A stretch of 64,000 bases of DNA. Origin: Acidobacteriota bacterium. GTDB taxonomy: Bacteria > Acidobacteriota > Terriglobia > Acidiferrales > UBA7541. Under the pieces are notes generated by a model, which was not told where the DNA came from, ran no database searches, and saw nothing but the letters and a program-made list of their open reading frames with translations. The DNA is taken from contig PMES01000054.1 in assembly GCA_003154775.1 (NCBI GenBank), positions 37,072 through 101,071 on the forward strand, read 5' to 3'. Below are positions 1 through 64,000 of this stretch, one piece after another (within the stretch, counting starts at the first letter, position 1; each line of letters begins with the position of its first letter). Made by a program: the position numbers and the translations under genes.

Positions 1-230
1 TCGCCGCCCAAGCTCTCGCGGTGCTTCGCGAACTGGGCCTCTCTGACGATGCCGCGCACGTCAACCCCAATGGCGGAGCAATCGCCATCGGCCATCCCCT
101 GGGCGCCAGCGGTGGGCGTCTGGTGACCACTGCGCTGTACCAATTGCTGCGCACCAATGGCCGCTATGCCCTCTGCACCATGTGCATCGGTGTCGGCCAG
201 GGCATTGCCGTGATTCTGGAACGTGTCTGA
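1..230 (+). CDS. Thiolase (acetyl-CoA/3-oxoadipyl-CoA acyltransferase), C-terminal fragment cut by window edge
   Basis: Translation has the thiolase C-terminal motifs [19 protein letters not shown] and CIGVGQGIA; sits directly upstream of pca genes. Confidence 0.9.
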
Positions 231-242
231 AGAAAACGGAGC

Positions 243-947
243 GTGATGCCGATGCTGCGATATCGCAGGCCCGCCCCCGGTACCCAGCCGGAGCTTTTGC
301 ATCCGCCCTACGTTTCCTCGATCAAACGCGCTCCCACGCAACCCTTGATCCAACTCCCTCACAGCCTTTCTGAAACTACCGGCCCATTCTTTTCCAAAGA
401 AGTCGTTCCGCCCAAGGGCTTCGATCTCACCCGCCAGCATAAAGGCGAGCCTCTCGGCGAGCGCATCGTCGTCAGCGGCCGCCTCATGGATGAAGATGGC
501 CGCCCAGTTGTTCATTCGCTGGTGGAAATTTGGCAAGCCAACGCCGCCGGACGTTATCTGCACAAGGTGGATCAGTACGATGCTCCGCTCGATCCCAATT
601 TCACCGGCATGGGGCAAACCCTTACCGACGAAGAGGGCCGCTACCGTTTCGTCACCATTCGCCCCGGCGCGTATCCGTGGCGCAATCATTACAATGCGTG
701 GCGCCCCCGGCACATTCACTTCTCCGTGTTTGGTCCCGCGTTCGCCACACGCCTCGTCACGCAAATGTATTTTCCCGGCGATCCCCTTCTCGAATTCGAC
801 CCGATTTACAACAGCGTGCCGGTCGAATCCGCGCGCAAGCGCCTCATCTCGATCTTCGACTGGGCGACAACTACACCGGAGATTGCACTCGGCTTCCGCT
901 TTGATATTGTGCTGCGTGGCCGCAATGCCACTCCCATGGAGCGATGA
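243..947 (+). CDS. pcaH: Protocatechuate 3,4-dioxygenase beta subunit
   Basis: Intradiol dioxygenase motifs (GRLMDEDGRPVVHSLVEIWQANAAGRY, RPRHIHFSVFG); followed by the paralogous alpha subunit. Confidence 0.9.
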   Translation: MMPMLRYRRPAPGTQPELLHPPYVSSIKRAPTQPLIQLPHSLSETTGPFFSKEVVPPKGFDLTRQHKGEPLGERIVVSGRLMDEDGRPVVHSLVEIWQANAAGRYLHKVDQYDAPLDPNFTGMGQTLTDEEGRYRFVTIRPGAYPWRNHYNAWRPRHIHFSVFGPAFATRLVTQMYFPGDPLLEFDPIYNSVPVESARKRLISIFDWATTTPEIALGFRFDIVLRGRNATPMER

Positions 948-948
948 T

Positions 949-1518
949 ATGAGCGGAGAAACCACACCTTCGCAAACCGTCGGCCCGTATTTCAGCATTG
1001 GCCTCGCCTGGCTGAATCGCTGCGATCTCGCACCCGGCGCATCTGGCGGCGAGCGTGTCACCATTCGCGGACGCATCCTCGATGGCGAAGGTCAGCCCGT
1101 TCCTGACGCTTGTCTAGAAATTTGGCAAGCCGATGCTCACGGCAAATATGCTCCGCCGGTTAATTCTGAGGAAAAATCACCCGCTCATGGATTTTCTGGT
1201 TTCGGCCGCGTCCCTACCAACGATCGAGGCGAATTCTCCTTCATCACCATCAAGCCTGGCAGCGTTCCCGGCCCCGATGGCCGTCCTCAGGCGCCACATC
1301 TCGAAATCTCCGTGTTCATGCGCGGTTTGCTCCGCCGCTTGGTTACGCGGCTTTATTTCCCGAATGATCCAGCGAACCCGGCAGATCATGTTTTGAATCT
1401 CGTCCCCGGTGGCCGCCGCGCTACTCTGATCCCACGGCCTCTCGCGGACGACCTGCACATTCTGGAGTGGGATATTCGTTTGCAAGGCGAACACGAAACC
1501 GTATTCTTTGAGTGCTGA
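949..1518 (+). CDS. pcaG: Protocatechuate 3,4-dioxygenase alpha subunit
   Basis: MSGETTPSQTVGPYFSIGL...LEIWQADAHGKY...APHLEISVFMRGLL; ATG at 949 is inside the longer listed ORF 490..1518 and directly follows the pcaH stop. Confidence 0.9.
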   Translation: MSGETTPSQTVGPYFSIGLAWLNRCDLAPGASGGERVTIRGRILDGEGQPVPDACLEIWQADAHGKYAPPVNSEEKSPAHGFSGFGRVPTNDRGEFSFITIKPGSVPGPDGRPQAPHLEISVFMRGLLRRLVTRLYFPNDPANPADHVLNLVPGGRRATLIPRPLADDLHILEWDIRLQGEHETVFFEC

Positions 1519-1539
1519 CCTGGGGAGACACTGCCGCCG

Positions 1540-2892
1540 ATGAGCCTTCTCGACCCTCTATTTCGCTACGCCGCGCTGGATAAACTCTTCTCCGACGAAG
1601 CCCGCATTCAGGGCATGCTCGATTTTGAAGCCGCTCTTGCCCGCGCCGAGGCCACCTCCGGAATCGTCCCGCAATCCCAAGCACAAATCATCGCCGGTAA
1701 GTGCCGCGCGGAAAATTTCGACCTCTCCGCCATCGCCAAAGACGCCGCTTTCGCCGGAAATCTGGCCATCCCCCTCGTCAAGAAACTCACCGAACTTGTC
1801 GCGCACGGGGACAAGGACGCGGCGCGCTTCGTTCACTGGGGCGCCACCAGCCAGGATGCCATCGACACCGGTTGCATTTTGCAAGTGCGCGGCGCGTGCG
1901 ATCTCATCGATCAGGACCTGGCTCGTTTGAGCGGCACTCTCGTCACGCTCGCCGAAAAACATCGTGCCACTCTTGTTGTCGCTCGCACGTGGATGCAGCA
2001 AGCCCTGCCCACCACCTTCGGCTTCATCGTTGCTGGATGGCTCGACGCAGTTTCTCGCCACCGCAAGCGGCTCGCCGAAATCAAGCCGCGCGTCCTGGCG
2101 CTGCAATTCGGCGGCGCCGTTGGCACCCTTGCCGCACTTGGCGGCCGCGGTCCGGAAGTCGCCAAAGCCCTGGCCGACGAATTGCGCCTTTCCCTGCCAT
2201 CCATTCCCTGGCACACGCATCGCGATCGCATCGCCGAAATCGCCACTACTTTGGGCCTCCTCACCGGCACGCTGGGCAAAATTGCGCGTGACATCTCTCT
2301 TCACGCGCAAACTGAAATCGCCGAACTCGCCGAACCCATTTTCGAGGGGCGCGGCGGCTCTTCCTCCATGCCTCAAAAGCGCAATCCCGTCACTTGCGCC
2401 GTGGTTCTCGCGGCCGCGACGCGGATTCCCGGCCTCGTCAACACGCTTCTCTCCGCCATGCCTCAAGAAGAGCAGCGCGGGCTCGGCGGCTGGCACGCCG
2501 AATGGGAAACGCTGCCGGACATCGTCCGCCTATTCGGCGGCGCGCTTCATCATCTGGCGGAGATGTTGCCGGGCCTGGAAGTCGACACCCAGCGCATGCG
2601 CCACAATCTCGAACTCACCAACGGCCTCATTTTCGCCGAGGCCGTCACCATGGCTCTCGGAGACCGTATGGGCAAAATGCCCGCTCAGCTTCTCGTCGAA
2701 GCCGCCTGCAAGAAAGCTCGCGAGCAGAATCGCCACTTGAAAGAAATCCTCCGCGAGGAATCGCGACTGCGCGGGCATCTGACGCCTGCCGACCTCGAAA
2801 GCCTTTTCGACGCGCGAAATTATCTCGGCAGCACCGATGAATTCATCCGCCGCGTCGTTGCGGAAGCTCGCGAGTTTCCTGCAATGCGTTGA
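1540..2892 (+). CDS. pcaB: 3-carboxy-cis,cis-muconate cycloisomerase
   Basis: Fumarase/aspartase superfamily signature GSSSMPQKRNP; position in pca operon. Confidence 0.92.
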   Translation: MSLLDPLFRYAALDKLFSDEARIQGMLDFEAALARAEATSGIVPQSQAQIIAGKCRAENFDLSAIAKDAAFAGNLAIPLVKKLTELVAHGDKDAARFVHWGATSQDAIDTGCILQVRGACDLIDQDLARLSGTLVTLAEKHRATLVVARTWMQQALPTTFGFIVAGWLDAVSRHRKRLAEIKPRVLALQFGGAVGTLAALGGRGPEVAKALADELRLSLPSIPWHTHRDRIAEIATTLGLLTGTLGKIARDISLHAQTEIAELAEPIFEGRGGSSSMPQKRNPVTCAVVLAAATRIPGLVNTLLSAMPQEEQRGLGGWHAEWETLPDIVRLFGGALHHLAEMLPGLEVDTQRMRHNLELTNGLIFAEAVTMALGDRMGKMPAQLLVEAACKKAREQNRHLKEILREESRLRGHLTPADLESLFDARNYLGSTDEFIRRVVAEAREFPAMR

Positions 2893-2910
2893 CCAAGGAG
2901 CGCCACTTCC

Positions 2911-3690
2911 ATGCCCTTTGCCAAACTTGCCGATGCTCAACTCTATTACGAGTGGTCCGGCCCGGAGCACGCCCCGGTTCTTGTCCTCTCCAATTCTCTC
3001 GGCACCTCCCATCGCATGTGGGACCCGCAAGTCGCCGCATTCACCACGCATTTCCGCTTGCTGCGCTACGACACGCGCGGCCACGGCCAATCCAGCGCCA
3101 CTCCGGGGCCTTACACGATCGAGAAGTTGAGTTGGGATGTCGTGCACGTCCTCGATTTCCTGCAACTGGATCGCGTCTATTTCTGCGGCCTCTCCATGGG
3201 CGGCATGATTGGCATGTTTCTAGGCGCGAATGCCGCGAACCGGTTTCGCAAAATTGTTCTCTGTAACACCGCCGCAAAAATCGGTACACCTGAAACCTGG
3301 AATGCGCGCATTGACGCCGTTCAGAAGGGCGGAATGCGCGCGGTGGCCGCGGGAATCGTTGAGCGCTGGCTGACCCCGGCCTATCGCGCTTCGCACCCTG
3401 CGGAAACCGCGGCGGTCTTGCGCATGCTTGAGGAAGCAAGTCCCGAAGGTTACGTTGCGTGCTGCGCCGCAGTCCGCGATATGGACCAGCGGCAGAATCT
3501 GCAAAATGTCAAAGTCCCCGCACTCGTCCTTGCCGGAGCCCACGACCCCGCGATACTTCCGGCCGATGGCCAATTCCTGGCAAAACACATTCCCGGCGCC
3601 GGCTACGTCGAAGTAAACGCCGCGCATCTATCCAATATCGAAGCCCAGGACGACTTCAACACCCAGGTGGTTAATTTTCTTGCACAGTAA
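2911..3690 (+). CDS. pcaD: 3-oxoadipate enol-lactonase
   Basis: Alpha/beta hydrolase with nucleophile elbow GLSMGGMIG; N-terminus LYYEWSGPEHAPVLVLSNSLGT; pca context. Confidence 0.9.
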   Translation: MPFAKLADAQLYYEWSGPEHAPVLVLSNSLGTSHRMWDPQVAAFTTHFRLLRYDTRGHGQSSATPGPYTIEKLSWDVVHVLDFLQLDRVYFCGLSMGGMIGMFLGANAANRFRKIVLCNTAAKIGTPETWNARIDAVQKGGMRAVAAGIVERWLTPAYRASHPAETAAVLRMLEEASPEGYVACCAAVRDMDQRQNLQNVKVPALVLAGAHDPAILPADGQFLAKHIPGAGYVEVNAAHLSNIEAQDDFNTQVVNFLAQ

Positions 3691-3701
3691 GGGAGCTCCG
3701 C

Positions 3702-4082
3702 ATGGATGAGCGCAATCGCCACAAAGAGGGCCTGAAAGTCCGCCGCGCGGTGCTGGGTGAAGCGCACGTCGAGCGCGCCCAGGCAGCCGAGAATGAATTC
3801 AATTCCGTCTTTCAGGATTTGATCACTCGCTATGCCTGGGGCGAGATATGGACGCGTCCAGGCCTCCCGCGAAAAACGCGCAGCCTGATTACCATCGCCA
3901 TGATGGTTGCCCTGAATCGCGGCGATGAACTGAAGATGCATATCCGCGGCGCGCTGCAGAATGGCGTGACCCGCGAAGAGCTCCGCGAGGTCCTTCTGCA
4001 GACCGCAGTTTATTGTGGCGTGCCCGCCGCGAATGCTGCTTTCCACCTCGCCGAAGAAGTCCTCTCCGAAGCTGAGGAATAG
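3702..4082 (+). CDS. pcaC: 4-carboxymuconolactone decarboxylase
   Basis: CMD family: RSLITIAMMVALNRGDELKMHIRGAL...EVLLQTAVYCGVPAAN. Confidence 0.9.
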   Translation: MDERNRHKEGLKVRRAVLGEAHVERAQAAENEFNSVFQDLITRYAWGEIWTRPGLPRKTRSLITIAMMVALNRGDELKMHIRGALQNGVTREELREVLLQTAVYCGVPAANAAFHLAEEVLSEAEE

Positions 4083-4378
4083 CAGAGTGCCCGACGCCCA
4101 ACTCAGTGAGGCATCCAACGAATCGCTTCTTCTGGCCAGTCAGGGAATGACAAGCGCTCAAACCAACACTGGTGAGTCGGCAAGCACCTCACCAACCCAG
4201 CGCACCGACCGCAAATAAAGGTCCGGAAGAAAATTCTCGTGCAACCGGATGTGCCGCGCCGAATGCGCCAATTGCTCCCAAGTTCCGCGCTCGCAGACCA
4301 GGTCATCTCTCCTGCTCCGGCCACCTAAACAGCTACTCCAGCACGCAGGCCCCTGGGCCATCCCGTCTGAAACGTCTG

Positions 4379-5395
4379 CTAATCATTAAATACGTTTGCC
4401 CGCAGCGTGTACGAGCTCAGCACCTTCATATAGTTCCCGCGCTCAAACGCCGTGGGATCCGGCACGGAGCCATGGCTCATGCTCCCGCACATCTGTTGAA
4501 TCGAGCTGTACTCGTGGTCATCGAGCCATCGGTTGGCTTCGGAGAGCACGTGCGCGGCATGCTGCACGCCGTTCCGCAGTAGCGCGGACGTCATGAACAC
4601 CACCTTGGCTCCCGCCAGGATGCACTTCAGCAGGTCCCGCGAACTGTGCACCCCGCCGGTGATCCCCAGGTCTGCCCGCACATGTCCAAACAGAATGGCC
4701 GTCCAATGCAAACGCAATAGCAATTCCTCCGGCCGGCTGAGGTTCAGCGAGGGCGTCACTTCCAGTTGATCGATGTCAAAATCAGGTTGATAGAAGCGGT
4801 TGAACAGCACGATCCCGTCCGCGCGTGATTCATCCAGCCGGACTCCCATATTCGCAGGCGCGCTGAAAAACGGCGAGAGTTTCACCGCCAGCGGAATGCG
4901 CAAGGTGCGTTTCAGTTGCCGCACCAGGTCAATGTAGCCCTGCTCCACCTCAGCCCCGCTCACCGCCGGGTTCGTGGCAATCGAATAGATGTTCAGCTCG
5001 ATCGCATCGGCGCCCGCCTCTTCCATCAATCGCGCGTATTCCAGCCATCCTCCGCTGGATACGCCATTCAGGCTGGCGATCACCGGGATTTTCACCGCTT
5101 CCTTGGCATGCCGGATCAACTCCAGGTACCCATCCGGGCCGAGGTTGTAGGTCTGCAAGTCCGGAAAGAAATTCGCGGATTCTGGAAAGCTCTCCGTTCC
5201 CCGCGCCAGATCGGAATCCACGGACAGGCTTTCCAGCGCCAACTGCTCCTCAAATAACGACGGCAAGACCACGCCCGCCAGGCCGTGGTCCTCCAGCCGC
5301 TTGATGTTATCCAACGATTCCGATAACGGCGAAGCCGAAGCCAACAACGGTGATTTCAGGTTGAGTCCAAGATACTTCGTGGAGAGGTCGCTCAT
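4379..5395 (-). CDS. Dihydroorotate dehydrogenase-like protein
   Basis: MSDLSTKYLGLNLKSPLLASASPLSESLDNIKRLEDHGLAGVV; start overlaps the PFOR stop (ATGA), implying translational coupling. Confidence 0.85.
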   Translation of the reverse strand: MSDLSTKYLGLNLKSPLLASASPLSESLDNIKRLEDHGLAGVVLPSLFEEQLALESLSVDSDLARGTESFPESANFFPDLQTYNLGPDGYLELIRHAKEAVKIPVIASLNGVSSGGWLEYARLMEEAGADAIELNIYSIATNPAVSGAEVEQGYIDLVRQLKRTLRIPLAVKLSPFFSAPANMGVRLDESRADGIVLFNRFYQPDFDIDQLEVTPSLNLSRPEELLLRLHWTAILFGHVRADLGITGGVHSSRDLLKCILAGAKVVFMTSALLRNGVQHAAHVLSEANRWLDDHEYSSIQQMCGSMSHGSVPDPTAFERGNYMKVLSSYTLRANVFND

Positions 5396-8300
5396 TCCTC
5401 TTCCCCTCCCTTCTTCACGGGTTCCGGCGTGGATTCGGGTTCTTCCGGCGCGATATGCGGCGACTCCGAGCGCCCCGCCATGGCTGCGCGGTTCGCATAC
5501 ACCCGCCACTGGCGTTCCACGTCGTCCTGGGCGAGCTTTAGCAATTCACGCGCCGCTTCCGGATCGCTCCGCACCAGCATAGTGTACCGCGCCTCCTGGT
5601 ACGCATACTGCTTCAGCGGAATGCTCGGCGCCTTGGAATCCAGCAGGAAAGGATTCTTGCCTTCCAAACGCAGCGCCGGGTTGTAGCGCATCAGCGGCCA
5701 GTAACCCGAAAGCACCGCCTTCTTCTGCTGGTCCAATCCCATGGACATGTCGTAACCGTGCGCAATGCAGTGGCTGTACGCGATGATGAGCGAGGGTCCG
5801 TCGTGCGCTTCCGCCTCCGTGAACGCTTTCACCGTGTGCGTGTCGCTCGATCCCAGCGCCACGCGCGCCACGTAAACATAACCGTAGCTGACCGCTTCCA
5901 TCGCCAGGTCTTTCTTCGCGGTGCGCTTTCCGCCCATCGCGAATTTCGCCACCGCTCCACGCGGCGTTGCCTTGGACATCTGACCGCCGGTGTTGGAATA
6001 CACCTCCGTGTCCAGGACCAGCACATTGACGTTGCGCCCCGATCCCAGCACGTGATCCAGTCCGCCAAATCCGATGTCATAGGCCCAACCGTCTCCGCCC
6101 AGCAGCCACACGCTCTTACGCACCAGACAATCGGCCACCGGCAGTAGCGCCTGCGCCTCCGGCGTATTCAGCGCTTGCAACTTTTTCTTCAGCTCCACCA
6201 CGCGCTTGCGCTGCTCTTGAACTCCCAGTTCCTTCGTTTGGTCGGCCTCCAGCAGGCCTTTGACGAGCACTTCGCCAAGCGGGCTGCTCAATCGCTTCAG
6301 CAACTCGCGCGCATACACGTTCTGCTGGTCCACCGCCAGGCGCATCCCCAACCCGAACTCCGCGTTATCTTCAAACAGCGAGTTCGACCACGTCGGGCCG
6401 CGTCCCTCCTTGTTCAACGTGTACGGCGTCGTCGGCAGGTTTCCGCCATAAATCGAGGAGCAGCCGGTCGCATTCGCGATCAGCAGCCGGTCTCCGAAGA
6501 GCTGCGTCAGCAGCTTGATGTACGGCGTCTCTCCGCAGCCCGCGCAAGCCCCCGAAAACTCGAACAGCGGCTCGAGCAACTGCGAGTCTTTCACCTGCGT
6601 GTGCGAGAGCTTGTTGCGATCGATTTCCGGCAGCGACAGGAAGAACTCCCAGTTCACGCTCTCCGGCTTCCGCAAGGGGGCCTGGTCTTCCATGTTGATC
6701 GCTTTGTGCTTCACTTCGCTCTTGCTCTTGGCCGGGCAGACTTCCACGCACAACTTGCAACCCGTGCAATCCTCCGGCGCCACCTGCAGCGTGTACTTGA
6801 GCGTCTCGAATTCCCGCCAGCGCGGTTTCGAGGACTTGAAGCTCTCCGGCGCATTCTTCAACAGCGAGGAGTCATACACCTTCGCGCGAATCACCGCGTG
6901 CGGGCATACCAGCACGCATTTGCCGCACTGGATGCACAAGGCCTCGTCCCAAACGGGAATTTCCTGGGCGATGTTGCGCTTCTCCCACATCGCCGTGCCC
7001 GTCGGAAACGTTCCGTCGATCGGCATCGCGCTGACCGGCAGAGAATCGCCATTCCCAGTTACGATTGTTCCCAAAACGTCGCGAACGAACTTCGGCGCTT
7101 GCGGCGATACCGCCGGCAGCATGTCGAAGAGCGCCGTCACCTTGCCCGGCACTTTGACCTCGTGCATGTGCGCCAGCGCCGCGTCCACCGCCGCGTAGTT
7201 CTTCTGCACCACCGCTTCGCCGCGCTTGCCATACGTATCCGAAATTGCCTTCTTGATCGCGGTAATCGCCTCTTCCCTTGGAAGCACACCGCTGATCGCA
7301 AAAAAGCACGTCTGCATGATCGTGTTGATCCGGCTGCCCATCCCGGCCGTCCGTGCCACGGTGTAGCCGTCAATCACGAAGAACCGCAATTTCTTCTTGA
7401 TAATGGTTTCTTGCGCTTGCCGCGGGATGTGGTCCCAGATTTCGTCGGGTCCGAATGGCGTGTTCAGCAGGAAGACCGCGCCCGGCTCCGCTGCCGCCAG
7501 CACGTCAATACGGTCCATGAACTGGAACTGGTGGCACGCCACGAAATTCGCCTTCGTGATCAGGTACGTTGACCGGATCGGATCCGGCCCGAATCGCAAG
7601 TGCGACACCGTCACCGCCCCAGCTTTCTTCGAGTCATACACGAAGTAGCCCTGCGCGTAATTGTTTGTGCCCTTTCCGATGATCTTGATGGAGTTCTTGT
7701 TCGCCCCCACCGTTCCGTCCGACCCCAATCCGTAAAACAGCGCGCGCACGGTCCGCGGATCTTCCGTCGAATAATCCGGGTCGTAGTTCAAGCTGGTGTG
7801 CGTCACATCATCCTGAATGCCCACGGTGAAGTGATTCTTCGGCTCGGCCTTTTTCAACTCGTCAAACACCGCCTTCACCATCGAGGGTGTGAACTCCTTC
7901 GACGACAATCCATAACGCCCGCCGATGATTCGCGGGATGCCCGCGCCAGGCTTCGTCGCGTATCGCTCCGCGTATGTCGTCAGCACATCCTGGTAGAGCG
8001 GCTCGCCCAGGCTGCCCGGCTCTTTCGTGCGATCCAACACCGCGATCGCTTTCGTGCTGGCAGGAATCGCGTTGAGGAACGCCGACGCCGCGAACGGCCG
8101 GTACAACCGCACTTTTAACAGTCCGACCTTTTCTCCCGACTTCCGCAGCGCGTCCACAGCCTCTTCCGCCGCGCCCGCGCCAGAGCCCATCAGGATCACC
8201 ACGCGCTCTGCGTCCGCCGGTCCGTAATAGTCAAAGAGGTTATATTTCCGCCCAATGCGCTTCCCGAAGCGATCCATCACATCCTGCACAATCGGAGGAC

Positions 8301-9015
8301 ACGCCCGGTAATACGGATTGCACGCTTCCCGCGCCTGGAAAAACACGTCCGGGTTCTGCGCCGTCCCGCGCAGCATCGGATGATCCGGCGACATGGCCCG
8401 TTCGCGATGCTGGCGCACGAACTTGTCATCGATCAGCGCCCGCAGATCGTCATCGCTCAGGGGTTCGATCATGTTCACTTCATGTGAGGTCCGGAATCCG
8501 TCGAAAAAGTGTAAGAAAGGAACGCGCGACTCCAGCGCAGCGGCCTGCGCGATACAGGCAAAATCACTTGCCTCCTGCACTGAATTCGACGCCAGCAAAG
8601 CAAAACCCGTGGTGCGCGTGGCCATCACGTCGCTGTGGTCACCAAAAATGGACAGGGCGTGCGTCGCCACCGTCCTCGCCGCCACATGAATCACCGCCGC
8701 GGTCAACTCCCCTGCGATCTTGAACATATTGGGGATCATCAATAGCAAGCCCTGCGATGCTGTAAACGTGGTCCCCAATGCGCCGGCCTGCAGTGCGCCA
8801 TGTAAGGCGCCTGCCGCGCCTCCTTCGCTTTGCATTTCAATCACATCCGGGATGGCGCCCCAAATGTTGGGCTTCTTTTCAGAGTTCCACTGGTCGGACC
8901 ACTCCCCCATGGGGGACGACGGCGTGATCGGGTAGATCGCGATCACCTCATTGATTCGGTAGGCGACGGCGGCGGCGGCCTCGTTGCCGTCGACGATAGA
9001 CATTTTGCGGGTCAT
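5392..9015 (-). CDS. nifJ: Pyruvate:ferredoxin (flavodoxin) oxidoreductase
   Basis: About 1200 aa; YPITPSSPMGEWSD, two 4Fe-4S motifs CIQCGKCVLVCPHA and CTGCKLCVEVCPA, TPP domain GGDGWAYDIGFGGLDHVL; start MTRKMSIVDGNEAAA at 9015. Confidence 0.95.
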   Translation of the reverse strand: MTRKMSIVDGNEAAAAVAYRINEVIAIYPITPSSPMGEWSDQWNSEKKPNIWGAIPDVIEMQSEGGAAGALHGALQAGALGTTFTASQGLLLMIPNMFKIAGELTAAVIHVAARTVATHALSIFGDHSDVMATRTTGFALLASNSVQEASDFACIAQAAALESRVPFLHFFDGFRTSHEVNMIEPLSDDDLRALIDDKFVRQHRERAMSPDHPMLRGTAQNPDVFFQAREACNPYYRACPPIVQDVMDRFGKRIGRKYNLFDYYGPADAERVVILMGSGAGAAEEAVDALRKSGEKVGLLKVRLYRPFAASAFLNAIPASTKAIAVLDRTKEPGSLGEPLYQDVLTTYAERYATKPGAGIPRIIGGRYGLSSKEFTPSMVKAVFDELKKAEPKNHFTVGIQDDVTHTSLNYDPDYSTEDPRTVRALFYGLGSDGTVGANKNSIKIIGKGTNNYAQGYFVYDSKKAGAVTVSHLRFGPDPIRSTYLITKANFVACHQFQFMDRIDVLAAAEPGAVFLLNTPFGPDEIWDHIPRQAQETIIKKKLRFFVIDGYTVARTAGMGSRINTIMQTCFFAISGVLPREEAITAIKKAISDTYGKRGEAVVQKNYAAVDAALAHMHEVKVPGKVTALFDMLPAVSPQAPKFVRDVLGTIVTGNGDSLPVSAMPIDGTFPTGTAMWEKRNIAQEIPVWDEALCIQCGKCVLVCPHAVIRAKVYDSSLLKNAPESFKSSKPRWREFETLKYTLQVAPEDCTGCKLCVEVCPAKSKSEVKHKAINMEDQAPLRKPESVNWEFFLSLPEIDRNKLSHTQVKDSQLLEPLFEFSGACAGCGETPYIKLLTQLFGDRLLIANATGCSSIYGGNLPTTPYTLNKEGRGPTWSNSLFEDNAEFGLGMRLAVDQQNVYARELLKRLSSPLGEVLVKGLLEADQTKELGVQEQRKRVVELKKKLQALNTPEAQALLPVADCLVRKSVWLLGGDGWAYDIGFGGLDHVLGSGRNVNVLVLDTEVYSNTGGQMSKATPRGAVAKFAMGGKRTAKKDLAMEAVSYGYVYVARVALGSSDTHTVKAFTEAEAHDGPSLIIAYSHCIAHGYDMSMGLDQQKKAVLSGYWPLMRYNPALRLEGKNPFLLDSKAPSIPLKQYAYQEARYTMLVRSDPEAARELLKLAQDDVERQWRVYANRAAMAGRSESPHIAPEEPESTPEPVKKGGEEE

Positions 9016-9170
9016 TGGTTTCTCCGGGGCAATCAAAAAAGGTCTCAAGAAAATGGTAGGCTGCGCCGCAGGCGAAATCAATGGAAACTACGATGAAATA
9101 AGGGCAAGGACGACTTGCGCAGTCGCACATCGCGTTTTGTGACGCACGTCACTGCATGCTGTCCAATTTC

Positions 9171-12100
9171 TCAGGCCGTTTCTTCCCATTCCGTGTCACT
9201 CAGCGGCAGCATGTCCGTGTCTCGCGCCACCCAAACGTACATCGTCGGCAACAAATAGATGCTGATGAATAATGCAGCAAACAATCCGCCCACGATCACG
9301 ATCGCAAAAGGCCTTTGCGAATCCGAGCCAATCCCGCGCGAAAGTGCTGCCGGTAATAGACCCAGCATCGCCACCAGCATCGTCATCATGATCGGACGCA
9401 ACCTCAGGATTGCCCCCTCCACGGCCGCGTCTTCGATCGAGTACCCTTGCGCGCGCAGTTGATTGATGTACTCGATCATGATCACGCCCACCTCTACGGA
9501 AACTCCAAACAGCGCCAGGAACCCTACGCCGCTCGACACGCTGAAGTGCGTGCCCGTAATCAGCAGCGCCAGAATCCCGCCGAGTGGCGCCATGGACACG
9601 TTCGCCAGCGTCAGCGCCGCCCACTTCGCCGACTTAAACATCGTAAACAGAATGATGTAGATAACCAGGATCGTGATCGGCAGCACAATCAGCAACCGCC
9701 GCTGCGAGCGCTTCTGGCTCTCATACTCCCCCGCCCAATCCAGGTGATACCCTGTGGGGAGTTTTACCTGCTTTTCGACCTTGGCCATCGCCTCTTCCAC
9801 GGCACCGCCCAGGTCTCGCCCGCGAACGCTGTATTTGATCGCGATGTAGCGGGAATTTGCTTCCCGGTAAATTTCCGAAGCTCCATCCTCAACCCGCGTA
9901 TTGGTAAGTTGCGCCAGGCTGACGCGTTCTCCCGATGGCGCCACGATGCGGATGTTTTCGATGGCCTCACGCGTGTCCCGGTAGGGAGCCTGGTACCTCA
10001 CCACCAGGTCGTAACGTTTTTCTCCTTCCAGCACCTGGCTCACGGCTTTGCCCCCGATGGCCGTCTCCACCGCATCCTGTACGTCCGTCACGTTGAGTCC
10101 GTACCGCGACGCCTTCTGCCGGTCAACGCTGAGGTCCAAATTGGGCTGCCCCAGCACACGGAATAGCCCCAAATCCTCAATTCCGGCCACGCCGCGCATT
10201 ACGTCCACCACCTCATCGCCCTTTTGCTCCAGCACTTTCAGATCATCGCCATACATCTTCACGGCCAATTCGCCCTTGACCCCGCTGACCGCCTCTTCCA
10301 TGTTGTCTGAGATTGGCTGCGAGAAATTCCACAGGACCCCGGGTATCTGGCTTAGTTCCTTGTCCATCGCCGAAATGAGCGCGTCTTTGTCTTCCCGGAA
10401 GACGGGCCGCCACTGGTCCTTCCTCTTCAGATCCACAAAGTATTCTGTATTAAAGAAGCCGGTTGTGTCCGTTCCGTCGTCCGGACGCCCCACCTGGGAC
10501 ACGACCTGCTTCACTTCGGGAAATGCCGCCAGGATCAGCCGCGCCTGATTCATGATGCGTGTGCCTTCGGTCGGTCCCGTGCTTGGCGCCAGCGTACCGC
10601 GGGCCCAGATCGCTCCTTCGTCCAGGTGCGGCAGAAACTCTGACCCCACGATCCCGCTGAACAACAGAATAAACGTCGCCGCAATGCACGCGCTGGCTGC
10701 CGTCAACGTGAGCTTGCGATGCGCCAGTGCCCATCTCACGCTTGACCGGTACCTCTTCCTCAGGAACTCCATCACCGGGTTGTGCCACTCCGTAATTCCA
10801 TGCCGGAAAACCATCTTTGCAAGCACGGGCGCAATCGCGATCGAGAAGATCAGGGCTCCCAGCAGTGCGAACGAAACTGTCCACGCCATCGGACGAAACA
10901 GCCGTCCTTCCACGCTCTGCAAAGTGAAGATCGGCATGTATGCCGTGATGATGATCGCCCGCGCAAAGAATACCGGCCGCAGCACTTCGTGTACCGCGCC
11001 CCGGATTCTCTCGAATGGTGTCTTTGCTGCGTTCGCGGCCAGGTTATAGTGGCGCACGATGTTTTCGATCACCACCACCGACCCGTCCACCACCATCCCG
11101 AAATCCAGGGCCCCCAGCGAAAGCAGGTTTGCGGGGATCTTGTTCAGGTCCAGACAGATGGACGCGAAAAGGAGCGAGAACGGAATGGTCAGCGCCACAA
11201 TCAGCGCGCCGCGCACATTTCCCAGGAAGAAAAACAGGATGATGGATACCAGCAGCACTCCCGCGGTCAGGTTGTGCAGCACGGTGTGCGTCGTGTAGTG
11301 CACCAGGTCGCTGCGATCCAGGAACGGAACGATCTGCACGCCCGGCGGCAATATCCGCTCGTTCAGCTCCTTCACCTTGGCATGGATATCCTCAATCGTG
11401 GTATCCGCGTTCGCCCCTTTCCGCAGCAACACGATTCCTTCCACCACGTCTTCGTTATCGATGATCTTCCCGTCATCCCGGCGCAGCGCCTTTCCGATCT
11501 GCCCCAGCCGTATGCGTGGCCCCTGGGTCACCGTTGCGATGTCCCTCACGTGCAAGGCCACGCCATTCTGGGCTTTCAGGACGGTACCCTCGATGTCCTG
11601 CAAGTTCGCGATTAACCCGACCGCGCGCACATTTATTTGCTGTAATCCGGACTCGATGAAGCTCCCGCCCGCGTTCACGTTGTTGTTGGCAAGCTGCTGT
11701 TCCACCTGCCCGATGGTCAGCCCGTACGCCACCAGCTTGCTCGGGTCCACGCGCACCTGATACTCCCGCGTCGTTCCTCCAAAGCTCACCACATCCACCA
11801 CGTCCGGCACGGACTTGAACTGCTTCTCCAGCGTCCAGTCCTCCAGCGACTTCAATTCCATCAGGTCATACTTGGGGTTCGTGCTCTTGAGCGTGTACCA
11901 ATAGATTTGTCCCACCGGACTGTAATCGGTCCCCATCTGCGGTTGCAGTCCCGCCGGCAGGGTAACCATGGACAGCCTCTCGAGCACTTTCTGCCGGTTC
12001 CAATCGTTGTCCGAGGAGTCGTCGAAGATGAGCATGAGGCTGGAGAGCCCGAAAAGAGACACGGAGCGAAGGTGGGCCAGATGCGGCAGACCGTTCATCT

Positions 12101-12335
12101 GGATTTCAATGGGGATGGTGACCTGCTGTTCTACTTCTTCCGCGGCTCGCCCCGGCCATTGCGTGATCACCTGCACATAGTTGTTCGCGACGTCCGGATA
12201 GGCCTCCACCGGCAGATTGTGGAAAGACACCGCGCCCCACACCAGCAGCAGCAGCGTCAACGCCAACACCATGAAGCGATTCGTCAGCGCGAAGTCCACC
12301 AGCCCTGAAATCAGCGAGCTTTTTTTCGAGTCCAT
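9171..12335 (-). CDS. czcA: Heavy-metal efflux RND transporter, CzcA/CusA family
   Basis: About 1050 aa RND permease: NLPVEAYPDVANNYVQVITQWPG, LDFGMVVDGSVVVIENIVRH, FGVSVEVGVIMIEYINQLR; adaptor and OMF genes upstream. Confidence 0.92.
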   Translation of the reverse strand: MDSKKSSLISGLVDFALTNRFMVLALTLLLLVWGAVSFHNLPVEAYPDVANNYVQVITQWPGRAAEEVEQQVTIPIEIQMNGLPHLAHLRSVSLFGLSSLMLIFDDSSDNDWNRQKVLERLSMVTLPAGLQPQMGTDYSPVGQIYWYTLKSTNPKYDLMELKSLEDWTLEKQFKSVPDVVDVVSFGGTTREYQVRVDPSKLVAYGLTIGQVEQQLANNNVNAGGSFIESGLQQINVRAVGLIANLQDIEGTVLKAQNGVALHVRDIATVTQGPRIRLGQIGKALRRDDGKIIDNEDVVEGIVLLRKGANADTTIEDIHAKVKELNERILPPGVQIVPFLDRSDLVHYTTHTVLHNLTAGVLLVSIILFFFLGNVRGALIVALTIPFSLLFASICLDLNKIPANLLSLGALDFGMVVDGSVVVIENIVRHYNLAANAAKTPFERIRGAVHEVLRPVFFARAIIITAYMPIFTLQSVEGRLFRPMAWTVSFALLGALIFSIAIAPVLAKMVFRHGITEWHNPVMEFLRKRYRSSVRWALAHRKLTLTAASACIAATFILLFSGIVGSEFLPHLDEGAIWARGTLAPSTGPTEGTRIMNQARLILAAFPEVKQVVSQVGRPDDGTDTTGFFNTEYFVDLKRKDQWRPVFREDKDALISAMDKELSQIPGVLWNFSQPISDNMEEAVSGVKGELAVKMYGDDLKVLEQKGDEVVDVMRGVAGIEDLGLFRVLGQPNLDLSVDRQKASRYGLNVTDVQDAVETAIGGKAVSQVLEGEKRYDLVVRYQAPYRDTREAIENIRIVAPSGERVSLAQLTNTRVEDGASEIYREANSRYIAIKYSVRGRDLGGAVEEAMAKVEKQVKLPTGYHLDWAGEYESQKRSQRRLLIVLPITILVIYIILFTMFKSAKWAALTLANVSMAPLGGILALLITGTHFSVSSGVGFLALFGVSVEVGVIMIEYINQLRAQGYSIEDAAVEGAILRLRPIMMTMLVAMLGLLPAALSRGIGSDSQRPFAIVIVGGLFAALFISIYLLPTMYVWVARDTDMLPLSDTEWEETA

Positions 12336-12346
12336 GGGTTTCCGCT

Positions 12347-13480
12347 CTATTGCTCCGCCGTGTTCTGCAACACCAGCGCGTTCGTCACCACTTGCTGTCC
12401 CGGCTCTATTCCCGTGCGAATCTCCTGCATTTTGTCGGGAAGGCTCACACCGGCCTTCACTTCCACACGCCGGAATTTCTTCTCTCCCGCCGGCACATAT
12501 ACCCAATCGCGATCATGCAAATGCAGAATGGCATCGGCTGGCACCGCGGCCCGCTTCTCCTTCTTCTGTCCGCGAAAGGTAGCGCTCACAAACATCCCCA
12601 CCCGCATCAGCAATTGCGGATTGGCCACTTCCACCCTTACTTTCGCGGTGCGTATGTTCGGATCCAGAATCGGCCCGATGTTGCTGATCCTTCCGTTCAG
12701 TGTTTTGTCGGGGTACGCATTCAGCCGGAGTTCCGCCGTCTCTCCCACATGCACGTTTGCCAGATCGTTCTCATACACATCGCAGAGGATCCACACCCGC
12801 GACAAATCCGAAATCGTAAACGGATTGCTCCCCGCCAGTCCTTGCACCCCCGAAGCGTTGGTTACTTGCTGGTCTGTGATCACCCCGGTTGTCGGCGCCT
12901 TGATGTCCACCACTCCGCTGGGGTGATCCTTTTCCACTCCCAGTACATGCAGGCGCTCCAGCGTAGTCTCCACGTCCACCTTGGCCTTCTCTTCCGCATC
13001 CTGCGCCACCTGAAAATCATTCAGAGAGATGGCCCCTTTGTCGTACAGGATCTGGGCGCGTTCAAACTGTCTTCTGGCCAGCGCTTCGTCCGTGACTGCT
13101 TTGCGGTAATCCGAAAAAGCCGCGGCAATATCCGGGCTCTGCACCCGCAGCAGAATCTGCCCCTTCTGCACGGTGTCGCCGAGATGCGCGCGTATTTCCA
13201 CCACGCGTCCTGACGCCAGCGAGATCACCGGCACAGTCCGGCTCACATCGGGAGTCACCACGCCCGTTACCGTCAGCGTCGGCGCCGCCTGATATTCCAC
13301 CGCCGTGAATAAGGGGAACTGTTCGGCATGCTCCACCTGCACAAGACTGGCATCCTGTTCCTTCTCCACTTTCGCCGGCGGCGGGGCACCGCCCTCCGTC
13401 TCTTTCTTATCGCCGCAACCCATCAGCATCACTGACAGGCAGGCAGCGCATGTCAGTGGCACACCAAGCCTGCGCATCAT
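12347..13480 (-). CDS. czcB: RND efflux periplasmic adaptor subunit (CzcB-like)
   Basis: Lipoprotein-like N-terminus (LMGCGDKKE), membrane-fusion-protein hairpin and barrel regions, GRVVEIRAHLGDTVQKGQILLRVQSPD. Confidence 0.9.
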   Translation of the reverse strand: MMRRLGVPLTCAACLSVMLMGCGDKKETEGGAPPPAKVEKEQDASLVQVEHAEQFPLFTAVEYQAAPTLTVTGVVTPDVSRTVPVISLASGRVVEIRAHLGDTVQKGQILLRVQSPDIAAAFSDYRKAVTDEALARRQFERAQILYDKGAISLNDFQVAQDAEEKAKVDVETTLERLHVLGVEKDHPSGVVDIKAPTTGVITDQQVTNASGVQGLAGSNPFTISDLSRVWILCDVYENDLANVHVGETAELRLNAYPDKTLNGRISNIGPILDPNIRTAKVRVEVANPQLLMRVGMFVSATFRGQKKEKRAAVPADAILHLHDRDWVYVPAGEKKFRRVEVKAGVSLPDKMQEIRTGIEPGQQVVTNALVLQNTAEQ

Positions 13481-14736
13481 TGGATGACCTCACGTCCCAC
13501 GGCGAGATTCATCTGGCTCGCCGCCATCAGGTACGACCCGATCAGGTTCAGGTAGTTCAATTCGGTGTCGCGGTACTCTTTTTGCGCGTCCAGAAAATCC
13601 AGCAAAGACGCACCTCCGTGTTGATAGGCAAAGGACACCGTATCCCGCACCCGCTCTGCTTGCGTCAGATACATGTCCTTGTACGGCTTCAACAGCACGA
13701 TGGTGCTGTTCACCGTCGCATACGCCGAGTCCACATCGCTGTACACCTGGGCTCGGGCGGCATCGGCAACGCGCCGGTTGCGGTCGATGTCAATCTGTGT
13801 GCGCAGCTTTTCTCCCTGGTTGCGGTCGAAAATCCGCAGTGGCACGCTCACATTGAATCCGATGTACTGGTCGATGGGTGGATTTCTCCCCACATCAAAT
13901 CCAATCGTTGGATCCGTCGATCCATTGGCCATCGCCAGGCGGTGATCCGTCTCCGCTTTGTCGATCCCGCGAAGCGCTGCCTTCAAGTCGGGCCGTGATT
14001 CCATCGCGAACCGCCGGTACTCGTCTGGCGACGCAAGTTGCTCCGCAAACTCGTACGGACCCGCCACATCGAACTGATCCAGTGGAGTCTGCTCGTTCAG
14101 CAGCGCCAGCAATTGAATCTTTGCCGTTCGCAAATTTACATCGGCTGTCTGCAAATCCGCCAGGTACTGTATGCGCTGAAGCTCCAGCCGGTCGAGGTCC
14201 ATTTGCGCGATACTTCCTGCCTTGTATCGTTCCCGGTTCACTTCCAGAACTTTGTCGTAGTAGGTCAGATTTTCCTTTGCGAGCGCCAAAACCGCCTTTC
14301 CCTGCAGCGCCTGCACAAACGCCATACGTAGTGTGAACAGCAGCGTGCGTTCCAAATCCGCCTGCGTGTCTTCCGCAACCTCGGTCGCCCCCTTCGCGCT
14401 CTCCAAGCGAAGTTCCCGCTTATGTTGCCGCTCGTGCAAATAACTCGCCGCCGCCACCATCAGCAGTGATCCAAACGTGCTGTGCGGCGGGCCTCCATCA
14501 AATGGATTGATCTGATCGACGGTCAGCGCCAGATTCGGATTCGGCCGCAAATAGGCGGTGGTCTCCTGTGCGCGAGACTCATCTACACCCAACTTGCCGG
14601 CGCGCAGCGTCGGATTGTTGTTTTCAAATCGCGCCTTCACCTCATCCCACGTCAGCGCATGTTGCGCTTGCGCGACACCACCGCTTCCCGCCGCCAATAC
14701 CAGCACCAGGCAGACACCCCGAATAAGACGCTGCAT
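13477..14736 (-). CDS. czcC: TolC-family outer membrane efflux protein (CzcC-like)
   Basis: Signal peptide; OEP-type sequence (NLALTVDQINP, IGFNVSVPLRIFDRNQGE); ATGA overlap with the adaptor gene. Confidence 0.88.
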   Translation of the reverse strand: MQRLIRGVCLVLVLAAGSGGVAQAQHALTWDEVKARFENNNPTLRAGKLGVDESRAQETTAYLRPNPNLALTVDQINPFDGGPPHSTFGSLLMVAAASYLHERQHKRELRLESAKGATEVAEDTQADLERTLLFTLRMAFVQALQGKAVLALAKENLTYYDKVLEVNRERYKAGSIAQMDLDRLELQRIQYLADLQTADVNLRTAKIQLLALLNEQTPLDQFDVAGPYEFAEQLASPDEYRRFAMESRPDLKAALRGIDKAETDHRLAMANGSTDPTIGFDVGRNPPIDQYIGFNVSVPLRIFDRNQGEKLRTQIDIDRNRRVADAARAQVYSDVDSAYATVNSTIVLLKPYKDMYLTQAERVRDTVSFAYQHGGASLLDFLDAQKEYRDTELNYLNLIGSYLMAASQMNLAVGREVIQ

Positions 14737-14906
14737 CGTTCTACCCTCACATCCTCAAACTTCACGGAAGACTCTGACCCCGGATTCCAGGTTTTTCTGT
14801 GGTTCGGCCAAACCTTGTGCCGCTCCTGCTTCCTTTTGGCACAGGATGAGCGGAACGATAGGGTTGCAATCGTTCCGAGTTTGTTACAAATGCGTGAAAA
14901 AATTAT

Positions 14907-15644
14907 TTAGGAATGAAAAACGGAAACAGGCGGCGAGCGCCCGGACTTCCCGGCCCGCACGCCCGGCAAATTCGCATTGTAATCGCCAACCAGTGAGAAT
15001 TTTGACTTCTGCTCCAGACCCGTTCCAGAGTCATCGAGGACTTCAATTCCAAATGTGCTCCACGTGAATTGCAGCGCGGCACACTCTTCGGCCGGCTCCT
15101 GCGCCGCAACCAACCGTATTCCCTCATCACTTTCGATGCTCGGGAATGCCCCCGGTTTGGCCAGCGTGAATTTCCCGTGCCCGTCGTTGAGCAGCACGGC
15201 AACAAAATGGGAGTCCATGGCCGTGGTCACGACCAGGTCCATCGCATCATCGCCATTGACGTCCCGCGCCACTAGCTCCAGCCCGCCCTGCGGTCCGGTG
15301 ATCCCGATCGCCGATTCTTCGCTCGCGCTCAGTTGCAGCCGGATGGAATATCGCGTCCCGCTCGCAGCGTCCCGCTCGACTTGCACCGTTGCCAGATCTG
15401 GCTTCTGGTCGCCGTCAAAATCCGCTATGGCAAATCGAGGTGAGAATCCGCTCGTTTCGCCAGAAGTCCCCTGCGCCGCTTCCGCCGCATTTCCGCCAAG
15501 CAACATTGCGAACACGCAGAGGCAAAGCGGGCTCAGGCTCACCCGCGCCACATTGGCAATCTTTCGTCTTGTGCAAATCCTTCGACTCATGAGCGCCTTA
15601 ATTGTACCGCAAACTCTGCCGAATCTTACGTCTAGACTACCCAC
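14907..15644 (-). CDS. Secreted FG-GAP/VCBS-repeat-like protein
   Basis: Signal peptide; Ca-binding repeat-like FAIADFDGDQKPDLATVQV and ARDVNGDDAMDLVVTT. Confidence 0.7.
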   Translation of the reverse strand: MGSLDVRFGRVCGTIKALMSRRICTRRKIANVARVSLSPLCLCVFAMLLGGNAAEAAQGTSGETSGFSPRFAIADFDGDQKPDLATVQVERDAASGTRYSIRLQLSASEESAIGITGPQGGLELVARDVNGDDAMDLVVTTAMDSHFVAVLLNDGHGKFTLAKPGAFPSIESDEGIRLVAAQEPAEECAALQFTWSTFGIEVLDDSGTGLEQKSKFSLVGDYNANLPGVRAGKSGRSPPVSVFHS

Positions 15645-15673
15645 GGTGTGTTCTCACCACGAATCCTGCGTAA

Positions 15674-15689
15674 TGTGATATATGTCACA
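15674..15689. promoter_or_regulatory. Candidate CRP/FNR-superfamily operator TGTGA-N6-TCACA
   Basis: Perfect match TGTGATATATGTCACA in the intergenic region between the divergent genes at 15644(-) and 15975(+). Confidence 0.5.
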
Positions 15690-15974
15690 AGTTGATGTGA
15701 TGCAGAATATGGCACCCCGTGCGCCCTACACTCTACCCTTTCTTCCGGCACACTTCGGCTTGGCCCTCTCATTTCACCACCGAGGCCGATTCCTGTGCGG
15801 CCTTTGCTTACTCAGACAAGCTATTGAAAACACTATTGATAACCGGTAGCTTGGAGTGGAATACTGCAGCCGGACCGCGTCCATTTTGCATTTGCGCCAA
15901 GTTCATTGCCGGTGTCCTGGGGGACAATCTGAATCCCCTGCGGGAGGCCGAGCGGATGAAGGAGTAACCAGATT

Positions 15975-16619
15975 ATGGCAAACGACTCGGTGTCAATGGC
16001 AGCCTCTGCCGCGCCGGGCTGGACCCCAGGGCAGGTTGGTCTCCTCGCATCTGTCTGCCTGGTCCTGGGGTTGGCCGGAGGTTACTTTCTACCTGCCGGC
16101 AGGGCGGCGAATCCCGCACATCCCCCCGCCGTCGCCAGTGCTCCGAGCGCTCCCCATCCCTTGCCAACTATGGAGCAAATGAAAGCCCTGGCCGACGCCA
16201 AAGCCGCTCCGCTCCTTGAGAAGCTGAAGACCACTCCCAACGATGCAGGCCTGCTCGCCCAGCTCGGCGCCATCTACAACTCCATGCATCAGTTCCAGGA
16301 AGCCGCTCAGTACTACGACAAGTCGCTCAAGCTCGATCCCAAAAACGTTCCCGTTCGCACCGAACTTGCCTCGTCTCTCTACTACAGCGGCGACGTTGAT
16401 GGCGCGCTTGCGCAACTGGATCAGGCCCTCAAGTACGATCCCAAAGACACCAATTCCCTATTCAACATCGGTGTGATCCGCTGGAAGGGGAAGAAAGATG
16501 CGCCGGGAGCCATCGCCGCCTGGCAAGAGCTACTCAAGGTGCATCCCAACCTCGATCGCCGCCCCATCGTTGAGAGAATGATTGCCGAAGCCAGGATGGG
16601 TGGCACAGTAAAGAACTAG
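15975..16619 (+). CDS. Membrane-anchored tetratricopeptide-repeat protein
   Basis: N-terminal TM segment, then TPRs (AAQYYDKSLKLDPKNVPVRTELASSLYYSGDVDGALAQLDQALKYDPKD). Confidence 0.8.
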   Translation: MANDSVSMAASAAPGWTPGQVGLLASVCLVLGLAGGYFLPAGRAANPAHPPAVASAPSAPHPLPTMEQMKALADAKAAPLLEKLKTTPNDAGLLAQLGAIYNSMHQFQEAAQYYDKSLKLDPKNVPVRTELASSLYYSGDVDGALAQLDQALKYDPKDTNSLFNIGVIRWKGKKDAPGAIAAWQELLKVHPNLDRRPIVERMIAEARMGGTVKN

Positions 16620-16656
16620 CTCGCATCAGCATTCTTAGCAGAAGGAGCCGCACATC

Positions 16657-17328
16657 GTGCCCGAGATCAAAACAACAAATGTGAGCGTGAATTGGACCTC
16701 CACTCAGGCCTTCGCCGTCGCTCTGATCTCCCTGTTGCTTGGCTTGGCCGGTGGCTGGTTTATCCGCAAGTCCTTCGTTCCTGCTCCCGCCGCAACCGCA
16801 GTCGCGTCTCCCGCCGCTCCGGCCGACAATCCACCTGTCGCTCCGCTCGGCTCTCTGGCCGCCATGCCTACTCCCGATCAATTGAAGAAGATGGCCGACA
16901 CGCAGGCTGCTCCTCTTCTTGACAACCTGAAATCTGACCCCAGCAATCCCGACTTGCTCGCCCGCATCGGCAACATCTATTACGACGTCAAGCACTACCC
17001 GGAGGCCATCGATTACTACGAGCGCTCTTTGAAGCTCCAGCCTGCCAACGCCGCCGTACGCACGGACATGGCCACCGCTTATTGGTATAGCGGAAACGCG
17101 GACAAGGCCCTCGCCGAGTTCAACAAGGCTCTCACCTACGAGCCCAACAAGGCCAACACCCTGTTCAACATCGGGATCGTCAAGTGGCAGAGCAAAAACG
17201 ACGCGGCTGGCGCCATTGCTGTCTGGCAGAAATTGCTCGACACTAACCCGAACTACGAGGCTCGCGACAAAGTGCAGCAGATGATCGATCAGGCCAAATC
17301 CGGCTCCCACGCTCCCATTTCCGAATAG
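16657..17328 (+). CDS. Membrane-anchored tetratricopeptide-repeat protein (tandem paralog)
   Basis: Same architecture as the preceding gene: TM then TPR (AIDYYERSLKLQPANAAVRTDMATAYWYSGNADKALAEFNKAL). Confidence 0.8.
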   Translation: MPEIKTTNVSVNWTSTQAFAVALISLLLGLAGGWFIRKSFVPAPAATAVASPAAPADNPPVAPLGSLAAMPTPDQLKKMADTQAAPLLDNLKSDPSNPDLLARIGNIYYDVKHYPEAIDYYERSLKLQPANAAVRTDMATAYWYSGNADKALAEFNKALTYEPNKANTLFNIGIVKWQSKNDAAGAIAVWQKLLDTNPNYEARDKVQQMIDQAKSGSHAPISE

Positions 17329-17337
17329 CTTTGCAAG

Positions 17338-17550
17338 GTGGCAATGACACTTCACAAACTCCTGGCCGGCGCAATCCTTTCCCTTTGCTTATCCCCCTGC
17401 TCCGTTCACGCCCAAGCTCCTCCCAAAGCGCAATTCATCTCTCTCGAAGAAGCTCGGCCCGTCCTCTCCGCAATGTCCGGCTCTTTTCCCGCCGAATTGA
17501 AGAGTCCTATAGCAAGCGATCCGGCCCAGCGGCCCGCTTCTCGCCCCTAA
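17338..17550 (+). pseudogene. Truncated secreted protein: signal peptide plus about 30 residues, then a short unrelated tail
   Basis: MTLHKLLAGAILSLCLSPCSVHAQAPP...FISLEEARPVLSAMSGSFPAELK, then a stop just before an intergenic repeat. Confidence 0.45.
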
Positions 17551-17576
17551 TCAGGGTGCGGGGAAATACCCGCGAT

Positions 17577-17676
17577 TGTCATTCCGAGCCCCGTTCGCTT
17601 TTTGAACGGGGTGAGGAATCTTCTTTTCTGCTGGTTTTTTGAGAAAAGCAGATCCCTCGCTCTGCTCGGGATGACA
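17577..17676. repeat. MITE/REP-like dispersed element with terminal inverted repeats
   Basis: Ends TGTCATTCCGAGC...GCTCGGGATGACA (12/13 inverted match); related element at 44164-44275. Confidence 0.65.
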
Positions 17677-17764
17677 ACGCATGAGCGTTTTTCGCATCTT
17701 GTTAAGCCAAATCCGCTCAGCCCAGCGATAGCTGCGTCATTCGTTTTGAAGTTTTTCCGCTCTT

Positions 17765-19642
17765 TTAAGGGTGCGGCTTCGCGGCCGCTGCGGGCGTCAC
17801 GCCTACCGCTGTGTGTGGGTGTAGATGGCAGGTCAGGTTGCAGGAGTTTGTCGCCCTGCTATACATAATCGGCGTTGCGCCGTTCGGGGCCACCACGTTC
17901 ACGTCAAAATTCACCAGCCGCTCGCCGGAGATGCTTCCGTTCATGGAGCCCATTCCATGCGCCGTATGGCACGCCGAGCAGGAGAATCCGTCGTTGACAT
18001 GCCGTGCGTGCTCGCTGAAGCTCGTATTCGCCACGATCGCGGTCAGATTGTGGCACTTGCCGCACAGCGCATAAGGCCCGTTGATCGATAGTTCCGGTGT
18101 CGGCATCAGATTCGTGATCAACTGCCCCGGCGCCGTCGCCTGCGAAAACTCGTAACGCCGTTCCAGGATGTGCGTCCACTTCGAACCGTGCGGGCCATTC
18201 GGTCCCAATCCCCCGAATTCGCGATTGTCGTCGCTGTTATGGCAATCCGTGCACAGAATCTGCACCCCCATGCTCCGCCCCTGCGTTGCCCCGTCCAGGT
18301 TCAGCATGTTCGCCAGCAAACTGGGCTGCGGCAGCGCGCTCATTCGAACGTGAGTAACCGGATGACTCGAGCTGCTTGCCATCGCGAATTGCGGTATCAC
18401 GTTAAACGTGTCTCCCGAAGTTACCGCGCGCAGCGGCAAGTACCCGAATATGGGATTGGCCACTTTCCCCACGCTCGTTCCATGGCAACGCAAGCAATTC
18501 TCATACTGATTGACCGTTGGAGTTACCACCGTGATTCCGTCCGTCGCGCTTACGCCTGCAACTCCGTTCTGGGATGCCCGCGTCATCGGCGGCACGGGAA
18601 AGGACGCCACTTGGCCGGACGCATGTCCATTGTGGCAATCAGCACAAGTGGCATGCCGGTTGTTGTTCAACACGTTGCTCTCCGCCGCGTCGTGCGCGCT
18701 CGTTCCCGTCATAAACGGGTGGCCAACCTTCGGATTCGCATATTCCGCAAACACATTCAACGCGGCAGGCGCCATGTTCGTGCCTCCGCCGTGGCACGCT
18801 ACGCAATCAGTTTCATTTGGCTGGCGCAGCAACCGGGTCCCGCCGAGCGCGTTGTGCAGGGCATGGCAGGAAATGCACGCATTCTGCCCTACCGAAGGAT
18901 AGCTCCCCGTATTTGCCTGTGCAGCAATCTTGTTTGTGGCCGTGGCATGAATGCTGACGGTCCAGCCCGCCAAGGGGTTCTGTTTCCCCGTCACCACGCG
19001 ATTCGGATCATGGCACGCCAGGCACAGATGACCGTTCGAGCTGTCCATCAGCAAGAAATTCGGTGACAACAGATCCGTCGATTGCACATGGGGGTTGTGG
19101 CAAGTGGTGCACTCAATGTTTCCTTTGATCAACTTGATCGTGCCCGTTGGATCCGCCGTCTTCCCCTGCGAAACCAGTGACGCCGCAAGGTCCGGCGCAT
19201 CCACCAGCGGCAACACCAGGCTGAATGGGTGCGATCCCTCCAAATTCGTCGAGAATTTGTCGGCCGCATTCATCTGCCCGGTCATAGGTATGGTCTTGTA
19301 GGCCACCGTCTGGCCTGGCGCCACGGTTCCGTCGTGGCAGCTCAAGCACAAGCTGCTCGACCCTCCCAGCAGGGGCTGCGATTCTTTCTCTGCCGCTGTC
19401 GTACTCGTATACGTTGTATACACGCTGGTCGAGAGCTGCTGGTTCCAGAGCGGCGTGTTTCCCCCAACGCCCGAGTGCGGCGCATGGCAGTAAAGGCACG
19501 AAGCAGACAGCCCGCCCTTGACCGGCGAGATCCCGCTTGGCGTCAAATCATGCGCGCCCAACACGTCTCCGGTGATCTGCTGGCCTCGCGTCATCGTACT
19601 GGCCAGCAGCATGGCGGCGCAGATCCACAATGTCTTTCTCAC
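17765..19642 (-). CDS. Multiheme c-type cytochrome (11 CXXCH plus one CX3CH)
   Basis: Signal peptide; CXXCH motifs counted in the translation, several as doubled-CXXCH/CHNPH pairs; C-terminal CNLTCH. Confidence 0.9.
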   Translation of the reverse strand: MRKTLWICAAMLLASTMTRGQQITGDVLGAHDLTPSGISPVKGGLSASCLYCHAPHSGVGGNTPLWNQQLSTSVYTTYTSTTAAEKESQPLLGGSSSLCLSCHDGTVAPGQTVAYKTIPMTGQMNAADKFSTNLEGSHPFSLVLPLVDAPDLAASLVSQGKTADPTGTIKLIKGNIECTTCHNPHVQSTDLLSPNFLLMDSSNGHLCLACHDPNRVVTGKQNPLAGWTVSIHATATNKIAAQANTGSYPSVGQNACISCHALHNALGGTRLLRQPNETDCVACHGGGTNMAPAALNVFAEYANPKVGHPFMTGTSAHDAAESNVLNNNRHATCADCHNGHASGQVASFPVPPMTRASQNGVAGVSATDGITVVTPTVNQYENCLRCHGTSVGKVANPIFGYLPLRAVTSGDTFNVIPQFAMASSSSHPVTHVRMSALPQPSLLANMLNLDGATQGRSMGVQILCTDCHNSDDNREFGGLGPNGPHGSKWTHILERRYEFSQATAPGQLITNLMPTPELSINGPYALCGKCHNLTAIVANTSFSEHARHVNDGFSCSACHTAHGMGSMNGSISGERLVNFDVNVVAPNGATPIMYSRATNSCNLTCHLHPHTAVGVTPAAAAKPHP

Positions 19643-20757
19643 TGCGCTCCCCCCGCGCCTGGCTTCGGCAATCCCCAGTAGTGATAAACCTGCACGCGCC
19701 GGTTCAGCGAATCCGCCACATAGATCCGGTCGTTCCGGTCAATGAAGAGTCCTGTCGGCAATTGAAATTGTCCGGCAGCCGTTCCCCGCTTCCCGAAGTA
19801 ATAAAGCAGCTCACCCTGGCGATTGAAAACCTGTATCGCGCCCCACAGCCCGTCCACCACGTACAGGTCCCCTTCCGAATCCACGGCAATTCCCTTCGGC
19901 CGGAACATCGCTCCGGACGAGTCGCCGATTTTCCCGATCGCGTACTGGAATGTCCCCGATTTGTCCAGCACTTGCACCCTGAAGTTCATGGCGTCCACGA
20001 CAATCAAATTGTTGCCGTCCAGACGCAATTCTGTCGGAAAGTTAAACTCGCCCTCGCCGCCTCCTGGCTTGCCGATTGTCTGCACCACGCTCCCCTGCAT
20101 GTCCATCACGTAAATCTTGTTGCGCAGGGTGTCCGATACATAAATGCGCCCGGCCCCGGAGTCGATCGCAATTCCCGTTGGCCGCTTGAAGATTCCCTCT
20201 CCATACTTTAAGGCGCCGATCATGCGCTCATACTTGCCATTCGCGTCGAACACAAAAATCTTGCCCGACTCCGAATCCGTAACGTAAATGTTGTCCTTGG
20301 CGTCCACCGCCACGCATTGCGGCGCAAACAGCGAGTTTTTTCCCTTATCGTGGCGCGCAATAAACTTGTACTTTTGCTGCGCAAAATCAAAAATGTGGAT
20401 CCCGAACGCATCCGGGTCGGTCACAATAATCCGTCCGCGCGAGTCGGTCACCACGCTGTAGGGCCTCACCATCGAGTGGTACTCCGGCGGTCCCGCCACT
20501 ACGTCCACCACCCGCGCCCAGAACCCTTTCTTCGGCTTCACGTCGCGTTCCCAGCCGAAGTTCCTCTCGTACACAAGCTTGCGCCCGCCCTCCAGTAGCA
20601 GCTCTGGAACGCTCACCTGCACCGGCGTCTTTTTGTCCGCTTTTTTGTTCTTCTGCCCGGCCCAAACCGGCGAGACAACCAGGAGAATAGCCACGGTCAC
20701 TTCCAGAATCGGGCCACGTCTTTTTCCTGATGCCCGATCTAGAAGAAGTTGAACCAT
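19639..20757 (-). CDS. NHL-repeat beta-propeller protein
   Basis: Repeated FxxPxGIAVDxxGxIYVxDxxNxRVQVF units; ATGA overlap with the 12-heme cytochrome gene. Confidence 0.88.
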   Translation of the reverse strand: MVQLLLDRASGKRRGPILEVTVAILLVVSPVWAGQKNKKADKKTPVQVSVPELLLEGGRKLVYERNFGWERDVKPKKGFWARVVDVVAGPPEYHSMVRPYSVVTDSRGRIIVTDPDAFGIHIFDFAQQKYKFIARHDKGKNSLFAPQCVAVDAKDNIYVTDSESGKIFVFDANGKYERMIGALKYGEGIFKRPTGIAIDSGAGRIYVSDTLRNKIYVMDMQGSVVQTIGKPGGGEGEFNFPTELRLDGNNLIVVDAMNFRVQVLDKSGTFQYAIGKIGDSSGAMFRPKGIAVDSEGDLYVVDGLWGAIQVFNRQGELLYYFGKRGTAAGQFQLPTGLFIDRNDRIYVADSLNRRVQVYHYWGLPKPGAGGAQ

Positions 20758-22571
20758 CGTTGCACACCAACGTAGAACGAGTTTAGCTGAGCGGGGGCAG
20801 TACCGGAAGCGCTGAATCCCTGAATGAACCTGCTATATCCCCCCGTGAAGAACATCTGCCGGTACTGATATTGTACGCGGCCAAACACATTCTCCGAATT
20901 GTTCTGCGATCCGATGCTGTTGCTCACCGTATCGCTGAACGCCCTGGCGTAGCTGAACGTAATTGTCAGCCGCTTATAGGGGTTGATTCCGATTCCTCCC
21001 CCATACGCATGACCTCCGTACAGGATCAGGTCCGTCGGCAGGGGCGTCGTCCCACCCGACAGCGGCGGCGTGATCACTCCATTCACCCCAAGCAGCCCTG
21101 TTCCGCTGGATTTCGAGTACGTGCCGTTGAATCCAAACCACCTCACGTTAAATCCTGTGCCGTAATTCTGCGCATTGTAGCCATACCCCGATGACACATT
21201 CAACAAGCTTTGTGATTCGCCGGCGTTGGCATTCCAGTGCACCGGCCCAATTTTTCGGCCCAACTGCCCGGAGTAGCCCCATCCCGAAGTCGTATACCCC
21301 ACCAACAAGGTCTGCGTGTTCTGAAAGTAATTCCCCGAAGCGCTCACGTCCCAAAGTGCTATCCTGCGGGAGTAGTTCACCACGGAAAGCAATCCCACCG
21401 TGCTTAGGTTGGAAGTGTCCTCCGTTGTGCGCGTGACGCTCAACGCCGTGCTAAACGATCCGCCCAGCAGCCGGTTCCAATAGTTCACCGAGCCCGTCAG
21501 CGCATTGGACCCGTACGCGCTGCCGAAATAGCTTTGATCGCGGTGCTCAAACGTCCCATAGAAGATCCAATGTTTTGTCAGGTTGTAGCTCGCCAACCCA
21601 CTCGCATCCCACGAATTGGACGATTGACCCGGCGTGCTCTGCTGCAGGATGCCACCCGCCGAAATGATGTTTTGGTACAGCGTCCCCAGCAAATTGTCCG
21701 TGTAGTTGAAATCGGCGCCCAGTGTCAATTGCGCTTCGGGATGGAAATTCACACTCGAACTGAACGTGTCCACCGTGCCAGTGTAGCGGCCATCCGAAAA
21801 ATCGGAGGTGAAATCCGACCGGTTGAAGTTCGCGCTAAAACTTCCGTGCAATGGCAGATTGCGGCTCGCCCCGAACGAATACGAGCTTCCATCGTTGTCC
21901 AGATTCTCTAGTTGTTGCGTTTGCAGGATCAGTGGATATTGCGCATGGGTCAGATTGTAGACATATCCGCCGTTCAGGTTGAATCCGTCTATCTGGTACA
22001 TCGCGTGGGCATTGAAGTTATGGTAGTCCGAAGACCCATTCGCATCGGTCCCGTAAATCGAATAATCATTCGTGCCTTGCGCGTAGTTCAACGAAACATG
22101 CGGCAAATCCGGTACATTCACTCCCCAGCCAACGTTAAACCCATTCGAGTTTCCGTGGGTCGTGTAATTCGGCAAGCCCGGGACGTCAAACGTGCCCAAG
22201 CTATCGTACGTTCTCGAGTAACTTATCGAGCCAGGGTAATTGCTCCCGCTGAAAAGCGATGCATTTGCGAGCACTCCGCTGCTATCGGAAATCGACGATG
22301 ACGTCGAATTGTCTCGCGATTGGTTGAAATAAGGGCTCACCTGAAACGATAGAAAATTGGGGTCATAAAAGGATCCGTTCAGCGTGGCATTCCCCCCGGC
22401 CGTGAGGCCATGGTCCGAGGGAATTTGGTTTCCGTAGTCCCCTGTGTACCCGGCGGAAATCTGCCCGTTCATATTCATGCTCACATCGTTTCCGACCGTA
22501 ACTTGCGCCGGCACGCGCGCTGCCGCTGCCAGCACGATGAAGCATCCGATCCACGTTGCGCGCCACTTCAC
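20739..22571 (-). CDS. Outer-membrane beta-barrel (porin-like) protein
   Basis: Signal peptide; long alternating amphipathic strands rich in Tyr/Asn/Ser/Gly; terminates in aromatic ...FYVGVQRWFNFF. Confidence 0.8.
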   Translation of the reverse strand: MKWRATWIGCFIVLAAAARVPAQVTVGNDVSMNMNGQISAGYTGDYGNQIPSDHGLTAGGNATLNGSFYDPNFLSFQVSPYFNQSRDNSTSSSISDSSGVLANASLFSGSNYPGSISYSRTYDSLGTFDVPGLPNYTTHGNSNGFNVGWGVNVPDLPHVSLNYAQGTNDYSIYGTDANGSSDYHNFNAHAMYQIDGFNLNGGYVYNLTHAQYPLILQTQQLENLDNDGSSYSFGASRNLPLHGSFSANFNRSDFTSDFSDGRYTGTVDTFSSSVNFHPEAQLTLGADFNYTDNLLGTLYQNIISAGGILQQSTPGQSSNSWDASGLASYNLTKHWIFYGTFEHRDQSYFGSAYGSNALTGSVNYWNRLLGGSFSTALSVTRTTEDTSNLSTVGLLSVVNYSRRIALWDVSASGNYFQNTQTLLVGYTTSGWGYSGQLGRKIGPVHWNANAGESQSLLNVSSGYGYNAQNYGTGFNVRWFGFNGTYSKSSGTGLLGVNGVITPPLSGGTTPLPTDLILYGGHAYGGGIGINPYKRLTITFSYARAFSDTVSNSIGSQNNSENVFGRVQYQYRQMFFTGGYSRFIQGFSASGTAPAQLNSFYVGVQRWFNFF

Positions 22572-22590
22572 GGCCCCGTCGCCCTTTCCC

Positions 22591-23622
22591 CTACAGCACT
22601 TCCACCTTAGCCGTCGCCCGGAGTTTTTTGTCCAGCCCAGACCGCAATTGCTCGGTCTTCAAGTTCTGCAATTGCTTGCTCAGCGAATCTTTTACGTCCT
22701 CGAATTTCTGCATGCCAGCCGGGCTGTGGGCGATGAGCCGCACTATCGTGAGGGCTTGTTCCACCTGGATTAAGTCGCTCACCTGCCCGGGTTGCAGGGC
22801 CAGGGCCGCGCTCACCACCTGCGGCGGCAATTTGTCGCGATCCACGGACTTGTGCTCGCCCATCATCACGCGGTAGTCATCTTCCGAAATCTTTTCCGCC
22901 AGCAACCCGAACTCTTCGTAATTCTTGGTTGCCTTGGCCTGCTTTAGCGCATCCTCCGCCCTTTTGCGGGCGTCCTTTAATTGCTCGGGCGTGGCTTTTT
23001 CCGGGGGCAATATCGAAATCGTCTGGAAGGAAAAAGATTCCGGCGACCGGAACGTCGCGGCATTCTTGTCGTAGTAAGCCTTCGTTTCGGCCAGCGAAAC
23101 GCCGGACTTGTCTTTCACTTCGACGGCCAGCAATTGGTCAATCAGCAGCGAACGCCGGACTTTCTGCCGCAGCACTTGCTCCGAGCCTTGGCATTCCCAG
23201 GTCATAAATCCTTTGTAGTCGTCGGGACTCTTGAACTGCTTCCGAAACTCCGCCACGGCGTGATCCAATTTCGCAGGCGTCACCGTCATCCCCCGCCGCT
23301 TGGCTTCCTGGTATACCAACTCCTCAAACACAATCATTTGCAGCGCGCCCTTGCGAATGTCCTCTTCCATCGCTTTGGGGAATCCGCCGTTGTGCTGCCG
23401 CGCATAGGGAAAAATCGTGAACATCTCGCGCAGCAAATCGCGGTCCGTCAGCACCGTTCCGTTCACCCGGGCCACCGGCTTTTCCGGGGGAACCGTCGTT
23501 GCGTCTGCGCTCGGCGCTGCCGGAGTGGCCGTCAGCTCATGAGAAACCGCCATCTGCCCCTTCGCAGATGACCCCATGCCCGCCAGCACCACCAGCATCA
23601 TCGCTATCAGCGCCTTCTTCAT
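22591..23622 (-). CDS. SurA/PpiC-like peptidyl-prolyl cis-trans isomerase
   Basis: MKKALIAMMLVVLAGMGSSAKG signal peptide; SurA_N-like VARVNGTVLTDRDLLREM and parvulin-like region. Confidence 0.82.
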   Translation of the reverse strand: MKKALIAMMLVVLAGMGSSAKGQMAVSHELTATPAAPSADATTVPPEKPVARVNGTVLTDRDLLREMFTIFPYARQHNGGFPKAMEEDIRKGALQMIVFEELVYQEAKRRGMTVTPAKLDHAVAEFRKQFKSPDDYKGFMTWECQGSEQVLRQKVRRSLLIDQLLAVEVKDKSGVSLAETKAYYDKNAATFRSPESFSFQTISILPPEKATPEQLKDARKRAEDALKQAKATKNYEEFGLLAEKISEDDYRVMMGEHKSVDRDKLPPQVVSAALALQPGQVSDLIQVEQALTIVRLIAHSPAGMQKFEDVKDSLSKQLQNLKTEQLRSGLDKKLRATAKVEVL

Positions 23623-23732
23623 ATTTCCCTCTGCCCACTTCACTTCTTTCCTCTTATTCCGAACCACGGATCGCTGCTCGCTCGTAAAGTGGGGGGAGAA
23701 ACTTCCTCCCCCCATTTCATGAACAACCCGGC

Positions 23733-24590
23733 TTAGGTCGTCGGGAGGTTCGTGTTGTGCATTTCGTTCGATTCGCCACCATGGCACTGACGGCAGAACT
23801 GCGCCACGGAGTTGCTGGTTGGGCTGCTGGGGTTGTAGTAGCCGCGGACGAAGAACATCGTCTGAAACACGCCCTTGACGTTGCCGATCGTGCCGGCATA
23901 GGCCGTCATGCTGTGCTGGTCGTGGCAGGTGGTGCAGTTCACCGCGGGGTTGACACCGTCAAAGGACACGGTGCTCACGGTGAAGCCGTAGTCGAGTTGG
24001 AACTGCGCGAAGTGGCTGCCCGCTGGGGCTACCAGCTTCCCGCCGGCAATCGTGCAATCCCAGTTGTAGGATCCGCCGCAGCCGATCGTGGCTAACGGTC
24101 CCACTGGGTGATCGTTTTTGTAGTCGCCCTTGCCATTGCCGTCGTTGCCGAGCCACGTCGGAGCGTGACCGCCGATAGCATTCGGGATCGTTTCGAAGGT
24201 ATGTCCCGTCATCATTCCGTTCACTGCCAGATTGCCGTCATGGCAGCTCAGGCAGAGCATGATGCCGACCGTCGGGTCATGCACGCCCGCAGCCATATTC
24301 GCCGGGGTCGTGACTGGGTAAGCGCCCGCATCGCCAAACGCAAACGTCTGGCTGTAGTACGGTGTCACATTCGCACCCCACAACGCCGCATCGCCGCTGG
24401 TGGTGTCCGTTGTCGCGATGCCATTGCCCCGTGCGCCGCTGTGCGGTGCGTGGCAGGCTACACAACCCCGTCCATAAACGAGGTGCGCACCCAACACGTC
24501 CGTCGGCGACGACCAATTCGGGTTCGCCTGGGCGGAAGCAAACGTCGCCGCCGCCAGAACCCCTATTAGAACCAACATGATTCTTTTCAT
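23733..24590 (-). CDS. Tetraheme c-type cytochrome (OmcE-like candidate)
   Basis: Signal peptide MKRIMLVLIGVLAAATFASA; exactly four CXXCH (CVACH, CLSCH, CTTCH, CRQCH); true start 24590 preceded by an AGGAGGT RBS. Confidence 0.88.
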   Translation of the reverse strand: MKRIMLVLIGVLAAATFASAQANPNWSSPTDVLGAHLVYGRGCVACHAPHSGARGNGIATTDTTSGDAALWGANVTPYYSQTFAFGDAGAYPVTTPANMAAGVHDPTVGIMLCLSCHDGNLAVNGMMTGHTFETIPNAIGGHAPTWLGNDGNGKGDYKNDHPVGPLATIGCGGSYNWDCTIAGGKLVAPAGSHFAQFQLDYGFTVSTVSFDGVNPAVNCTTCHDQHSMTAYAGTIGNVKGVFQTMFFVRGYYNPSSPTSNSVAQFCRQCHGGESNEMHNTNLPTT

Positions 24591-24736
24591 AATTGAAAGA
24601 ACCTCCTGATTTGTGTTGCAACACTCCACTGCTACTTCGTTCGAACGATCACTTCTCCGAATCGAAAAGGGACAAGCCGGCCGGAGCCGCCCCTCCCCGT
24701 TTTGGTTTTCCGGAGACAGCCAGAACTCTGGGTGCC

Positions 24737-26056
24737 TCACGGAGTCACCAATCCTTGCGCCTTCGCTGCCGCGTCACTCTTCGGTGGCGCGGCTTCTGGC
24801 GACTTTTGGGCCGGTGCCTCTGCCGGCTTCGTTGTTGTGCTATCCGGCTGCGCTTCGCGGCTAGCCTTCTCTGACGCTGCTTCCGCATCGGTCACGTAGC
24901 GGAACACCTGCACGCGCCCCGGAAACTGCTCCGACGTCACCACTCGATTGTTCTTCGGATCGATGGCGATGTCATACGGGGCCGAGAACTGTCCCGGCCA
25001 GTTCCCCGGCTGGCCGAAGTAAATCAGCAGTTGTCCTTCGGTATCAAATACCTGCACCCGCTGCTGCACCGCGTCCACCACCCAAATGTGTCCGTCCCTA
25101 TCAATGGCAATCCCTTTGGGCCGCGCGAAGTGTCCGGGGCCATCGCCGCTCTTTCCAAACGCGCTTATGAATTTTCCGTCCGCATCGAAGATCTCCACGC
25201 GATTGTTCAGCGTGTCCGTCACATAGACGTTGCCCTCTTTATCCACCGCCACGTTCGTCGGCAGCGAAAAATTGCCCGCATCGCTCAACAGGTGTTTCTT
25301 CCCTGGCGTCCCGATCTTCCGCAGCAGTTTGTAAGTGTCCGCATCGAACACATCCACAACGTCGCTGCCCGTGTCAACCACATACAGGAAGCGGTTCTCC
25401 TCATCGATGGCCATGCCGCCGGGGCGCACCAGCACGTCCGAGCCAAAGGCGGCTTCCTCCTGGTGCTGCGGGTTGATGACAATCACCTTGTGGTGTTGGT
25501 CGTCACTTACGAAAAGCCGGTCGGTGTCGTCGATCGCCAGACCATTGATCAACCCAAAATGCGCTTCCTTGCCGTTGCGGATCAACTTCACGTCGAATTT
25601 CTTGTCGGCGTCCGGGTTGAAGATGAAGATCGCTCCCACCGCCTGGTCCGCCGCGTAGATATTCCCCTTCGAATCAAAAGCCAGCCCGTACGTTCGAACC
25701 AGTTGGAAGGGTAGATCTTGCACCGTATCCACCTGCGGCTTCGTGCCTGCCAACCGGTCCATCCAACTCTGCTTTGCCTTTTGCGGTTTGTTGATCGGTC
25801 TGTTGAAATCGATCTTTTCGCCCGTGAGTTGTTCCACGAACTTGACACGCGCGATCTCTGGCGGGGATGGCCACACGATCTTGCTGATGTCAAAGTTCAC
25901 TCGCTTCGCAAGGTTCGCGTTTGGGTCTGCCCCACTCTTCTTCTTTTTCTGGGCTGCGCCCGCAACGCCGGGGAGGATCAACGCGAGCGCCAGCAAGCCG
26001 GCCAGGGCTGCCATGATTTTCCAGCCGCGAGTCCTATTTGAGCGATGAGCGAACAT
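24737..26056 (-). CDS. NHL-repeat beta-propeller protein
   Basis: Signal peptide; repeated NHL blades (FARPKGIAIDRDGHIWVVDAVQQRVQVFDTEGQLL). Confidence 0.88.
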   Translation of the reverse strand: MFAHRSNRTRGWKIMAALAGLLALALILPGVAGAAQKKKKSGADPNANLAKRVNFDISKIVWPSPPEIARVKFVEQLTGEKIDFNRPINKPQKAKQSWMDRLAGTKPQVDTVQDLPFQLVRTYGLAFDSKGNIYAADQAVGAIFIFNPDADKKFDVKLIRNGKEAHFGLINGLAIDDTDRLFVSDDQHHKVIVINPQHQEEAAFGSDVLVRPGGMAIDEENRFLYVVDTGSDVVDVFDADTYKLLRKIGTPGKKHLLSDAGNFSLPTNVAVDKEGNVYVTDTLNNRVEIFDADGKFISAFGKSGDGPGHFARPKGIAIDRDGHIWVVDAVQQRVQVFDTEGQLLIYFGQPGNWPGQFSAPYDIAIDPKNNRVVTSEQFPGRVQVFRYVTDAEAASEKASREAQPDSTTTKPAEAPAQKSPEAAPPKSDAAAKAQGLVTP

Positions 26057-26075
26057 ACCTGCGTCTCTCCCGTTC

Positions 26076-27509
26076 CTAATTCAGCCTGCCCTTATGACAG
26101 GTATTGCAGAAATCCATCCCCGGCTTCTGATCCTTCACCAACATCCCCACCTGATTGCCGGCGTGCGCCTGGTGGCAGGTCAGGCAGTTCATCTGGCCCG
26201 CCGCCGGATTCTTTGCATCGACCGGCCCCGCGATCGGATGGAACTGCACCGGGTGTCCCGCGTTGTACTTCAGCGACAGGATCGGCACGTGATACTTCTC
26301 CGGCAGCTTCACTTTCCCGTCGAAAATCGCGATCAAATGCTGACTCTCCAGCCTCTCCGGCACGGTGTCCGGCCCATGGCATTCCAGGCAAAGCGTGTTG
26401 ACGTCCTTCACTCGCAGCAAATGCTCGTTATCGTTGCCATGCGCGTCATGGCAGGTCCCGCAACCATCTCGGAATGCCGGACGGTGCAAAATCTTTTTTG
26501 TCTTCAGCATTTCCGCCTGCTCCGTATGGCAGGTCAGGCAAATCTCCACGCCATTTGTCTTCGGCAGCCCGGGCGTCTTGCTCGCATGCGGCGAATGGCA
26601 ATCGGTGCAATCACCCGCTGCTCCCGGATGCTGCACCTTCGCCGTTTCAATCTGTTTGGCCTGCTCGCCGTGGCACATCACGCACAATGATTTCGCGTCC
26701 GCCTGCGTCAGCACCACTTTCCCGTCCTTAGCCGGTGCGTGGCATACCTCGCACTGTTTGTCGGCAAACGGCGGGTGCATAAACTTCGCCATCAGTTTCG
26801 GCGCTGCCGACTGGTGCGGATCGTGGCACTGAAGGCAATTTGCTGTGCCGAACGGTTGGTTCTGGTGCGCCTTCTGCAAGCTGCTGTCCTTCGGATCGTG
26901 GCAATCCACGCAAAGCGCCGGCGCCGATTTGGTCAGGTGGTTCAGATTTTCGGGCGTCGGGTCCGCGCCAGTCTTGTGCGTCACATGGCACGTCTCACAC
27001 CCCATATCCAGCGCCGCGTGCCTGCTGCCCTTCTCCGGCACATTCAAACCTGTCGTGTGGCAGCTCAGGCACAAGTTCTCCTTCACGCCGCCCGACGTCG
27101 GCTTCAGCAATTGGTACTTGTTGTCCGAACTGTGCGGGTCGTGGCACTTCAGGCAATCCCGCACCGCTGGCTTGTGCACCAATCCCTTGATCTCCGCCGC
27201 GTTCTTGTCCGCGTGGCAGGTGAAGCACAGCGCTTGCGGCGTCGTGGTGGTCAGCTTGACCCGCGTTACATCCTTGTTCACTCGAATTTCGTGACACGTG
27301 GTGCACCCCATCGAGATCGCCGTGTGCACCGCCTTCCCTTTCGCCTTCTCCGCGTGGCATTCCAGGCACTTCGCCGAATCCGTGTTCTTCTCCAGCGGTA
27401 CCGGATGGATGTCCGCTTTCGCCGGCGTGACTCCCACCAGCAGAAGCACAACCGCACTCCCCAGCAGGATCGCCAGGTGCCGTGCGATCATGGCTAGACG
27501 CATCGCCAT
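26076..27509 (-). CDS. 16-heme c-type cytochrome (doubled-CXXCH type)
   Basis: 16 CXXCH motifs counted in 477 aa, in recurring CXXCHDPH-type units; signal peptide. Confidence 0.92.
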   Translation of the reverse strand: MAMRLAMIARHLAILLGSAVVLLLVGVTPAKADIHPVPLEKNTDSAKCLECHAEKAKGKAVHTAISMGCTTCHEIRVNKDVTRVKLTTTTPQALCFTCHADKNAAEIKGLVHKPAVRDCLKCHDPHSSDNKYQLLKPTSGGVKENLCLSCHTTGLNVPEKGSRHAALDMGCETCHVTHKTGADPTPENLNHLTKSAPALCVDCHDPKDSSLQKAHQNQPFGTANCLQCHDPHQSAAPKLMAKFMHPPFADKQCEVCHAPAKDGKVVLTQADAKSLCVMCHGEQAKQIETAKVQHPGAAGDCTDCHSPHASKTPGLPKTNGVEICLTCHTEQAEMLKTKKILHRPAFRDGCGTCHDAHGNDNEHLLRVKDVNTLCLECHGPDTVPERLESQHLIAIFDGKVKLPEKYHVPILSLKYNAGHPVQFHPIAGPVDAKNPAAGQMNCLTCHQAHAGNQVGMLVKDQKPGMDFCNTCHKGRLN

Positions 27510-27697
27510 CCCGTCAACCCTGCCTTCACGTTTATGGTTTGTGCGCTTGCAGGAATCCGCTTGGAAACTTCCTTCTTTTGGCTGCCCCAGCTCCGCTCCC
27601 CCGCCAGAACCAGTGCCGAGGTCAAGGCCACGGCCACCAACAACAGCAGCACCATGTACGCGACGCGGTGGGAGCGATTTGTCATTGTCACCGTCAT
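27494..27697 (-). CDS. Small single-TM protein overlapping the start of the 16-heme cytochrome gene
   Basis: MTVTMTNRSHRVAYMVLLLLVAVALTSALVLAGERSW; its 3' end overlaps the cytochrome start by 16 bp. Confidence 0.45.
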   Translation of the reverse strand: MTVTMTNRSHRVAYMVLLLLVAVALTSALVLAGERSWGSQKKEVSKRIPASAQTINVKAGLTGWRCV

Positions 27698-28346
27698 GCT
27701 CTTCTCCCTGTCAACCACCACAGGGATCAACGAATTTCATCCAATCCTCGCCCCCCGGGAATTGCCCTTGTCTTTTCTCTTGAGAGCTTGTGGAGCAAGT
27801 GGGAAGAACTGCACTCTGCGGATGCCCCAACTGCATCAAGAAAGCCTGAACGAGGGAAGCGCTCATTCATTGACCCCTATTTCCGTGTTCCTATATGCAC
27901 CCCCTGTGCCGAACCGGCTCAAAACGATAAAGTGGACCTAACCCATTCAATTGCCATTACTTAATCACTCCTCGCAGACGATCAAAGATAGTCCTGGAGC
28001 CCATTTTTGAGTGTTTTCCCTCATTTTGTGATGCGAAATCACACAGAGGACTGTTGAAAAATTAAACAATCTCCATAAACCCCTGCATTTCCTCCACTTG
28101 CAATGGCCCTCCCCTCCCAACGCCGCTCCCCCTCGACTCAGGTTTTTGCCTGTTCACTGTCCCACCTTTGCGCCTTCTGTTTCGGCGGTGGACGTTGCGG
28201 CCGATCGCACCGGCGAATCCCTTCTGCGATTTAATTGTTAAATGGATCTTCCGAGATAGCCACAGGCAGGAACTTCTCCCAACTCTGTCACGCTCCACTC
28301 TGGCAAAACAACTTCGCCAACTCCTGATCGTGCTCGGAAAGGGGAC

Positions 28347-29348
28347 CTACGCGTTCACCCGAAGCACCGCCGCTCCTGATATCGCATCATTCTTCAGCGC
28401 ATTCAGCGCCCGGTTCGCTTCTGCCAGCGGAAACACTTGTACATGTGTCCGCACCGGAATCTCCCCTGCCAGCCGCAAAAAATCTTCGCCGTCTTTGCGT
28501 GTGTTGTTTGCCACGCTGCGAATCACCCGCTCCTGGTAAAGCAATTCATACGCAAATGAGGGTATCGCGCTCATATGAATGCCGCCCAGAATTAACCGCC
28601 CGCCCTTCCGCAAGGCTCGCAACGCCGCCGGCACGATCTCTCCCGCCGGCGCAAACACGATCGCCGCATCCAGCTTCGCCGGCGGCTGCTCCAGCGTTCC
28701 TCCCGCCCACCTCGCCCCCAACTCCCGCGCCAGCGCCTGGTGCCGCGCATCACGCGTCGCTGCATACACCTCGACTCCCCAGTGACGCGCCACCTGAATG
28801 GCCACGTGCGCGGCCGCGCCAAACCCGTAAAATCCCAGCCGCTCTGCGCTATGAATCTCGCTCATTTTCAGGCAACGGTAGCCGATGATACCCGCGCACA
28901 AAAGCGGCGCCGCCTGCTCGTCTGGAAATACTTCCGGGATCGCATAGACGAAATCCTCCGGCGCCACAAGGTATTCCGCATACCCGCCGTTCACGCTATA
29001 CCCGGTGAAAAGCGGCGCATCGCACAAATTCTCTTCTCCGCGCCGGCAGTATTCGCACGTACCGTCCGTCTTGTGCAGCCACGCGATTCCCACGCGCGTC
29101 CCCGCCGGGAACCTCTCCGCCCCTGCGCCCCTCGCCGCAATCCGCCCCACCACTTGGTGCCCCGGAATGACTGGTGACCTTTTCGGAGGAAGTTCCCCCT
29201 CGATGACGTGCAGGTCCGTGCGGCACACGCCGCACACCTGCACCCGCACGAGCACCTCGCCGGCTGCCGGTTTGGGCTTTGCGAATTCTCCATATTGTAG
29301 GGGATTACTCTCAACTGCCGCGGGTGTGCTAAGGAAACACGCCTTCAT
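28347..29348 (-). CDS. Zinc-dependent alcohol dehydrogenase family protein
   Basis: [24 protein letters not shown], structural zinc [32 protein letters not shown]. Confidence 0.9.
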
Positions 29349-29568
29349 CGTGAAGCCTCAACCTGTTTTTCCTCAGCACACCAGAATTAGGCGGCCAACA
29401 CACAGATTGACCTCACCATACCGCAAACTTTTGTCCGTGCATAGCCCTTGCCTCGCTCGCCATGCAACTCCGCTTGAAGCTACCCCTCCATCTCCCGCAC
29501 ATCCATCCTCGCTTCTTGGCTCCTCCTTCCTTGCATTCGGCCGCCTGAGACTCTAACCTAAACTCTTT

Positions 29569-30231
29569 ATGCCAGACCTCTCTCCCGAAACACTCGCGCT
29601 CGGCTTTATCTGGTACATTGCGTTTCTTTTCTCCACCACCTGTCACGAAGCGGCCCATGCCTTCGTCGCCAAACTCGGAGGAGACACCACCGCTGCCCTC
29701 GGCGGCCAGGTCTCCCTCAATCCCATCCCTCACATCCGCCGGGCGCCCTTTGGCATGATCGTTATCCCTATCCTCAGCTTTCTTTTCTCCGGCGGCATGA
29801 TCGGTTGGGCCAGTGCTCCTTACGATCCTCTCTGGGAACGCCGTCATCCTCACCGCTCTGCCTGGATGGCCCTGGCCGGCCCCGCCGCCAACTTCACGCT
29901 TATGATCGTCGCCGCTCTGGCCATCCGCATCGGCCGTTCCCAGCATCTCTTGACGGTCGATCCGCTCACCGGCAAACCCGGTCTTGTCTTCCTGACCCTT
30001 TTCATCGTCTTTTCCCTGAATCTTCTCCTCGGCACCTTCAATCTCCTTCCTGTTCCGCCACTTGATGGCAGCACTGGCATCATGGTCTTCATGACCGAGG
30101 ATCGCGCGCAGCGTTATCTCGACTGGATTCGCGGTAACAGTTTTGCCATGGCCGGTCTTCTCGTGGGCCTGGTGGTCTTCCAGCGCATTTTCCCCATCGT
30201 GCAATATGCGGCGTTCCGCATCTTTTTCTGA
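29569..30231 (+). CDS. Site-2 protease family (M50) membrane metalloprotease
   Basis: HEAAH zinc motif within TTCHEAAHAFVAKLGGD; second motif FNLLPVPPLDGS; multiple TMs. Confidence 0.85.
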   Translation: MPDLSPETLALGFIWYIAFLFSTTCHEAAHAFVAKLGGDTTAALGGQVSLNPIPHIRRAPFGMIVIPILSFLFSGGMIGWASAPYDPLWERRHPHRSAWMALAGPAANFTLMIVAALAIRIGRSQHLLTVDPLTGKPGLVFLTLFIVFSLNLLLGTFNLLPVPPLDGSTGIMVFMTEDRAQRYLDWIRGNSFAMAGLLVGLVVFQRIFPIVQYAAFRIFF

Positions 30232-30328
30232 GCCGCGCCGAACTCCTTCCGCGCTCTGCTTCACTCTGAACCATCGGCGCGCCGTTCTGTTTCTCGCCTG
30301 CACATTTGTTCTTCCTAATCCCACCTAA

Positions 30329-30718
30329 ATGCTTTCCCTGCTTTCTTGTGCCTTCTCTTCCCCTGGCAGGAAAACTGCTCTTTCCTCGTCGGGAGGAACT
30401 CTGGTGCTCTCGGAAACGCTTCCTATTGCCAGCGCTTGTCGCATTGAAGTCTCCGGCTGGGACGAGGATGAAATCTTCTTTGTCGAGAAGTCCGAGCTCT
30501 CCTGGGACGACTTCGCCGGCAAACACATCTCCCTGAAGCACATGCTCGCCGAGGGCGCCCTCGTTTTCATACGCACGCTCCAGCCGGCTTCTCTTCAGCG
30601 TTCCTTTCCCATCGCCTATGGAGCGGAGTTCATCGGCTGCGACGTTCACGGCTCTCACGAATTTCGCCTGAATCCCGTCCAGCCTCGCCACGGCCGCAAT
30701 CGCTTCCGCGTAAATTAG
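30329..30718 (+). CDS. Hypothetical protein
   Basis: ORF of 129 aa in a gap between same-strand genes; no recognised domain. Confidence 0.5.
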   Translation: MLSLLSCAFSSPGRKTALSSSGGTLVLSETLPIASACRIEVSGWDEDEIFFVEKSELSWDDFAGKHISLKHMLAEGALVFIRTLQPASLQRSFPIAYGAEFIGCDVHGSHEFRLNPVQPRHGRNRFRVN

Positions 30719-30913
30719 TTTTTTATTCCCTTCCGTTTCGGAACAATGGCCCGAATCGGGAGGCTCTCCTCGGCCTTTTCTAACCCCCTCTCCTGCTTCC
30801 GCACATCCGTTTTCTGATTTTTGACCCGTCGCGCCTCATTAGTTCCTTCATTGCACACTACTTACATTTGCCAGCACTTCTGCCTCTCCTCCGCGAAACA
30901 CTCCGCGTCCCGT

Positions 30914-30930
30914 TTGGCACACTTGTTGCC
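30914..30930 (+). promoter_or_regulatory. Candidate sigma-54 (-24/-12) promoter
   Basis: TTGGCAC-ACTTG-TTGCC with canonical GG-N10-GC spacing, 13 bp upstream of the ATG of a sigma-54 activator. Confidence 0.45.
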
Positions 30931-30942
30931 TCTTCCTTGATC

Positions 30943-32373
30943 ATGGCTTACGCAACTTATAAATCTGTAGAAGTCGCAACTCTTCACACCTCGCTCACCC
31001 CTTGCATTTTTGACGACGAACCCCTCGAGCGCGATTCGCTCTCCGCGCTGATTTCTGACATAGGCTATGAGCCCATCCCCACTGGCGACCCCGAGGAAGC
31101 TCTGCGTCTCATCCGCTCTGGACGCTCCCGCCTCGTCCTGGCCAGCATTCATATGCAGAATTCGGCTCCCTTTGAGTTTCTTGACCGCGCGCTCCGCTGC
31201 GATCCCGGCGTCCACCTCATCGTCATGACCGCCGATTACACCCTGGACAACGCTCTCGAGGCCATTCGCCGCGGCGCCACCGATTTCCTCCCCAAACCTG
31301 TCGATCATGCCCGCCTGAAGCGCACCCTCGACGAAGTTGCCGCCCTCTACGATCAGCGCCGCCGCGTCCGCGCGTTGGAGGAGCAACTCCTCAAAGACCT
31401 CGAATTCCACGGTATTGTCGGCAAAAGCCCCGCCATGCTCGAAGTCTTCGACTTCGCTCGCAAGGTTGCCCGCCACTACACCAATGTTCTCCTCGTAGGC
31501 GCCACTGGCACGGGCAAGGAACTGGTGGCCCGCGCCATCCATCAGATCAGCCCGGTCAGCCAGCAACGCTTGGCGGTCTGCAACTGCTCCGCCATGGTCG
31601 ACACCCTTCTGGAGAGCCAGTTGTTCGGCCATGTCCGCGGCGCCTTCACCGGCGCCACGGATACTCGCCCGGGCCTGTTCGAGTACGCCAATGGCGGCAC
31701 GGTGTTCCTGGATGAAGTCGGTGAGACTTCCCTGCCCATGCAGGCCAAGCTGTTGCGCGTCATCCAGAACCGCGAAATTCAGCGCGTTGGCTCTCCGGAA
31801 ATCAAACAGGTCAATGTCCGCCTTATCGCTGCCACCAACCGCGATCTTCGCGCCGAAGTTCTCACCGGCCGTTTCCGCGAAGATCTCTTCTATCGCCTGA
31901 GTTCCATCCAGATCCGCATTCCTTCGCTTTCCGAACGTCTGGAAGACATTCCGCTGCTCGTCCAGTTTTTCCTGAAAAAGTACAACGATGCCTATGGCAA
32001 GAACATCGCCGGCCTCACCCGCCGCACGCAAACTCTTCTCCTCCAGCATCCCTGGCCCGGCAACGTCCGCGAACTGGAAAACGTCATCTCCACCGCGTGT
32101 ATCACCGCTACCGGCGATTTCATTGACATCAGCGATCTGCCCGAGCATCTCCAGCATCGCAGCCCCCGGCTCGCCAACGACGAGGACTGGCATCCGCTTT
32201 CGCTCGATGAAGTCCGCAAGCACCATATTCAGAAAGTTCTCCAGATGTGCAATGGCAACCGCCTCCGCGCGGCGCAAATCCTCGGCATCGGCCGCACCAG
32301 CTTGTACCGCTATCTCAAGCGCGACGGCCTGGACATCCGCCCGCACACGCATTCCACCGGCGCCGCCGCTTAA
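30943..32373 (+). CDS. Sigma-54-dependent response-regulator-type transcriptional activator (REC-AAA+-HTH_Fis)
   Basis: GATGTGKELVARAIH Walker A, GAFTGA loop, GGTVFLDEVGE, Fis-type C-terminus; REC domain N-terminal. Confidence 0.92.
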   Translation: MAYATYKSVEVATLHTSLTPCIFDDEPLERDSLSALISDIGYEPIPTGDPEEALRLIRSGRSRLVLASIHMQNSAPFEFLDRALRCDPGVHLIVMTADYTLDNALEAIRRGATDFLPKPVDHARLKRTLDEVAALYDQRRRVRALEEQLLKDLEFHGIVGKSPAMLEVFDFARKVARHYTNVLLVGATGTGKELVARAIHQISPVSQQRLAVCNCSAMVDTLLESQLFGHVRGAFTGATDTRPGLFEYANGGTVFLDEVGETSLPMQAKLLRVIQNREIQRVGSPEIKQVNVRLIAATNRDLRAEVLTGRFREDLFYRLSSIQIRIPSLSERLEDIPLLVQFFLKKYNDAYGKNIAGLTRRTQTLLLQHPWPGNVRELENVISTACITATGDFIDISDLPEHLQHRSPRLANDEDWHPLSLDEVRKHHIQKVLQMCNGNRLRAAQILGIGRTSLYRYLKRDGLDIRPHTHSTGAAA

Positions 32374-32604
32374 GCGCTAACCAGACATTCCGCGCGCCTG
32401 TGCCACGCCTTTCTCCCGCGGCTCGCGCGCCGCTCACTTTTCCTCTACCGTTCTTTACGTCTCCTCCTGAGCGCGTTCCGATGGGCTTGCACCCTGCTTC
32501 ACTCCGCCGGGACGCGCATTCTCTCTTCGCTTCTCTCCCTGCTTACTCTCACCGCACCACCTCCGTGCGCCTCCCGCTTTCCCCGCTATACTTACGCTAG
32601 GAGC

Positions 32605-32634
32605 CGGCCTGCATTGCAGGCCGCTGCTTTTCTT
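32605..32634 (+). terminator. Probable intrinsic terminator
   Basis: CGGCCTGCATTGCAGGCCG hairpin followed by a T-rich stretch (CTGCTTTTCTTT). Confidence 0.5.
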
Positions 32635-32673
32635 TCAAAAGCCTTCCAGGCCGGACTGTTGAGGGGTCTTCCG

Positions 32674-33156
32674 ATGAAAACGTTCTCCATCCTGATTCTG
32701 CTGGGTGCGTCATGTTTGTTGCTCTCCCCATCCGCGCGAGCACAATGCGATCTCGAGGAGCGCAAGCAAATGGCCGCCGATGCGGAGATGCACCGCGAGG
32801 AGCTCGACAATCTCGTGCGGGATACCGCACGGGCTGTGCAGCTTAAGAACCCCTCATTCTTCCGCCGCGTCTATGGCGACGACTTCGTCGGCACCTCTCC
32901 CAACGGCACGGTGATGGACAGAGCTGCCCTGATTGCCTCTCTACAGAATTCTCCGGCCACGTACGCCACATTTATCGCCACCAACGTGCGCGTCCGCATC
33001 TATCAGGACACCGCCGTCGTCACGTCGGTCTGGTCCGCGCGCGGCACGCAGGATGGTCGCAGTTTCAGCCGCCAGTCGCGTGTAATTCAAATCTTTGTCT
33101 ACGGCCAGAGCGGCTGGAAAGTCGTCGCCAGCCAGGAAACGCTGCTCCCCGGCTAA
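32674..33156 (+). CDS. Secreted NTF2-like (SnoaL/DUF4440-type) protein
   Basis: Signal peptide MKTFSILILLGASCLLLSPSARA; FFRRVYGDDFVGTSPNGTVMDRAALIASL...AVVTSVWSARGTQDGRSFSRQSRVIQIFVYGQSGWKVVASQ. Confidence 0.75.
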   Translation: MKTFSILILLGASCLLLSPSARAQCDLEERKQMAADAEMHREELDNLVRDTARAVQLKNPSFFRRVYGDDFVGTSPNGTVMDRAALIASLQNSPATYATFIATNVRVRIYQDTAVVTSVWSARGTQDGRSFSRQSRVIQIFVYGQSGWKVVASQETLLPG

Positions 33157-33364
33157 AGTCGAACTGCGCTACTCTGCTTTTTTCTACTCCGTTGCCCCTT
33201 TGATCGAATGGGGCTTTTCCACCTGATTTGCCGCACTGGCCTGCTCTTTCGCCGGGTTCACGGTGCTTTTCTCGCAACACGCGCGCGAATTCCCCCAACG
33301 CCTCTTTCGCCGTCAGCTATCATGGAAGCTGCAAAACTCTTGGCCCCTTCCCCAGGTTGCCAAG

Positions 33365-34315
33365 ATGACCTACCAGAAGGTCCGCCGGAGTGGACGTATC
33401 TCCAAACAAGTTCCCATTCTTTTAATCGGCAGCGATGCCGCTGGCCGCGTCTTCTCCGAAGTCACCAAGACCGTGGTCATCAGCTTTCATGGTGCCGGCA
33501 TCGTCTCCGCAAACAAGCTCATCGCCGAGCAGGAGCTCCATATCCGTTCCATGGTCACCAATCGGGAAGTCGAAGCCCGCGTCGTTGGCGAAATCGCGGA
33601 GCACGAAGGTGTCTACACCTATGGCGTCGCCTTCCTGGATGAGTCGCTCGATTTCTGGCAACTCGAATTCCCGCCTCCCCCGCCGCCCGAGGAGCGCCCG
33701 CTGGTCCTCGCCCTTGAATGCAGCAGTTGCCGCACGCCCATCACCCTCGAGAACGGCGACTTTGAATTTGATGTCTGCGCCATTCACGGAGGACTGGTGC
33801 GCCATTGCGACAACTGCGGCATGGCCACGGTCTGGAAACAGACCACGCACCTGCCCTCGCTGCGCCCGCTTTTGGCCGCCCTTTCGCCCGCGGCAAAGCC
33901 GCGGCCTGCCGCCGCTGCCGTGGCTCTTCTCGATCTGCCGCCGGCACGCTCCGTCCCGCAGCCACTGCCGGCGCCCCGCCCCGTCGTACCGCCTGCTCCC
34001 GCGCCACTCCTCGAGCGCCGCCGGCGCGTACGCGCCAAGGTCAATTACTTCGCGTGCGTGCGCAGTGACGCTTTTGGCGATGACATCGTCGTGTGTATTG
34101 ACATGTCGCGCGGAGGCCTCTGCTTCAAGACCAAAAACCTCTATCTCGTGACCACCACCGTGCGCATTGCCGTCCCCTTTTCGCCGGATTCTCCGCAGGC
34201 TCCGGCCATCTTTGTTTTCGCGCGCATCGCCAACATCTCCAGCTTCCCCAACGGCAAGCTCTACCGCTGCGGCGCCGAATTCCTCCCCACGCAATCCTCC
34301 ACTTCGGGCATCTAG
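33365..34315 (+). CDS. PilZ-domain protein with an internal zinc-ribbon-like insert
   Basis: C-terminal PilZ (RRRRVRAKV...CIDMSRGGLCF); central CSSC...CDNC cysteine pairs. Confidence 0.75.
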   Translation: MTYQKVRRSGRISKQVPILLIGSDAAGRVFSEVTKTVVISFHGAGIVSANKLIAEQELHIRSMVTNREVEARVVGEIAEHEGVYTYGVAFLDESLDFWQLEFPPPPPPEERPLVLALECSSCRTPITLENGDFEFDVCAIHGGLVRHCDNCGMATVWKQTTHLPSLRPLLAALSPAAKPRPAAAAVALLDLPPARSVPQPLPAPRPVVPPAPAPLLERRRRVRAKVNYFACVRSDAFGDDIVVCIDMSRGGLCFKTKNLYLVTTTVRIAVPFSPDSPQAPAIFVFARIANISSFPNGKLYRCGAEFLPTQSSTSGI

Positions 34316-34351
34316 CCTCGCCCGCGTTCTGGGCAAACCCCTGCGACGGCA

Positions 34352-34384
34352 AAACGCCCGCCATCCGAAGTTGGCGGGCGTTTC
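34352..34384. terminator. Intrinsic (probably bidirectional) terminator
   Basis: AAACGCCCGCCA-TCCGAAGT-TGGCGGGCGTTT perfect stem between convergent genes. Confidence 0.8.
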
Positions 34385-34435
34385 TGGGATCTGGCAAACG
34401 CCAGGGGTCTGCACAAATTGGAAATTCGCCGGAGT

Positions 34436-35866
34436 CTAGAACATGTTCCAGAGGAACTGGTTGTAGACCTCGTGGTGATGTTGGACTTCGGGGGCTTTGA
34501 CGATGGTGCCCAGCGAGCGCGCGCAGCGATCCGCGGAAGCCCGCTTCAAGTCGGCATAGCGGCCTTTGACGTCGCCGCCGAACAGTTTCGTGGTCCACTC
34601 GGCTTTCTCGAAGTTTTCGATGGCCGTGTAAATGTTGTCCGGAAGGTAGCGCTCGGCAGAGCGCAGGTTCTTGATCTTCGCGGTTTCTCCTTCCAGCCCG
34701 GTCTTGAAGATCGAGTACATCACCAGATAAGGATTGGCGTCGGGCGCGACGGCGCGAAATTCCACGCGCATGCTGCGCTCGTTGCCGATTGGCACGCGGA
34801 TCATCGCGCCACGGTCCACGGGCGAAGCTTTCAACTGATTGGGCGCCTCGAAGTGCGGGTCGAGCCGTCGATAGGCGTTCACGCTGGAGTTCATCAGCAA
34901 GCACAGATCGTTGCCGTGGGTGAGCACACGATCGACAAAGGCCCACCCGAATTTGCTGAGCTTCTCCTCGCCCTTGGGATCCCAAAAGAGGTTCTTGCCC
35001 TCCTTGCTGACGGAAACATTCGTATGCATGCCGCTTCCGTTGACGCCCACGACGGGCTTGGGCAGGAAGCTGGCGGTAAGACCCATTTTGTTGGCCACCT
35101 GGCGGCAGATCAGTTTGTAGAGCTGGATCTGGTCGGCCGCGCCAACCACGTCGGTGTAGCTATAGTTGATCTCAAACTGCGAGGGCGCCACTTCGGGGTG
35201 GTCCTTTTCGTTCTGGAAGCCCATGGAGCGCTGCACTTCCGCAGTGGTGTCAATGAATGTGCGCAGGGGATCTCCCGGCAGCGAGTGGTAGTAACCGCCC
35301 GTGTTCACATACTCGAACTTCTGGTTCTCGTGGTATTGGCGCTCGGCGTCCGAGCCCTTAAAGAGGAAGCCCTCGATTTCGTTGGCGGCGTTGAGCGTGT
35401 ACTCTTCCTTCTTGTAAAGCGAGTCAGCGTAACCCTTCAGAACCCCGCGGATATCCGCGCTGTAGGGCGACCCATCCTTGTCGATGACATCGCCGAAAAC
35501 CAGCACTTTCCCGCCCCCGAAAATGTCGGCGGGCGCCCAGTAGAACGAGGCCCAGTCCATACCGAGCCGAAGATCGCTCTCGCGCTGCGCCGTGAACCCG
35601 CGAATGGAGGAGCCGTCGAAGGTGAGGTTGTCGTAGCTCTTGATCAGGAATTTTTTGTCGTAGTCCAGCATGTGCAGGCGGCCTTCGAGGTCGGAGAAGA
35701 GGACCGTGACCGCTTTAATGCGCTTTTCGTCGGTAAGGTACTTCAGCCGTTCTTCCTGGATTTTGCCGAAGGGCGTGCGTTTCTTGCGGTGCTCTTTCGC
35801 TTTCAAATTCAGTTCTTCCAGCTCCTCGTAGCTGAGGGCTAGAAAATTACGCAGTTCGTTGGACAT
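34436..35866 (-). CDS. glnA: Glutamine synthetase, type I-like
   Basis: LTFDGSSIRGFTAQRESDL, NGSGMHTNVSVSKEGKN; start MSNELRNFLAL at 35866. No obvious NLYDLP adenylylation motif. Confidence 0.9.
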   Translation of the reverse strand: MSNELRNFLALSYEELEELNLKAKEHRKKRTPFGKIQEERLKYLTDEKRIKAVTVLFSDLEGRLHMLDYDKKFLIKSYDNLTFDGSSIRGFTAQRESDLRLGMDWASFYWAPADIFGGGKVLVFGDVIDKDGSPYSADIRGVLKGYADSLYKKEEYTLNAANEIEGFLFKGSDAERQYHENQKFEYVNTGGYYHSLPGDPLRTFIDTTAEVQRSMGFQNEKDHPEVAPSQFEINYSYTDVVGAADQIQLYKLICRQVANKMGLTASFLPKPVVGVNGSGMHTNVSVSKEGKNLFWDPKGEEKLSKFGWAFVDRVLTHGNDLCLLMNSSVNAYRRLDPHFEAPNQLKASPVDRGAMIRVPIGNERSMRVEFRAVAPDANPYLVMYSIFKTGLEGETAKIKNLRSAERYLPDNIYTAIENFEKAEWTTKLFGGDVKGRYADLKRASADRCARSLGTIVKAPEVQHHHEVYNQFLWNMF

Positions 35867-36428
35867 GAATCTCCTTGAGATGGAGCGATATGGAATTTTT
35901 TGAATCGCTTTGTGCTGACCATGTGGTCCCTTGATGGATAAAAGGTATCGCGGTGTTCCACGGAGCGTCAATTGGAAAAAGGCGGGGAAAGAAGAGGAAA
36001 AAACGAATCGCGTGCATCAAAAAAAGTGAATCAAGCAGCGGCAACGGAATCTGGGAGGAGTCGTGACTCGGCTAAGTGCCGGTTAGAATTTCCACGGGGA
36101 ATGTCCCGTTACGGAACGCCTTCCCGCGCTGATGCAACTTCGTTCCTCGGGCTCCCACGTAAGCGCATAGTTTGCAGCAAGTTGGGAATCTCTCACAATG
36201 GCCACTCTCCTGCACTTTGCTGGCTTAGCTGTATTGTTGGACGACCGGAAGGCAACGTGGACTGGCATCTGCTAGCTAGCGTTGTTTCTCCGCGTCACTC
36301 ATCACCCCAAGGAAAGTCCACGAATTGTCCAGCCAGAACCCCCAGGGCGTCGTGATTCTACCCTAATGGAATCACGGCGCCCGATCCTCCCCAGACCCAG
36401 CCGTAGCCTCGCCGCGGCTTCTCTCGAA

Positions 36429-36462
36429 AGAAAACGCCCGCCCGTGTTGTCACGAGCGGGCG
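36429..36462 (-). terminator. Intrinsic terminator of the 36.5-37.2 kb gene
   Basis: CGCCCGCcCGTG-TTGT-CACGaGCGGGCG hairpin with a T-tract on the minus strand. Confidence 0.65.
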
Positions 36463-36487
36463 CGTGATAGGAGGGTTCTTTCTTGTT

Positions 36488-37183
36488 CTATCGGGAATTC
36501 GGCGTGCCGCCGACGGGGTCGTTGCTCGCCGCGACGTACGGCACTGTGACCGTGCCGTCCAGGCGTGCGAGCATGCCGGTCTGCGCGGGCATTTCTACTT
36601 CCTTGCCCTTCCGTGCGGCCACATAGATGGCCCCGGCCGCAAAGCCGATGCCAAAGCCCCGGGCCACGTTGCTGAACACCAGTCCTATCGCGGAACCTCC
36701 GCCTCCCCCAATCGCCATGCCCAAGGCGTCGCCCTTGTAGTCGTGCTTCTCCTGGACCACTTCGCCTTCCACGATTTTAACGTCGCGGCGGCGCTTGCTG
36801 TCTGAATTGACGCGCGGCTGCCCGATAGCCAGCAAGCTCATCTGTACCGGAATGAGCCGGCTATCCATCTCGATGCTCTTGAACGTGAGGTTCATGTACG
36901 CCTGGCCGCGAAACATCGCAAACTGTTTGGGCCGCTGAATCGTGCCGATGACGCCATGCACGCGCGTCCCCGCGGGAAGAATGATGCGGCTGTCAATCGC
37001 GACCGGTTGCGCCAGAACCGCGATGAAGGGATCGCCTTCCCTGGCGCTGGCCGTGTTGATGCCATTCACGAGCGTGAGATGGATTTCGGTGCCCTGCAGG
37101 ACCTGGCGCGGCTCGGCGTAGGTGGGTGGCGCCGCGGAGCACACAAGGGCTAATGCCAATAGAAGAGATACCACTGCTTTCAT
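36488..37183 (-). CDS. Exported hypothetical protein with glycine-zipper-like segment
   Basis: Signal peptide MKAVVSLLLALALVCSAAPPTYA; IGGGGGSAIGLVFSNVARGFGIGFAAGAIYVA. Confidence 0.7.
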   Translation of the reverse strand: MKAVVSLLLALALVCSAAPPTYAEPRQVLQGTEIHLTLVNGINTASAREGDPFIAVLAQPVAIDSRIILPAGTRVHGVIGTIQRPKQFAMFRGQAYMNLTFKSIEMDSRLIPVQMSLLAIGQPRVNSDSKRRRDVKIVEGEVVQEKHDYKGDALGMAIGGGGGSAIGLVFSNVARGFGIGFAAGAIYVAARKGKEVEMPAQTGMLARLDGTVTVPYVAASNDPVGGTPNSR

Positions 37184-37441
37184 GCAATTCCTCCTGCCTG
37201 CACGGTGCGTGCAGGTGTGATGTCCCCGTAACGTGGGGAGGTCCCGCGAACGGGACGCTGCGCTGGCGCGCGGACCTTGCGACCCAGATGCGGTCGGGGG
37301 CGCAAGGCGGTTGGGGAGGAACTCCAACCGGCAACTAGTTTAGGCCGGGGATGTCACCACTTGCCAATATGTTTCGGGGATGTGTTCTCTACGGCAACCA
37401 GCCGCTTTCTAATCACTGGTCTCTGATCGCTGCCTTTCAAA

Positions 37442-37553
37442 CCGAGGAACTTCGGGATCTCCGCGGCACACTTGGCTTACCCGGTACCGTTGCTCCCTTC
37501 CGGGCCTGGCGGGGTTCGCGGGACCTCGTTGCACAGAGCCCGAAGTTCCACGG
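37442..37553 (-). ncRNA. ffs: Bacterial small signal recognition particle RNA (4.5S/scRNA-type)
   Basis: Minus strand has GCCAGGCCCGGAAGGGAGCAACGG (SRP domain IV signature) inside a long hairpin closed by GGAACTTCGGG/CCCGAAGTTCC. Confidence 0.88.
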
Positions 37554-37652
37554 TTCGGCAGTCGCGCTCTTCGCGTCTGCAACCCAAAGCTTAACACACC
37601 GCCCAAACCCCCTCCAATTCCCCGGCTGCCCCGCTCGCCGAACTCTCATCCA

Positions 37653-37731
37653 TGTCATCCCGACCGGAATGGCCGACTTTTTCTCCCGTTCGCGCTGCGC
37701 GAACGTCGGCCATGAAGCGGAGGGATCTGCT
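37653..37731. repeat. Partial dispersed TGTCATCCCGA-type repeat with internal cruciform
   Basis: TGTCATCCCGA start; ATGGCCGAC...GTCGGCCAT and GTTCGCGC/GCGCGAAC inverted repeats. Confidence 0.45.
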
Positions 37732-37847
37732 TTCCTCTTCCTACCCACGGCGATTTTGCTCACGAACGGTTCAAGGTTTTTGAAAGCGCCACTCGCCTCT
37801 TGTCGGCACACGAGATCTGTTATAGATAACAATTAGATACTATTCCT

Positions 37848-39584
37848 ATGTCAAACTTGCACAGTTGGGAGATACGAGTCAGTCACGAAGGATTACACAC
37901 CTATCGTGTGGTCCGAGGCGCCACAAAAGAGGAAGCAGAGCTTAGAGCACGCCTTCAGATTGAAGCTTGGAATGCTCGCTGGGCACGGCTTGTAGCGGCT
38001 GAAGCAGCCCGACAACTGCGTATCAATAAGCGGAACTGGAGCGATCATCAAGCGGATATTGATAGGCGTGCCAGGGACGAGGCTCTCCAACTCACCAAAG
38101 AAGCTGAAGCCGAACTCGCTCTTGCAAGGAACCTACTCAGCAGCGCTCTCGGTAAGAATCACGAACTCGATTGGAAGAGCCTTAAGGATACGAATTCCTT
38201 TGCGGAACCCGAGCCTTCGCCCCCTCAACCAAAATCTCTGCAAGCCGAACCTAAAAGGACGGAGGATCGCTTTAAGACCCAACCTGTTATTGCGAATTTT
38301 GGACTCCTCGACTGGATCATTCCGGGACTGAGGAAAAAGAGGCAAAGCGAAGCAGATTCGATAAATAGATACCAAAGAGACGAAGCAGATAGGCGGTTCC
38401 AACAAGCCCACACTGAATGGGAAAAGCAATGCAGAGCGATCAGGGAAGCAAATGAGGCTGCTCTGGCTATTCACGAGAAGGCTAAAGCAGCATGGGTGCT
38501 GGCTAAGAAAGTTTTCCATGAGAAGCAGAATCATCTCAACCTCGAAGTGGAAGACCTTCAAAAACAATATGGGAATCGGTCCGAAGAGGCGCTGAAAAGA
38601 TACTGCGCTGAAGTGCTGGCCCGCTCTGAATATCCAGAGGCTTTTACAAAGGACTGTGCCATTGCTTTTGATTCGGAGGATGGCGTATTGGTCGTCGATT
38701 TTGAATTGCCGCCTCAGCACAATCTGCCCAATGTAAAGAGTGTCAAATACTCAACGGCCAGGAAGGAGTTCCAAAACACTTTCATCTCGGAGGCCGAATC
38801 TAAAAGACTGTACGATGAGGTTCTGTACCAAATTTGTCTGCGCACCCTCTACGAGCTTTTCCAGGCCGATCAGGTAGACATGATTAAGAGCATTGTGTTC
38901 AACGGTTGGGTAGATGCGGTGGACAAAGCCACAGGGGCGAACACTCATCCCTGTGTTATGACTGTCCAAGTTGCCAAGAGTGAGTTTTTGGCTCTGAATC
39001 TCAGTCAGATCGATCTGAAAGTGTGCTTTAGATCTCTAAAAGGAATATCTGGTAGCAAGCTTATCGATTTCACGCCTGTACGCCCGGTGTTGTCGCTTAA
39101 TCGGGACGATCCTCGGTTTGTTGGCTCTTACAACGTTGCGGAGGCTCTGAACGATCAGACGAATTTGGCCGCAATGGATTGGCTCGACTTTGAGAACCTG
39201 ATACGGGAACTCTTTGAGAAGGAGTTCAGCAAGGATGGAGGCGAAGTCAAGATAACCCAAGCCAGCCGAGATGGTGGAGTAGACGCCATCGCATTTGATC
39301 CCGATCCGATTCGTGGAGGGAAGATTGTCATACAGGCAAAGCGGTATACCAATACCGTAGGAGTCGCGGCAGTCAGAGATCTATTCGGCACTGTTCATAA
39401 TGAAGGCGCAACCAAGGGAATCCTCGTCACGACTTCGGATTACGGACCCGACGCCTACGAATTCATCAAGGGAAAGCCGTTGACACTTTTGAGCGGAAGT
39501 GAACTGCTCTATCTCCTGGGCAAGCACGGCTACCGGGCAAAGATAGACATAAAGGAAGCAAAAAAGTTGCTCGGGGAGTCGTGA
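37848..39584 (+). CDS. Mrr-like restriction endonuclease with N-terminal coiled coil
   Basis: LDFENLIRELFEKEF...ASRDGGVDAIAFDPDPIRGGKIVIQAKRY...VRDLFGTVHNEGATKGILVTTSDYGPDA (D-QxK Mrr_cat signature). Confidence 0.87.
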   Translation: MSNLHSWEIRVSHEGLHTYRVVRGATKEEAELRARLQIEAWNARWARLVAAEAARQLRINKRNWSDHQADIDRRARDEALQLTKEAEAELALARNLLSSALGKNHELDWKSLKDTNSFAEPEPSPPQPKSLQAEPKRTEDRFKTQPVIANFGLLDWIIPGLRKKRQSEADSINRYQRDEADRRFQQAHTEWEKQCRAIREANEAALAIHEKAKAAWVLAKKVFHEKQNHLNLEVEDLQKQYGNRSEEALKRYCAEVLARSEYPEAFTKDCAIAFDSEDGVLVVDFELPPQHNLPNVKSVKYSTARKEFQNTFISEAESKRLYDEVLYQICLRTLYELFQADQVDMIKSIVFNGWVDAVDKATGANTHPCVMTVQVAKSEFLALNLSQIDLKVCFRSLKGISGSKLIDFTPVRPVLSLNRDDPRFVGSYNVAEALNDQTNLAAMDWLDFENLIRELFEKEFSKDGGEVKITQASRDGGVDAIAFDPDPIRGGKIVIQAKRYTNTVGVAAVRDLFGTVHNEGATKGILVTTSDYGPDAYEFIKGKPLTLLSGSELLYLLGKHGYRAKIDIKEAKKLLGES

Positions 39585-39831
39585 ACGCTCTCTCATCAAC
39601 AAACAGACGAGCGGCACAGTTTTAACCTCCAAAAGCGATCTCGGGTGGCTTTCCCTTTTGGAAAGGGTGGGCCGCTCTTTGCTTCCTGGTCGCTGATCAC
39701 CGGTCGCTGGTCGCTCGTCGCTCACTCCAAGCAAGCTGCCGCACTCCGAAAGTTTTGACTTTTTCGGGGCGGACGCCGAAAATGAACCCACGCTTTGCAA
39801 TAACTGCAAAGGGTGGGGCACCCAAGCACGT

Positions 39832-41643
39832 ATGACTTATCAGGTGATTGCGCGAAAATGGCGGCCGCAGACCTTCGCGGACCTTGTCGGGCAGAAACAT
39901 GTAACGGAAACGCTGGCGAATGCGATCAAGATGAATCGCGTGGCGCACGCGTACATTTTTTCCGGGGCGCGGGGCGTGGGGAAAACCACGGCGGCGCGCA
40001 TCCTGGCCAAGGCGCTGAACTGCGTGAACGGGCCGACGCCGGAGCCTTGCGGCGAATGCGATTCGTGCAAGGAGATTGCCGCGGGGTCGTCGCTGGACGT
40101 CATTGAGATTGACGCGGCATCGAATCGCGGCATTGACCAGATTCGCGAGTTGCGGGAGATGGTGCGCTACGCGCCGGCCTCGTCTCGCAGCAAGGTGGTC
40201 ATCCTCGACGAAGCGCACATGCTGACGGGCGAGGCGTCCAACGCGCTGCTGAAGACGCTGGAGGAGCCGCCGGAACGCGTCATCTTCGTGATGGCCACGA
40301 CGCAGCCCGAAGACCTGGAAGACACCATCCGCTCGCGCGCGCAACATTTTCATTTTCGCGCGTTGACCTTCAACGAAATCACCAGCCGGCTGCAGTACAT
40401 CGCGGAAAGAGAAAATCTGAAGGTTGACGACGGCGCGCTTTCCGTGATGGCGCGCATGGCGGAAGGCAGCATGCGCGACGCCTTATCGCTGCTGGAGCAG
40501 GCACGCGCGTATTGCGGTGACGACATTCACGACGAGCCGGTGCGCAATCTCCTGGGCGTGGTGCCCGAGGATACCCTGAATGAACTTGTCGAAGCCATCG
40601 CCGGGCAATCGGCCGAGCGCGCCCTGGGCCTGGTGCACGCGTTCCAGAAAGAGGGGCGGAACCTCCAGCACTTCTGCCGCGAAGCCATTCGGCACATGCG
40701 GAACCTGCTGATTGCGCGCGTCTGCGGCGCGGATTCCGATTTGATCGCCGCCACACCGGAGCAGCGGCCCGGTCTGGCAAAGGCCGCGGCACTTTTCAGC
40801 GAAGAAGATCTGACGCGCTACTTCCAGATTCTTTTGCAGACGGAAAATGATTTGAGGCATAAACCGGACCCGCGCGTGCATCTGGAAATGGGATTGCTGC
40901 GCATGGTGAACGCGGCGCGGCTGGCTCCGCTGGAGGAATTGCTGGCACAGGCACGCGGCGGCGCAGGTGGGAACAGTGGAGGAGGCGCGGCACCGAGAAG
41001 CGCAGGATCGGGATCTGCAACACCGTCGTTCCCTTCGCGTTTCGCGTCGGCAAGTGCGTTTGCCCCGCAAGCGGAAACGAAAGCGATGGCGACAAACGCG
41101 TGGGGCGCAAGCGATGTGGCAGCCGCGGCGGTGCCCGCGCGTACTGCCGAACCAGCGAGGCAAGCGAGCGGGGCCGCGATGGCGAACGAAAAAGCATCCA
41201 TTCCCGCGCCAGAGCCCGCTAAAGTCTCGACATCCGAAGTCGCTGTGGCGGGCCTGACGGTTGCGCAAGTGGGCGAAATCAAGACAACGATTCAGGCGCA
41301 GCAGAAATTCATCGCCGAATTGCTGGAGCACGTGTCGCGCTGGGAGCTCGAAGGCGGCGAATTGCGCATTAGTTTTCCATCGGAGAAGAGCACGTTCGCG
41401 GGATTAATCGAAGGACGCGACACGCTGGAAAAGATTCGTGCCGCATCGAGCAAGGTACTAGGGCGCGCCGTTCGCGTCTGTGCTAGACTCGAAACAGGTG
41501 CGGCGAACGGCCCGAATTTGGCGAGCGCGGCACCGGCGACGCAGGAAATGCGCGCGCAGTTTGAAAATGACCCGATGGTGAAGTCCATGCTGCAGCGCTT
41601 CGGCGGGAGAATTTCCGAAGTGCGGCGGCGTGAAGAGGAATGA
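39832..41643 (+). CDS. dnaX: DNA polymerase III subunit gamma/tau
   Basis: [42 protein letters not shown], zinc module [32 protein letters not shown]. Confidence 0.95.
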
Positions 41644-41674
41644 AGTCGCACTGAAAGGTGAGGCTTTGAAAATT

Positions 41675-42001
41675 ATGGAAGTCAACGCTCTCCAACAGAT
41701 GCTTTCGCGGCTGCGGCAGGTGCAGGAAGACCTGCAGCGGCAAGTGAACTCCGTCGCGGTGGAGGCTTCGGCCGGCGGCGGCATGGTCACGGTGAAGATG
41801 AACGGCCAGAAACAAGTGCTGGACGTTAAGATCGAAGCGGAAGTGTATGCGAGCAAGGATCAGGAGATGCTGCAGGATTTGCTGCGGGCAGCGATGAATG
41901 AAGCTTCACGGCGCGTGGATGAAGAGCTGGCTAACCAGATGCGGAACCTTGCGGGCGGCATACCCGGCATGGCGGGATTGAAAATTCCAGGATTGTTCTA
42001 G
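41675..42001 (+). CDS. YbaB/EbfC-family nucleoid-associated protein
   Basis: [46 protein letters not shown]; follows dnaX. Confidence 0.92.
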
Positions 42002-42090
42002 CCCCTGCTACTCGGATTAGAGATCGAATTCCCTTCCAACAAAACTGAATCATACGAAGACGCCAAGTCCTCAGCGAGGCGTTGCGCGTT

Positions 42091-44004
42091 TTAGTGCAAC
42101 ACGGGGAGCACGAGCGCGGAGGCGTTGGACTTGGAGTGATAGACGCGCTCGGTGGCTTTCTGGAAATCGGCTGCGGTGGCTTCCGGAATATTCACGAACT
42201 TTTGGGGGTTGCGATCGACCAGGGGAAACCAGGTGCTCTGGATCTGCACCATGATGCGATGGCCGCGGCGAAAGGTGTGGTTGATGTCCGGCAAAGCAAA
42301 ATTGAGCGCAGTGGGCTGGCCGGGCACAAAGGGTTCGGGCCGCTCGAAGGTGTTGCGGAATTTTCCGCGGAAGGGTTCGCCGCGCACCAGTTGCTCGTAA
42401 CCGCCCATTTTTACTTCTTTGGGATTAGGATCAGGATTCGGAAAATCGTCGGGGTAGACATCGATGAGTTTCACGACGTAGTCGGAATCGGTGCCCGAGG
42501 TGGAAACCCACAGGTGCGGCGCAACCGCCCCAGAAACGGTAATGTCTTCGTCCAGCGGCGCGGTCTGATAAACGAGCACGTCCGGACGCTTGGCGGCGAA
42601 GCGCTGGTCGGCGTCCATGTAGGTTTGCGGGACGCCAAGCGCGGGGAAATTCACGAAGGGCACGGGGTGGGCCGGATCGCTGACATACTCATCAAAACTG
42701 CCGGTTGATTCCGTGGGCGGATCAAAGGAAAGCCGACCGCCCGAATGAAGATAGAGCGAGCGCGGCTCCGCATTTTTCGGCGGCCAGGAATCGTAGCGGC
42801 GCCAGACATTCGTGCCCGTTTCAAACATCAAGGCGCGCGGAAGATTGGCGTTGCCCTCGCTCTTCAGATACTGGCGGAAAAAAGGCAGCAGCACGTTGTC
42901 GTTGAAGAATGGGGTATTTTTGGCGGCGAAGTCGACGTCACCGAGGTGATCGCCTTCCCCATGAGCCCAGCCGCCGTGAACCCACGGGCCCATCACCAGC
43001 GTGTCCGGCGTATCGGGATTGAATTTCGCCACTGCTTGAAACACTTTTCCCGGGCCGACCAGATCCTCGGCGTCAAACCAGCCGCCAACGGCGAGCACGG
43101 CGCAATGCACATTCTTCATGAAGGCGGAAATGTTGCGCGCCTTCCACCAATCGTCGTAGTTGGGATGATTGACCTGATCATCCCAATAGACGCTGTAGTC
43201 CTTCAGATAGCGGCTTCTGGCGTTGGAGAGCGGCCCCATCTGCAGGTAGAAGTCGTAGCCATCGGTGGTGCCGTAATCGAAGTGCGGCCATTCGTCCGGC
43301 GCCGGAGCGATTTCGGTGCGCGGCCTAAAAATTACATAGAAACCTAAATTGGCCTCCAGCATGAACGCGCCGTTGTGATAGGCGTCATCGCCCATGTAAA
43401 GGTCGGTGACCGGCGCTTGCGGCGACGCGGCTTTCAGCGCGGGATGCGAATTGATGATGCTCGCGGCGGTGTAAAAACCGTCGTAGGAAATCCCGAAGAT
43501 GCCGGCTTTGCCGTTGTTGTTGGGAACATTGTGCAACAGCCATTCAATGGTGTCGTAGCAATCGGTGCTTTCGTCCACGTCTTTCGCCGACTTTTTGTTT
43601 TCCTTGTGCGGCGTGACTTCGACGAAATCGCCTTCGGAGAGAAAGCGCCCGCGGGCATCCTGATACACGAAGATGAATCCATCGCGCGCGAAGCTTTCGC
43701 TGGGCCCCAGCGATTTGCGGTAGCGATCCGGGCCGTACGGATCAATACCGTAGGGCGTGCGATTGATGAGGAAAGGATACGCGTGCGAGGCGTCCTTCGG
43801 CACGTAAACGGCGGTGAAGAGCTTGACGCCATCGCGCATGGGGATGCGGAATTCATACTTGGTGTAGTGCGCCTTGAGGTCGTACGCCGGTGGATTTTCG
43901 GGCTTGGCTTGCGCCTGGAGAATCGTGGGCAGGAGCAATAGCACGGCGCAAAAAAGCAGGAATAGACGCCGTGATGGCGCGGCATTCTGGCGGAAGGGGC
44001 TCAT
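42091..44004 (-). CDS. CocE/NonD-family hydrolase (X-Pro dipeptidyl-peptidase S15-like)
   Basis: IPMRDGVKLFTAVYVPKDASHAYPFLINRTPYG, GIFGISYDGFYTAASI; signal peptide. Confidence 0.9.
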   Translation of the reverse strand: MSPFRQNAAPSRRLFLLFCAVLLLLPTILQAQAKPENPPAYDLKAHYTKYEFRIPMRDGVKLFTAVYVPKDASHAYPFLINRTPYGIDPYGPDRYRKSLGPSESFARDGFIFVYQDARGRFLSEGDFVEVTPHKENKKSAKDVDESTDCYDTIEWLLHNVPNNNGKAGIFGISYDGFYTAASIINSHPALKAASPQAPVTDLYMGDDAYHNGAFMLEANLGFYVIFRPRTEIAPAPDEWPHFDYGTTDGYDFYLQMGPLSNARSRYLKDYSVYWDDQVNHPNYDDWWKARNISAFMKNVHCAVLAVGGWFDAEDLVGPGKVFQAVAKFNPDTPDTLVMGPWVHGGWAHGEGDHLGDVDFAAKNTPFFNDNVLLPFFRQYLKSEGNANLPRALMFETGTNVWRRYDSWPPKNAEPRSLYLHSGGRLSFDPPTESTGSFDEYVSDPAHPVPFVNFPALGVPQTYMDADQRFAAKRPDVLVYQTAPLDEDITVSGAVAPHLWVSTSGTDSDYVVKLIDVYPDDFPNPDPNPKEVKMGGYEQLVRGEPFRGKFRNTFERPEPFVPGQPTALNFALPDINHTFRRGHRIMVQIQSTWFPLVDRNPQKFVNIPEATAADFQKATERVYHSKSNASALVLPVLH

Positions 44005-44163
44005 GCGGTTGCTCCTTGAAAATTAGCAGGCGAATTATCCTGTGGAACCTTACTTGGCGAAGAGGCTAGTGTCAACCGATTCGCAGAAAACGTTGCAACG
44101 GATTGCCGGCGGGGCTTTCTCATCAGGCGCAGCTTATTGGTTGTTCAAGTTCAGCACAGCATC

Positions 44164-44275
44164 GTCATTCTGAAGCGATGTGATGAGGATCGGCGAGGGG
44201 GCTCAACCCTGCAATCATGCACGGTGCTGTAGTTGAGATCCTTCGGGGCGCAAACGACGCGTCCCTCAGGATGAC
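44164..44275. repeat. MITE/REP-like dispersed element (second copy)
   Basis: GTCATTCTGA...TCAGGATGAC inverted ends (9/10), with internal GATCCTTCGG as in related elements. Confidence 0.55.
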
Positions 44276-44351
44276 AGTTTACTGTTGTGTCTGAGGACCC
44301 GGCCAAATTGTGCCTCTTGAGAAATTCCCGACCTTCCTGTGGGACAACCTG

Positions 44352-46313
44352 CTAGCGGGAAACCGCGCGGAACGGTATGGGGGCGCGCCGAGACTCCTGG
44401 AGTTGCAGATGGGGACGCAACTTCTCCAGGGCCGCCGTTGCCGTAAGGCCGTATTTCGCGCGGAGCTGTTCTGGTTTGCCGTGTTCGATGAACTGGTCGG
44501 GCCAGCCGATGCGCACAACCGGCTTTTGAATGCCAAGATTGTTGAGTTCTTCAAGGACTGCGCTGCCAAAGCCGCCCATGAGCACGTGATCTTCCAGCGT
44601 GAGAATCACATCTACATTCCGGGCGAAGAATTCCAGAGTCTGCGCGTCCAAGGGCTTGCTGAAGCGCGCGTTGATCACCGCCGTGCTGACGTCCTCCTTT
44701 TCAAGTTGCGCGGCAACCTCTTCGGCCAGCGGCACCATGGCGCCCAAAGCAAAGATCGCGACACGGTCGTTTTCGGAGTAGCGCAGGATTTCCGCCTTGC
44801 CGATGGGAATGACTTTGGGAAACGGCTTCATTTCCACGCCCATACCGGCGCCGCGAGGATACCGGATGGCGATAGGGCCATTGTGGAGCGTCGCAGTATA
44901 AAGCATGTCCGCAAGTTCGTCTTCGTCCTTGGGAACCATGTGCACGATGTTGGGGATTCCGCGCAAATAACTGATGTCGAAGAGGCCGTGATGCGTGGGG
45001 CCATCGTCGCCGGAAAGGCTGCCGCGATCCATGCAGAAAACCACGGGAAGATTCTGCAGGCAGACGTCGTGGACGATAGGATCGAAAGCGCGCTGCAGAA
45101 AGGTGGAATAGATGGCCACAACGGGCTTCAGTCCCTTGACGGCCAAGCCCGCGGCAAAGAGCACAGCGTGTTCCTCGGCGATGCCCACATCGAAATATTT
45201 TCCGGGATGCTTTGCCTGGAAGCGGTCGAGCGCGGTGCCATTGGGCATCGCCGCGGTGATGGCCACGATGTTGGGATCGCGGTCCGCCAGTTTGTTCAGC
45301 GTATCGGCGAAGACTTCGGAGTAGGTTGGCGTCCCGGCCGGCTTCGTTTCGCCCGTCTCAGGATCGTAAGGGCCGAGACCATGGAATTTCTTCTGCTTTT
45401 GCATGGCCGGCTCAAAGCCCTTTCCCTTCGTGGTGAGCACATGGAGCAGGCACGGGCGCTTCTGCCGCTTCAGCGATTCAAGCGTGTGGATCAGAGTTGG
45501 AATGTCGTGGCCATCGATGGGTCCGTAATACTTCAAGCCGAATTCCTCGAAGATGACGCTGGGCAGCAGCATGCTTTTGGCGGCTTCTTCGGCTTTCTTT
45601 GCCAGACGAAAGGCACTCTGCCCGCCGATTAGTTTCACGAATTTTCCGGCGTGGCCGTGCAACGCGTCGAACTGGGGATGGGTGACGATCCTGTTCAAGT
45701 AAGCGGCAATAGCTCCGACGTTTTTGTCGATGGACCACTCGTTGTCATTCAGGATGACCAGCAGCTTTTCCGTATGATGGGCGATATTGTTCAGCGCTTC
45801 GAAGGTGATGCCACAAGTAAACGCGGCATCGCCCGCGAGCGCCACCACGTGTTCGGACCCGCCTTGTTTGTCTCGCGCCACGGCCATGCCCAAAGCCGCG
45901 GAGAGCGCCGTACCGGCGTGGCCCGCACCGTAACAATCATGTTCGCTTTCCGTGCGCAGCATGAAGCCGTTCAAGCCGCCGGGCTTACGAATGGTGTGAA
46001 AAAGGTCGCGCCGCCCGGTGAGTAATTTGTGGACGTAGGCCTGGTGGCTGACGTCGAAAACAAAATGATCCTTGGGCGTGTCAAAAACGTAGTGCATGGC
46101 GATGGTGAGTTCCACGACGCCCAGATTCGGGCCCAGGTGCCCGCCATTCTTCGCGAGAACGTTGATGAGTTCCTCGCGGATTTCCGCCGCGAGCTGCTCG
46201 AGTTGCGAAAAGTTGAGTTGCTTTACGTCCGCGGGGGAGCGGATTCCGTCAAGTAGTTGAGCCATATCCTCTGAACATGACCTTGCTTGCGAGTTAGATG
46301 AGGGGTTCTCCAT
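44352..46313 (-). CDS. dxs: 1-deoxy-D-xylulose-5-phosphate synthase
   Basis: GHLGPNLGVVELTIAMHYVFDTPKDHFVFDVSHQAYVHKLLTGR, GDAAFTCGITFEALNN, DRGSLSGDDGPTHHGLFDISYLR. Confidence 0.95.
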   Translation of the reverse strand: MENPSSNSQARSCSEDMAQLLDGIRSPADVKQLNFSQLEQLAAEIREELINVLAKNGGHLGPNLGVVELTIAMHYVFDTPKDHFVFDVSHQAYVHKLLTGRRDLFHTIRKPGGLNGFMLRTESEHDCYGAGHAGTALSAALGMAVARDKQGGSEHVVALAGDAAFTCGITFEALNNIAHHTEKLLVILNDNEWSIDKNVGAIAAYLNRIVTHPQFDALHGHAGKFVKLIGGQSAFRLAKKAEEAAKSMLLPSVIFEEFGLKYYGPIDGHDIPTLIHTLESLKRQKRPCLLHVLTTKGKGFEPAMQKQKKFHGLGPYDPETGETKPAGTPTYSEVFADTLNKLADRDPNIVAITAAMPNGTALDRFQAKHPGKYFDVGIAEEHAVLFAAGLAVKGLKPVVAIYSTFLQRAFDPIVHDVCLQNLPVVFCMDRGSLSGDDGPTHHGLFDISYLRGIPNIVHMVPKDEDELADMLYTATLHNGPIAIRYPRGAGMGVEMKPFPKVIPIGKAEILRYSENDRVAIFALGAMVPLAEEVAAQLEKEDVSTAVINARFSKPLDAQTLEFFARNVDVILTLEDHVLMGGFGSAVLEELNNLGIQKPVVRIGWPDQFIEHGKPEQLRAKYGLTATAALEKLRPHLQLQESRRAPIPFRAVSR

Positions 46314-46377
46314 AAAGGATACCAGAAAATCGGCGGCGGGTTTGCTTCGGTAAGCACGCCTGTGCTACACAAGGGAC

Positions 46378-46977
46378 ATGCCTGATTTTGCCGCTCCCGT
46401 GGAAAGACTCATCGACGAACTGAAGCACCTGCCCGGCATCGGGCAGAAGACCGCGCAGCGCCTGGCCTTCCATTTATTGCGGGCAACGCCGGAGGAGGCC
46501 CTCTCGCTGGCCGAAGCCATCCGCGACGCCAAGGAAAAGATCCGCACCTGCACGGTCTGCTACAACATCACGGATACCGATCCGTGTCTCTATTGCGTGG
46601 GACCCACGCGGAACAAGCGCACCATCTGCGTTGTGGAGGAAGCGCATAACATTATGGCCATCGAGAAGACGCGCGCGTATAGCGGGATGTATCACGTGCT
46701 GGGCGGCTCGCTTTCGCCTTTGCAGGGACGCGGGCCGGAGCAACTGCACATCAAGAGCCTGATCGAACGCCTGAAAGGCGGCACGGTCGAGGAAATCATC
46801 ATCGCCACGAATCCCAATGCCGAAGGCGAAGCGACCGCCATCTACCTGTCGAAATTGCTGAAGCCGCTGGGCGTGCGCGTCACACGCATCGGCGTGGGCA
46901 TTCCCGTGGGCGCGGATCTGGAATATGCCGACGAAGTCACCATGCTGAAGGCCATGGAAGGGCGGCGCGAGCTGTGA
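46378..46977 (+). CDS. recR: Recombination protein RecR
   Basis: [24 protein letters not shown], zinc [16 protein letters not shown], Toprim [33 protein letters not shown]. Confidence 0.95.
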
Positions 46978-47120
46978 CGCCAGGAGGGATTCGGGATAGC
47001 AGCGATCCGATTTCTGAAGACTTGCCGGCCGACGGTTAGGGTCTGGAATAGAGAACAGTGGCGAAGTACTATCTTGCGTTGCGCGGGTAAGACCCCCGGC
47101 CTGCGAGAGAGTTCGGATCC

Positions 47121-48083
47121 ATGCCCATTTCTCCGCGATTCTCGGCGATCCGCGAAGCGCAAGAGCTGCTGTTGGAGCATTTCGGGCCAACGCCGCTGAT
47201 CAAGTCGAAAACCCTGGGCAGTGCGGGCGCTCAGGTTTACCTTAAAAACGAAACGGTGCTTCCGACGGGCTCATTCAAGCCGCGCGGCGCGCTCTTCGCC
47301 CTCGCCAGCAACCTGAAACGCCGCCGCATCGAGGAAGTGATCGCTTGCAGCACCGGCAATCATGGCGCGGCGGTCGCGTTTGCCGCGAGTTCCCTGGGCG
47401 TGCCAGCCACCATTTTCCTGCCGGAGCATCCGGTTCCCGTGAAACGCAAAAAAATTGAGCAACTGGGTGCGCGGATCGTGGACACGGGCAGCCCCGACCT
47501 TGCCGGCGCATTTCAGCACGCGAACGAGTACGCGCGGCGCCCCGGCGTCTATTTCTTGAATGATGCCACCGATCCCGATCTTCCCGCGGGCCCTGCCACG
47601 ATCGCCATGGAACTCCTCGAGCAGTTGCCCGCGATGACCACCGTGATTGTGCCGATGGGAGACACGGCGCTGATCCGCGGCATCGGCGCGGCATTGAAGC
47701 AGCGCGCGCCTTCCGTGAGAGTCGTCGGCGTGCAAGCGGAACGCGCGCCCTCCTATTATTTGTCGTGGCAACAGGGCAAGGCGGTGCAAACCGACACGTG
47801 CAACACTTGCGCCGATGGATTGGCGACACGCACGCCCGACGAAGGCAATGTGGCGAGCATCCGCGAGGTGGTGGACGAGGTGCTGCTGGTCAAAGAGGAA
47901 GAAATGCTCGACGCCATCCGACGACTTCGCAGGGAGGAGGGACTTTTGGCGGAGCCCGCGGGCGCCGCCGCTGTGGCAGCGTATCTAAGCAGTGGACCGC
48001 GCACGGGGCAAACAGCATTGCTTGTCACCGGGCGCAATATTTCCGAGGCGGTGCGGCAGCAGGCGGGAATTGCCGCAGGCTGA
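47121..48083 (+). CDS. PLP-dependent threonine/serine dehydratase family
   Basis: PLP lysine motif LPTGSFKPRGALFAL; CSTGNHGAAVAFAASSLG; AEPAGAAAVAAYL. Confidence 0.88.
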   Translation: MPISPRFSAIREAQELLLEHFGPTPLIKSKTLGSAGAQVYLKNETVLPTGSFKPRGALFALASNLKRRRIEEVIACSTGNHGAAVAFAASSLGVPATIFLPEHPVPVKRKKIEQLGARIVDTGSPDLAGAFQHANEYARRPGVYFLNDATDPDLPAGPATIAMELLEQLPAMTTVIVPMGDTALIRGIGAALKQRAPSVRVVGVQAERAPSYYLSWQQGKAVQTDTCNTCADGLATRTPDEGNVASIREVVDEVLLVKEEEMLDAIRRLRREEGLLAEPAGAAAVAAYLSSGPRTGQTALLVTGRNISEAVRQQAGIAAG

Positions 48084-48196
48084 CCGCAAATGCAAGCAGA
48101 AAAAACGGAAAACTCGTGAACCGGCAGCGCTAGTACGTCTAGGATGTTTGTCCCTCTAGGCAAGCAGAGCAATTCAGGATAAAGTTTGAATCCCGC

Positions 48197-48240
48197 GGTG
48201 GAAGTCCCCACCATATCGCGACTGGTTCGACACGAACCGG
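48197..48240 (+). promoter_or_regulatory. Two tandem hairpins directly upstream of the RBS of the DUF962-like gene
   Basis: GGTGG..CCACC and CTGGTTCG-ACA-CGAACCGG, then AGGAGGTGCGCAATG. Confidence 0.35.
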
Positions 48241-48255
48241 TGCAGGAGGTGCGCA

Positions 48256-48585
48256 ATGCCCAGATTGCCGCACTACATGGCTCAGTACGATCACGAACAT
48301 GGTTCGCCTTGGAATAAGCTGCTCCGTGGCGTTGGGATCCCGCTGATTTTTGCTGGGATTATCCTTCTAGTGCTGCTGAAGTGGCGCTGGGGAGTATCGT
48401 GTTTCGTGGGCGGCTGGGTTCTCCTGTTCGTAGGACACCGGATCGAGGGCAATAACCCGGCGTTTTTCCAGGGAGCGATCTATTTGCTGGTAGGGCCGAT
48501 CTGGGTGGCCAAGGAAATATGGACGTTTCTGAGCAGGGCACAGCAAGGACAGGAGCACGACACCCTGCCCCCGAAGCAGTCCTAA
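48256..48585 (+). CDS. DUF962/Mpo1-like membrane protein
   Basis: HYMAQYDHEHGSPWNKLLRGVGIPLIFAG...GHRIEGNNPAFFQGAIYLLVGPIWV. Confidence 0.75.
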   Translation: MPRLPHYMAQYDHEHGSPWNKLLRGVGIPLIFAGIILLVLLKWRWGVSCFVGGWVLLFVGHRIEGNNPAFFQGAIYLLVGPIWVAKEIWTFLSRAQQGQEHDTLPPKQS

Positions 48586-48597
48586 GTCATTGTAAAG

Positions 48598-51375
48598 GTG
48601 GATGTTACTCAGGATACGGCGACGATGCAAAATAAAGAAAACGGGCCCGAACTGGCACCGGATGGGGCGCCTCAGCTACAGGGTGAGGCGGGCGAAATGG
48701 TGACCGAAAGCGCAGTGAACACGAGCTCTGAATTGAGGAAGCGGCGCAGCACGCGGATCGTGCAGGCGGTGCCGCTGACGGTGACCGGCGTGGACGCCCT
48801 TGGACGTCCGTTCGCCGAGCGCACCTCGACCCTCATCATCAACTGCCACGGCTGCCGCTACCAGTCCAAGCATTACGTCCTGAAAAACATGTGGGTGAAC
48901 CTGGAGGTGCCCCACCCGGATTCCGGGCATTCGCCGAGGCGCGTGCGCGGCAAGGTGGCGTGGATCCAGCGGCCACGGACGGTGCGGCAGCTCTTCCAGG
49001 TGGCCTTGGAATTGGAACAGGCCGGCAATGCCTGGGGGATAGCGTTCCCTCCCGACGATTGGTTTGTGTTTCCAGAAGAGCCGAGCTTTTCCGCAGGCGG
49101 CGGGATTCCCGCCGAATTACCGACAAGTTCGACGATGCCGCTCGCGGGAGAAGTGACACTGCCCGCAGTGGAAGCCGAAGCGGGCGGACCATTGCCGGAC
49201 AACTTGCGGGTCTTCCCGGCCCCGGCGAGCGCCACGGACGCGTCGTTGCAACTGGCGCGGCAGGTCGCGCGGCTGCTTGCGGAAGCGAAGCAGCAGATTC
49301 ATGCGGCGGCGCGCGAGGCGGCCGTGCAGGCGGTCAGCACCGAGCACCGGCTGGCCTTTGAGCAGTGGGAGCAGAAGTACGTGGCGTTTCGAGAGGAAGT
49401 AGCGCGTGAAACGGCCCAGGCCATCGGCACGATCCAGCAGGAAACGGAAACGCAGGCACGCTCCGCGCAGGCTGCCGCCGCCGAATCGTTGAAAATGGAT
49501 TTGCCGCGCTGGCTGGCGCCGCAATTGGAGCAACTGACGCACGAATTGACGGCGCAACTCGCGCGCGAAGGCGCTTTGCAGCGAGACCAGCATGAAAAGC
49601 AACTCTCCGCCGCGCACGAAACCCTGCAGACACTCTGCGGACAGGCGGAGGAAGCCGCGGCAAAACTACGCACCCAGGCCGAAGCGGTCGAATCCCAGGT
49701 GACTTCGCGGCTGGACACGGCGGCGCAGCATGCCGAAGAAGAGGCGCGGCGGCGTGAGGAGTCCACAGGGGCGCAGCGGGAAGCGCTGACGACGGCGGTG
49801 AACGAGCTGCACGAACGCGTGTCCGGCACATTGACGGAGGCGCAGAATTCCCTGCGCGAACAGCTTGCCCGCGAACTTGAGTCCGCCCAGGCGCGCTGGC
49901 AGGCTACCCTGGAATCCGCGATTCAGGCGGCCCAGGAGCGGGCGACGAGAGCGTTGCACGAGGAGACCAAGGGCTACCGCGCGGAATTACAGGAAGAGGG
50001 CGCCAAGCAGAGCACCAGCGTGCGCGAAGCAATGGAAGCGAACGCGCGGCAACTGGAAGATATTCTGGTGCGCGCCAATGGCGTGTCCGAACGTTTGGAG
50101 CAGCACGCTGCCCGGATCGAAACGGTGCAGCAGCAGGCCGTCACAGGTTTCCAGTCGCAACTCGATGAAGTCCTGAGCCTGCACCGCAATGAGTTGCAGC
50201 GCCGTTCGGAGAATCTGTTTGAGGAAATTCACGCGCGCATCCGCAGCAGCTTTGAAGCAGCCAACAGCGCGGCGCTTGAAAAGTTCGACGAACAGGTGCA
50301 GTCCCTGGTGCAGCCGCACCTGACGCACACGGAAGAGGCAATTCACCGGCTGGCGGGAGGCCGCTCGCTGCTGGATGCCGCCATGACCATGCAGCAGGAT
50401 CGCGTCCGCGCCACCGCCGACGAAGCGTTTGCCGATTCGTTGGCGCGCTTCCGCGAAAATCTGGGCACAGTGGAACAGATCTTGAACGAATCCGCGCAGG
50501 CCATTACCGGGCGCAACCTGGAAGAATTGGAAAGCAAGGCCGTGGACCTGAAGCACCACACCCTGGAAGAAATGTTCAAGTCCGCGGAATGGTACGAGAA
50601 AAAAACGCAAACCCAGTTGCAGAGTCTGACGGAAAAGCTGGCGGAACAGTCTGGCGCACAACTTCGGGAGAAGGCCGGCGAGGTTTCCAGCGTGTTCAGC
50701 AGCGAATTGAGCCAGGCGAGCCGGGGCTTTGTGGCCCAGACCCAGCAGCAATTGGAAGAATCGGTGCGCGACGCGTTTGAGCGCGTGCGAATCCTGTTTT
50801 CCGAAGCGGCCGATACTACCTCCGCTGCTTTCACCGACGAGATTCAGCGCAATGCCCGGCAGGAGCTGGATGGGTTCAACGAATTGGCGCAGAAGGGCGT
50901 CGAAGAATCGCGCGAACGCCTGGATGCGGCACGCATGGAATATGGCAACCATTTGAATTCCGGACAGGAAGATTTTCTGCGGCGCTTCCAAACCTCGATG
51001 CACGGCGCGGTGGAAAGGGGCCTGGCGGAGGCGCAGGAAAAAGTGCAATCCAGCTTCAACAGTGTGCTGGATGCGTGGAGAGCGATGGGCGACGCCAAAC
51101 AATCGGAAATGCGCGGCGAAGTGGCGCAGATCAGCGAAGAAGCGGCGGCGCAATACCGCGGGCGCCTGGAAAACATCACTAACTCCTGGATGGTGGCAAC
51201 CGTGGCTACACTGGATCATCAATCCCGCGACGTCATCGCCAAGATCGCCGCGACCGCCGAAGAGCGCTTGAAGGAAGCCACCAGCGAGGTCTTCTCACGA
51301 TTCGGGGAAACTCTGCGGGAGCGTCTGCAGCAGATTGCCGCGGGCTTCGACAAGCCCGCACCGCCGAAGCCCTGA
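48598..51375 (+). CDS. Very large PilZ-like plus coiled-coil protein (about 925 aa)
   Basis: N-terminal RKRRSTRIVQAVPLTVTGVDALGRPF (PilZ-like RxxxR), then about 700 aa of Ala/Glu/Gln/Arg heptad-like sequence; GTG start, alternative ATG at 48625. Confidence 0.75.
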   Translation: MDVTQDTATMQNKENGPELAPDGAPQLQGEAGEMVTESAVNTSSELRKRRSTRIVQAVPLTVTGVDALGRPFAERTSTLIINCHGCRYQSKHYVLKNMWVNLEVPHPDSGHSPRRVRGKVAWIQRPRTVRQLFQVALELEQAGNAWGIAFPPDDWFVFPEEPSFSAGGGIPAELPTSSTMPLAGEVTLPAVEAEAGGPLPDNLRVFPAPASATDASLQLARQVARLLAEAKQQIHAAAREAAVQAVSTEHRLAFEQWEQKYVAFREEVARETAQAIGTIQQETETQARSAQAAAAESLKMDLPRWLAPQLEQLTHELTAQLAREGALQRDQHEKQLSAAHETLQTLCGQAEEAAAKLRTQAEAVESQVTSRLDTAAQHAEEEARRREESTGAQREALTTAVNELHERVSGTLTEAQNSLREQLARELESAQARWQATLESAIQAAQERATRALHEETKGYRAELQEEGAKQSTSVREAMEANARQLEDILVRANGVSERLEQHAARIETVQQQAVTGFQSQLDEVLSLHRNELQRRSENLFEEIHARIRSSFEAANSAALEKFDEQVQSLVQPHLTHTEEAIHRLAGGRSLLDAAMTMQQDRVRATADEAFADSLARFRENLGTVEQILNESAQAITGRNLEELESKAVDLKHHTLEEMFKSAEWYEKKTQTQLQSLTEKLAEQSGAQLREKAGEVSSVFSSELSQASRGFVAQTQQQLEESVRDAFERVRILFSEAADTTSAAFTDEIQRNARQELDGFNELAQKGVEESRERLDAARMEYGNHLNSGQEDFLRRFQTSMHGAVERGLAEAQEKVQSSFNSVLDAWRAMGDAKQSEMRGEVAQISEEAAAQYRGRLENITNSWMVATVATLDHQSRDVIAKIAATAEERLKEATSEVFSRFGETLRERLQQIAAGFDKPAPPKP

Positions 51376-51453
51376 GCGGGCTGCGCGCGTCGTTGGCCGG
51401 TTGTGAAGTGATTCCACTAGCTATGGCGGGCGACTTGTGGCAACCTATCTCGC

Positions 51454-51585
51454 ATGGGAAACAGAGACGCTAGAAAACGTGAAGCGAAGAAGCCCAAGAA
51501 AAAAGAGCCCAAGGGCGTTCCTCCCAGGCGTGACGCTGGCCAGTTGACGGTGCAGAACGTGAAGCCAACACCTGACTCAAAGTGA
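51454..51585 (+). CDS. Small Lys/Arg-rich protein (43 aa), absent from the supplied ORF track
   Basis: Manual translation MGNRDARKREAKKPKKKEPKGVPPRRDAGQLTVQNVKPTPDSK*. Confidence 0.5.
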   Translation: MGNRDARKREAKKPKKKEPKGVPPRRDAGQLTVQNVKPTPDSK

Positions 51586-51689
51586 CGCCTGCCGATTGCC
51601 GCTCGGGGCATCCAGTACACGGGCATTCCCCCTCCTAACGCTCCGTTCGCGAGCGCGGGTCAAGCCCTGTATAATTCATAGGATTGTTT

Positions 51690-52370
51690 ATGGCCAACCG
51701 AGCGTATCTGCGCGTGTGGACGCGCGACTTTTCCGAAGAAACGATGATCGCGGAGTTTGCGCGATTCCTCGCCAGCGTTCCCCTGTCCGAATCGCACGCG
51801 GGTTTTGATCAGCTTACAGTGCAGGCCGTGGATGCGACGGAAATACCTATCGTGGAGTGGGACTTCCGCGAGCAGAATTACGGCCCGGCGGAAGTCGCGG
51901 CGCTCGCCGCGCAGCAGCTCTATGCGGATGTCGCCTACATTGTCGATGCCAAGTGGGATTTGTGGGCCTTCGACATCGAGACGTTGAAGTGGCAACACGG
52001 TCCGCAGCCGCTGGTGATCCTGTGCCAGGGGAAAGACTACGACGACGGCGCGGCGGCAACCGAGGGCCAGTTTTCCGCGGACCTGGGCTTCGAGCATCTC
52101 TTCACCGGGCATGCCGGGCTGCTCGCACCCGGCGCGGCCTCGGACCCGTTTGCCGGCTCCGATCACCCCATTGAGAAAACCTTCCGAAGCTGGATGACCA
52201 GCGGGGAGAACCTGAAGCAGTATCACCAGAAGACCAGGGAAAACATCCAAAAGTTATTCGCATGGGTGGAAGCGGTGGAGCACGCCTTGCCGGTGCAGCG
52301 CAGCGAGTTGTGGAGCGAGGGGGAAGAGAATTTTGAGGCGCGGCTGGATGCGATTCTGGGCCAGCGCTAG
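51690..52370 (+). CDS. Hypothetical protein
   Basis: Intact 227 aa ORF (MANRAYLRVWTRDFSEETMIAEFARFLASV...), start at 51690. Confidence 0.65.
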   Translation: MANRAYLRVWTRDFSEETMIAEFARFLASVPLSESHAGFDQLTVQAVDATEIPIVEWDFREQNYGPAEVAALAAQQLYADVAYIVDAKWDLWAFDIETLKWQHGPQPLVILCQGKDYDDGAAATEGQFSADLGFEHLFTGHAGLLAPGAASDPFAGSDHPIEKTFRSWMTSGENLKQYHQKTRENIQKLFAWVEAVEHALPVQRSELWSEGEENFEARLDAILGQR

Positions 52371-52974
52371 TGCTTTGACTCGCCGTTGTAGCGGCCGCTT
52401 TCCGAAGCGGGCGCTTTTCTTTTTGTTCCTGGCGAGCACGTTCGCAAGCGCCCAGACGACACAGAAACCGGCGACGAAAAAAACGACCGCAAGGCGGGTG
52501 AATGAATTGACGCTAGCGGGATTGCGGCCAGGGAAAGACAACTTGGCGCGGGCCGCAGAACTGAATAAACGATTTGGAAATAGAAAGGAATTGCCTGGAG
52601 GCCAGACAGCCTGGTTTGACGCATGCAGGGATTCGTCGCTGACCGTAGACAGCGACAAGGAGAAAAGAATTCAAGTAATTCGGGTGGGATTTTATTGCTG
52701 TTCCACGGTGGATTGCGAAGGGCCGCCCGGACCGTGGAAAACGGGCCGCGGGCTTCGCGTGGGAGACGCAGCGGCAAAGGTGGCGCAACTGTATGGAGAG
52801 CCGGATTCGCGGAGTCCTAGCACGAAGGACGGGCAACCGTTAGAATTGTGGTATTACGCGTTCGACTGGGCGGGACCGGATGTGCCGCAAGTGATGGAAG
52901 TGCTTTGCACGAAGGAAAAGGACGGGCAGCCGGGACGCGTAGTGGAGATCACGCTGGCGGCGCCCAGCTTGTAG
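52333..52974 (+). CDS. Exported hypothetical protein
   Basis: Hydrophobic N-terminus ALFFLFLASTFASAQ; internal start likely. Confidence 0.6.
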   Translation: MRRGWMRFWASASALTRRCSGRFPKRALFFLFLASTFASAQTTQKPATKKTTARRVNELTLAGLRPGKDNLARAAELNKRFGNRKELPGGQTAWFDACRDSSLTVDSDKEKRIQVIRVGFYCCSTVDCEGPPGPWKTGRGLRVGDAAAKVAQLYGEPDSRSPSTKDGQPLELWYYAFDWAGPDVPQVMEVLCTKEKDGQPGRVVEITLAAPSL

Positions 52975-53125
52975 CTAGCTAAGCGGAAGCGCGGTGGGGC
53001 GGTTACTTCGCGGTGATTGGCGCGTCTATGAAGGAGTTGAAAGTTGAAGAGTTCAAGAGTTAACGAGTTTAAGAGTGTAAGAGTTTAAGAGTTGAACAGC
53101 CCGGGTAGGAGAGGAAAGGACCAGG

Positions 53126-53794
53126 ATGCTGCGTGCACTTGTGCAATTGGCGAAGTCCGAAGAAAAAGCTACCCATTCCCCGGGCGGCCGCTGTTTGCAT
53201 TTGCCGCGCTATGCCGCGTGCTTTGGCCTGCTGGTGATCGCCGCGTCTTTGCAGGGCTGTGGCTTCGGCTTCGATGCGTCAAAACCCGCCGCAGACGCCG
53301 CGCAGAAGCCCGCCATTCCCGAGGAAATTCAGGATGCCACAAAATCGCTTTTAGGGAGCGAGGCGCAGGTCTTGCTTTTTGGCGACCTGGCAAAGACGGG
53401 CAAGCAGCAATTTCTGGCGGCAAATGTTGTGCCAAACACTCCAAAAAGTACGGTTGCCGGCATGGTGATAACGCGGGCCGTGATCGCCGAAAACGAAGAT
53501 GGCAAGTGGGTTGAGCTGGTGCGGTGTGACGAATACCTGAAGAACGCGAAAGGCTACCTGGCGCTCACGCCACTGCAAGCCGTGAGCGGCTGGAGACTGC
53601 AGTACGAAAACAGCGCGGAGCAAGGAATGGCGCTTTACCTGACGCCCGTGCAGGCGGGCACGAGCGGGCGCACACTGCCCATCGCGGTTCGTTGGAACCC
53701 CGCGACGAAACGCTATCAGTCCATGGACTACTCCTACACCAATTTCCTGGGTGAAGCCCCCACGCTCCAAAATTCGAGGTCCACATTGCGATGA
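53126..53794 (+). CDS. Probable lipoprotein, hypothetical
   Basis: LLVIAASLQGCGFGFDASKP lipobox-like; 4-bp overlap with the ABC exporter gene. Confidence 0.65.
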   Translation: MLRALVQLAKSEEKATHSPGGRCLHLPRYAACFGLLVIAASLQGCGFGFDASKPAADAAQKPAIPEEIQDATKSLLGSEAQVLLFGDLAKTGKQQFLAANVVPNTPKSTVAGMVITRAVIAENEDGKWVELVRCDEYLKNAKGYLALTPLQAVSGWRLQYENSAEQGMALYLTPVQAGTSGRTLPIAVRWNPATKRYQSMDYSYTNFLGEAPTLQNSRSTLR

Positions 53795-55728
53795 GCACGG
53801 CGGCCGCAGCCCTGCGCGCAGGGGAGCCCGCGAAGAAGGGCGCCAAGGTCTCTTCATGGGAGAATCTGCGCGGCCTGCTGCCCTATTTGGGGCGCTACAA
53901 AGGCGCGATTGCGCTGGGCATGCTCACGCTGTTACTGATGGGGCTGATCGGAAACGTGGTGCCGCTGACGACGGGGATCATCACGGACACGCTGGCGGGG
54001 AGCCCGCGGCCGTTTGAACTCGCGATGCATGGCGCGCATGACGTTCCGCCGCTGAGTTGGCTGAGCGATCTGGTGCCCTACTACCAACCGCACAGCCGGC
54101 GCACGTTGTGGATTTATTGCGTGATACTGATCGGGTGCATTGCGCTGAAGGGCTTGATGTCGTTCGCAACGCGCTGGGTCCTGATCGGCATTTCGCGCGA
54201 CATTGAATTCGATATCCGCAACGATGTTCTGGACCGGCTGCTGGTGATGGAGTCGGAATTTTACGTGCGCAACCGCACGGGCGAACTGATGTCCCGCGCG
54301 ACGAACGATTTGAATTCCGTGCGCATGGTGCTGGGCCCGGGAATCATGTACAGCGGCACGACCATCGTGACCATGGTTTTATCGATCTCGGTGATGGTGG
54401 TTTTGTCGAAATCGCTGACTTTATGGGTGCTGTTGCCGGTTCCGGTGGTGGCGATCACGGTGCGGCATTTCGGCAAAGTGATCCACGAGTTGTACGAAAA
54501 GATTCAAGCTTCACTGGCAACGCTTTCCGCCAAAGTACAGGAGAATCTCTCCGGGGTGCGAGTGATTCGAGCGTATGCGCAGGAAGAGGCGGAGATTCAC
54601 CTATTTGACGAGCCGAACCGCGAATACGTGGCGAAAAACGTGCAGTTGATCCGGATGTGGAGCATGTTCATGCCGTCGCTGCAGGCGCTGATCGGGACGA
54701 CGTTCCTAATCGTGCTGTGGCAGGGCGGTTACCGTTTCCTGTACGGACAGATGTCGCTGGGCGCGCTGATTACTTTCAACACGTATTTGAGTTTTCTCGT
54801 ATGGCCGATGATCGCCCTCGGCTGGGTGACGAATATTTTTCAGCGCGGCGCGGCGTCCATGGGGCGGTTGAATTACATCCTGCGGGCCAAGACGCAGATT
54901 GACGATCGCGACGCGAAACTCCCCGCGGGAAGACAGCCTGAGGGCAACATCGAGTTCCGTAATTTAAACTTCACTTACCCTACGAGGCTTTCCGGGAACG
55001 GCGCGCCCGCTTCCAACGGCCACGTTCCTCAGCCGGTGTTGCGCAACATCAATCTGACAATTCCCGCCGGCTCAACGCTCGCCGTTGTCGGGCCCACGGG
55101 CAGCGGCAAGACGACCCTGGCGGCGCTGGTGGCGCGGCTCTGGGAAGTGCCAGCAGGCCAGTTGCTGATCGACGGGCACGCCATCCGCGAATGGCCGCTG
55201 GAAACGCTGCGTCGCGCGATCGGCTACGTGCCGCAGGATACTTTTCTGTTTAGCGAAACGGTGGGGGAGAACATTGCGTTCGGCGTGCCGGCGCACGATC
55301 CAGTTGAGGTTCAGGAAGCCGCGAAAATCGCCAGCTTGCATGGCGACGTTGAGGGCTTCGCGAAGAAATACGAAACGATGGTAGGCGAGCGCGGCATCAC
55401 GCTTTCCGGCGGGCAGAAACAGCGCACCGCCATCGCTCGCGCGATTGTCCGCGATCCCCGGATTCTGATCCTGGACGATTCCCTTTCCGCCGTGGATACG
55501 CAGACCGAAGAAAAAATCCTGGGGCAATTGCGGGGCGTGATGCGCGGCCGCACCACCATTCTGATCGCCCACCGCACGTCCACGGTGCGCGACGCCGACC
55601 AGATCGTGGTGCTAAAGGACGGCCAGATCATCGAGCGCGGCACGCACGACGAATTGCTGGCGCGCCAGGGCTACTACGCGGATTTGTATCAGAAGCAGTT
55701 GCTGGAAGAAGAGCTCGAACGGGCATGA
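53791..55728 (+). CDS. ABC exporter half-transporter, NBD with non-canonical Walker B (DD)
   Basis: TM domain; GPTGSGKTTLAALV, LSGGQKQRTAIARAI, RILILDDSLSAVD. Confidence 0.92.
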   Translation: MSTAAAALRAGEPAKKGAKVSSWENLRGLLPYLGRYKGAIALGMLTLLLMGLIGNVVPLTTGIITDTLAGSPRPFELAMHGAHDVPPLSWLSDLVPYYQPHSRRTLWIYCVILIGCIALKGLMSFATRWVLIGISRDIEFDIRNDVLDRLLVMESEFYVRNRTGELMSRATNDLNSVRMVLGPGIMYSGTTIVTMVLSISVMVVLSKSLTLWVLLPVPVVAITVRHFGKVIHELYEKIQASLATLSAKVQENLSGVRVIRAYAQEEAEIHLFDEPNREYVAKNVQLIRMWSMFMPSLQALIGTTFLIVLWQGGYRFLYGQMSLGALITFNTYLSFLVWPMIALGWVTNIFQRGAASMGRLNYILRAKTQIDDRDAKLPAGRQPEGNIEFRNLNFTYPTRLSGNGAPASNGHVPQPVLRNINLTIPAGSTLAVVGPTGSGKTTLAALVARLWEVPAGQLLIDGHAIREWPLETLRRAIGYVPQDTFLFSETVGENIAFGVPAHDPVEVQEAAKIASLHGDVEGFAKKYETMVGERGITLSGGQKQRTAIARAIVRDPRILILDDSLSAVDTQTEEKILGQLRGVMRGRTTILIAHRTSTVRDADQIVVLKDGQIIERGTHDELLARQGYYADLYQKQLLEEELERA

Positions 55729-57614
55729 GCAATATTCAAGAAGAAGAAGCGATAGGAAAAGCGTACGACTCGCGGCTAATGAAGCGGCTGCTGGAGTACA
55801 TGCGGCCGTACAAGTGGCGCGTGGTGTTCGCAATGGCGCTAGTGTCCGTGGTGACGCCGCTGGAGCTGGCTCCGCCGGCGCTTTTCTGGAAGGCCATCGA
55901 CAAATACCTGATACCCGGCACCACGGGAATTATCAGCGTGGCAGAGGCAAAGCATGGGTTGCTGCTGATCAGCGCGATTTACATACTCGTGCTTCTGTTC
56001 GATTTTCTGGCGCAATACGTTCAAATCCGGATCATGCAGCGCGTCGGGCAACAGACGATGTACGACATGCGCAAGGAGATCTTCGGGCACCTGCAGCGGC
56101 TGCCCATGACTTATTTCGACAAGAACCCGGTGGGACGGCTGATGACGAGGGTGACCACGGACGTGGACGCGCTGAACGACCTCTTTGCGGCCGGCGTCGT
56201 GACCATGATCAATGATTTCTTCCTGCTGGCGGTGATGGCCATCTTGCTGTTTTCCATTGACCGCAGGCTGGCGCTGGACGCGCTGGTGGTGCTGCCCTTC
56301 ATTTTTGTGGTGACGCTGGTGTTTCGCAAATACGTGCGCGACGCGAACCGGAAGATCCGGACGGCCATCGCGCGGATCAACGCGTTCTTGCAGGAATACA
56401 TTTCCGGAATGAGCGTGGTGCAGCTTTTCAACCGCGAGCGCCAAGCGCGAGAGGAGTTTGCGCGCCGGAACAAGGACAACATGCTGGCGTGGCGGGATGC
56501 CATCCTCGCGTATGCGCTGTTTTATCCCGTGGTGGAATTCCTGAGCTTCGCGACCATCGCCCTGATCTACTATTCGGGAGGCAACCGGATACTGGGCGGA
56601 ACACTGAGCCTGGGTGTTCTGACCGCGTTCACGATGTACGCGCAAAGATTCTTCCGGCCGATTCAGGACTTGAGCGAGAAATTCAACATTTTGCAGTCGG
56701 CGATGGCGGCTTCCGAACGCATCTTCAAGCTGCTGGATGAGCCGATTACCATCGACACGAATCTCAATGCGCAAGCGATCGTGAAGCCGCGGGGCGAAGT
56801 GGAATTCCGCAATGTTTGGTTCAGCTACCGCGACGTAGCCGAACCCGCCGACGAGGACTGGGTGCTGCGCGATGTTTCCTTCCGCATGCTGCCCGGACAA
56901 TCGTTTGCCATCGTGGGCCACACGGGCGCGGGCAAGACCACGCTGATTTCGCTGCTGCTGCGCTTCTACGATATTCAGCGCGGCCAGATTCTTCTGGATG
57001 GCGTTGATATTCGCCTGCTGAATCTGCAGGAATTACGCAAGCAGTTTGGCATTGTGCTGCAGGACCCTTTCCTTTTCACCGGCACCATCGAATCGAATGT
57101 CCGGCTGGGCACACCGGGAATCACGCGGGAAGATGTGGAGCACGCGCTGCGGGAAATCGGGCTGGGCGAGTTTATTCGATCGCTGCCGCAAGGCGTGGCC
57201 ACGGATGTGAACGAGCGCGGCTCCACGCTTTCCGTCGGCCAGCGGCAACTGATCAGCTTCGCGCGGGCGCTGGCGCACAATCCGCGCTTCCTGATTTTGG
57301 ACGAAGCCACGTCCAGCGTGGACACAAAGACGGAATTGCTGATTCGCGAGGCGCTGAACCGGCTGCTGACGGGCCGCACGGCGCTGGTCATCGCCCACCG
57401 CTTGAGCACCATTCAGGACGCCGACCACATCCTAGTCTTTCACAAAGGCCGCCTGCGCGAGCAGGGCGCGCATCAGGAACTGCTTGCGCAGCGCGGCATT
57501 TACTATCGCCTGTACCAGTTGCAGTATAAGGAGCAGGAGCTCCACGAACCGCTGGCTAACGATCGCCTGGCAGGCTCTTCACCGCTGCCGGCTTCGCTCC
57601 CCACCAGCGATTGA
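55725..57614 (+). CDS. ABC exporter half-transporter, NBD with canonical Walker B and LSVGQ signature
   Basis: GHTGAGKTTLISLL, LSVGQRQLISFARAL, RFLILDEATSSVD; ATGA-coupled to the preceding gene. Confidence 0.92.
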   Translation: MSNIQEEEAIGKAYDSRLMKRLLEYMRPYKWRVVFAMALVSVVTPLELAPPALFWKAIDKYLIPGTTGIISVAEAKHGLLLISAIYILVLLFDFLAQYVQIRIMQRVGQQTMYDMRKEIFGHLQRLPMTYFDKNPVGRLMTRVTTDVDALNDLFAAGVVTMINDFFLLAVMAILLFSIDRRLALDALVVLPFIFVVTLVFRKYVRDANRKIRTAIARINAFLQEYISGMSVVQLFNRERQAREEFARRNKDNMLAWRDAILAYALFYPVVEFLSFATIALIYYSGGNRILGGTLSLGVLTAFTMYAQRFFRPIQDLSEKFNILQSAMAASERIFKLLDEPITIDTNLNAQAIVKPRGEVEFRNVWFSYRDVAEPADEDWVLRDVSFRMLPGQSFAIVGHTGAGKTTLISLLLRFYDIQRGQILLDGVDIRLLNLQELRKQFGIVLQDPFLFTGTIESNVRLGTPGITREDVEHALREIGLGEFIRSLPQGVATDVNERGSTLSVGQRQLISFARALAHNPRFLILDEATSSVDTKTELLIREALNRLLTGRTALVIAHRLSTIQDADHILVFHKGRLREQGAHQELLAQRGIYYRLYQLQYKEQELHEPLANDRLAGSSPLPASLPTSD

Positions 57615-57628
57615 GCATTCTTTCTCTC

Positions 57629-58777
57629 ATGCCACCGATTCCCTTACTGCTCTCAGCCGGTGAAGCTTCCGGGGATATGTACGCGGCGCGGCTGGCAAAA
57701 GCGCTGCAAGAGCGATTGGATGTGGAAATTTTCGGCATGGGCGGACCGCAGATGCGCGCGGCCGGCGTTGAGATCATCATTGATTCTTCCGAGGTGGCCG
57801 TTGTGGGCATCACGGAAATCCTGGGCCGTTTGCCGTCGCTGCTCCGCGCCATGGATCGCCTGGTCAGCGAAGCGGACCGCAGGAAACCCGCGCTGGCTAT
57901 TCTTACGGACTTTCCCGGCTTTCATTTGCGGCTGGCCCGCAAGCTTTTTCCGCGCGGCATTCGCAATGTCTATTTCATCTGCCCGCAATTCTGGGCCTGG
58001 CGTCCGTGGCGGGTGCGGCTGATCCGCGAGCGGTTTGTGAAAGCACTGTGCATCTTTCCGTTTGAAGAAAAGTTTTTCCGGAATGCCGGCGTGCCCACGG
58101 AGTTTATCGGGCATCCACTGGTAGGCGCGGTCAGCGCGACACAGAGCCGCGAGCAATTCTGCGCCGCGCAGGGCCTCGACCCCGGCGGCAAGATTGTGAC
58201 GGTTTTGCCAGGCAGCCGCGCGGGGGAGTTGGCGCATCACTTACCTGTCTTGCAGAAGGCCTGCGCGATTATTCACGGGAAGGTGCCGGCACAGTTCGTC
58301 GTGGCGGCCGCGCATCCGAAAAACGTGGAGCGTTTGAAGGCTGGCTGGCCCGCGGCGCTGACCGTGCGCGTCGTCGAGGGGGAAACGTATAACGCCCTGG
58401 CCTGCGCCGATGCCGCGATTGTCTCCAGCGGAACCGCGACGGTGGAAGCCGCGTTGCTCGATGCGCCCATGGTGGTGATTTACAAAGTGTCGGCGCTGAC
58501 GGCCACTTTGGCTGGGCCCCTTGTGCGTACACCTTTCTTCGCCATGGTGAATCTAATAGCGGAGCGCAAGGTGGTCCCGGAATTGGTGCAGGACCGCTTT
58601 ACCCCGGAGCGCGTGGCGGCGGAAACCCTGCACCTTCTGGAAGACGCCAACGCGCGAGAAGAATTGCGGCGGGGCCTAGCCGAAGTGCGGCGGAAATTGG
58701 GGCCGCCGGGGGCCATCGAACGCGCCGCCGACCACATTGCCGCTTTACTGGGCCCCGGCACTGGCAACGCTTCCTAA
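57629..58777 (+). CDS. lpxB: Lipid-A-disaccharide synthase
   Basis: LLSAGEASGDMYAARLAKALQ, GMGGPQMRAAGVEII, PQFWAWRPWRVRLI, VLPGSRAGEL. Confidence 0.93.
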   Translation: MPPIPLLLSAGEASGDMYAARLAKALQERLDVEIFGMGGPQMRAAGVEIIIDSSEVAVVGITEILGRLPSLLRAMDRLVSEADRRKPALAILTDFPGFHLRLARKLFPRGIRNVYFICPQFWAWRPWRVRLIRERFVKALCIFPFEEKFFRNAGVPTEFIGHPLVGAVSATQSREQFCAAQGLDPGGKIVTVLPGSRAGELAHHLPVLQKACAIIHGKVPAQFVVAAAHPKNVERLKAGWPAALTVRVVEGETYNALACADAAIVSSGTATVEAALLDAPMVVIYKVSALTATLAGPLVRTPFFAMVNLIAERKVVPELVQDRFTPERVAAETLHLLEDANAREELRRGLAEVRRKLGPPGAIERAADHIAALLGPGTGNAS

Positions 58778-58832
58778 GGCGTTGCTATCCTATGTACATG
58801 CCCCGGATGGGAACCCTCCGGAAAGGTAAACG

Positions 58833-60986
58833 ATGACGCGACGCCAATTGGGCTGCCCCGCGGTGTGGTCGGCCCTGCTCCTGATTCTGACGGCTTTCTG
58901 CTCGCCCCTGCGCGCCCAGACAGCGCGTCCACCGAGCTTTCTGGCGGAAAAGTACGAACTTGCCGCCTATCTGGACACCGCCGGCCAATCCATCAACGCG
59001 GTTGTGAAGATCGATTTCCGCGCCATGGACGTTTCCACGAATCTGCGCGTCGAATTACACCAAAATCTGGACGTCAGGGACGTCAAAACCACGGACGGAA
59101 AATCGCTCACTTTTCAGCGCGAGAACGATAATCCCCTGTTCGTCAACGTGATTCTCCCCGCGCCGGTGGCGGTCGGCAAAACCGTGACGCTGACCTTCAG
59201 CTACGCCGGGCTTCTGGTGAATGAAGAGAACAGTCCGGTGCCGAATATTCGCGTGGCATCCATCGGCAAGGATTGGGTGTACCTGCTGCTGCCGTCGCGC
59301 TGGTTTCCCCTGACGAATTATCCGGCGAACCGCTACACGGGAACGTTTCGGCTGAATGTGCCGGATACGATGGCGATGGCGGGGACGGGCAAAGCCGATT
59401 CGCCGCAACCGCTGGCGCCGCGCGCACCTGCCGAGGGCAACCGCTTGATGTACACGTTTCACTGCGATCGCCCGGAACCCAACGGGTCCTTCGTAGGCGG
59501 CCCATTGCAATTGAATCCCAAGCAGGCCGAAGGGATCAGCGTGGCCGTGTACGCGCCGCACGCCGATTCCGGCAAGGCGCAGGAGTTCGCGAATATCGTG
59601 GCCCACCAGGAAATCATTTTTTCGGATTTATTCGGGGCGCTCCCGGACCCGGATATCGCCGTCGTGGAATTGCCCGACGGCACGCTGCGCGAATTTTCCG
59701 CGCCAGGTGTGGTGATGCTCGGCCATCGCGTGTGGGATCCCAAGTACAGCGATCGCACGCTGAGCCGCCTGGTGGCGGGCCAGTGGTGGGGAAGCGAGGT
59801 GCTGCCGGCCTCCACCGCGGATGTCTGGATCAGCGATGGACTGGCGCGCTATTCCGAGGAGCTTTACGCCGAACAGAATTTCGGCAAGGAAGCCGGTCTG
59901 AGAGCCATTGACGAATTTGCGGTGGGCGCGCTGATGTTCGAGGATTCGGCCCCGGTGGCACAGTCGGCGCGGCTGGTGCCGTACTCCGCGGAGTACCGCT
60001 CCGTGGTGATGAACAAGGGCGCGATGCTCTTTCACATGCTGCGCGCGCAGATGGGCGACGTCGCCTTCAAGTCGCTGCTGCACGCCTTCTACACCACGTT
60101 CCAGGGCAAGACCGCAACCATGCTGGCTTTCGAGGGCATGGCCATCGCCACCGCCGATGCTGCGACAAAGCGCGGTGACGAGCCACGGAACTTGCAGGGC
60201 TACTTCTCGCAATGGCTGAACTCGACCGGCATTCCGGAATTTACGCTGGAGTATGTGACCTACCGGACACGCAAGGGCTTTCGCATCGTCGGCAAGCTCA
60301 AGCAGCCGCTGGACACCTTCGCCATGCTCATCCAGGTGCGCATTGATACCGAAGGAAATCCGGAGTTGAAAACCATCGACGTCGTTGGCATGGAGTCCGA
60401 TTTCACGGTGGAGACTTTTGGGCGGCCGAAATCCGGCGGCATTCACATCGATCCCAACAACTTGATTCTGAAGAGTTCGCCGAGCCTGCGCGCGCGGGCG
60501 GCGATTGCGCGCGGCGAAGAACTCGCCGAACTCGGCAAATACTACGATGCGGTGCAGCAGTACCAGCGGGCGCTGAGCATCCAGCCCAACCGCTCGCTGG
60601 CGAATTTCCGCATGGGCGAGGCGTTTTTCTACCAAAAGAATTATCAGGCCGCAGCGAATGCCTTTCGCGAAGCCCTGGCCACGGTTCCGGAGCCCTCCGA
60701 GAAGTGGACGGAAGTGTGGGGCCATATCTACCTGGGGAAGATTTTCGATTTGCTGGGGCAGCGCGAGCGCGCCCTGAACGAATACAGCAAGGCCCGGCAA
60801 ACGAACGACAATACTGGGGGCGCGCAGGACAACGTGGAAGCGCTGGTGAAGAAGGCGTACACGGAAGGTGGCATGCCTGCGGTCACCCCCACGGATGCCA
60901 GTGCGACGCCGGCAAAGTCGAAAACGGCTGAGATGCCGGAGCCGGCGTCAGGTGAAAGGCCCACGTTGAAGCGGCCGAATCCGTAG
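58833..60986 (+). CDS. M1-aminopeptidase-like protein (catalytic motif lost) with C-terminal TPRs
   Basis: M1-like fold motifs with RLVAGQWWG in place of HEXXHQWWG; C-terminal TPR (YYDAVQQYQRALSIQPNRSLANFRMGEAFFYQKNYQAAANAF). Confidence 0.8.
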   Translation: MTRRQLGCPAVWSALLLILTAFCSPLRAQTARPPSFLAEKYELAAYLDTAGQSINAVVKIDFRAMDVSTNLRVELHQNLDVRDVKTTDGKSLTFQRENDNPLFVNVILPAPVAVGKTVTLTFSYAGLLVNEENSPVPNIRVASIGKDWVYLLLPSRWFPLTNYPANRYTGTFRLNVPDTMAMAGTGKADSPQPLAPRAPAEGNRLMYTFHCDRPEPNGSFVGGPLQLNPKQAEGISVAVYAPHADSGKAQEFANIVAHQEIIFSDLFGALPDPDIAVVELPDGTLREFSAPGVVMLGHRVWDPKYSDRTLSRLVAGQWWGSEVLPASTADVWISDGLARYSEELYAEQNFGKEAGLRAIDEFAVGALMFEDSAPVAQSARLVPYSAEYRSVVMNKGAMLFHMLRAQMGDVAFKSLLHAFYTTFQGKTATMLAFEGMAIATADAATKRGDEPRNLQGYFSQWLNSTGIPEFTLEYVTYRTRKGFRIVGKLKQPLDTFAMLIQVRIDTEGNPELKTIDVVGMESDFTVETFGRPKSGGIHIDPNNLILKSSPSLRARAAIARGEELAELGKYYDAVQQYQRALSIQPNRSLANFRMGEAFFYQKNYQAAANAFREALATVPEPSEKWTEVWGHIYLGKIFDLLGQRERALNEYSKARQTNDNTGGAQDNVEALVKKAYTEGGMPAVTPTDASATPAKSKTAEMPEPASGERPTLKRPNP

Positions 60987-61034
60987 CGATTGCGCGCGGA
61001 AGAGTGCACTGACCCTCCCCCCCCTGTTTTTCAT

Positions 61035-61106
61035 AAGTGTTGATTCTAAAGGGGGATAAGTTTGTTTGTTTTCATACACTTTTGAAAGTGTTGATTCTAG
61101 AGGAGG
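61035..61106 (+). repeat. Direct repeat pair AAGTGTTGATTCTA(A/G)AGG
   Basis: Two about 18-20 bp copies at 61035 and 61086 (51 bp apart). Confidence 0.55.
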
Positions 61107-61300
61107 TTAGAGAGTGCTTGCCGGGGGTTAATTTTCAAAGAGCCTGGGGCCTCTGTAGAAGGACAGCCCCTAGCCGCGCGGAGGCGGCTATACCATTCAA
61201 ATTCATTATACTATAAGATTAATAGACAGTCAAGGAAAATCTTGGGTAGTAGGTCCGAAACTGGGACGAGGAGACTGGGGAACAAAGAGAAAAGAGCGGA

Positions 61301-61372
61301 CCCACCCTTGCGAAAACCGCAAGGATGGGCCACCCGAAGTTGCCTTAGTGCTTTAAGCGTGCGCCACCCGCC
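61301..61372 (+). repeat. Dispersed CCCACCCTT(G)...GCGCCACCCGCC repeat, copy 1
   Basis: Closely resembles 63667-63740 and partly 39775-39825. Confidence 0.55.
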
Positions 61373-61436
61373 CCTCCCCCCTGTTTTTTGTAAGGGTACC
61401 AATATACTGCACAGAAAATGTGCTAGAGTGCCGGCG

Positions 61437-62459
61437 ATGCTCTCTGCTATCCATCGCGCCTTTCATTGGAAGCACACCAGTTGGGTTATTGCGCTTGCCG
61501 GAGGTGCTGCTTTGACCGCAGCACTGGCCGATAAATTCGAACTGGCGTATACGTTCATCTTGATATGTGGCGTCTATTCGGTAGGTTGCTGGCTTAGTTC
61601 CGATGCGCTGGAACAAAAGCGGCCACGCAGCTCTCTGGTCCTACCCGACGCCACGCTGTACGTTCCTTCGGGTCGGCGCTACATGCTGTGGAAAGCCATC
61701 CCAACTCTTTTGATGATTGCGTTCTTTGCTGGCTGTGGTTATTTCGTTCATCGCCTACAGTGGGTATGGGAACTGGAACAATATGAGGGCTGGCTGTATC
61801 CAGCCAATGACCCTGACCCTCCTTGCAGTACTAGGTTTCCAGTTCCGGAGGGTGCAACAGCACTCTATCTAGGAAATTCTAGGCTGGTTGCTGGTGCAGA
61901 TGTAACCATGTGGTCTGTCTTGGTGCCTCAAGACCGTAGGATTCCTACGCCAGTGCTTGTTGTTGAACGAGACTTAGACCCTAGGATTGCAATTGACCTC
62001 GATGTGCGAGGAAAGGACGGAATAATTGTCGCACGTATTAAACACAACTACTTTATAGTAAATCGCACCCATATACTGACCATGCAACGGCCAGACAGAA
62101 GCACCTTGATAGTGACGGATCAAGAGGGAACAGAAGTGTTAAACGTAAGATACCTCAACCGACACGTGATACATTTGCTCGGAATATTCTACGTGATTGG
62201 TCAAAACGACCCGATCGTAATAAGTGAGACGAGGCAGGACATGGGTGCTGGTCGGAGTATTTTCAGCGGGGCGTGCAATGCTTCATATGGGTGGGGTGGG
62301 GATGTAGCCATGTCTCTGAGCACCAGCGGGGACGGAACGGGGAATCATGAGTACGATGCTCCTGGCTCTCGGGAACGCCCGTTATCGCCTGTCCGAAAAT
62401 GGAATGCGACCAAACAGGAATGGGAAAGCCAATTCCGACACCCAAGCAGCCCGAACTAG
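61437..62459 (+). CDS. Hypothetical membrane protein (N-terminal TMs)
   Basis: Start MLSAIHRAFHWKHTSWVIALAGGAALTAAL at 61437; further TMs LILICGVYSVGCWL and LLMIAFFAGCGYFV. Confidence 0.6.
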   Translation: MLSAIHRAFHWKHTSWVIALAGGAALTAALADKFELAYTFILICGVYSVGCWLSSDALEQKRPRSSLVLPDATLYVPSGRRYMLWKAIPTLLMIAFFAGCGYFVHRLQWVWELEQYEGWLYPANDPDPPCSTRFPVPEGATALYLGNSRLVAGADVTMWSVLVPQDRRIPTPVLVVERDLDPRIAIDLDVRGKDGIIVARIKHNYFIVNRTHILTMQRPDRSTLIVTDQEGTEVLNVRYLNRHVIHLLGIFYVIGQNDPIVISETRQDMGAGRSIFSGACNASYGWGGDVAMSLSTSGDGTGNHEYDAPGSRERPLSPVRKWNATKQEWESQFRHPSSPN

Positions 62460-62483
62460 AGCGGTTTGAACGCAGCGAAGTAG

Positions 62484-62584
62484 GCGGGTGGCCCTGGTTA
62501 GGGGTGGTGGAATCGTTTGACATGGGGCATGGGGAGAGGATATCACTCCGACAGATATCGAGGAAGTGATCAGGGACGGACGGT
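62484..62584 (+). repeat. About 100-bp dispersed repeat (copy A), flanks the TIR gene
   Basis: GCGGGTGGCCCTGGTT...TTGACATGGGGCATGGGGAGAGGATATCACT... aligned by eye to copy B. Confidence 0.65.
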
Positions 62585-62675
62585 CTTTGTGCTTGCACGG
62601 AAATTGTTCACGCGTTGTCCTCTTCGCCCCTCCCAAATCAGGGAATTCCATTGCGCTAAGCACGGGCCGCCCGCC

Positions 62676-63386
62676 TCAATCTTCTTCGTTGTACCATTTG
62701 TCGTTGGCGATCTGATACTTCAGCGCTCGGAGTGTCTTAGGATCAATGTTTTTCGCTTGGTGTTGAATGAACTGCGGCAAGTACTCTGTTCTGCACAGAG
62801 CAGCGGACCAAATCTGACCGTTGCGGACTGATCCCTCCGCGAAGGCCTGGGCTTCGGTCGCAGTGAAGATCGGGAAATACTCCACGAGGGGAGCCATGAG
62901 AGCTTCAGCCGACCGGAAACTGCCAGCATCTGAGACTACTCGGATCAGGCCGGGGAGAATCTTCCTGGGTATACGGCGCGCAAGTGGCTCAACGAGAAGC
63001 TCGCGGGTAATGCCGCCCTTGGTGATCTTGCTGCTCTGTACGTGAGATATAAAACCGAACGGCGTCGTACCGTCAAGTGATATCGGAGCGATGGTTACTT
63101 CGGGACGCGAAACTATGAACCCGACCTCTTGCGGTGCCCACTTGGACGCCAGAAAATTCGCGCTCAGCAGGGGGATAAACAGGTTGCACCGTTTTAGCTC
63201 CTCAATTATTCGTTCGCGCCATTCGTCCGATACATGCAGGTCCTCATGCGCCAGAAACGCCTGGATACCGACTTCCGCCAGCACATCCTTAGCCTGTGCT
63301 CCGTACTTACGATCTTCGTGCGAGTAGGAGATGAAAGCGATTACCGTAGGCTCAGTAGAGTCTCTTTTTTTTTTATTGGTCGCCAT
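62676..63386 (-). CDS. TIR-domain protein
   Basis: VIAFISYSHEDRKYGAQAKDVLAEVGIQAFLAHEDLHVSDEWRERIIEELKRCNLFIPLLSANFLASKWAPQEVG (putative catalytic Glu in SKWAPQE). Confidence 0.85.
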   Translation of the reverse strand: MATNKKKRDSTEPTVIAFISYSHEDRKYGAQAKDVLAEVGIQAFLAHEDLHVSDEWRERIIEELKRCNLFIPLLSANFLASKWAPQEVGFIVSRPEVTIAPISLDGTTPFGFISHVQSSKITKGGITRELLVEPLARRIPRKILPGLIRVVSDAGSFRSAEALMAPLVEYFPIFTATEAQAFAEGSVRNGQIWSAALCRTEYLPQFIQHQAKNIDPKTLRALKYQIANDKWYNEED

Positions 63387-63405
63387 AGGTTAGCGTCCTC
63401 CTTTG

Positions 63406-63506
63406 GCGGGTGGCCCTGGTTGAACGTAGTAGAACTTGTTGACATGGGAGACGGGGAGAGGATATCACTTCAACAATTCCCGCGGAAGTGGAGAGAGACG
63501 GAGGGT
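63406..63506 (+). repeat. About 100-bp dispersed repeat (copy B), flanks the TIR gene
   Basis: GCGGGTGGCCCTGGTT...TTGACATGGGAGACGGGGAGAGGATATCACT...; direct orientation relative to copy A. Confidence 0.65.
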
Positions 63507-63666
63507 GCCCCAGGTTCGGTGTGGGAACCTGGGTCTTGGGGCGGCATTTCCCGCTTTGGGGTTTGCGATGCCGGCTGGGCTGAAGCGCTACTACGGCAAA
63601 GGGCATTTGCACTTTATTGCGTTCAGTTGTGGGGCAGTCAAGTTGCAAAATCAAAGAGAAGAACGT

Positions 63667-63740
63667 CCCACCCTTTGCAGAAAACGCAAAGGGTAGGCCA
63701 CCCGAGTTTGACTCGGCGCTTTGAGGCTGCGCCACCCGCC
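63667..63740 (+). repeat. Dispersed CCCACCCTTTGC...GCGCCACCCGCC repeat, copy 2
   Basis: Similar to 61301-61372, with an internal CCCTTTGC/GCAAAGGG inverted repeat. Confidence 0.55.
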
Positions 63741-64000
63741 AGTTCTACCGTCGCCCCACGCTGCATTCGAACGCAGTACCACTACATTAGCTATTGACGT
63801 GGTAACTAATTCATGATATCATGAGTTGTGAATCGTCGGCGCAAACCCGCGTGTGCTTCCCGGAGCATCCTCCCCGGACTAAATCCCAGACCACTTTTCC
63901 CTAGTCCTTTTGTTTTTTCTTCGCTTTTGGGGCCACAAACCACCGCTAAGTCCAATCATTCCCGTACATACGCAAAAACAGGGGGGGGGGGTACCGATAC

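Follow-up and report, generated by a model that had tools for sequence, protein, structure and literature searches.

A gene in the stretch of DNA from a soil acidobacterium analyzed here (64,000 nucleotides in full, termed the window) encodes a tetraheme cytochrome, P0001. To judge from profile and motif comparisons, P0001 is genuinely related to OmcE, the filament cytochrome of Geobacter sulfurreducens, but larger. The operon concerned combines genes for an MtrAB-like conduit, for a subunit of the wire type and for an undecaheme cytochrome that bears a module of this same type, and the gene order is maintained across diverse Acidobacteriota of the class Terriglobia. The interpretation toward which we lean is that P0001 is an exported tetraheme of the OmcE kind and the partner of a trans-outer-membrane conduit, most likely as a homopolymer linked through residue H36.

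To our knowledge, it is an open question how cytochrome wires are linked to the outer-membrane conduits supplying them, and the joint encoding of wire-type subunit, conduit and undecaheme module makes this connection testable in a single operon. If the interpretation is true, OmcE-type electron wires extend to the mostly uncultured Acidobacteriota of soil. Iron reduction has been suspected for this group in a study that reported no OmcE, OmcS or OmcZ genes in its Arctic peat metagenomes (PMC3669403).

The tetraheme cytochrome P0001 and its distribution

P0001 carries the Sec-type leader MKRIMLVLIGVLAAATFASA and is presumably exported as a non-lipoprotein, giving a mature protein of ~265 aa (66 aa per heme) with a formal net charge of -8 and a combined Gly/Thr/Asn/Ser/Ala content of 48%. 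Exactly four CXXCH motifs are present, and nine of the 13 His residues are located outside of them. An earlier note on this DNA had given the same figures for mature length, heme motifs and additional His residues. The features of the gene, all in window coordinates, are as follows:

23733..24590, minus strand: OmcE-type tetraheme cytochrome P0001 (285 aa; ATG-started ORF; Pfam Paired_CXXCH_1 above cut-off; probable OmcE homologue)
24531..24590, minus strand: predicted signal peptide, residues 1-20 (from sequence: KR, hydrophobic stretch, AxA-type end; lipobox absent)
24483..24485, minus strand: H36, N-terminal His, candidate inter-subunit ligand (in 42/42 homologues; role by analogy)
24450..24464, minus strand: heme motif 1, CVACH, residues 43-47 (invariant; H50 next to it at 24441-24443)
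24240..24254, minus strand: heme motif 2, CLSCH, residues 113-117 (invariant)
24108..24110, minus strand: H161 in NDHPVG (invariant; the NDHP motif is also present in OmcE)
23922..23936, minus strand: heme motif 3, CTTCH, residues 219-223 (invariant; H226 next to it at 23913-23915)
23781..23795, minus strand: heme motif 4, CRQCH, residues 266-270 (invariant)

Pfam and NCBIfam provide essentially just a doubled-CXXCH name for this protein, and the AlphaFold model of the monomer, built on 12 homologues, is too poor to judge the fold (pLDDT 33.6). PADLOC returned no match, and a scan for promoters and terminators produced sites no more numerous than expected from shuffled sequences.

According to genome searches, the genome of origin holds one full-length copy of P0001. 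A scan of genome contigs retrieved 12 relatives, every one of them from an Acidobacteriota assembly, the closest being that of 'Candidatus Acidiferrum typicum' (93% identical), to whose genus the window therefore probably belongs. The P0001 profile is matched in 49 of 399 genomes of its class and in 8 of 89 genomes of its family, a distribution that is patchy yet recurrent. Several genomes of family f2 contain two tetraheme paralogues located ~3-8 kb apart and mostly in opposite orientation (G171:C19, G558:C74, G718:C1, G720:C62, G726:C57 and G728:C3, corresponding to loci L016/L022, L038, L039, L048, L044 and L045), with one of the two adjoining the undecaheme gene in G171.

Homology of P0001 to OmcE

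When the single P0001 sequence was compared with the PDB by phmmer, OmcE was not found. A profile of 12 P0001 homologues, searched against the whole PDB, retrieved 9YUQ (E=4.8e-12) and OmcE itself (7TFS, E=0.012). The best match, 9YUQ, is an OmcE homologue in its own right (E=1.5e-30 against OmcE), shorter than P0001 (218 aa) and labelled 'putative multiheme cytochrome c'; its 16 identical chains may represent a further cytochrome filament, and a literature search found no paper naming it. Chains of class III c3, c7, STC, NrfH, OmcS and OmcZ were all absent from the matches of the same profile at E<=10, as were the archaeal filament chains (PcECN/AvECN). The HMM comparison suggested in the earlier note detected OmcE, and did not detect the archaeal filament cytochromes at this threshold and at the level of sequence.

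The same search bears on a reading in which P0001 shuttles electrons through the periplasm as a soluble tetraheme protein of the c3, c7 or STC type, unrelated to wires. P0001 is indeed a small tetraheme protein whose heme motifs are weakly matched by the Pfam c7/c3 models, but c3 cytochromes have about 25-30 aa per heme, far below the value for P0001, and the absence of any c3, c7 or STC chain at E<=10, by which identity as a soluble c3 was rejected, together with the probable homology to OmcE makes this reading highly improbable.

The distance between P0001 and OmcE is bridged by intermediates. The family to which the window belongs includes two short tetraheme proteins, L060 and L062, that score about 1e-20 against the P0001 profile; L062, when compared with the PDB, matches OmcE at 2.1e-17 and 9YUQ at 6e-15. 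In all, the P0001 profile finds L062, L060, L058 and L059 at 1e-19 to 1e-38, and the genes for these four proteins occupy the operon slot typical of P0001, in the order NHL, tetraheme, PPIase.

A shuffle control was performed with a mature-only profile of 37 sequences and 1000 shuffles in which every CXXCH was kept. The z values amounted to 5.2 for OmcE, 7.7 for 9YUQ and 12.7 for L062, with the real score being reached by 0/1000 shuffles in each case, which argues against a pure CXXCH effect. When all His residues were fixed in addition, the OmcE score was reached by 3/1000 shuffles and the scores of 9YUQ and L062 by none. Because the direct E-value is modest and because of these three shuffles, the case for homology leans on the intermediates. 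Both observations would also fit an explanation in which the resemblance to OmcE is due to convergence or is an artefact of CXXCH-rich motifs, to which we give very little credence, given that intermediates in the same operon slot link both sides at 1e-17 to 1e-38, that the scores of 9YUQ and L062 are not reached by any shuffle when every His is held in place, and that the PDB profile search lists no further multiheme family at E<=10.

We consider with high confidence that P0001 is homologous to OmcE; the likeness that the earlier note had drawn from size, heme number and neighbourhood is now backed by sequence, weakly through the direct match to 7TFS and firmly through the intermediates. In a tree, proteins of the P0001 type form an Acidobacteriota branch of their own, and OmcE with 9YUQ, L060 with L062 and the undecaheme modules sit across a well supported branch from it, the exact branching order being unsure because of long branches.

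Conserved ligands and cysteines

Across the tetraheme homologues, exactly eight His residues are invariant (42/42), namely those of the four CXXCH motifs and H36, H50, H161 and H226. Such invariance places the P0001 pattern beyond chance, and eight His are just enough for bis-His ligation of four hemes. Alignment of all 42 homologues places the ligand His in the same order as in OmcE and 9YUQ, with H36 being offset from H31 of OmcE in the automatic alignment and paired with it via the motif context HD[LV]. The proposal that nine extra His residues serve bis-His ligation is thus correct as to their number, and as to conservation holds for these four only. The remaining five vary, among them H278 in the C-terminal EMHNTN, on which the earlier note had placed emphasis; it is present in only 13/42 homologues and is ruled out as a conserved heme ligand.

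The number of non-heme Cys residues is even in 42/42 homologues (two in 30, none in nine and four in three), and the pair is jointly missing from L012-L014. These even counts suggest a disulfide, which in P0001 would be formed by C171 and C179.

A conserved operon with porin-cytochrome partners

P0001 is encoded by the third of seven co-directional genes, which are separated by short gaps or overlap. The partner genes, in the direction of transcription, are as follows:

26076..27509, minus strand: 16-heme MtrA/DmsE-like cytochrome (16 CXXCH; 6R2Q chain A at E=5e-16, a chain with a wrong molecule name in the match table whose identity as MtrA is taken from the entry; DmsE-family match under the cut-off)
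24737..26056, minus strand: NHL beta-propeller protein (Pfam NHL)
22591..23628, minus strand: SurA-like peptidyl-prolyl isomerase, PPIase (Pfam Rotamase/SurA_N)
20739..22571, minus strand: predicted outer-membrane barrel of about 28 strands (AlphaFold pLDDT 72; top PDB fold match 6r2q_B)
19639..20757, minus strand: second NHL beta-propeller protein (Pfam NHL)
17765..19642, minus strand: undecaheme cytochrome with OmcE-like N-terminal module (11 CXXCH and one CX3CH; module matches 9YUQ at 7.5e-10)

The barrel protein, which has no match in Pfam, finds its closest PDB fold match, at E=3e-10 and TM 0.50, in 6r2q_B, the Mtr complex barrel. In the undecaheme cytochrome, the N-terminal module taken alone is sufficient for 9YUQ to be found by phmmer, and its motifs (GAHDL, CLYCHAPHSG, LCLSCHDG, GSHPF, CTTCHNPH and LCLACH) make up a complete OmcE-like tetraheme module, beyond which seven more CXXCH and one CX3CH follow.

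Among 58 loci with a tetraheme match, a PPIase gene is located nearby on the same strand in 53 and an NHL gene in 43, counts that serve as a guide only, since some loci overlap and others are short or end at a contig edge. The neighbourhood of porin, NHL and PPIase described in the earlier note is real, with the porin being an MtrB-like barrel, and it is conserved.

Two TPR proteins with CcmH/NrfG-like TPR matches (window 15975-17328, plus strand) recur beside the cluster and in some genomes their genes directly adjoin the tetraheme gene; they are possible cytochrome assembly factors. The 16-heme gene that neighbours the tetraheme gene is broken over two frames at L005:7422-8271, probably through a sequencing or assembly fault. 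Beyond the window, the same genome encodes more multiheme proteins (G000:C102 around 94723-99367 and G000:C82 around 2497), including NapC/NirT-type membrane cytochromes with 5-6 hemes, which could constitute the inner-membrane end of the electron route.

Proposed role of P0001

The OmcE homology, the ligand set, the conserved operon and the MtrA- and MtrB-like partners are supported by sequence; export, polymerisation, the assignment of H36, the adaptor role and the direction of electron flow we infer. In the proposed mechanism, the MtrB-like barrel would hold the periplasmic MtrA-like cytochrome with its 16 hemes, from which electrons would flow to the extracellular undecaheme and tetraheme cytochromes, as in Fe(III) or humic reduction, or the other way, as in electron uptake. 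The tetraheme would be an enlarged version of the OmcE plan, with long loops, a conserved tail at the C-terminus and, in most cases, one disulfide, and its eight invariant His would provide bis-His ligation of all four hemes in an OmcE-like linear chain. An extracellular role of P0001 together with the conduit is in our judgement highly probable; that P0001 forms filaments is, by analogy, somewhat favoured.

In OmcS, an N-terminal His is the donor of the inter-subunit ligand. By analogy, H36 of one P0001 subunit would ligate a heme of its neighbour and thereby generate a homopolymer. An inter-subunit His ligand is present in the filaments of both OmcE and OmcS (PMC9473688; PMC12307469), and what cytochrome filaments do physiologically is itself a matter of dispute (PMC11077965). 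The wire may be anchored to the conduit through the OmcE-like module at the N-terminus of the undecaheme cytochrome. A fuller version, in which the operon encodes a wire-and-socket set, with an acidobacterial OmcE-type filament being seeded on the undecaheme module as adaptor and a direct heme path leading from periplasm to wire, is put forward as speculative and rather doubtful.

P0001 might instead be homologous to OmcE yet non-polymerising, i.e. a monomeric or oligomeric extracellular tetraheme on the conduit, acting as a UetA-like terminal reductase or oxidase or as a shuttle between undecaheme and mineral. The longer loops or the C-terminal tail of P0001, both missing in OmcE, could block or change a filament interface; the tetraheme is always encoded with the conduit; some genomes carry two divergent paralogues per cluster; and the published account of UetA speaks of an extracellular tetraheme and reports no filaments (PMC10734462). 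Set against this are the strict conservation of the full OmcE ligand set, N-terminal His included, and the fact that proteins far closer to OmcE fill the same slot in relatives, and we regard the non-polymerising alternative as possible, though not probable.

Comparison with known conduits and filaments

P0001 and OmcE (7TFS) have in common four CXXCH motifs, ligand His residues in matching order and the motif context H ... CxxCHxPH ... LCxSCHDG / FCMSCHDG ... NDHPv ... CxxCHxxH ... CxxCH; both are acidic, and both consist of Gly/Thr/Asn/Ser/Ala to 48%. P0001 differs in its mature length (~265 aa versus ~210 aa, about 55 aa more), in its spacers (70 residues between hemes 1 and 2 and 47 between hemes 3 and 4, as opposed to about 52 and 25), in the conserved tail (GESNE..PT) of its family past heme 4, where OmcE ends, and in the extra Cys pair that the P0001 type usually has. 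Unlike OmcE, it is encoded in a porin-cytochrome operon, and the filaments established for OmcE are for P0001 a prediction.

The Mtr/Mto systems (MtrCAB, 6R2Q) resemble the window in the MtrA-like multiheme cytochrome (at the E=5e-16 given above) and in the barrel, for which the best fold match is that of the Mtr complex. The window's MtrA-like protein has 16 hemes instead of 10, its barrel has ~28 strands and lacks a Pfam match, and the MtrC/OmcA-type outer cytochrome of Mtr has no counterpart in the cluster.

The Uet (undecaheme electron transfer) cluster, uetABCDEFGHIJ, is described from Tenderiales and some Gallionella (PMC10734462). It resembles the window operon in encoding a tetraheme (UetA), a PPIase (UetB), a barrel (UetC), two NHL proteins (UetHI) and an undecaheme (UetJ), a set which also occurs together in the syntenic relatives of the window operon. 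The likeness is one of gene content only. Uet has three periplasmic trihemes (UetDEG) where the window operon has a 16-heme MtrA-like cytochrome and no triheme, and because of the absence of UetDEG the operon is here named Uet-like rather than Uet.

For a locus of Geoalkalibacter ferrihydriticus, the available part of its description lists homologues of MtoA and of OmcE together with two NHL proteins and mentions neither an undecaheme nor a PPIase (PMC12016550). Compared by this description, the locus shares with the window operon the combination of MtoA/MtrA-like cytochrome, OmcE-type tetraheme and NHL pair, which is thus already on record outside Acidobacteriota.
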